Positions 1 through 22,194 of a DNA stretch of 22,194 nt are shown piece by piece. How positions within the stretch are numbered: the stretch's first letter is position 1; each line of letters starts with the position of its first letter. Source of the stretch: a virus; IMG/VR virus record IMGVR_UViG_3300029309_000330, positions 2,404-24,597 of that record; one strand, written 5' to 3'. Under the pieces are notes generated by a model. That model ran no database searches. It worked only from the letters and a program-made list of their open reading frames with translations, and was not told where the DNA came from. The position numbers and the translations under genes are program-made.

Positions 1-1207
1 CTCTTGGCTTTTGAAATATTCTATACGTGCCACCCAGCCAACCCTCAATCCTATCTTTCATTATCTTTTGCAAATCTTTTGCACCTGCAGCTATTTTTGT
101 TCCTGCATTTCTGTTTAGTATATCAATCAGATTAGTAAACTCATTTCTCGCACCGTTTAGGTTTGTTACTATGTTTGTTATTGATTCTTCTGGTATCTCT
201 TTATTTTTTAATAATCTAATTAAATCATCAGATGCTTTTGGGTTTATAGGTTTAGTCAGATCACCCTCAAACAACACATCGTTTATTTTTTTATAAAAAT
301 CTACCTGTTCTTTATTTGTGGTTGTATCAAAAAATTTACCAGTTCTAGGAAATATCTTGTCCACCTCTCTTGTTATATTCTCTACAAGTTCTTTTGCTCT
401 AAAAGTATCTCTTGCTTTTAATCCGGCCTTTGCCATTTCTGCCTCAAAAACCTCTGTTGGTAAATCACCTCTTGGTCTGAATGGTGAGCCGATATATTTA
501 TCTACCCATCTCTCAAATGCGCTGTCACTGTATGCGAGGTCCTTGCCTCTTTTTGCAAGAGCCTTTGCACCTGTGCCCACACCATAAACAAATGGTGTGA
601 TAAATATAGATTCGGTTCCGAACTTTAATCTATTTAATATTCTTCTACCTGCCTCTTCTCTACCAAAAGTTTCTCTATCATCTATTGAAGTTGGTCCATC
701 AAAGAAGTCACCAAATGTTCCGATGTCCTCTATGTCGGCAACTAAAGTCTCACCAGCTGCACCACCAAATACACCAGCCGCAAATCTTTTTGTTTTACCT
801 GGTATTCTATCATTTAATGATTGAGCTGTTTTCATACCCTCTTGAACAGACTTAGATCTTGAATTCATATAATTACCAGATTTTTTTGCTTTAATTGCTT
901 TGTCTGCTAGTTTTGTTGCAGCCTTAAATCCCGCAGTTCCTGGTATACCTATCTGTGTAAATACCTCTACGAGTTTACCTGCAACTCTATCCTGTGCTGT
1001 ATCTTCAAATATATTTATGTCGTCAAAAAATTGTTCGACCTCTGCTGCTTTATTTGTATCTGCTCCAAGGTCCACGAGTTCTGCGCCAAGAGATACGACA
1101 CCCTCTACAGTTTTTAATAAACCTGATGCAAAACCTGCAGCAACAGATGAGAATATACTACTCTCACTGTTTAATTCTGCTTCTGATAGTGGGACATATT
1201 TTGCCAA
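1..1207 (-). CDS. Large internal/ejection virion protein, 3' end cut by window
   Basis: This reading frame is open for 402 codons from a TTG at 1207 to the left edge with no stop, so the C-terminal part lies outside the window. The start is chosen because AGGAG (1214-1218) lies six bases upstream of the TTG and the protein then begins MAKYVPLSEAEL. Residues about 18-50 (SSVAAGFASGLLKTVEGVVS) and 141-160 (RFAAGVFGGAAGE) are Gly/Ala-rich amphipathic segments like those of phage proteins that insert into membranes during DNA ejection. The rest is charged and mainly helical. Marine podoviruses often end the structural operon with one very long internal virion protein, and the position after three other putative internal proteins fits. 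No catalytic motif (lysozyme or transglycosylase) is visible in this part; one could lie in the missing C-terminus. That it is a gene is near certain; the role is inferred. Confidence 0.82.
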   Translation of the reverse strand, partial: MAKYVPLSEAELNSESSIFSSVAAGFASGLLKTVEGVVSLGAELVDLGADTNKAAEVEQFFDDINIFEDTAQDRVAGKLVEVFTQIGIPGTAGFKAATKLADKAIKAKKSGNYMNSRSKSVQEGMKTAQSLNDRIPGKTKRFAAGVFGGAAGETLVADIEDIGTFGDFFDGPTSIDDRETFGREEAGRRILNRLKFGTESIFITPFVYGVGTGAKALAKRGKDLAYSDSAFERWVDKYIGSPFRPRGDLPTEVFEAEMAKAGLKARDTFRAKELVENITREVDKIFPRTGKFFDTTTNKEQVDFYKKINDVLFEGDLTKPINPKASDDLIRLLKNKEIPEESITNIVTNLNGARNEFTNLIDILNRNAGTKIAAGAKDLQKIMKDRIEGWLGGTYRIFQKPR

Positions 1208-1213
1208 GGTTTA

Positions 1214-1218
1214 CTCCT
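1214..1218 (-). promoter_or_regulatory. Shine-Dalgarno deciding a TTG start
   Basis: AGGAG lies six bases upstream of the TTG at 1207 and overlaps the TAG stop (1217-1219) of the preceding gene. The sequence reads TAGGAG then TAAACC then TTG. This is the only good start signal for the large left-edge reading frame, which has no nearby ATG in frame. Confidence 0.7.
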
Positions 1219-2059
1219 ATTGGTAAAATTCCTCGTCAAATCCTGAATCTCTAAAATCTGGTAAAATTTCTTTTATTGATTTTTCTGGTTTTGTTTTTTG
1301 ACCAAACAAACCTGGTTTTATATCAGGATCTGGCATACTCTCACCGGTGGTATCTATATCAGCAGAGTCTGCCGGTATAAGTGCAAACTTGCCTGTTTGA
1401 TCTTTTGCAAATCTCATAGCCATACCTGTTCTTACATCATATACGACCTGACGAGCTAGTTGTGGATTTTGTTTTACGAATCTTTGAACATCTTTTGGTT
1501 TTTGTAAACCAGAAGAATCTATTACAGATGTGGCAACTGACTCTTTTCCATATTGAGATACTAAATTAGGATATGTCTCGGTTGGAAAGCCCACTTCTCT
1601 TGCTGCTCTTATTTCATCACCATCGTATTTTGTATCAGCGATCGCTCTTATTCTCTCAATTGAGTCTGTTGTTTTCATGCCAGCTATTTTTTCTGCTGAT
1701 TCTAATTTTCTAGTAGTTTCACCGCTTAAAAATTCTCTTTCCTCTTCTGCTAATTCTCTTGCAAATGCTCTATCACTTGCTGTTTTCATTGCAGATGCCT
1801 GATCTGCCTGCAATCTTCTAAACGGATCTTGTGCAGCTGTTGCTGCTGTTTGAAATATATTACCTCTTGGTGGTGTTGACAAAAGATTTAAACCAAAGCT
1901 AGTTAAGAAACCTGGTAAACCTGTTGATTGAAAATTACCCATGGCGTAAGGATTAGATCCTTGATTGTATTGTTTTCTTGGTTGATCAAGTCCTGATGTG
2001 ATACCAGTTCCTGCTGATCCGCCTATTCTAAACATTGGTCTTTTTAAAGTTCTGTTCAT
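1217..2059 (-). CDS. Probable internal virion protein, 280 aa
   Basis: A 280-residue protein beginning MNRTLKRPMFRIGGSAGTGI. The N-terminal 'RPMFRIGGSAGTGITSGL' style, rich in Gly with basic residues, resembles proteins that follow the tail genes in SAR11-type phages. Residues about 80-140 (rich in Ala, Glu, Arg, Lys) look helical and possibly coiled. The remainder is polar, with no transmembrane segment or enzyme motif that I recognise. The ATG at 2059 shares its A with the TAA of the upstream gene (TAATG). No Shine-Dalgarno is evident before it, so translation is probably coupled to the upstream gene. The function is inferred only from position, between two other putative ejection proteins. 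Confidence 0.75.
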   Translation of the reverse strand: MNRTLKRPMFRIGGSAGTGITSGLDQPRKQYNQGSNPYAMGNFQSTGLPGFLTSFGLNLLSTPPRGNIFQTAATAAQDPFRRLQADQASAMKTASDRAFARELAEEEREFLSGETTRKLESAEKIAGMKTTDSIERIRAIADTKYDGDEIRAAREVGFPTETYPNLVSQYGKESVATSVIDSSGLQKPKDVQRFVKQNPQLARQVVYDVRTGMAMRFAKDQTGKFALIPADSADIDTTGESMPDPDIKPGLFGQKTKPEKSIKEILPDFRDSGFDEEFYQ

Positions 2060-3198
2060 TATGCGTTAAACGTAAAGTTTCCCTTTCCTGATAATCCACC
2101 ATAGATACCTGCAAGTGTTGTACCAACACCTAATGCAGTCTGTAATGGTGTAGGGTTAGGTATGTTTTGTGTTGATGTACCTGATCCTCTCATTCCACCC
2201 ATGATACCGGTTGTGATATCTGCGAATCTATTTAACTCCTCTTGTGGTTGGAATGCTGCCATTCTTGTAGCCTCTCTTTGTGCATCAAGTTCGGCTTGTC
2301 GTTGCGCCTGGTTCAGTGCGCCCAACTGACCTAAACGTGCTATATCTGTTCCTTGCATTGCTTGTAAACCTTGTCCAAACTGTGCCTGTTGTCCTGCTAG
2401 TCCAGATCTAAATTGTCCTAAACCTTGTGTTGCTTGCGCAATTCCTGCTTGTTGACCAGCTAATCCTGCTTGCGCTTGACCTAAACCAAATCTGTTTGCG
2501 ATATCCTGTTGTCTTTGTCCTGACGCTTGATTAAAACCTTGTTGCAAGAGACCGGCCTGTAATAACGCTCGTTCTCTCGCAGCCCCTGTGCCAAACTCTG
2601 CGAGTTGCACTCCCGCTCGACCACTGCCGAGCGCACCCAAAGCTGCCTGCTGATCTCGTATACCTTGTTCTTGTATAGCTCTATTACGATCAAATTCTTG
2701 TAGTGTTGCATCAATCACCTGTGATTGATAAGGGGACATAAATTGAGATACGTCTTGTTGAAAAGCCTGTGCTCCTAATGGAACACCACCTAATGTTGTT
2801 CCTGCAGTTCCTAATTGTGCTCCTGCCGCTCCTAATCCTCCAAGTGCTACAGTTCCTAATCCAGAGGCTAGTCCTGCCTGTGCCTGTGCTGATTGTAAAA
2901 ATGGTTGAAAAGAACCTAATCCTGATACTGCTCTTTTTTGAGCTTCTTGTTGTAGTGCGTCTTGTCCTGCAACCTGTGGTGCGATACCAGCTAGATTCTC
3001 TTGTCTTGTTGTAAATGCTCTTGCAGCATCCTGTCTTGCTTTAAAGCCTTCAGCAGTTTCTCCTGCTTGTTTTGTAAGACCTCCAATACCAGTTGTTACA
3101 ACTGGAACGTTTTGTAATCCTAAAGTTTGCTCTGCTAGTTTTTTACCTATATCTTCTACAAATGGTGCGGGTCGATTTATTACGGTTTCTGTTGCCAT
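2059..3198 (-). CDS. Gln/Ala/Gly-rich putative DNA-ejection protein, 379 aa
   Basis: A low-complexity helical protein. The central part (residues about 85-310) is dominated by Gln, Ala and Gly with repeated GLAGQQA-type blocks (GLAGQQAGIA, then GLAGQQAQFG about 20 residues later). A 'MSPYQSQVIDATLQEFDRNR' segment lies near residues 153-172. Both the composition and the 'SPYQ..VID.TL.EFDR' element are what I associate with podovirus DNA-injection/internal head proteins (P22 gp7/gp16/gp20 class); this is a resemblance of style, not an alignment. The C-terminus (TPLQTALGVGTTLAGIYGGL) is a short hydrophobic glycine-rich stretch that could contact membrane. The ATG at 3198 overlaps the previous stop as TAATG, with AGGAG ten bases upstream. 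Confidence 0.75.
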   Translation of the reverse strand: MATETVINRPAPFVEDIGKKLAEQTLGLQNVPVVTTGIGGLTKQAGETAEGFKARQDAARAFTTRQENLAGIAPQVAGQDALQQEAQKRAVSGLGSFQPFLQSAQAQAGLASGLGTVALGGLGAAGAQLGTAGTTLGGVPLGAQAFQQDVSQFMSPYQSQVIDATLQEFDRNRAIQEQGIRDQQAALGALGSGRAGVQLAEFGTGAARERALLQAGLLQQGFNQASGQRQQDIANRFGLGQAQAGLAGQQAGIAQATQGLGQFRSGLAGQQAQFGQGLQAMQGTDIARLGQLGALNQAQRQAELDAQREATRMAAFQPQEELNRFADITTGIMGGMRGSGTSTQNIPNPTPLQTALGVGTTLAGIYGGLSGKGNFTFNA

Positions 3199-5936
3199 TA
3201 TATGACTTCTCCTAGTCTTTGTGATGTTTGAAACATTTCTCTTGCGCCTTCTAAGCCTTGCGATTCCTCTGATACTTCACCCCCGGCTTCGAGGTTTTTC
3301 ATCATGTTATACATGACTTCTGCGCCTTTGTCTATATCTCCCTCACCAGCATTCCTTACAGCATCAGCCGTAAATACGAATTCATTCTTGGATAGTCTGG
3401 CTGGCACATCGTCAGCCCTCTCCATTCTACCCATGTCCACAAAACCACCTGTCTCTCTGTAGTCTTTTTCCTTACCATCCATGTCTATCAATGGCATGGT
3501 CTTCTTGGCTACTGGTTCTGCATCTCCACCTTCTTGATAACCTATTCTACCACCATCAGCTGCAAGCTGACCACCATAAAAATCAGTTCCTAATATTCTC
3601 TTATTTAAAGGTGCATTTGGATTTAATGTATTTTGTGCATAGTATGCAGCTAATGCATCATTGCCTTGGTCCTCTTTTGGTGTCATCGCACCAGCTAACG
3701 CTGACGTTAAAAATATACTTGTCATAGGGTTATCTTTAATAAGTCCTAATAAACCACCAGTTCTAGTTCCTGTAATGTCTCCTAAAGGAGTGCCTAGTAC
3801 TTTATTAAGCATAAAATTTTTAAATCCTAAACCTTTTGCTGTTGCTAATCCCTTAAACGGTCCAATACCCATAAAACCACCACCAATTCCCAACAACGCA
3901 GCCTTACCTATCGGTGACTTTGCGACTTTTTTAAGTCCTCTTACAGCTTTCTTTAATCCTTTTGCTATACCACCTAGTAAGAATGCCTCTCTGTCTAAGC
4001 TGGCTATACCGCCTTTTGCAAAAGATCCCATTTCAGCTGCAGTTCCGCTACCGCTCATAAAATCTTTATCTTGTGCAAAATTGGATTGAAAACCCCCTGT
4101 ACCACTAGCTTGATTTTGTGCTGCTTGTCTTTTTGTTGCGGCTCTTTGAGCTGCTTCCATAGCTGCTGCTGCCTCTTTAGCTAATTGTGCTTCTTTTATT
4201 TTTTTAAAATTTTTTGCTTGTTGTTTTTGTTTTTTTAATTGCGCTTCTTTTGCTAACATTACTTTTATATCAGGATCAACTTCATCTGCTTTTGCTGATC
4301 CTATATTAAGATTATTAAATCTTTCTGCTAATGGAGCTGACGCTCCTATAAATCTTTCAACAGCACTGCTTAATGGATTTTCTGCATCTAATGCTTTTGC
4401 AAAACCTGTAATTCCAGAACCTGGTTTCATTCTATCAAAAGCTTGACCAGCATCATAAAAAGGACTCGTTACTAATGCTGCTGCAGGAGCTGCTATATCT
4501 TTTAATAATCCACCTGGTAAATTTTCTACCATATCTTTTGTTGCTTCTATGTTGTAAGTTTTTTGATCAGGAGATGTAGCTTTTATATTTTGAAGATTAC
4601 CTTCTGGAAAAATTATATTACCCGCTTGTTGTAATGCTTGTTCTGCTAATAAATCAGACCCACTCTTTAAACCTATACGTCCACCTTCCGCGTAACCTGC
4701 TGCTGGTATGCCAAAACCTGCTGCTTGCATCATTTCTGCTCCACCTCGCATTGGTATAAAATCATCAACTTGTTGTTGTCCTGCGTTAGGATATAATTCT
4801 GCTAAAGATGGAGTTTTATTAGAACCAAATAATTGTGCTGTTGGTTGTCCTGTTCTAAAATCAGGATGTATCTTATCAGCTGCTGTCATGGTACTAGGAC
4901 TTTGATTTGCTTGCACAACTTTAGCTTCTGCTATTTTGTCTGGTCCCATTCCTTGATCTAATGGACCTCCTGATCCAAAACCTCCACCACCTGAACCTAA
5001 ACTAGATTCAGCTGATTCTAATCTTTGATTAATTTGTTGTAACATTTGTTCTGCAGAAGATACACTACCACTTAATTGACTTAGTCTTGACATGATACCA
5101 CCTTCTTGTGCACCTATTCGTCCACCATCGGCTGCGAACTGTGGTCCATCAAAATTAAATAATGATCCACCTATTCTTGCCGTTGCTCCTCCAAGATTTC
5201 TTGTTACAGCAGCTTTCATAGTTTCCTCTGCCTTCTCGCCTATAAAACAATATGCAGGTGGGTTGGGTCCTTTACATGGATCTAATGGTTGTGGTTCATC
5301 TCTATCTACAGTTTGTGGTGGACCATCAGGACCAAAAAAAGCACTTTCAAATTGTTTTTGAGTTATGTTTCCAGTTTTTTCAGCTTCGTTAATTGCTGCT
5401 GCTAATCTATCTGCATCTGTTATTTCTTCTCCAGACATACCATAATATGTTGCATCAAACATAGGATCTGATTCTTCATAAAACTGTAATTTGTTTGGTG
5501 TAAATGATTGAAGTAAGTTTGGCACTATACCATATATGTTTGGTGTAAGACCCATTTTTTTATCATATAATTTTTTTAAATTAAAAACTCTAAATTTTTC
5601 AGCAGCATTTAAAGTTGGTAAAGTATTTTTTTTAGTTTTTTTAGGTTTTTTAGGCGGTGCTTTTGGTGTTGTATCCTTTGGTATAATTCTACCATCATCA
5701 CCTGTTGGTGTTATACCATCTCCATATTGTTTAGATATTTGTGCCTCTCTAGGATCGAATCCAACATCTCTAGGATCTCTACGACCTGTAGATGCAGTGC
5801 TAGCTTTACCTACATTTGCTGCAGCTTGTGCCGGATTAAATCCAAAATCTCTAGGATCACCACGATAACCTGGACGTTTACCATTTGCTGGTTTGTTTAC
5901 TAGTTGTTGATATTGCTGTGCGTTTGTTATGGCCAT
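3198..5936 (-). CDS. 912-aa virion protein with GGRIG motifs, likely internal/ejected
   Basis: This protein carries three spaced copies of an A(D/E)GGRIG motif (about residues 270, 415 and 794), two of them followed by 'QEGG'. A Lys/Ala/Gln-rich probable coiled coil lies near 560-610. Gly/Ala hydrophobic stretches at about 670-700 (KAALLGIGGGFMGIGPFKG) and 745-760 (MTSIFLTSALAGAM) could be membrane-active. The C-terminal block contains DDVPARLSKNEFVFTADAVR, a segment I recognise as recurrent in tailed-phage structural proteins. The N-terminal ~120 residues are Pro/Lys-rich with repeated 'DPRD(F/V)GF' elements at about 28 and 54. It starts nine bases after a 56-residue gene, and its own Shine-Dalgarno is weak. 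No enzyme motif is seen. An ejected internal protein is the best guess; a structural scaffold is possible. Confidence 0.75.
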   Translation of the reverse strand: MAITNAQQYQQLVNKPANGKRPGYRGDPRDFGFNPAQAAANVGKASTASTGRRDPRDVGFDPREAQISKQYGDGITPTGDDGRIIPKDTTPKAPPKKPKKTKKNTLPTLNAAEKFRVFNLKKLYDKKMGLTPNIYGIVPNLLQSFTPNKLQFYEESDPMFDATYYGMSGEEITDADRLAAAINEAEKTGNITQKQFESAFFGPDGPPQTVDRDEPQPLDPCKGPNPPAYCFIGEKAEETMKAAVTRNLGGATARIGGSLFNFDGPQFAADGGRIGAQEGGIMSRLSQLSGSVSSAEQMLQQINQRLESAESSLGSGGGGFGSGGPLDQGMGPDKIAEAKVVQANQSPSTMTAADKIHPDFRTGQPTAQLFGSNKTPSLAELYPNAGQQQVDDFIPMRGGAEMMQAAGFGIPAAGYAEGGRIGLKSGSDLLAEQALQQAGNIIFPEGNLQNIKATSPDQKTYNIEATKDMVENLPGGLLKDIAAPAAALVTSPFYDAGQAFDRMKPGSGITGFAKALDAENPLSSAVERFIGASAPLAERFNNLNIGSAKADEVDPDIKVMLAKEAQLKKQKQQAKNFKKIKEAQLAKEAAAAMEAAQRAATKRQAAQNQASGTGGFQSNFAQDKDFMSGSGTAAEMGSFAKGGIASLDREAFLLGGIAKGLKKAVRGLKKVAKSPIGKAALLGIGGGFMGIGPFKGLATAKGLGFKNFMLNKVLGTPLGDITGTRTGGLLGLIKDNPMTSIFLTSALAGAMTPKEDQGNDALAAYYAQNTLNPNAPLNKRILGTDFYGGQLAADGGRIGYQEGGDAEPVAKKTMPLIDMDGKEKDYRETGGFVDMGRMERADDVPARLSKNEFVFTADAVRNAGEGDIDKGAEVMYNMMKNLEAGGEVSEESQGLEGAREMFQTSQRLGEVI

Positions 5937-5945
5937 CGTTCTATC

Positions 5946-6116
5946 TTATTTTGTTTCACCGAATAAATCAAGACTCGGCATTATCACCCTTACATCTTTT
6001 CTTATTTCGGATTCAGGTATGCCTTTAGCCTTCCATTCTTCGTCATTCTTGTATTTCTCACCTGTTCTAAGGTTATAAATCTCTTCTATTATCTCTTTTG
6101 GTTCTATCACCTTCAT
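5946..6116 (-). CDS. 56-aa conserved small phage protein
   Basis: A short gene read by hand. It begins MKVIEPKEIIEEIYNLRTGE and contains 'EEWKAKGIPESEIR', ending 'MPSLDLFGETK' and a TAA at 5946-5948. It fills almost exactly the space between the 113-residue gene and the 912-residue gene. Its ATG shares one base with the previous stop (TAATG at 6116), and a GAGAGG lies about ten bases upstream. The mixed charged composition, sensible codon use and fit between neighbours make it a real gene despite its size. No domain or function is recognised; a small helical virion or assembly factor would fit the location. Confidence 0.7.
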   Translation of the reverse strand: MKVIEPKEIIEEIYNLRTGEKYKNDEEWKAKGIPESEIRKDVRVIMPSLDLFGETK

Positions 6117-6457
6117 TATGCTGTTACCTCTCTCGGCTGTATCTCTAATATAGAGGCTATGACGTGCAGCTCGTTCGCGTCAGCAGCCTGTACTTTAAGT
6201 ATCTCACTCTCTTCCATGACAAGGGGTTGAGTCAAAAGTTCTGTTGTTGCCTTGGATGCTATAGTTTTATCCTTAAATAGATTGAATATAGCACCACTAG
6301 AATTTACCAATGTTATTGTTATCGTGGTCCCTGATCCGGCATCCTCGGATACCAACAATGATTTTACAACTGTTGTTGTGGCACTTGGCACCGTGTATAA
6401 TGTTGTAAGATCGCTTGTTGTTAGATCTACTTTTTTATTTTTAAAACTATTTGCCAT
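6116..6457 (-). CDS. Small beta-rich structural protein, 113 aa
   Basis: The protein (MANSFKNKKVDLTTSDLTTL...) alternates short Thr/Ser/Val-rich strands and looks like a single all-beta domain. The layout is an N-terminal strand, 'VKSLLVSEDAGSGTTITITL', a short loop with 'FNLFKDKTI', then 'LVMEESEILKVQAADANELH' and a final strand. The layout resembles the 119-residue protein at 18948-19307, suggesting related beta-sandwich folds. Such small proteins in marine phages usually lie next to tail genes and are annotated as structural. The ATG overlaps the TAA of the 54-residue gene by one base and has no close Shine-Dalgarno, so translational coupling is likely. The role (tail or neck accessory) is inferred. 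Confidence 0.75.
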   Translation of the reverse strand: MANSFKNKKVDLTTSDLTTLYTVPSATTTVVKSLLVSEDAGSGTTITITLVNSSGAIFNLFKDKTIASKATTELLTQPLVMEESEILKVQAADANELHVIASILEIQPREVTA

Positions 6458-6621
6458 TAATTTAGAAAGAAGTTCTGTGCTTCTACCTCCTGTTTTAATT
6501 CTTCTTGAAACGTGGTGTTTAATTTTTCTACAATTGCATCAAGATCTCTGACCTGTGCTTCTGCCGTTGGCAGATCATATTCCTCACTCGGTCTTGTTAA
6601 TACCTGTACTATCTTTGCCAT
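6457..6621 (-). CDS. 54-aa small phage protein
   Basis: Read by hand: it begins MAKIVQVLTRPSEEYDLPTA and continues with a charged, probably helical C-terminal half (VRDLDAIVEKLNTTFQEEL). It stops at 6457-6459, where the TAA overlaps the ATG of the next gene. At its own start (6621) it overlaps the TAA of the nozzle gene as TAATG. Both ends are therefore fixed by overlaps, which strongly supports a real gene. The heptad-like C-terminus could oligomerise. The function is unknown; its place between the nozzle gene and a small beta protein suggests a tail-assembly or accessory role. Confidence 0.7.
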   Translation of the reverse strand: MAKIVQVLTRPSEEYDLPTAEAQVRDLDAIVEKLNTTFQEELKQEVEAQNFFLN

Positions 6622-8804
6622 TATCTACGTCCGTCCGGTTGTATGTCTAATCTAAAAGTGCCTAATCTCCAATCCTGATTGGTAGAGGTATTTTCTACCT
6701 TTAGAGATACTGCCCTACCTCTTGCTCTTGTGTCAACCTTCTTCGTGCTGGATGTTATATCAAAGGGTCCAAGAGAGGAGCTTGCTCTTGCATCATTTGG
6801 AAAATCTCTTAGATTTAAAGTGACCCTTGTTGCTCCTGTCTGTGATATGAAATCTGGTATAAATCTCCTGACCTTCATTATAAACTCACCGTCTCCTCTA
6901 AGATCTGCAGAGCCTGTTGTTTGACCTAGTGCACTTCTTCTTTGACTAATATCAAAATCTCCAGAAGATATGTTTGCGAGTATCGCGGTTGTTGTTCCAC
7001 CCTGAACCTGATCTGTTCCTGTCTCATGTTGATAATAAATTGTTCTACCCTCTGTGTTGCCCACGACATCAAAAGAAGAATCGTTACCTGCGGTATATTC
7101 TGTTGCATGTGGGCTACCGAACACGGCAGAATCCTGCCACATTGTTCTAGCTAATGTGCCCACTGTCCATACTGGCCTTTGTGGTGAAGAGTCAAAATAG
7201 TTATATGCAACCATTCTGTTTACAACAGAGGATGAGGAAGTTGGATAGAACCACATGACCTCACCAAAAAGATTGTTTAGTCCGGCAGATATCATTTGAT
7301 TGCCGGATTCTAGATTTATATCATTGTATACAAAATCCTCTACCAGACACGGTAGTGATTCTAATTTACCAGCATATCTAAAGAAACCATTTTCAGATAA
7401 CCAATATGCAGAACCATCAACCTCGACACATGCGTTCTGTCCTGTAAGTCCACAGTTTGTACCTACCTGTGAGAAAGCAAATGTAAAAGGTTGACCAACA
7501 AAACGCATGGTAAATAGAGCTGTGTCAGTCCAAACAAGAATCGAATCTCTACCACGAATTGCTCCTCTGATCTGTGATCCGTCGGCTAATCTCTGTGTGC
7601 CGGCTGTATTGGTTGCTGTTGGTGTATATGTATTTATATCCTCCTGATCAGAGAATCTTATAAACATATCATCTTGTGTTGACGTATCACCAATCGTTGT
7701 TTCTGTTCCAAAGAATACCAAGTGACGATCCGGTGTAGATACCAACATGTGTCTTGATGCTGTGGGTGCACCAGATATAATACTTGCTCTGATATTCTCT
7801 GCTCCTGCTGCTGCAGAGTTCCATTCAAATACAGCACTATCATGTATCAGGCAGATTGCCTTATCACCAAAATTATCTAGTGACCACATACCAGGTTCTA
7901 ATACCAAATCACCCGATGCTGCCTCACCCCATGCCACAAAATTTGTCGTGCTGGTTACTGTATCTCCAGCCCCGTGAGATGCAGCGGTCGTCCCTCTGAC
8001 CTCTCTCGTGACACCTGTCAATTCATTCGAGGTGCTTATACCTGTATAAGATATTTCCTCTGTTCCTATCTTTATAAAGTTTGTGCCTGAATCTGGGAAC
8101 TGTGATACGTCTGTTAATATAATACCACTTGTGACCGAAGCGTTTATCGCAGCGGATAGAGTTGTTGTTGGCTCACCTGCAACCTCACCTCCCCATGTTC
8201 CAAGAGACCAACCAAAACCTTTTGCCTGCACCGCTGGTCCTACAGGATAATAGTGTTGCACTCTGATACCACCCGATGTTGTTGCACCAGATCCTGATTC
8301 TGCTGATGGCATTGTGATCGTGATTGTTGTTGCATTAGGGACTGTTGTCACCATAAATTTTTTATCGTCAAAATCTGTTGCTGCAAAATTAGAATTGGTT
8401 ATTGATGAAAAGCTGTCTAATAAAATTATGTCCTGTTCACCTATACCGTGATCTCCACTAAAAGTTATTGTAACAGATGTTGATCCGTTGGTCGTGGTAA
8501 ATGCACTTGTGAGCGTTGTCGTCGTTTTGATGGGATGTATGTCGTAGTATACACCACCAGAGAATGCATATAGAATTCTATTTGTACCTATGATTGCATA
8601 CTTTCTAGCTTTACTATTTACAAAATGATGTAGTCCTCTGCCTGCTCCTGTAAGAGCGTCATCACCTAGCTGTTTCCAACCACCTATCTTTTCTGGAATA
8701 CCGTAACGGAATCTGACATTATCACAGTCTGTCCACTGACCCTCTGCCCCAGTATCTGTAATCTGTTTGTTTATACCTGGTTGAAAACCTATCTTTTGTA
8801 ACAT
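6621..8804 (-). CDS. Tail nozzle/hub protein (P22 gp10 'stabilisation' class)
   Basis: This 727-residue protein opens with MLQKIGFQPGINKQ, followed by 'DCDNVRFRYGIPEKIGGW' (residues 27-43). That N-terminus is typical of phage packaged-DNA stabilisation/tail nozzle proteins (Pfam Phage_stabilise type, P22 gp10). These cap the portal-adaptor ring and form a beta-propeller-like tail tube end. Two inserted beta domains are visible: about 93-180 (Thr/Ser-rich, 'VTITFSGDHGIG...IILLD') and about 212-290 ('FIKIGTEEISYTGI...LTGVTREVRGTTAASHGAG'). The latter motif recurs in many marine phage virion proteins. The C-terminus returns to the family core and ends LDIQPDGRR. GAGG lies just upstream of the ATG. 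The gene follows the oxygenase pair by 16 bases. The family assignment is from memory of sequence style. Confidence 0.82.
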   Translation of the reverse strand: MLQKIGFQPGINKQITDTGAEGQWTDCDNVRFRYGIPEKIGGWKQLGDDALTGAGRGLHHFVNSKARKYAIIGTNRILYAFSGGVYYDIHPIKTTTTLTSAFTTTNGSTSVTITFSGDHGIGEQDIILLDSFSSITNSNFAATDFDDKKFMVTTVPNATTITITMPSAESGSGATTSGGIRVQHYYPVGPAVQAKGFGWSLGTWGGEVAGEPTTTLSAAINASVTSGIILTDVSQFPDSGTNFIKIGTEEISYTGISTSNELTGVTREVRGTTAASHGAGDTVTSTTNFVAWGEAASGDLVLEPGMWSLDNFGDKAICLIHDSAVFEWNSAAAGAENIRASIISGAPTASRHMLVSTPDRHLVFFGTETTIGDTSTQDDMFIRFSDQEDINTYTPTATNTAGTQRLADGSQIRGAIRGRDSILVWTDTALFTMRFVGQPFTFAFSQVGTNCGLTGQNACVEVDGSAYWLSENGFFRYAGKLESLPCLVEDFVYNDINLESGNQMISAGLNNLFGEVMWFYPTSSSSVVNRMVAYNYFDSSPQRPVWTVGTLARTMWQDSAVFGSPHATEYTAGNDSSFDVVGNTEGRTIYYQHETGTDQVQGGTTTAILANISSGDFDISQRRSALGQTTGSADLRGDGEFIMKVRRFIPDFISQTGATRVTLNLRDFPNDARASSSLGPFDITSSTKKVDTRARGRAVSLKVENTSTNQDWRLGTFRLDIQPDGRR

Positions 8805-8820
8805 ATGACCTCATTATATA

Positions 8821-9387
8821 TTAAAAGGCCCAGCTTACAAAGGAGTAACGGGTGCCTTTTGTAGTCTCTCTAACCTCATGTGGATACATAAAGTTAGATG
8901 GAAATAACAGTATATCACCTGTTTTTAGCTTAATTTCCTCTCCTCTGCAATAGAATTCAGAGCCCTCATAGTCCTCATTTAGGTTAGCCACGATGGATAC
9001 CAGAGGCACTCCTTTCATCTGACCATCAAATATACTGTGTATATGATCGTAATGTTCCCTCATCATCGTGCCCACCTGATACCTGTTAAAACGTATGGGA
9101 CTAAATTTATGTAACCACGGTGCTTGAGTCTTCTCTCCTGGTGTGCTGTTCTTTTCCTGATATTTACTTAATGCCTCCACGAGATAAGGCGTTATCTTTG
9201 CCTGTTGCTCCTTGGTGCAATTCATAACATCTAATTCTTTTGTGGGTTCTGATTCAAAAGTCCCCGTAGCATAGTTATTCCAAGTGTGTTTTTTCCAAAT
9301 GCCCTTATTACATTCATCTATTAATGTCTCACATACCTCTTTTGGTATGGTATTTACCACCATTATGTAGTCTTTAATTGTGCTCAT
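8821..9387 (-). CDS. 2OG-Fe(II) oxygenase, prolyl-4-hydroxylase-like
   Basis: A 188-residue enzyme with the signature of Fe(II)/2-oxoglutarate dioxygenases. His112 and Asp114 in 'REHYDHIH' form the HxD facial-triad start, His170 in 'MYPHEV' is the distal metal ligand, and Arg180 in 'GTRYSFVSW' is the likely 2-oxoglutarate anchor. 'GSEFYCRGEEIKLKTGDILL' between them is the typical double-stranded beta-helix core. The family couples 2-oxoglutarate decarboxylation to hydroxylation of a protein, nucleic acid or small-molecule substrate; here the substrate is unknown. All catalytic residues are present, so the enzyme should be active. The start at 9387 has GGAGG seven bases upstream and overlaps the upstream oxygenase gene by 14 bases. 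Relatives are common in cyanophages and other marine phages near structural genes. Confidence 0.88.
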   Translation of the reverse strand: MSTIKDYIMVVNTIPKEVCETLIDECNKGIWKKHTWNNYATGTFESEPTKELDVMNCTKEQQAKITPYLVEALSKYQEKNSTPGEKTQAPWLHKFSPIRFNRYQVGTMMREHYDHIHSIFDGQMKGVPLVSIVANLNEDYEGSEFYCRGEEIKLKTGDILLFPSNFMYPHEVRETTKGTRYSFVSWAF

Positions 9388-10000
9388 TCATTAACCTCCT
9401 TATGTCCAAATGAGTTAGTGATTGTTCTGATCCGATAGCGTCAATACAAAATGTATTGAATGATACACTTATTCTATCTTCTTCACTTTGATTAATTGGC
9501 ACGCTATGTTTCAACGAAGATGGAAATAATATTAATTCACCTGGTTTACAAGGTAATAAAAAAGATTCTGAGTTTACATGGTTATATTTTATAGGGTCTA
9601 ATTTCATACCATCTTGATTTGTTTTTGAAAACTGTATGGGCGGTAATTTCTCATTTATTTGAAAATACATAACACCGGATATGATACTGTTCGGATGCAC
9701 GTGTTCGTGATGCTTGGACCCTTTTGGGTTTCTGTTAGCCCAACATTGAGTGATTACTAATCTTTGTTCTGAGTTTAAAACGTTCTTGGTAAATTTATCT
9801 ACAGCCTCACCCAAAAAGTTTTTTATGTTTTTTAATTCTTCTTTACGTAACAGGTACGAATCATCAGATCTATAATTACCGTTTTGTTGTTGCTCACGAT
9901 AACTAATAGTTTTTAAATATGCTAGCTCTTTATCAATAGGCTCCTCGTAAGGAACAATTAATAAAGGTGTCGGAAATAATTCTAGTAATTCTTCTTTCAT
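9374..10000 (-). CDS. Putative 2OG-Fe(II) oxygenase, TIGR02466-like
   Basis: A second oxygenase of a different subfamily, with the pattern 'CWANRNPKGSKHHEHVHPNS' followed by 'IISGVMYF'. The likely metal-binding region is His98-His102 with the H-x-H-P element, the distal His is His165 in 'SSLKHSVP', and Arg176 in 'DRISVSFN' is the 2-oxoglutarate anchor. The block 'PGELILFPSSLKH' is a hallmark of this family. I choose the ATG at 10000 (208 residues), which overlaps the sulfotransferase stop as TAATG, over an in-frame TTG nine bases upstream. No Shine-Dalgarno is seen, so coupling is probable. Its substrate is unknown. Encoding two distinct oxygenases in tandem suggests they act on different positions of one target or on different targets. 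Confidence 0.8.
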   Translation of the reverse strand: MKEELLELFPTPLLIVPYEEPIDKELAYLKTISYREQQQNGNYRSDDSYLLRKEELKNIKNFLGEAVDKFTKNVLNSEQRLVITQCWANRNPKGSKHHEHVHPNSIISGVMYFQINEKLPPIQFSKTNQDGMKLDPIKYNHVNSESFLLPCKPGELILFPSSLKHSVPINQSEEDRISVSFNTFCIDAIGSEQSLTHLDIRRLMNEHN

Positions 10001-10788
10001 TATACCCAAAAGTTACATTGTTTATATTCGTCTATAATATTTTTTGGTACGATATCATAAGCGTTATAGTCTTCTTTATAATTTTTTATAGCACCTTCTT
10101 TCAAAATATGCAATCCATTTCCTACAATGGCGTCATCGTAAACCATATCGTTTACTTTAAATTGTTTTATATCATCAAAATCATGTTTTACCTTGGGTAT
10201 ATTTAAAAAGTTATACACATTATTTATTATATTTTCTGTGTCTTTAACCAAGTCTTTAAAATTAATTACGTGATACAATTCTTTAGGTTGATAATCCAAC
10301 AAATGCTTTATACCTATTAACTCTTTGACTATTACACCTTCTTTGTTCATTAGCATATGACATTTTTCTTCTCTTGTTTTAGCTTCATATTGATTAACAA
10401 AAGAAGAAGGTTCTCTTTCAGACCAGTTTAAAAAAGATCCTAATACCTCTATTATGTCTCTAACTAAAACAATAATTTTTATATTAGATTTTATTTTTTT
10501 TAAATTTTTTAAATTTGTTGGATGTCCCCAAGGTGCTCTATCAATAATATATTTGTAATTCCAATCTTTGTAGTAATTGTTAAAAATATTTTTTGTTACA
10601 TTTTCTAAAGAACTATGATCTGGAAAATTTTTAAAGATATCTGTGTTTTGTAATAAATATATTTCACCAAGTATATCAGCACAAATACTATTGGCTGTAA
10701 CAGCTATATCTTTGTTTTGATTCATAATAGAACTAAATACGGTATTGCCAGCACGAGGTAATCCGTGTAGGAAAAATATGTCTTTCAT
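10000..10788 (-). CDS. Sulfotransferase family protein
   Basis: A 262-residue protein with the 5'-phosphosulfate loop 'GLPRAGNT' at residues 9-16 right after a hydrophobic strand (DIFFLH). The 3'-phosphate motif is at Arg110 and Ser118 in 'IIVLVRDIIEVLGSF'; the R-to-S spacing of eight matches the classical family. Such enzymes transfer sulfate from PAPS to hydroxyls or amines on carbohydrates, proteins or small molecules. The gene is noticeably more AT-rich than its neighbours (34 G+C in the 120 bases 10021-10140, against 31 in the 60 bases 8161-8220 of the nozzle gene) and rich in Lys, Asn and Ile codons, consistent with separate acquisition. No Shine-Dalgarno is obvious. A 5-base inverted repeat (10790-10794 with 10802-10806) sits in the 20-base gap before it. 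The acceptor is unknown. Confidence 0.82.
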   Translation of the reverse strand: MKDIFFLHGLPRAGNTVFSSIMNQNKDIAVTANSICADILGEIYLLQNTDIFKNFPDHSSLENVTKNIFNNYYKDWNYKYIIDRAPWGHPTNLKNLKKIKSNIKIIVLVRDIIEVLGSFLNWSEREPSSFVNQYEAKTREEKCHMLMNKEGVIVKELIGIKHLLDYQPKELYHVINFKDLVKDTENIINNVYNFLNIPKVKHDFDDIKQFKVNDMVYDDAIVGNGLHILKEGAIKNYKEDYNAYDIVPKNIIDEYKQCNFWV

Positions 10789-10808
10789 GTATAGGATAAT
10801 ACTATATT

Positions 10809-12680
10809 TTACGAACTTTGTAAACCACCATGTGAGTCAGAAGTTGCTCCACCTTGACCTTTTTTATCGAATAAATCTCCAAAATCTATTGCGTTACCTG
10901 TGCTAGCAATAGTAACATAATCTATTGTTCCGTTATAACTTGGTTCATAACCACCCATCCATATAGCTCTTGTTGAGTTTGAAGTAGAAGGCACTCCTGC
11001 TCTAGCGACTGTTAGATCACCAAAATCTGTAGCGTTACCTGTCGAAGCTATTGTAAAATAATCAATAGTATTTACTGTAGAAGGTGTTTGACCTCCTCCA
11101 TACAGAGCTCTTGTTGAAGAAGAAGATGCTCCACCATATGAAGGTGTTCCACTTAAATCACCAAAATCTGTAGCATTACCTGTAGAACCAATTGTAATAT
11201 AATCTACTGTATTTACATAAGTTCCTCCTGGTGCTAAATATCCACCTAAAAACAATCCTCTTGTTATGTTTCCTGTTCCTACGACTCTTCTAGCTTGTGT
11301 TAAATTACCAAAGTCAGATGCATTACCTACGGTTGCAATTGTATTATATCCAATAGTATCTACAACAGTAGACCCATTAGAATCACCACCTCCGTATACA
11401 ATTCTAGTTGTTGAAGCTGTAGAACCAGGATCTCTACGACCAGTTTGTAAATTACCAAAATCAGCAGCATTTCCTTGAGACTGCATTTCAACATAATCGA
11501 TAACATCAGAATATCCAGGAGCATTACCACCAGCAGATATTGCTCTTGTAAGACTTCCACTTGAAGCATTGTTGTTTCTAGAATCTGTTAAATCTCCAAA
11601 GTCGGAAGAATTACCTAAAGTTGTAATAACTGTTAAATCCATACTTGCAGTTATTCCACTTCCATTTTCTCCACCCATCATCAAAGCTCTCCCTGATCCA
11701 GGCATATAGGTTACTGATGGACGTTGAGTTTCACCGAGTTCTAAACCACCATGACCACTTGATGAAGTTGCTTGAGTATTATTTCTAGCTGATGTTAAAT
11801 CACCAAAATCAATGGAATTACCAGTGCTTGTTAAACTCCAATATTGAATAGTATTTATTAAAGTTGAATCATTACCTGGATCAGAACCACCCATAGCTAT
11901 ACCTCTAACAGAATTATCGGTACAACCATGATAATTAGTTCCTGTTACCAAGTCTCCATAATCAATTGCATTACCTAAAGATGCAAACTGAACTGATTCA
12001 AATAAAGAAGCTGGTTGACCACCTGCAAAAACACATTTTGTTGCACTAGCTGAAGCTTGAACACCTAAAGCTGTTGCAGTTAAATCTCCAAAATCTGTAG
12101 CATTACCTGTTGAAGATATTTCTACAAAATCAATTACGTTACTATTTGGACTTGATCCAGATGCCATTAAAGATCTTGTTGGATTAGCAGCAGCTCCTAC
12201 AGAATTTCTTGATTCTGTTCTATCTCCAAAATCTGTAGCATTACCAAGTGAGGCTATGGTTATAAAATCTATTGTATTAATATTACCAGAAACAAAACCT
12301 CCACCAAATAAACCTCTAATATTATTACCAGATCCTGAACAAGCTCTTCTTGTTACTGTTGAATCACCAAAATCAGCCATGTTGCCTTGAGAATTAAAAT
12401 GAATGTATTGTATTACATTTGTATTTCCTGATCCTGTATAACCATTAGACATTATTCCTTTAATGGATGAAGATGCTCCTCCGCCAGTTCCTAGAGTAGC
12501 TGTTAAATCTCCAAAATCTGTTGAATTACCAGTTGTAGATATTTGAACAGTATCTATTGTATTAACCACTGAAGGAGTAGTACCACCACAACAAATTGCA
12601 GTGTCTCCTCTTGACCAAGCATTATTTCTTTGCTGTTTATATGCTTCTCGTACATCCCAAATTTTTCCTGAATTAGACAT
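10809..12680 (-). CDS. Propeller-repeat protein D: two six-repeat modules
   Basis: A 623-residue repeat protein. The start is the ATG at 12680, which overlaps the previous TAA and has GGAGG (12690-12694) nine bases upstream; a longer frame to 12719 lacks a start signal. The N-terminal ~26 residues hold a short anchor motif 'KIWDVREAYKQ'. Module 1 (about 27-313) and module 2 (about 331-621) each have six ~47-residue repeats of the form TRxIFxGG...TIDYITIASTGNATDFGDL. Each module ends in SGHGGL or DSHGGL. A 17-residue linker with 'QRP' joins them. The regular Gly-Gly turn and the strand-rich repeat suggest six-bladed beta-propellers resembling kelch or galactose-oxidase folds. It is probably a tail fibre or receptor-binding protein. 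It is the last propeller gene before the enzyme cassette. Confidence 0.78.
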   Translation of the reverse strand: MSNSGKIWDVREAYKQQRNNAWSRGDTAICCGGTTPSVVNTIDTVQISTTGNSTDFGDLTATLGTGGGASSSIKGIMSNGYTGSGNTNVIQYIHFNSQGNMADFGDSTVTRRACSGSGNNIRGLFGGGFVSGNINTIDFITIASLGNATDFGDRTESRNSVGAAANPTRSLMASGSSPNSNVIDFVEISSTGNATDFGDLTATALGVQASASATKCVFAGGQPASLFESVQFASLGNAIDYGDLVTGTNYHGCTDNSVRGIAMGGSDPGNDSTLINTIQYWSLTSTGNSIDFGDLTSARNNTQATSSSGHGGLELGETQRPSVTYMPGSGRALMMGGENGSGITASMDLTVITTLGNSSDFGDLTDSRNNNASSGSLTRAISAGGNAPGYSDVIDYVEMQSQGNAADFGNLQTGRRDPGSTASTTRIVYGGGDSNGSTVVDTIGYNTIATVGNASDFGNLTQARRVVGTGNITRGLFLGGYLAPGGTYVNTVDYITIGSTGNATDFGDLSGTPSYGGASSSSTRALYGGGQTPSTVNTIDYFTIASTGNATDFGDLTVARAGVPSTSNSTRAIWMGGYEPSYNGTIDYVTIASTGNAIDFGDLFDKKGQGGATSDSHGGLQSS

Positions 12681-13948
12681 TATTGTAAACCTCCATGTGA
12701 TCCTGATGAGCCAAAACAACCGCCTCTAGTGACAGTTAAATCTCCAAAATTTGTAGCATTACCTGTTGATGCAATTGTAATATATTGAATAGTGTTATTA
12801 CTTTCTGGAGAAGTACCACCAGTAAATATACCTCTAACTGAATTAGAAGAAGTTCCAGGGTTAGTGTATGCACTTAATAAATCTCCAAAATCTGTAGCGT
12901 TACCCGTTGAAGCAATTGTTACATAATCCATAGTATTAAGAGCTGGAGAAGGTCCTCTACCCGCACCATATACTGCTCTTGTTGAAGATGAAAGACCAGC
13001 TAAATATCTTCGTTCTACAGTTTGATCTCCAAAGTCTGTTGAGTTACCAGTCGATGCAAGTGTTACATAATCCATAACATTTGTATTTCCACTAGGTCCT
13101 CTTCCTCCAGAAAAAATAGCTCTTGTAGAACTAGCTGCACCACCACTTGATCTTAAACCATCACTAATATATCTGTCTCCAAAATCAACAGCATTACCCA
13201 TACTTGATATGGTTACAAAATCTATAATATTTTGTGAACCACCTGGAGATACATATCCAGGGCCAAAAATAACTCTAGTTTTATTAGACATTGATCCAGC
13301 ATTTAGTTGTGTTCTTCCTTGTGTTAAATCACCAAAATCAGCAGCATTACCTTTTGTTGCAAATTGAAAATAATCAATTACAGCAGATTTATCTGTAACA
13401 GGATTAGCATCACCTCCAGCTTGAATTCCTCTAGTTGTAGAAGAACCACCCACACAATCTCCTCTTGCTTGTGATAGATCACCAAAATCAGATGCATCAC
13501 CTGTTGTTGAAATTTGTATATAATCTATTGTATTATTAGCAGATGGAGCAAAACCTCCTGCAAATGCTGCTCTATCCGTGTGCCCTGATCCACTGCCTCC
13601 TGGTATGTCTATGTTGGCGCCCATCGCACTATGTTGAGTACAATAATAATACAATATGGTTGGTGTAGAACTTGTTACCTCTATCTCCGTATAAGCTCCT
13701 GCATTTCCAGGTGTTCCTGCTACGGTCACACCGGTAGAATAAGCGCTGCCTCCGCCGTGAGTTCCATTATCGGTTTCTGAAAAACGAAAAGGGTGACCAT
13801 CATTACTACTATCAGCCTGATCAAATCTAAAAGTGCCACCAGGAAATAAAGTTACATATTGTTGTTGATTACCATCGATAACATATTTGTTACCCGAACC
13901 GGTGCTTACCACCGTGACCTTATAAGTGAATGAAGTTGCTCTAGCCAC
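12680..13948 (-). CDS. Cupredoxin-like domain fused to one six-repeat propeller (protein C)
   Basis: A 422-residue protein in two parts. Residues 1-~115 form a cupredoxin-like beta domain with 'TFRFDQADSSNDGHPFRFS' and 'YYYCTQHSAMG'. His52, Cys103, His106 and Met109 match a type 1 copper ligand set, with the C-x2-H-x2-M spacing of amicyanin. A Gly/Ser linker follows, then one six-repeat module (about 123-420) ending SGSHGGLQ. It is the only one of the four propeller proteins with a single module and without the Trp anchor motif at its N-terminus. The start is GTG at 13948, supported by GGAGGG (13956-13961) seven bases upstream; it overlaps the previous gene by eight bases. It is probably a virion surface protein. 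Copper binding is inferred from residues only. Confidence 0.8.
   Translation of the reverse strand: MARATSFTYKVTVVSTGSGNKYVIDGNQQQYVTLFPGGTFRFDQADSSNDGHPFRFSETDNGTHGGGSAYSTGVTVAGTPGNAGAYTEIEVTSSTPTILYYYCTQHSAMGANIDIPGGSGSGHTDRAAFAGGFAPSANNTIDYIQISTTGDASDFGDLSQARGDCVGGSSTTRGIQAGGDANPVTDKSAVIDYFQFATKGNAADFGDLTQGRTQLNAGSMSNKTRVIFGPGYVSPGGSQNIIDFVTISSMGNAVDFGDRYISDGLRSSGGAASSTRAIFSGGRGPSGNTNVMDYVTLASTGNSTDFGDQTVERRYLAGLSSSTRAVYGAGRGPSPALNTMDYVTIASTGNATDFGDLLSAYTNPGTSSNSVRGIFTGGTSPESNNTIQYITIASTGNATNFGDLTVTRGGCFGSSGSHGGLQ
12690..12694 (-). promoter_or_regulatory. Shine-Dalgarno GGAGG inside HGGL codons, sets start of protein D
   Basis: The codons CAT GGA GGT TTA (His-Gly-Gly-Leu) at the end of protein C supply GGAGG nine bases before the ATG at 12680. 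This decides the start of protein D at 12680 rather than the longer frame. Confidence 0.6.
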
Positions 13949-15836
13949 TGATTAACCCTCCATGTCCGTTTGATTGAGATCCACCACTTTGTGAAGTAGG
14001 ACTTATTAAATCTCCAAAATCAGAAGCATTACCTGTTGATCCAATAGTTATAAAATCCATTATATTACTAGCACTTGGCGTAAGTCCACCATTAAAAACT
14101 CCCGTGACAGAATTAGTTCCACCTCTTTTCATAGTGCTCCTTGCAGAAGTTAAATCTCCAAAATCTGTAGCATTACCAGTAGTGGCTGTTGTAATATATT
14201 CTATAGTGTTTACTACCGATGACCCATCTGATCCTCCTCCAAACACAGCTCTTGTTGAAGAATTAACACTTCCTGCTTGAGATCTGTTTCCAGATAAATC
14301 TCCAAAATCTGTTGCATCACCTGTTGTTGATATTGTAAAATACTCTATTACATCAATTCTTGATGGAGTATAACCTCCTCCTATGATAGCCCTAGTATTA
14401 TTTTCTATTCCTGCGCCACCTGCTTTGCTAGCGCTTAAATTTCCAAAATCTGCTGCGTTACCTAAAGTTGATATACTTATGTAATCAACGACATTAACAG
14501 TTTCTCCTCCCATAAATAATCCTCTAGTATTATTACTAGCACCAGCGACTTGTTGAACTGAATTTGTTCTATCACCAAAATCTGCTGAGTTTCCTTTTGT
14601 GGCAAAAGTATAATATTGAATAACATTTGTATTGGATGGGTTATAGCCTCCTCCTTGTACAGCTCTTGTTTTATTACCAAGAGATCCTGCAGTTAAAGCC
14701 TTATTTGTTGTATCTCCAAAATCTTGTTCATTTCCTGAACTAGATATTTTAAAAGATCCAACATACGTATCATTTCCATTATCCCTATCACCACCCATAT
14801 TTATACAAAGATCCCCACCAGCTTCGTTAAATGGTAATGGTCTTGTTCCTTGATACCCGTCGTTTAGTCCGCCGTGCGAGTTTGATGTTCCCCCTACAGC
14901 TGTTCTTGAATATGTTAAATCTCCAAAATCTGAAAAAGTCCCTCCATTTGCAATAGTTACATTTTGAATTACATTTTGTACTGTTGGAGTTGAACCACCA
15001 CAATTAAAACCTTTTACACTATTTGATACCCCTGCACTATCTCTCATTGCAGTTTCTAAATCTGCATAATCTATTGCATTACCTTGAGAGGCTATTGTTA
15101 TAAAATCTACAGTCCCAACAATACTAGGAGTAAAACCACCAAGAGTTATTCCTCTTGTTGATGAACTAACATTAGAATTTGCAGGTCTTCTTGATTGTGA
15201 TAAATCTCCAAAATCTGTAGCATTACCAGTTGTTGCAATCTCTATAAAATCTATTGTGTTTACTATTGATGGAGCGGCTCCTCCACCAAAACAACCTCGT
15301 GTTGGGGAACCCATACCTGAGGATTGTCTTCTTGCTTGTGTTAAATCACCAAAGTCAGTTGCATTACCAGTTGAAGCTAAAGTTATGTATTGAATAATAT
15401 TACTTGGAGAACCTTGCCCTCCTGCTTGTACACCTCTTATAGAATTACTAACTGGTGCTGTTAAATCAAGTGAAGCTGTCATGTCTCCAAAATCAGCGGC
15501 GTTTCCTTCTGTAGAAAAAGTTACATAATCAATAACATTAGTAGCAGCACCTGGACTTTGATAGCCACCTCCAAAAACAGCTCTTGTAAAAGAACTCATT
15601 CCACCTGGCGAAAATCTATCTGTAGATAAATCTCCAAAATTAGATGCATTTCCAGAAGAACTCATGTTTATAAAATCTATTATTGAAACGTAATTAGTTC
15701 CTCCGTTTGGAGTGTTTCCACCAGCAAGTAAACCTCTTGAATTTGCATTCGGCCAATACCCACCCATTACCGCGTCATAGACTTCACGCAGATTCCAAAC
15801 GCCTGAAGCGTTATCAAGTTGCGGGTAGTTAGCCAT
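13941..15836 (-). CDS. Propeller-repeat protein B: two six-repeat modules
   Basis: A 631-residue repeat protein beginning MANYPQLDNASGVWNLREVYD. The 'GVWNLREVYD' segment (residues 12-21) matches the short Trp-containing N-terminal motif of the other two-module propeller proteins and probably attaches the fibre to the virion. Module 1 (35-324) has six repeats and closes with NSHGGL. A 17-residue linker (with 'GTRPLPFN') leads to module 2 (342-~628), also six repeats, closing with NGHGGL. Repeats are 44-51 residues; the most conserved part is 'GNATDFGDL', followed by a variable loop and then 'TRGxFxGG'. The loops vary strongly between repeats, as expected of a ligand-binding surface. It starts four bases after the stop of the 96-residue gene. 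A receptor-binding role is inferred. Confidence 0.78.
   Translation of the reverse strand: MANYPQLDNASGVWNLREVYDAVMGGYWPNANSRGLLAGGNTPNGGTNYVSIIDFINMSSSGNASNFGDLSTDRFSPGGMSSFTRAVFGGGYQSPGAATNVIDYVTFSTEGNAADFGDMTASLDLTAPVSNSIRGVQAGGQGSPSNIIQYITLASTGNATDFGDLTQARRQSSGMGSPTRGCFGGGAAPSIVNTIDFIEIATTGNATDFGDLSQSRRPANSNVSSSTRGITLGGFTPSIVGTVDFITIASQGNAIDYADLETAMRDSAGVSNSVKGFNCGGSTPTVQNVIQNVTIANGGTFSDFGDLTYSRTAVGGTSNSHGGLNDGYQGTRPLPFNEAGGDLCINMGGDRDNGNDTYVGSFKISSSGNEQDFGDTTNKALTAGSLGNKTRAVQGGGYNPSNTNVIQYYTFATKGNSADFGDRTNSVQQVAGASNNTRGLFMGGETVNVVDYISISTLGNAADFGNLSASKAGGAGIENNTRAIIGGGYTPSRIDVIEYFTISTTGDATDFGDLSGNRSQAGSVNSSTRAVFGGGSDGSSVVNTIEYITTATTGNATDFGDLTSARSTMKRGGTNSVTGVFNGGLTPSASNIMDFITIGSTGNASDFGDLISPTSQSGGSQSNGHGGLISG
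13956..13961 (-). promoter_or_regulatory. Shine-Dalgarno GGAGGG inside HGGL codons, sets GTG start of protein C
   Basis: The codons CAT GGA GGG TTA at the end of protein B give GGAGGG seven bases before the GTG at 13948. This is the reason for accepting a GTG start that overlaps the upstream gene by eight bases. Confidence 0.65.
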
Positions 15837-15839
15837 TTA

Positions 15840-16130
15840 CTAACCTATCTTTTTAGACCAGATATATGTGGCTGCTGCTGTTTGATCGAATGGTACAGTT
15901 GCAGTTGGATCATCAGAACTAGGATCATCTTGAGTCCAAGAAGATGTATACGTATCTAAATACGTTTTTACATCTGCCTCACTTGCAAGTTCACCAAGTC
16001 CAGTTTCATCCGAACCATCAACCGTTGCACCAATCATAATTTCAGAAGGATCAGGATAATATCCACCATCATCTATCCACGATGGAATTCTTCCTGCTTC
16101 TAATTGATATTTAACTATCTTGTTTGCCAT
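15840..16130 (-). CDS. 96-aa protein of unknown function
   Basis: A small acidic protein (MANKIVKYQLEAGRIPSWID...) with 'GGYYPDPSEIMIGAT' in the middle and a Thr/Asp/Pro-rich region (about 60-80) before a C-terminal 'AATYIWSKKIG'. AAGGAG lies eight bases upstream of the ATG at 16130, and the gene overlaps the preceding coiled-coil gene by 20 bases. It has no signal peptide or membrane segment. I recognise similar small proteins beside fibre genes in marine phage contigs but cannot name a family. Its position directly before propeller protein B and the tight overlap suggest a virion or fibre-assembly role; this is inference. Confidence 0.7.
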   Translation of the reverse strand: MANKIVKYQLEAGRIPSWIDDGGYYPDPSEIMIGATVDGSDETGLGELASEADVKTYLDTYTSSWTQDDPSSDDPTATVPFDQTAAATYIWSKKIG

Positions 16131-16962
16131 TTGGTTTCTCCTTATTATCTAACAGTTTAGTATTGAGCGAGTCTTCATCGTACAGCTTAAATCCTCTTCG
16201 CTCTGCGAATTTTACAGATTCACCAGAGAATTTATCAGCGCACGCTTCTAACCATTGCATGGTCATTTCGTGAGTTGGCGCTTTACCTTCGTCCATCAAC
16301 TTATTTTCCATTTTTAAATAAGCATAGATTTCGGCTTGTGCCTGAGCACTATTTATACCCATGTCAAAGAGATAAATCAAGTTACCTTCGTCAATAACTC
16401 CACCTCTTGCACGAGCAGCATTCAGAGCCTGTTTCATACACGTCATTACGTGATATCTAGCCTCCTCTTTTTCGTACTCTTCCTCTGTGATATCATCTTT
16501 ACCCAACTTCTTCAATATACTTTTATATTGATTGGTAAAGAAGTTCATCTTCCTGATGGCACCAGATACTGAATTCTGTATGTTATTCATGTTTACTTTG
16601 ACCTCTAGGATCTCAGTTTCTAATAGTTCTCTTTCCAGCTCATCTTTGTAGTCTCCATCAGCTAATTTCTTTTCTTTCTGACGAAGCTCTATATCCTTCT
16701 TCATCATTTTAAGCTGTGCCTCTTCCAGAGCCATTCTGGTTTTATCCAGTTCAGCCAGTGTGTGTTTGACTGATCTGATAGGTGTGATCGCTGTGACATC
16801 CAACATCACTCCCATAAACTGTGAGTGTGATTTGTAGAAGTTTGAGCTTGATTGTTTTATCGCTGGTAGTGTTGCGTTGATGTTGGTCAACATCTGTTTA
16901 TACTCTTTCTTGACCAGTGGTGAGTTTGATAGTTTCTGTATTACCAGATCTTTAGATGACAT
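16111..16962 (-). CDS. Coiled-coil helical protein, 283 aa, unknown function
   Basis: The protein starts MSSKDLVIQKLSNSPLVKKEY and is strongly charged and helical. Residues about 63-135 (LAELDKTRMALEEAQLKMMK and onward) read as a long coiled coil, followed by 'GAIRKMNFFTNQYKSILKKL'. The C-terminal third contains 'NAARARGGVIDEGNLIYLFD' and 'MTMQWLEACADKF', which look like a globular helical domain. An AAAGGAG lies just upstream of the ATG, and a 62-base gap separates it from the preceding propeller gene, the largest gap in the window. It is unlike its beta-rich neighbours in composition. I know similar hypothetical proteins from marine phages. A chaperone for fibre folding or an internal protein would both be possible; neither is shown. 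Confidence 0.75.
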   Translation of the reverse strand: MSSKDLVIQKLSNSPLVKKEYKQMLTNINATLPAIKQSSSNFYKSHSQFMGVMLDVTAITPIRSVKHTLAELDKTRMALEEAQLKMMKKDIELRQKEKKLADGDYKDELERELLETEILEVKVNMNNIQNSVSGAIRKMNFFTNQYKSILKKLGKDDITEEEYEKEEARYHVMTCMKQALNAARARGGVIDEGNLIYLFDMGINSAQAQAEIYAYLKMENKLMDEGKAPTHEMTMQWLEACADKFSGESVKFAERRGFKLYDEDSLNTKLLDNKEKPNGKQDS

Positions 16963-17024
16963 ATTTTTCTCCTTTATAATTTAGCATGTATATGATCATG
17001 TTGTGGGTTTTATACTATAGAATC
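16963..17024 (-). other. 62-base intergenic gap, possible promoter
   Basis: This is the longest noncoding gap in the window. On the coding strand it is AT-rich and contains TATAGTATAAAAC, a perfect ATGATCAT palindrome (16992-16999) and the Shine-Dalgarno AAAGGAG of the coiled-coil gene. A sigma70-like or phage promoter could sit here, but no convincing -35 box is visible and the AT-richness makes chance matches likely. No hairpin followed by a T-run is seen, so it does not look like a terminator. Confidence 0.25.
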
Positions 17025-18935
17025 TTATGAAAGTCCACCGTGTCCGTTAGCAAACCCTGCTAGATTATTTCTGCCAGTAGATAAATCTCCATAGTCAGTA
17101 GCATTACCAGTTGAAGCTATGGTTACTTTTTCAATAGTTTCTCTTGGAGATGCTCTTCCTGCAAAAATACCTCTTGTATTATTACTAACACCGCATCCAA
17201 TAGAATCTACTGGTGGAGTAGATGCAGGATCTCCAAAATCTGTTGCATTACCTGTTGAGGCAATAGTTATATAATCGATAACAGAAGATGCTCCTGGTTG
17301 ATTACCACAATAAAACACACCTCTTACAGAAGATGAACAACCACTTAAATATCTTCTCGCTTCAGTTAAATCTCCAAAATCTGTCGCATTACCTGTTGAT
17401 GCGATTGTAACATATTGTATTATGTTTGTGTTAGCTGGAGCAGTTTGACCTCCTCCAGAAATCCCTCTAGTTGAACTAGCTAATCCTGCATTATCACTTA
17501 TCACACTAGTAGCATCTCCAAAATCTGTAGCATCACCTATGGTAGCTATAGTTATATAATCAATTGTATTTACTACACTAGGACTGTGTCCTCCTATCAT
17601 AACTGCTCTCGTTTGATTAGAAGCTCCTGTTCCTCTTCTTCTAGCAACTGTTAAATCTCCAAAGTCAGCATTGTTGCCTTTAGTTGATATTGTCACATAC
17701 GATATTGAGTTTATATTAGTTGGACTAACATACCCACCTGCAAAAATACCTCTAGTATCACTAGCGGCAGCAGCGGCAGAATTAAATGCAGCTGAAGCTG
17801 TTATATCTCCAAAATCTACAGAATTACCATCAGCTGATATAGTTATAAAATCAATTACATTACTATTTCCTGGATTTACTCCTCCACCAAATACTCCAAT
17901 GTCTCCCACACCTAAACCTCTTGGTACAACTTTACCTGTTGGTGAATAAAGTTCCGGGGCTCTTTGATTAAATGTTTGTAGACCACCATGACCATTTGAA
18001 GTTGCGTGTGCAGCCGTTCTTGCAACAGTTAAATCTCCAAAGTCTGTCGCATTAGCGGCAGACGCTATTATTTTTTGTTCAATAACATTACTAACACTTC
18101 CTTTTGCAAATAATCCTAATATGCTATTTGAAGTTCCTCTTCCATTTTCAGTTGTTCCAGAAAGTGAATCACCGTAATCAACAGCATTTCCTAAACTTCC
18201 AAATTGAATTGTTTCTATTTTTTCTCTTGTAGAACTATCTTGTCCACCAGCCATAACCATTCTAGTTTGACTTCCAAAACTTGATTGGCTTCTTTGAGCA
18301 GCACCCAAGTTTCCAAAATCTACTCCATTACCTGTTGTGGCAAGTTCAAAAAAATCTATTGTATCTACATTAGATGGAGTATTTCCTCCTGCTTTTATTC
18401 CTCTTGTTGGATTAGCCGTACAAGTAGGTAAAGCAGTTGCAGCTTGTGTATCTCCAAAATCTGTTGCATTACCTAAAGTAGCGATGTTAACTGAATCAAC
18501 TGTATTAACACGAGAAGGTGTTAATCCATCAACACTTAAACATCTAATGTTGTTACTCATCCCTGCTAGATAACTTCTAGCGGCTGTTAAATTTCCAAAA
18601 TCTGCAAAATTACCTGTAGATGCAAAATGAACATAATCTATTATATCTGTATTTGGGTGACCACCACAAGAAAGTCCTCTAACAAAACTTCCTCCCCCTG
18701 CATTTAAATCTCTTGCAACAGATAAATCTCCAAAATCAATTGCATTACCTGCCGTGCTAGTTTGAAAATAATCTACTACAGTTGATGAACTTGGGGCTCC
18801 ACCACCCATCCATATAGCTCTAACGGCTCCTGTGTTAGAATTAGGATAAGTTCCATCACCTTTTATATTTTTAGTAATATCATTGATTTTCCAAAGCCCT
18901 CTTGCTTGGTCTCGTCTAGGATAACTGTCCGACAT
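17025..18935 (-). CDS. Propeller-repeat protein A: two six-repeat modules
   Basis: A 636-residue protein, first of the propeller series in transcription order. It begins MSDSYPRRDQARGLWKINDI; the Trp15 region matches the N-terminal anchor of proteins B and D. Module 1 (residues 38-319) contains six repeats and ends SNGHGGL. A 26-residue linker with 'QRAPELYSPTG' follows, and module 2 (346-635) contains six more and ends ANGHGGLS. Typical repeats contain 'VNTIDYITIATIGDATDFGD'. A few repeats are degenerate (for example the sixth, with 'ASAANATDFGDL'), as in old internal duplications. AGGAGG lies 8 bases upstream of the ATG. The strict 6+6 count and closing motif suggest two closed six-bladed propellers side by side. 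A function as fibre or adhesin is inferred from location between tail genes. Confidence 0.78.
   Translation of the reverse strand: MSDSYPRRDQARGLWKINDITKNIKGDGTYPNSNTGAVRAIWMGGGAPSSSTVVDYFQTSTAGNAIDFGDLSVARDLNAGGGSFVRGLSCGGHPNTDIIDYVHFASTGNFADFGNLTAARSYLAGMSNNIRCLSVDGLTPSRVNTVDSVNIATLGNATDFGDTQAATALPTCTANPTRGIKAGGNTPSNVDTIDFFELATTGNGVDFGNLGAAQRSQSSFGSQTRMVMAGGQDSSTREKIETIQFGSLGNAVDYGDSLSGTTENGRGTSNSILGLFAKGSVSNVIEQKIIASAANATDFGDLTVARTAAHATSNGHGGLQTFNQRAPELYSPTGKVVPRGLGVGDIGVFGGGVNPGNSNVIDFITISADGNSVDFGDITASAAFNSAAAAASDTRGIFAGGYVSPTNINSISYVTISTKGNNADFGDLTVARRRGTGASNQTRAVMIGGHSPSVVNTIDYITIATIGDATDFGDATSVISDNAGLASSTRGISGGGQTAPANTNIIQYVTIASTGNATDFGDLTEARRYLSGCSSSVRGVFYCGNQPGASSVIDYITIASTGNATDFGDPASTPPVDSIGCGVSNNTRGIFAGRASPRETIEKVTIASTGNATDYGDLSTGRNNLAGFANGHGGLS
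17031..18824 (-). repeat. Array of twelve ~140-base coding repeats (protein A)
   Basis: Twelve repeats of the same type as at 10809-15734, in two blocks of six: about 17979-18824 and 17031-17900. They are separated from the second array by the coiled-coil and 96-residue genes. Confidence 0.85.
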
Positions 18936-18947
18936 CGGTTAGTCCTC

Positions 18948-19307
18948 CTACGCGTCGTCTATCAGTTCGTATGATATTGTGACTACTAGTGTTGATGCTG
19001 CTGATGCTCCGCCTCTGATAAGATCAGTTTCTTGTAAATAGAAAGATGAATTTTTATCTATTACATCAACTGAAGCGTGAGCTGGAACTGTAAGTTCATC
19101 AGCTAGTTCTTTGTGTGTTCCTGAAACTTCTGAATCAATTGTAACTGTCGCGTCGTTGTCTGTTACGTTTGTGACCCTAATTAGATTTATTTTATTAACT
19201 TGATCTGCTGCTGCAGTCAATAAAGTTGTTGTTAAAGTTGTTCCTAAATCAGCCACCGCTGATTTACCGTTAATCGTTGATACATTAACTATGTTTGGTG
19301 CTGCCAT
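18948..19307 (-). CDS. Small beta-sandwich structural protein, 119 aa
   Basis: The protein begins MAAPNIVNVSTINGKSAVAD and shows alternating strands: 'KINLIRVTNVTDNDATVTID', 'ELTVPAHASVDVIDKNSSFY' and a last strand 'TLVVTISYELIDDA'. The pattern (a variable loop after 'VTNV', then 'VPAHAS...VIDKNSSFYLQETD') is one I know from many marine myo- and podovirus contigs near tail or fibre genes, where it is annotated as a virion structural protein. It resembles in layout the 113-residue protein at 6116-6457. AGGAG sits about eight bases upstream of the ATG at 19307. It has no cysteines and no membrane segment. It is probably an oligomeric tail or baseplate accessory; the precise role is not known. 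Confidence 0.75.
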   Translation of the reverse strand: MAAPNIVNVSTINGKSAVADLGTTLTTTLLTAAADQVNKINLIRVTNVTDNDATVTIDSEVSGTHKELADELTVPAHASVDVIDKNSSFYLQETDLIRGGASAASTLVVTISYELIDDA

Positions 19308-19329
19308 TTTTTATTCTCCTAAACTCCTT

Positions 19330-20157
19330 TTATCCGAAAACTATCGCCGCTGCAATAGCTTTTCCCATTGATATACCGCTTGAAGGCGTTGTAAAACTTA
19401 ATGTTCCAGAACCGTCGGTCTGAAGCACTTGACCACTACTACCATCTGCTGCGGGAAATGTCAAAGCATCAATAGTTACTGTTCCTGAACCTTTTGGCTG
19501 TATAGATACACCAATATTAGTGTCTCCACCAGATGCAGTAAAAGATGGTTTGTTCCCTGTAGCTGCGTTCGCATATGTCAATTGATTAACTGCAGAACTT
19601 GTGGCTGTTAATAAAAATAATTCATTGCCATTTGTATCTAAAATAGATGTTCCTATTTTAGGTGATGTTAATGTTTTGTTTGTTAAAGTCTGTGTGCCAG
19701 TCTCGGTTACTGTGCCTGCTGTGGCTAATGATATTTCTACTATATCAGGATTAGTTGAGTCGTTAGCTTTTGCAACAACTAATTTATCTCCTTTATCTGT
19801 GGCAGAAAAAGTTACAGAACTTCCTGATCCAGAGGCATATTTAAACTGAACTGTGTAAGAACCAGAGCTAGAGTTTCTTAAAAAATAAAAATTTTGTGTA
19901 TCTAAAGGGATTGTAACAACTGCGTTACCAGATAAGGATCCAGTAAATTCTATTGTTCTGTGAGACATCACAGCACCAGTCGACCCATCTGAAACAGATA
20001 ATGTTACTGTTCCACCACTAGTCAATGCCTGTTGTGTAAATCCACCGGCTATCTGTTCTATGATTTCTAAATTGGTATTGGTCTTCGTACCCCAAGTTCC
20101 GGCGTTTTCTCCGGTTGCTTGATATTCTACACCTAAAGGTGAATATGTTGATGCCAT
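19330..20157 (-). CDS. Tail-fibre-like protein, 275 aa
   Basis: It opens MASTYSPLGVEYQATGENAG and then 'TWGTKTNTNLEIIEQIAGG', a start that recurs in marine phage fibre proteins. The middle is Ser/Thr/Gly-rich beta sequence (residues 45-130) with 'QNFYFLRNSSSGSYTVQF'. 'TQTLTNKTLTSPKIGT' near 155-170 is the 'LTNKTLTSP' element common in phage fibres. It continues with 'VSIQPKGSGTVTID' and ends 'MGKAIAAAIVFG'. These are consistent with a trimeric beta-structured fibre or collar protein. AGGAG is about eight bases upstream of the ATG. The 'SGGDTNIGVSIQPKGSG' segment resembles hypervariable fibre tips only in composition. Attachment or adhesion function is inferred from family style and the neighbouring repeat proteins. 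Confidence 0.75.
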   Translation of the reverse strand: MASTYSPLGVEYQATGENAGTWGTKTNTNLEIIEQIAGGFTQQALTSGGTVTLSVSDGSTGAVMSHRTIEFTGSLSGNAVVTIPLDTQNFYFLRNSSSGSYTVQFKYASGSGSSVTFSATDKGDKLVVAKANDSTNPDIVEISLATAGTVTETGTQTLTNKTLTSPKIGTSILDTNGNELFLLTATSSAVNQLTYANAATGNKPSFTASGGDTNIGVSIQPKGSGTVTIDALTFPAADGSSGQVLQTDGSGTLSFTTPSSGISMGKAIAAAIVFG

Positions 20158-20167
20158 AATTTATCTC

Positions 20168-21109
20168 CTATGCAGCGTCACTATAACTTGTATTTGATCC
20201 ACTTGCAACATCCGAATATGTATCATTCGAACCTGTCGAAACATTACTATATGATGTATTTGAACCAGTGTCAACATCGCCATATGCGAAGATATCAACT
20301 GTTCCAATACTAGAGGTGATAGACTGACCAGTTAATCCAACCTGCATATCAGCAACTGTAACTGATCCAACACTAGCACTAAATGATACTCCGGTTAATC
20401 CTATGGTTAAATCATTAGGATCTAAAGCTCCAACACTAGCTGTAGCAGATTGACCTGTTGGTTGTGCTACTGCACCACCTAATCCAATAAGAGAACCTTC
20501 TTGTGCCTCCATTGATAAACCACTTACTATAGCAGTTGCATTTGGTATTGTAAGAGAACCTAAAGATGAAGTTACTAACTGTCCAGATAATGTAACTTCT
20601 TGTTCTGATATTCCTGTAGCCGTTCCTTGCGCTGATGTTATAGAAAGCCCTGAAGGCTGAACAGTTTCGTTTGGTGCAAATGCGGTCCCTTGTGAAACAG
20701 TAACTGATAATCCTGTTAGACCAATTGTTAGATCATTAACACCAGGAGCGCCTATTGCTGAAGTTATAGATTGACCTGTTAATCCAACTGACATCTCTGT
20801 TGGTGAAATAGAACCAACAGAAAAAGTTGCTGACACTCCATCAAATCCAACACCTATATCTGGTAAACTTATCGAACCAACAGATGCGGTTGTGGATTGT
20901 CCTGTTAGTGTAAGATTAACATCATCAACTGTTACAGATCCAACACTAGCTGATATTGATAAACCAGATGGTTGAGCAACAGCGTCTGATAATTGACCCC
21001 ATTCGTCCTCACCCCAAGACTTTGCACCCCAACCTGTTTTTAAAGTTACAGCACTATTCCAATTAGCCTGTCCCCAGGTTAACCGGCCCCATCCTGAAGT
21101 CACCGACAT
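20168..21109 (-). CDS. GWG-motif protein with eleven 21-residue repeats
   Basis: A 313-residue protein with three parts. Residues 1-40 hold a GWG/WG pattern (GWGRLTWGQANW, GWGAKSWGEDEWG). Residues 45-277 are eleven tandem repeats of 21 (twice 22) residues with the core (L/P)(T/S)G(Q/L)SITxSxG. Residues 279-311 are three copies of an 11-residue unit, for example 'VSTGSNDTYSD', with AA at the end. The even period suggests a stacked beta structure (solenoid or triple beta fibre). It contains no Cys and few charged residues. GGAGG lies about seven bases upstream of the ATG. Proteins with the same GWG start are frequent in marine phage structural operons. It is most likely a fibre or virion decoration protein; the target is unknown. 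Confidence 0.78.
   Translation of the reverse strand: MSVTSGWGRLTWGQANWNSAVTLKTGWGAKSWGEDEWGQLSDAVAQPSGLSISASVGSVTVDDVNLTLTGQSTTASVGSISLPDIGVGFDGVSATFSVGSISPTEMSVGLTGQSITSAIGAPGVNDLTIGLTGLSVTVSQGTAFAPNETVQPSGLSITSAQGTATGISEQEVTLSGQLVTSSLGSLTIPNATAIVSGLSMEAQEGSLIGLGGAVAQPTGQSATASVGALDPNDLTIGLTGVSFSASVGSVTVADMQVGLTGQSITSSIGTVDIFAYGDVDTGSNTSYSNVSTGSNDTYSDVASGSNTSYSDAA
20177..20275 (-). repeat. Three tandem 33-base coding repeats
   Basis: Three 33-base units encode an 11-residue motif of the form V(D/S/A)(T/S)GSN(T/D)(S/T)YS(N/D) at the very C-terminus of the GWG protein. Their period differs from that of the 63-base repeats next to them. Confidence 0.8.
20279..20977 (-). repeat. Eleven tandem 63-base coding repeats
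   Basis: Eleven units of 63 bases (two of 66) encode the 21-residue repeats of the GWG protein. Similarity is clear at protein level (glycines at fixed positions: TGxS and SxG) and weaker in DNA. Confidence 0.8.
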
Positions 21110-21119
21110 GGTTGACCTC

Positions 21120-21572
21120 CTATGCTAATCTGATTATCGCGTTACTTGCGTCTGCTGCTGGAAATTCTATTTTAAAAGTTCCGTTACTTGCTGTCTTATC
21201 ACCACCAAAAGCTATAATTGCTACAGCATCAGTTGTTCCTGAACCACCATCTGTTGTAGTATTATAAATCATTGCTCCGTTTGCGGTGAAAGATGCAGAA
21301 GAATAAGTTACATCTGCAAAATCAACAAAAGCTGTTGTTGATGAAAGAGAAACACCATTGTTTGTAAGTGTGGCTCCACCTGCAGAGTATGCAGAGCCTG
21401 ATGTATTTGATATCTCGTTTGACGTAGAGTAATCAGTTGTGGCTGCACCTAGTGAAGCAGAACTTGTAAAGAGAGCTATCTTAAAAGTGTGTCCACCTGA
21501 AGATTCAAAACTGTGTTTACCCTGTAAAAGTTCTTGTTTAAAACTTGAACATATTGCCGATGATATTGCCAT
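21120..21572 (-). CDS. Conserved phage structural protein, 150 aa
   Basis: It begins MAISSAICSSFKQELLQGKH, then 'HTFKIALFTSSASLGAATTD' and 'EISNTSGSAYSAGGATLTN', and ends 'FPAADASNAIIRLA'. This combination (SFKQELL, TFKIALF, FVDFADV, FPAADASNAIIRL) is one of the most recurrent small structural proteins that I know from marine phage contigs. It usually sits just after the head-tail adaptor, as here. The predicted fold is all-beta, with Ser/Thr/Ala-rich loops. AGGAG lies nine bases upstream of the ATG at 21572, eleven bases after the adaptor stop. Its exact role (decoration, tail ring or fibre base) is not established to my knowledge. Confidence 0.78.
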   Translation of the reverse strand: MAISSAICSSFKQELLQGKHSFESSGGHTFKIALFTSSASLGAATTDYSTSNEISNTSGSAYSAGGATLTNNGVSLSSTTAFVDFADVTYSSASFTANGAMIYNTTTDGGSGTTDAVAIIAFGGDKTASNGTFKIEFPAADASNAIIRLA

Positions 21573-21583
21573 AATCTATTCTC

Positions 21584-22194
21584 CTACGGGTTTGCTGAGG
21601 TTACTGGTATACGAACAGCGCCATCAGTGTAGTCATCTCTTCGTCTTCTACCAACTTGCTCGTTAGCAAACTTCTGTACCTCTTGTTTATATTTATTTTC
21701 ATACAAAGTCAACATGTCTATCGGACCTTTTAAAAAGCCATAAGCCTCTGATAGACAGCAGTATAATAGTCCATTTGGAAAATTAAGACTGATATAATTA
21801 GTATCATTATCTTCTAAAAGATCAGGCATTTTGTTAAAATGAACTCTAAATCTATAAGTTGTGTTTGGTGTAGGAGCTACAAATATTCTTCCTGAATTAG
21901 TATCCGCCTCACCTGTAGCACCACCAAACATCGCATAATATTTAGGTTGACCTTGAGCCGCTGAAGTTCCTGTAACATCTTGATACTCTTGAAGATATGT
22001 TACATCTTTCTTTTCTAGCCATCTGTTAGCTCCTGTAATAGCTGATCCGTTTGTATCGTAAACCTGTATACCTCTTATAAATACAGCTCCTGCAGGACAG
22101 TTAATAGACTCCTGGCCAGCAACAAAATTACCTAATTGTTGTTTCCTGTCTGCATCGATGGGCACATCTCTGAATATTCTGTACTGTGCATTTA
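21584..22194 (-). CDS. Head-tail adaptor (tail tubular A/gp4-like), 5' end cut by window
   Basis: The open frame runs past the right edge. The nine codons before the GTG at 22165 read in frame as NAQYRIFRD, continuing naturally into VPIDADRKQQLGNF, so 22165 is not the true start and the N-terminus is missing. The family style ('YRIFRDVPID', 'NRWLEKKDVTYLQEYQD', 'IFVAPTPNTTYRFRVHFNKM', then 'NFPNGLLYCCLSEAYGFLKG') is that of phage adaptor or tail-tubular-A proteins. These form a ring below the portal and connect head to nozzle. The C-terminal part is basic (VGRRRRDDYTDG). With the nozzle gene at 6621-8804 it forms the short-tail core. The visible part is 203 residues, close to the usual size, so only a small N-terminal piece should be missing. 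Confidence 0.8.
   Translation of the reverse strand, partial: NAQYRIFRDVPIDADRKQQLGNFVAGQESINCPAGAVFIRGIQVYDTNGSAITGANRWLEKKDVTYLQEYQDVTGTSAAQGQPKYYAMFGGATGEADTNSGRIFVAPTPNTTYRFRVHFNKMPDLLEDNDTNYISLNFPNGLLYCCLSEAYGFLKGPIDMLTLYENKYKQEVQKFANEQVGRRRRDDYTDGAVRIPVTSANP

Follow-up and report, generated by a model that had tools for sequence, protein, structure and literature searches.

Gene content and organisation of the locus

The window is the whole stretch of 22,194 nucleotides analysed here, part of a 24.6 kb IMG/VR fragment (IMGVR_UViG_3300029309_000330), in which 20 genes run on the minus strand. Read from the 22.2 kb end, small tail proteins are followed by four propeller-repeat genes, three enzyme genes, the nozzle gene and ejection proteins (Table 1). 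From the first tail gene to the nozzle gene, intergenic gaps are 62 bases or less. As all genes of this block also run in one direction, it looks like a single operon. The enzymes are a sulfotransferase (ST) and two 2OG-Fe(II) oxygenases (OG5 and OG3). For OG5, the ATG at 10000 was adopted as the start; the TTG in the open reading frame list is merely mechanical.

A preliminary description of the window had placed three overlapping enzyme genes inside the virion gene block. This was confirmed. Pfam scores are above the curated cut-offs, and homologues are present in many viral contigs. The ST stop codon and the OG5 start codon lie within one TAATG, and 14 bases are common to OG5 and OG3. The position between an upstream propeller-repeat gene and the downstream nozzle gene is conserved in relatives.

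Table 1. Features of the enzyme locus and its neighbours in the window
Feature	Position	Strand	Description
Nozzle/‘stabilization’ tail protein	6621..8804	-	phrog_3287 4e-100; 16 bases downstream of OG3
OG3, 2OG-Fe(II) oxygenase, PKHD/prolyl-hydroxylase-like	8821..9387	-	188 aa; PF13640
OG5, 2OG-Fe(II) oxygenase	9374..10000	-	208 aa; PF13759; ATG at 10000
Sulfotransferase (ST)	10000..10788	-	262 aa; PF13469/PF00685; PAPS-dependent type
Spacer, 20 bases	10789..10808	-	start of variable slot between last propeller gene and OG5
KELd, last propeller-repeat gene	10809..12680	-	phrog_19111 2e-16; ~47-residue repeats, GNATDFGDL motif
KELc, propeller-repeat gene, N-terminal tail-fibre-like domain	12680..13948	-	phrog_30742 tail fiber protein 8e-28
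KELb, propeller-repeat gene	13941..15836	-	phrog_19111 8e-20
KELa, propeller-repeat gene	17025..18935	-	phrog_19111 1e-13

Sulfotransferase

ST scores above the cut-offs of PF13469 (5.4e-10, 40.3 bits; cut-off 27) and PF00685 (1.2e-8, 35.1 bits; cut-off 22) and matches phrog_27463 (3e-44). The PAPS loop PRxGNT is formed by R12, G14, N15 and T16, and the 3′-phosphate site by R110...S118. R12, G14, N15 and S118 are invariant in the family alignment and R110 is nearly invariant.

The fold model (pLDDT 94) is closest to tyrosylprotein sulfotransferases (TPSTs) and CurM, with heparan-sulfate 3-O-sulfotransferases close behind. TPST1/2 are the best fold match by E-value; the similarity is moderate (TM 0.53–0.58) at 11–15% identity. 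After the 5′-PSB loop, N33 of ST aligns with the catalytic Glu of TPST, a position placed by our own sequence alignment. Asn or His is conserved here in the ST family. TPST-type tyrosine sulfation was considered on account of the promising fold, but was set aside because of the Asn at the Glu position. A second reason was that propellers of loci with and without ST do not differ in Tyr frequency (p = 0.49).

Oxygenases

OG5 exceeds the cut-offs of PF13759 (9.9e-24, 84.1 bits; cut-off 27) and TIGR02466 (2.9e-29, 102 bits; cut-off 62.5) and matches phrog_81 (6e-45). The textbook iron site of 2OG oxygenases is a 2-His-1-carboxylate motif, HxD/E...H. A search for this canonical site in the aligned OG5 family found HxH instead, with an invariant H100-x-H102...H165 and a nearly invariant R176 throughout. 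As HxH is common to the aligned family, it bears on how far canonical iron binding can be claimed and leaves the membership in PF13759 untouched. The fold model of OG5 is closest to the uncharacterised structures 3bvc and 2rg4, followed by a bacterial 2OG oxidoreductase, the EF-Tu prolyl hydroxylase and PHD2.

OG3 is assigned to PF13640 (2.6e-11, 44.8 bits; cut-off 27) and phrog_61 (3e-28). In 30 diverse sequences, its motif H112-x-D114...H170...R180 has invariant H112 and H170, and D114 and R180 are nearly so. Sequence matches in the PDB are PKHD-type hydroxylases (1.7e-5). Scores against the PKHD NCBIfam equivalog models are far below the cut-off (36 vs 143 bits).

Catalytic residues had been described as intact in all three enzymes. 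This holds for ST, which keeps the PAPS-binding residues, and for OG3; for OG5 it has to be qualified by the HxH in place of HxD/E. Sequence and fold-model matches of OG5, OG3 and ST suggest that the substrates may be of protein type.

A constant oxygenase pair and an optional sulfotransferase

Scans of IMG/VR viral contigs yielded 56 loci for ST, 139 for OG5 and 550 for OG3, of which the best 80 of the 139 and the best 80 of the 550 were kept. One ST locus (L002) is nearly identical to the window. The overlap of OG5 and OG3 is identical in all 106 non-redundant loci with close OG5 and OG3. In this set, a propeller gene lies upstream wherever the upstream region is visible. The nozzle gene follows OG3 in 94 of 94 loci with a visible downstream region, after a gap of 17–20 bases in 93 and of 53 bases in one.

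ST is present in 22 and absent in 71 of the 93 loci with a visible upstream region; the share with ST is biased upwards, as part of the loci were fetched with ST itself. Where present, ST always lies two bases ahead of OG5 in tblastn coordinates, corresponding to the TAATG junction. In loci without ST, the last propeller gene mostly ends 22–32 bases before OG5. The slot before OG5 holds a different PF13759 oxygenase gene in five loci. On the DNA tree of OG5-OG3, ST changes state 12 times, and at least six changes are forced by well-supported branches. The constant unit is the oxygenase pair, whereas ST is optional, a cassette that occupies the preceding slot in some loci. The frequent lack of ST and its repeated gain or loss indicate that the oxygenases work without it. 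Hydroxylation followed by sulfation of one target, the chemistry first suggested for the set, is not supported as its purpose, as the same pair occurs without ST in about three quarters of the loci.

Median dN/dS values are 0.18 for ST, 0.09 for OG5, 0.09 for OG3 and 0.17 for the nozzle gene. Purifying selection on the oxygenase pair is strong. The number of loci and the low dN/dS argue against a chance occurrence of the genes. Mean pairwise identities are 79% for ST, 88% for OG5, 90% for OG3, 75% for the nozzle and 46% for the last propeller.

Related phages and distant sulfotransferase loci

The record stems from an uncultured marine phage whose nearest annotated phages are HTVC023P-type pelagiphages, which belong to the viruses of SAR11 bacteria. 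Their nozzle proteins are 43–48% identical to that of the window, and homologous tail and nozzle genes occur in the same order, with 2OG genes upstream. Profile searches for 2OG genes in three complete HTVC023P-type genomes found 3, 2 and 3; each lies in the interval from the fibre genes to the nozzle gene or immediately ahead of the latter. The clustering of 2OG genes in these pelagiphages was already published in a study that leaves sulfotransferases unmentioned (PMC9599517).

A 2OG gene lies within 4 kb of ST in all 22 close loci and in 31 of the 35 distant loci with usable flank; in the other four, the contig ends ~0.4 kb or less downstream of ST. Profile matches among 111 neighbouring genes of distant ST comprise 23 to PF13640, 21 to PF13759, 7 to an APS-kinase profile, 7 to a cytidylyltransferase-like profile, 3 to a flavin halogenase and 1 to a carbamoyltransferase. 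Flavin-dependent halogenases stand among 2OG genes in tail blocks of related phages (L045:4925-12868, which also has a carbamoyltransferase, L047:4333-5769 and L177:4043-5614).

The enzymes could, with other genes, tailor a small molecule or a capsular polysaccharide. Halogenases and a carbamoyltransferase beside many 2OG genes at distant ST loci would fit such a secondary metabolism, which was proposed for a halogenase/carbamoyltransferase/2OG cluster of jumbo cyanophages (Iyer et al. 2021, PMC7824862). However, the window has three tailoring genes only and no scaffold-making enzyme, and the usual complement of close relatives is OG5 and OG3 alone. This explanation is very improbable.

Possible supply of the sulfate donor

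A gene for an APS-kinase-like protein and a gene for an HxGH nucleotidyltransferase-like protein occur together in 80 of 80 viral loci. An ST-family gene lies directly upstream of the pair in 58 of the 66 loci with a callable upstream gene. ST and the pair form a compact, often overlapping module (L022:2146-3654, L044:3122-4597, L191 and ~55 more). Most APS-kinase-like viral loci also have ST; of 79 such loci, 75 have a structural marker close by and 63 the nozzle gene. In the window, the pair was not seen next to ST.

By sequence, the pair is weakly APS-kinase-like and NMNAT-like. Its linkage to ST makes it plausible that the pair supplies the sulfate donor by making PAPS. An ordinary, NadR-like NAD salvage would be compatible with the NMNAT-like sequence; the tight linkage to ST argues against it.

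An adjacent pair of APS-kinase-like and small HxGH nucleotidyltransferase-like genes is also carried by two SAR11 genomes that lack the ATP-sulfurylase family. These chromosomal pairs are located in single-cell genomes (L185:1495-2276 and L186:1495-2276). The nucleotidyltransferase-like protein is encoded in 32 of 60 genomes of the SAR11 family, in some of them in a frame long enough for a fusion. For Ca. Pelagibacter, assimilatory sulfate reduction was reported as missing, with cysDNCHIJ and sat absent, while cysC and cysQ are entered for several strains in one of that paper's tables (PMC5069961). The cysC record is therefore mixed. The optional ST and the linked pair provide a concrete, checkable link from phage tail genes to sulfate activation, which the hosts are believed not to have.

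OG3 relatives outside tail blocks

A homologue of OG3 in P-SSM2 (40% identical) is located in a DNA-replication block and labelled ferrochelatase. Position is thus not decisive. This protein (L162:8631-9224, T4-GC165) scores 38.6 bits with PF13640 (cut-off 27) and is thus a 2OG oxygenase that databases probably misname. The ‘ferrochelatase’ signal published for phages may in part reflect this misnaming. The pelagiphage ‘ferrochelatase’ phrog_2954 (L156:10289-10909, L157:12054-12710) has an invariant HKD...H motif and no match to the Pfam ferrochelatase. It was considered as a candidate hidden 2OG oxygenase, but homology to 2OG enzymes was not established: profiles could not be matched with significance, and a PDB search returned nothing.

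A scan of genome contigs for the host found the phage locus itself on no SAR11 contig. The same scan retrieved Nitrospirota homologues, a phage contig in a Maricaulis bin and two chromosomal SAR11 paralogues. In the Maricaulis-bin phage, OG3 (51% identity) lies directly before the nozzle gene, and the propeller family of the window is not in view. OG3 homologues of Nitrospirota (50–53% identity) directly follow CysN/C in eight genomes (including L171, L174 and L178). In seven of these loci, the homologue closes a visible sulfate-activation operon of the CysH-DsrE-CysD-CysN/C type, one of them without the DsrE-like gene. Other Nitrospirota homologues have different neighbours. The homologues in P-SSM2 and Nitrospirota demonstrate that the enzyme family is not restricted to virions.

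Few unexplained genes of the very abundant marine phages are as common as those for 2OG oxygenases, which are generally classed as auxiliary metabolic genes. The targets of OG3 and OG5 could be metabolites or regulatory proteins of the host, for example in sulfur or 2-oxoglutarate metabolism. The sulfate-activation genes ahead of Nitrospirota homologues and the replication block of P-SSM2 are in line with such a function, and a modulation of 2-oxoglutarate was proposed for marine phage oxygenases (PMC3037559). We regard it as quite unlikely. A purely metabolic role does not explain the nozzle adjacency, which is fixed in every visible locus. In the three complete HTVC023P-type genomes, profile searches recovered 2OG genes from the tail block only, and the sulfate-activation context is not shared by the other Nitrospirota homologues.

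Propeller repeats and surface structures as possible substrates

The four propeller-repeat genes of the window (10809-18935) encode ~42 copies of a 47-residue repeat and are fast-diverging beside highly conserved enzymes. In 1725 repeats, the motif G-N-A-x-D-F-G-D-L has its two Asp conserved to 96% and 84% and its Asn to 89%. Propeller identity is unrelated to the identities of ST, OG5 and OG3 (rho 0.10–0.13). A comparison of repeat positions between loci with and without ST comprised 212 tests; none survived correction (best p = 0.0005). A coadaptation of ST and propellers was rejected on these grounds (rho 0.13 for ST). If propellers are the substrates, the target could only be the conserved part of the repeat.

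Propeller or fibre proteins had been named as attractive substrates. The conserved position supports this; the lack of covariation between propellers and enzymes and the presence of ST and OG3 relatives in phages without the propeller family of the window weaken it. The co-occurrence with repeat proteins, put forward as a check, was found in close relatives and breaks down farther out. The small structural protein ‘MAHFAKI’, often encoded before ST or 2OG genes in relatives, was considered as a further substrate and dismissed since it is absent from the window.

The enzymes may alternatively modify the host surface. Hydroxylation or sulfation of an outer-membrane protein, lipid or glycan would block the re-adsorption of sister or other phages, and the enzyme genes would stand beside adhesin genes because both concern the same receptor. 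Placement between the adhesin and nozzle genes is consistent with this, as is the turnover in the ST slot while adhesins diversify. In cyanophage S-SRM01, an ST lies near genes for a glycosyltransferase, a nucleotide-sugar epimerase and a tail fibre, and by TM-score the ST of the window is about as close to heparan-sulfate 3-O-sulfotransferases. On the other hand, the window has no glycan or lipid genes alongside the set, the matches of OG5 and OG3 are largely protein hydroxylases, and late expression in a lytic phage would leave little time for a change of the surface. A modification of the host surface is unlikely on balance, but it is the strongest competitor of the explanation preferred below.

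Proposed function

The best explanation, held tentatively, is a late module for tailoring the tail or adhesin proteins of the phage itself. We infer that the module would be expressed late from the tail operon of an HTVC023P-like pelagiphage relative. The fixed, protein-hydroxylase-like pair of OG5 and OG3 would be catalytically active and hydroxylate side chains of tail or adhesin proteins during their synthesis; candidate sites are Asp, Asn or Tyr of the repeat motif. ST would be an accessory cassette, swapped in and out of its slot, and transfer sulfate from PAPS onto the same class of structures. Sulfation would then alter surface charge and receptor binding.

Tailoring of the phage's own tail is suggested by the co-directional operon, the identical overlap of the oxygenase genes, and the nozzle adjacency in close relatives and in the Maricaulis-bin phage. 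It is consistent with the confinement of 2OG genes to the tail block of complete genomes and with the location of distant ST in tail blocks. Further support comes from the matches to protein hydroxylases (EF-Tu prolyl hydroxylase, PHD2 and PKHD), the TPST/CurM-like fold of ST and dN/dS values of 0.09–0.18. A precedent are the glycosylated virion proteins of the mycobacteriophages Che8 and Rita (PMC11256854). Counting against it are the missing covariation with propellers and the conservation of the oxygenases, which far exceeds that of the proposed fibre substrates. The Asn at the TPST Glu position, the moderate fold similarity to TPST and the OG3 relatives outside virion blocks also speak against it. 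The finding is strongest in the fixed pairing of the oxygenases within the tail operon, and weakest in a single-target pathway of hydroxylation and sulfation.

More broadly, the abundant SAR11-type podoviruses may possess a recurrent adhesin-tailoring island in the tail operon, in which oxygenases and an optional sulfotransferase or halogenase decorate their own tail proteins. In many relatives, a non-canonical PAPS-making pair would stand directly behind the sulfotransferase, matching the adjacent pair in SAR11 genomes without ATP sulfurylase. This generalisation is somewhat doubtful. If true, the island and its PAPS-making pair would explain the stand-alone cysC listed for SAR11. Sulfated phage virions would, to our knowledge, be without precedent. 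A literature search for virion mass spectrometry of the HTVC023P-like group found none. The 2OG genes hold a constant position ahead of the nozzle gene, and profile searches of three complete genomes gave none at other sites. A role in the virion or at the surface can therefore be tested directly in two cultured phages, HTVC023P and HTVC027P, whose isolation host was Ca. Pelagibacter HTCC1062.

Comparison with known systems

HTVC023P, HTVC027P and 023Pt_psg01 share with the window the nozzle family and the clustering of 2OG genes between fibre and nozzle. The window differs by the fixed overlapping oxygenase pair, the added ST cassette and the lack of a ‘ferrochelatase’ neighbour. TPST1/2 are the top fold match of ST by E-value; ST is not a member, with 11–15% identity, a TM of about 0.55 and, in our alignment, Asn at the Glu position. 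OG3 has the domain, the HxD...H...R motif and a match to solved structures in common with PKHD-type hydroxylases (Sbal_3634, PiuC, YbiX), but remains far under the equivalog cut-offs. OG5 is above the family cut-off of the PF13759/TIGR02466 ‘putative 2OG-Fe(II) oxygenase’ proteins (3bvc, 2rg4) and has the same fold, whereas its conserved HxH departs from the usual HxD/E.

PF13469/PF00685 sulfotransferases were annotated in marine phages, with a function stated as unclear (PMC10580990). They are encoded by the cyanophages S-SKS1 and S-SRM01 and by OM43-phage contigs; the S-SKS1 protein is 26% identical to ST. The ST of the window belongs to a well-supported family of its own, whose genes lie in podovirus tail blocks and are coupled with 2OG genes and in many cases with the APS-kinase-like pair. 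The jumbo-cyanophage cluster (PMC7824862) comprises enzyme kinds similar to those that adjoin distant ST relatives. It is a separate 10-gene cluster of large cyanophages, whereas the genes described here are located inside a podovirus-like tail operon.

Follow-up and report, generated by a model that had tools for sequence, protein, structure and literature searches.

A repeat protein with regularly spaced aromatic residues at both ends, encoded next to a probable fibre gene of a marine virus, as a possible docking component of the phage tail

The analyzed stretch of DNA (hereafter, the window) has a length of 22,194 nt and corresponds to bases 2404–24597 of a marine virus record of 24,597 bases. 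A gene on its minus strand encodes a protein built largely of repeats (hereafter, the repeat protein). The features of this gene and of the genes considered together with it are as follows:

20168–21109, minus strand: gene of the repeat protein, ATG start, 313 aa, with an aromatic head, a body of 21–22-residue repeats and an 11-residue aromatic tail (from the open reading frame list and relatives)
20972–21109, minus strand: head with two aromatic triads, residues 1–46
21056–21097, minus strand: first aromatic triad, W7/W12/W17, residues 5–18
20993–21037, minus strand: second aromatic triad, W27/W32/W37, residues 25–39
20273–20971, minus strand: body of eleven 21/22-residue units, residues 47–279
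20273–20290, minus strand: FAYGDV, the first aromatic-x-x-V motif of the 11-residue series, residues 274–279
20240–20272, minus strand: 11-residue unit 1 of the tail, DTGSNTSYSNV
20207–20239, minus strand: 11-residue unit 2 of the tail, STGSNDTYSDV
20174–20206, minus strand: 11-residue unit 3 of the tail, ASGSNTSYSDA
21120–21572, minus strand: phrog_644 family gene directly upstream of the repeat gene (E 3.1e-23), a family of unknown function
21584–22165, minus strand: head-to-tail adaptor of the SU10_adaptor family (PF24175, E 2.2e-15), with the frame open to the window end
19330–20157, minus strand: phrog_31104 family gene directly downstream of the repeat gene (E 3e-46)
6621–8804, minus strand: nozzle-type protein (phrog_3287, "virion structural protein", E 4e-100; PDB 9nwi, E 5.4e-14)

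The body consists of nine units of 21 residues and two of 22, which mostly have the form T-G-x-S-x-T-x-S-x-G at unit positions 2 to 11, and the tail consists of three units (residues 280–312). Residue identity at lag 21 was 0.29 for residues 45–279, compared with a shuffle maximum of 0.205 (lags 5–59; 0 of 2000 shuffles were as high), and the lag-11 identity of 0.625 for residues 279–313 was reached in none of 5000 shuffles. The eleven 21-residue repeats followed by three 11-residue repeats that the original prediction had read from the sequence are thus confirmed, with periods far above those of shuffles and with the correction that two of the eleven units have 22 residues. The "GWG-rich head" placed before them also exists; it is more precisely described as two triads, W7/W12/W17 and W27/W32/W37, 20 residues apart, which contain all six Trp of the protein at a spacing of exactly 5. 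An additional periodicity in the body (20273–20971), at lag 107, i.e., five units (identity 0.23), hints at a possible trace of an old block duplication.

At the DNA level, neighbouring 63-nt body units show 38–57% identity in ungapped comparison, and the 33-nt tail units show 61% (units 1 and 2), 52% (units 2 and 3) and 70% (units 1 and 3). The Tandem Repeats Finder program with a score of 40 reported no array at this gene. The suggestion that the 33-base repeats are alike enough for slippage is therefore supported weakly, best for units 1 and 3, and slippage cannot readily be extended to the 21-residue block, whose DNA units are too diverged for it to occur easily.

The four Tyr residues of the protein (Y276, Y287, Y298 and Y309) have a spacing of exactly 11, and the only remaining aromatic residues are F89, F96, F144, F243 and F274. 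Since Y276 opens the Tyr series, the 11-residue rhythm starts within unit 11, the last body unit; its FAYGDV motif aligns with VWGxI of distant relatives. Among the 20 window genes scanned for the strict triad pattern [WYF][GAS]x3[WYF][GAS]x3[WYF], the only matches were two in the repeat protein and one in the phrog_644 protein (0.03 expected from shuffles for the latter).

Relatives were collected by a scan of IMG/VR proteins with the repeat protein (340 confirmed stretches) and by a second scan with the head only (467 confirmed stretches, overlapping the former set). The best 80 of each were taken, and 104 unique complete proteins of the window type were read from them. Some contigs were sampled twice as separate loci, so that the locus counts given below are not all independent; protein counts refer to unique sequences. 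The HTVC027P type is represented by 50 unique complete proteins (from the best 80 of 225 stretches), 49 of which have 318–323 residues, whereas that of L235 has 384 and is longer than the others by 61–66 residues, or approximately three units. A third, very variable type was reached via the phage DSL-LC04 (best 80 of 115 confirmed stretches). A wide set was also formed, of 91 unique ORFs that each had to show three or more body units and two or more tail motifs; this filter fixes the minimum counts in the set and excludes bodies of other kinds.

In 101 of the 104 window-type proteins (best 80 of 340 and best 80 of 467 stretches), residues 1–46 contain two triads. Aromatic residues spaced 5 and 5 in the first 70 residues were found in 104/104 window-type, 50/50 HTVC027P-type and 78/91 wide-set proteins, all from best-scoring stretches or the filtered set; when this N-terminal stretch of the window-type proteins was shuffled, such a triad arose in 915 of 20,800 cases. 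The strict pattern was present within the first 60 residues in 78/104 window-type and 19/31 DSL-type proteins.

The number of 11-residue units in the window-type proteins (best 80 of 340 and of 467) was three in 101 of 104, five in two and one in one, and every change comprised two units, or 66 bases (3/104). A single event may account for both five-unit sequences. The single-unit protein, that of L103 (288 aa), has the fewest units seen among the 104 close relatives. In 67 unique three-unit tails, DNA identity averaged 0.71 between units 1 and 3, compared with 0.57 for both units 1 and 2 and units 2 and 3; because units 1 and 3 are more alike than neighbours, the 22-residue pair is the natural duplication unit of the tail.

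As for the body, no unit was absent in any of 98 segmented window-type proteins (those of the 104 with exactly one FAYGD), with unit lengths of 17–25, although this constancy is partly due to the selection of the best 80 of 340 and 467 stretches. The comparison of copy number among close relatives thus bears out the expected variation for the 11-mers (3/104, by two units), but not for the 21-mers (constant in 98/98). When units of relatives with less than 75% identity were compared one by one, the best match was at the same position in 887 cases, at another position in 54 and tied in 53. Unit 2 of nine relatives (L003, L006–L011, L015 and L017) showed an identity of 0.90 to unit 10 of L147 or L063 and of 0.48 to the unit at the same position. 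Judging from such matches, body units may change position while their count stays at eleven.

Mean identity along the protein, estimated for 27 sequences, was 0.83 in the first head block, 0.68 in the second, 0.69 in body units 1–10, 0.81 in unit 11 and 0.91 in the tail. The second head block is conserved no better than the body. The C-terminal 34 residues are the most conserved of the five regions, not variable as a receptor-binding tip would be.

In the wide set, the spacing of body units was 22 in 413 of 575 cases, 17 in 74 and 21 in none, and the arrays reached about 21 units. Two, three, four or six tail aromatic motifs were found in 23, 38, 23 and 7 proteins, respectively. The body counter used for this set undercounts, giving fewer than 11 units for 83 of the 104 window-type proteins, and the tail counter gives one unit for four of them. 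The wide-set tail unit resembles DDSQTPNWTEI and aligns with the tail of the repeat protein, with W in place of Y. When the C-terminal 140 residues of the window type were compared by profile with those of the DSL-LC04 wide family, the probability was 92.4 (E 5.3e-7) over 137 columns, the tail included. Copy number thus differs in distant relatives, so that constancy in all relatives combined with predicted disorder, named in advance as the outcome that would speak against the prediction, is not what was found. A parity rule, by which the tail alters only by two units, fits the three changed window-type proteins and was rejected, as it fails in the wide set, where three motifs are commonest.

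Because the body period of the wide set is mostly 22, twice the 11 of the tail, the period change is best described as halving. In the repeat protein itself the 2:1 ratio is inexact, most body units having 21 residues. The change in period, originally taken as a sign of a shaft of one geometry and a distinct tip or anchor, looks rather like such a halving when the repeat spacings are compared.

The C-terminal block was also sought regardless of the body, using a DNA-level pattern that encodes D-[S-like]-Q-T-P-N-W-T-E; 57 viral contigs matched, some of them already among the DSL-LC04-led set and so not all independent. The peptide is located at most 56 residues from a stop codon in 57/57 and starts 12 residues before it in 45/57. 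A different body precedes the same tail in six of the 57 (L359, L363 and L400; L367, L369 and L380), which form two groups of near relatives. These six bodies are built of Ala/Thr/Glu/Asp-rich repeats (of the ETATAxDxT or ESAVxDD type) and follow the same kind of aromatic head. Two further contigs, L374 and L405, have only 15 and 22 residues of open frame and no readable body. By this distribution of sequences, the C-terminal 11-residue block forms an independent module, as originally proposed: it occurs on other bodies (6/57) and alters in copy number in close relatives (3/104).

Database searches gave no assignment for the repeat protein. It had no Pfam match at E 0.1, curlin repeats included, and no PHROG match; two of ten relatives weakly matched PHROGs without known function (E 0.0013 and 0.0061). 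No known fibre family was matched in Pfam or PHROGs. A sequence search of the PDB with the repeat protein and relatives found nothing convincing (two rows at E 0.55 and 0.56). The TBLASTN search of named phages with the last 46 residues of the DSL-LC04 homologue found only that homologue itself. Literature searches by title led to the SU10 paper discussed below; among the titles listed, none was on these repeats, which does not prove that no such work exists. The AlphaFold2 model of the whole repeat protein with 26 relatives had a mean pLDDT of 45.7, with strands over the body, about two per unit, and neither end structured. A second model, covering only the last 140 residues and built with 64 further rows, 52 of which were distant, had a mean pLDDT of 39.5 and almost no structure.

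Taken by sequence and gene order, the repeat protein belongs to a large, widespread and so far unnamed phage family, defined here by a triad head, a 21–22-residue body and an 11-residue aromatic tail. The repeat protein has a 5,5 triad near the N-terminus, TG-x7-G body repeats, a phrog_644 gene upstream and an aromatic-x-x-V/I motif every 11 residues; the last feature is lacking in the HTVC027P and CRP-345 types. HTVC027P gp68-type proteins have no 11-residue tail, their last two aromatic motifs being 15 residues apart, and CRP-345 gp55 ends without such motifs. Both types occupy the same gene place as the repeat protein.

This place is well defined. Among loci with a flank, which are not all independent, a phrog_644-like gene was the nearest upstream match in 145/146 window-type, 53/53 HTVC027P-type, 20/21 CRP-345-type and 55/72 DSL-type loci, nine of these 55 with a gap. 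A phrog_31104-like gene was located downstream in 127/127 window-type, 68/68 HTVC027P-type and 48/62 DSL-type loci (31 with a gap) and in none of 20 CRP-345-type loci. No repeat gene follows phrog_644 in HTVC023P or 023Pt_psg01. The product of the downstream gene of the window (19330–20157) is matched by CRP-901 gp50 (E 1.1e-12), which is annotated as a putative tail fiber (PMC10149686). Because of this match, the gene is referred to here as a probable fibre gene; PHROGs itself gives no function for it.

Another CRP-901 protein, gp53 (L162:2889–3875), encoded upstream of an adaptor-like gene, showed a weak PHMMER match to the CRP-345 repeat protein (E 9.8e-6). Further genes are located on the minus strand of the window. 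Two 2OG-Fe(II) oxygenases and a sulfotransferase (8821–10788) lie between propeller-like genes and the nozzle-type gene, and an oxygenase near the nozzle-type gene is also found in HTVC023P and HTVC027P. Four proteins with repeats of about 47 residues and a GNATDFGDLT-like core, six to 12 cores per protein by a loose pattern, are encoded at 10809–12719, 12680–13948, 13941–15836 and 17025–18935. None of the four had a Pfam match above the curated cut-off, and the product of 17025–18935 matches phrog_19111, for which PHROGs gives no function. These four proteins probably fold as beta-propellers and may be receptor-binding proteins maintained as tandem paralogues.

Among named phages, the phrog_644 gene of the window is closest to that of HTVC023P (58% identity), and the nozzle-type gene is closest to those of 023Pt_psg01, HTVC027P, DSL-LC04 and HTVC023P. 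Since both genes are nearest to those of these phages, this similarity indicates that the host of the virus is probably a SAR11 bacterium.

The only named record that matched the repeat protein at E 1e-3 was WJZ48131.1 of DSL-LC04 (OR003939.1, 59268–60398), annotated as hypothetical. The gene order there is like that of the window: an adaptor, a small extra gene, a phrog_644 homologue, the repeat gene, a fibre-like gene and a small putative lectin gene. WJZ48131.1 resembles the repeat protein in its GWG triads, TG-x7-G repeats, four C-terminal W-x-x-V/I motifs eleven residues apart and AA end; it differs in its low identity (29%), its length of 376 aa, its larger number of triads, some of them within the body, and its tail Trp in place of Tyr. 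Pelagibacter phage HTVC027P gp68 (QGZ17849.1) likewise has a phrog_644 homologue on one side of its gene and a fibre-like gene on the other, and shows the same kind of head and repeats of approximately 21 residues, but its triads are interspersed among the repeats, its tail has no 11-residue units and its length is 321 aa.

Similarly spaced triads were found in nozzle-type proteins, i.e., members of phrog_3287, which we take to be nozzle or P22 gp10-like proteins; the DSL-LC04 homologue of the window nozzle-type protein is annotated as a stabilization protein. The set contained 12 records hand-picked from 26 and the window's own nozzle-type protein, and the pattern was set post hoc, after the head of the repeat protein had been viewed and partly on the model of known nozzle proteins. 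In this hand-picked set, and with this post hoc pattern, nine of the 13 proteins contained the strict triad, compared with 0.75 expected from shuffles; examples are WGTDTWGSDEW of HTVC023P and WGIGTWGYSTW of DSL-LC04. Six of the nine also contain a WSLDNFG-like motif, and in five (HTVC027P, HTVC023P, MinM2, phiM5 and MJing1) the triad starts 26–33 residues before it; in the nozzle-type protein of ct7L0027 the triad is 107 residues from the WTLDNWG motif. The full triad is absent from the nozzle-type protein of the window, which has a partial one (GWSLGTWGG), and from three of the other 12. The Clew-1 protein has the partial triad WSVGSFNGVIF, and the similar chain of PDB 9nwi has WSSGSFNGVIF. 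Unlike the repeat protein, nozzle-type proteins have one triad only (that of MJing1 has a second, overlapping one), and no further resemblance was noted. The idea that triads are mutually exclusive between the nozzle-type and the repeat protein was dropped, as HTVC027P and DSL-LC04 carry both.

A possible structural counterpart is found in the nozzle protein gp17 of phage SU10. According to the description of the fibre dock in PMC9509320, a loop of one nozzle chain carries three Trp residues, W839, W847 and W857, placed with pseudo-threefold symmetry, and each of them packs on one subunit of the trimeric short tail fibre. The three residues were confirmed at those positions in gp17 of KM044272. 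The repeat protein also has three aromatic residues on one chain, at regular spacing; the spacing is 8 and 10 in the described SU10 dock, where such residues hold a trimeric fibre, and 5 and 5 (head) or 11 and 11 (tail) in the repeat protein. Moreover, gp17 is part of the nozzle and not a separate repeat protein, and no sequence homology between the two is shown.

Our tentative reading, to which we assign a probability of about 0.37, is that the repeat protein is a structural protein of the tail appendages of a short-tailed pelagiphage, with aromatic docking motifs at both ends and a spacer body between them. The two W-x4-W-x4-W triads at the N-terminus would serve as docking motifs; by analogy with the dock described for SU10, the three side chains of each triad would form, on a single chain, a quasi-threefold star gripping the ends of trimeric fibres. 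The 21/22-residue repeats would form a beta-rich spacer of set length between the docking ends, and the C-terminal 11-residue aromatic units a second docking or anchoring strip with wider spacing. We infer that the protein would be present in the virion, with a beta-structured body and a partner for each end, and that, as in the SU10 dock, the triads would bind trimeric fibres. This reading is supported by the aromatic residues polarised to both ends with exact spacings of 5 and 11, by the like-spaced triads in 9 of 13 nozzle-type proteins together with the described Trp triad of SU10, by the position between the adaptor and phrog_644 genes and the probable fibre gene, by the conserved ends (0.83 in the first head block and 0.91 in the tail) and by the recurrence of the tail on other bodies (6/57).

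Several results weaken the docking reading. Both AlphaFold2 models are of low confidence (45.7 and 39.5), and the spacing reported for SU10 (8 and 10) differs from that of the head (5 and 5), being nearer to the 11 of the tail. One aromatic residue per fibre subunit fails at the tail, which has four here and 2, 3, 4 or 6 in the wide set, and the HTVC027P gp68 and CRP-345 gp55 types lack the 11-residue tail. The strict triad is limited to 78/104 window-type and 19/31 DSL-type proteins, and the second head block is conserved no better than the body. Finally, the nozzle-type protein of the window lacks a full triad, the distance in ct7L0027 is 107, and the nozzle comparison relies on a post hoc pattern and hand-picked records, and the SU10 loop may sit elsewhere in the nozzle fold.

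The main rival, which is quite possible although also doubtful, is a homotrimeric tail fibre anchored by its GWG head, in which the 21/22-residue repeats of three chains would build a beta shaft and the 11-residue units a cap or foot. Thr/Ser/Gly/Val repeats of low complexity, for which the first weak model has roughly two strands per unit, are consistent with a fibre, as is the position of the gene beside a probable fibre gene and near an adaptor of the SU10 type; the long variable arrays (up to about 21 units) of distant relatives are consistent with a shaft. However, the second model is almost without strands, no fibre family of Pfam or PHROGs was matched, the body copy number is fixed in close relatives (98/98 segmented) and the C-terminus is the most conserved part, unlike a receptor-binding tip. 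The original prediction of a fibre shaft with a distinct tip or anchor thus holds insofar as the C-terminal block is a separate module, while the identity of 0.91 makes it unlikely that the C-terminus is a variable receptor-binding tip. Conservation itself would fit either a docking arm or a fibre with both ends anchored.

High conservation of the first head block and the tail would also be expected of a bridge between fixed partners, and the gene directly follows phrog_644 and the adaptor, as might that of another virion component, for instance a head-tail joint or a capsid decoration protein whose aromatic ends would link two parts. Such a role seems improbable: the probable fibre gene comes next in 127/127 window-type and 68/68 HTVC027P-type loci, the array length in distant relatives is too variable for a tight joint, and in HTVC023P and 023Pt_psg01 phrog_644 is not followed by a gene of this kind. 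The repeat length near 22 and the richness in Ser/Thr/Gly are also reminiscent of a curli-like amyloid subunit or another secreted protein, and PMC9599517 reports a curli secretion cassette and curli genes in HTVC023P-type pelagiphages. Nevertheless, the repeat protein had no Pfam match at E 0.1, neither CsgG nor CsgF was found among the window proteins scanned against Pfam, and the repeat gene has a regular place within the structural module, which makes this explanation very improbable.

Returning to the docking reading, the protein could in its more specific form be a separate carrier of several fibre-dock triads along a repeat arm, adding sockets for trimeric fibres, with the C-terminal units as a portable second socket; we consider this form rather unlikely. 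The protein is in any case an unusual natural example of two repeat periods, in a ratio of nearly 2:1, on one chain. Its family is abundant in IMG/VR (340 and 467 confirmed stretches, overlapping), and the searches linked it to no named function, no Pfam family and no solved structure. Should the triads act as fibre sockets, the attachment sites of trimeric fibres in uncultivated phages could be predicted from a short sequence pattern.
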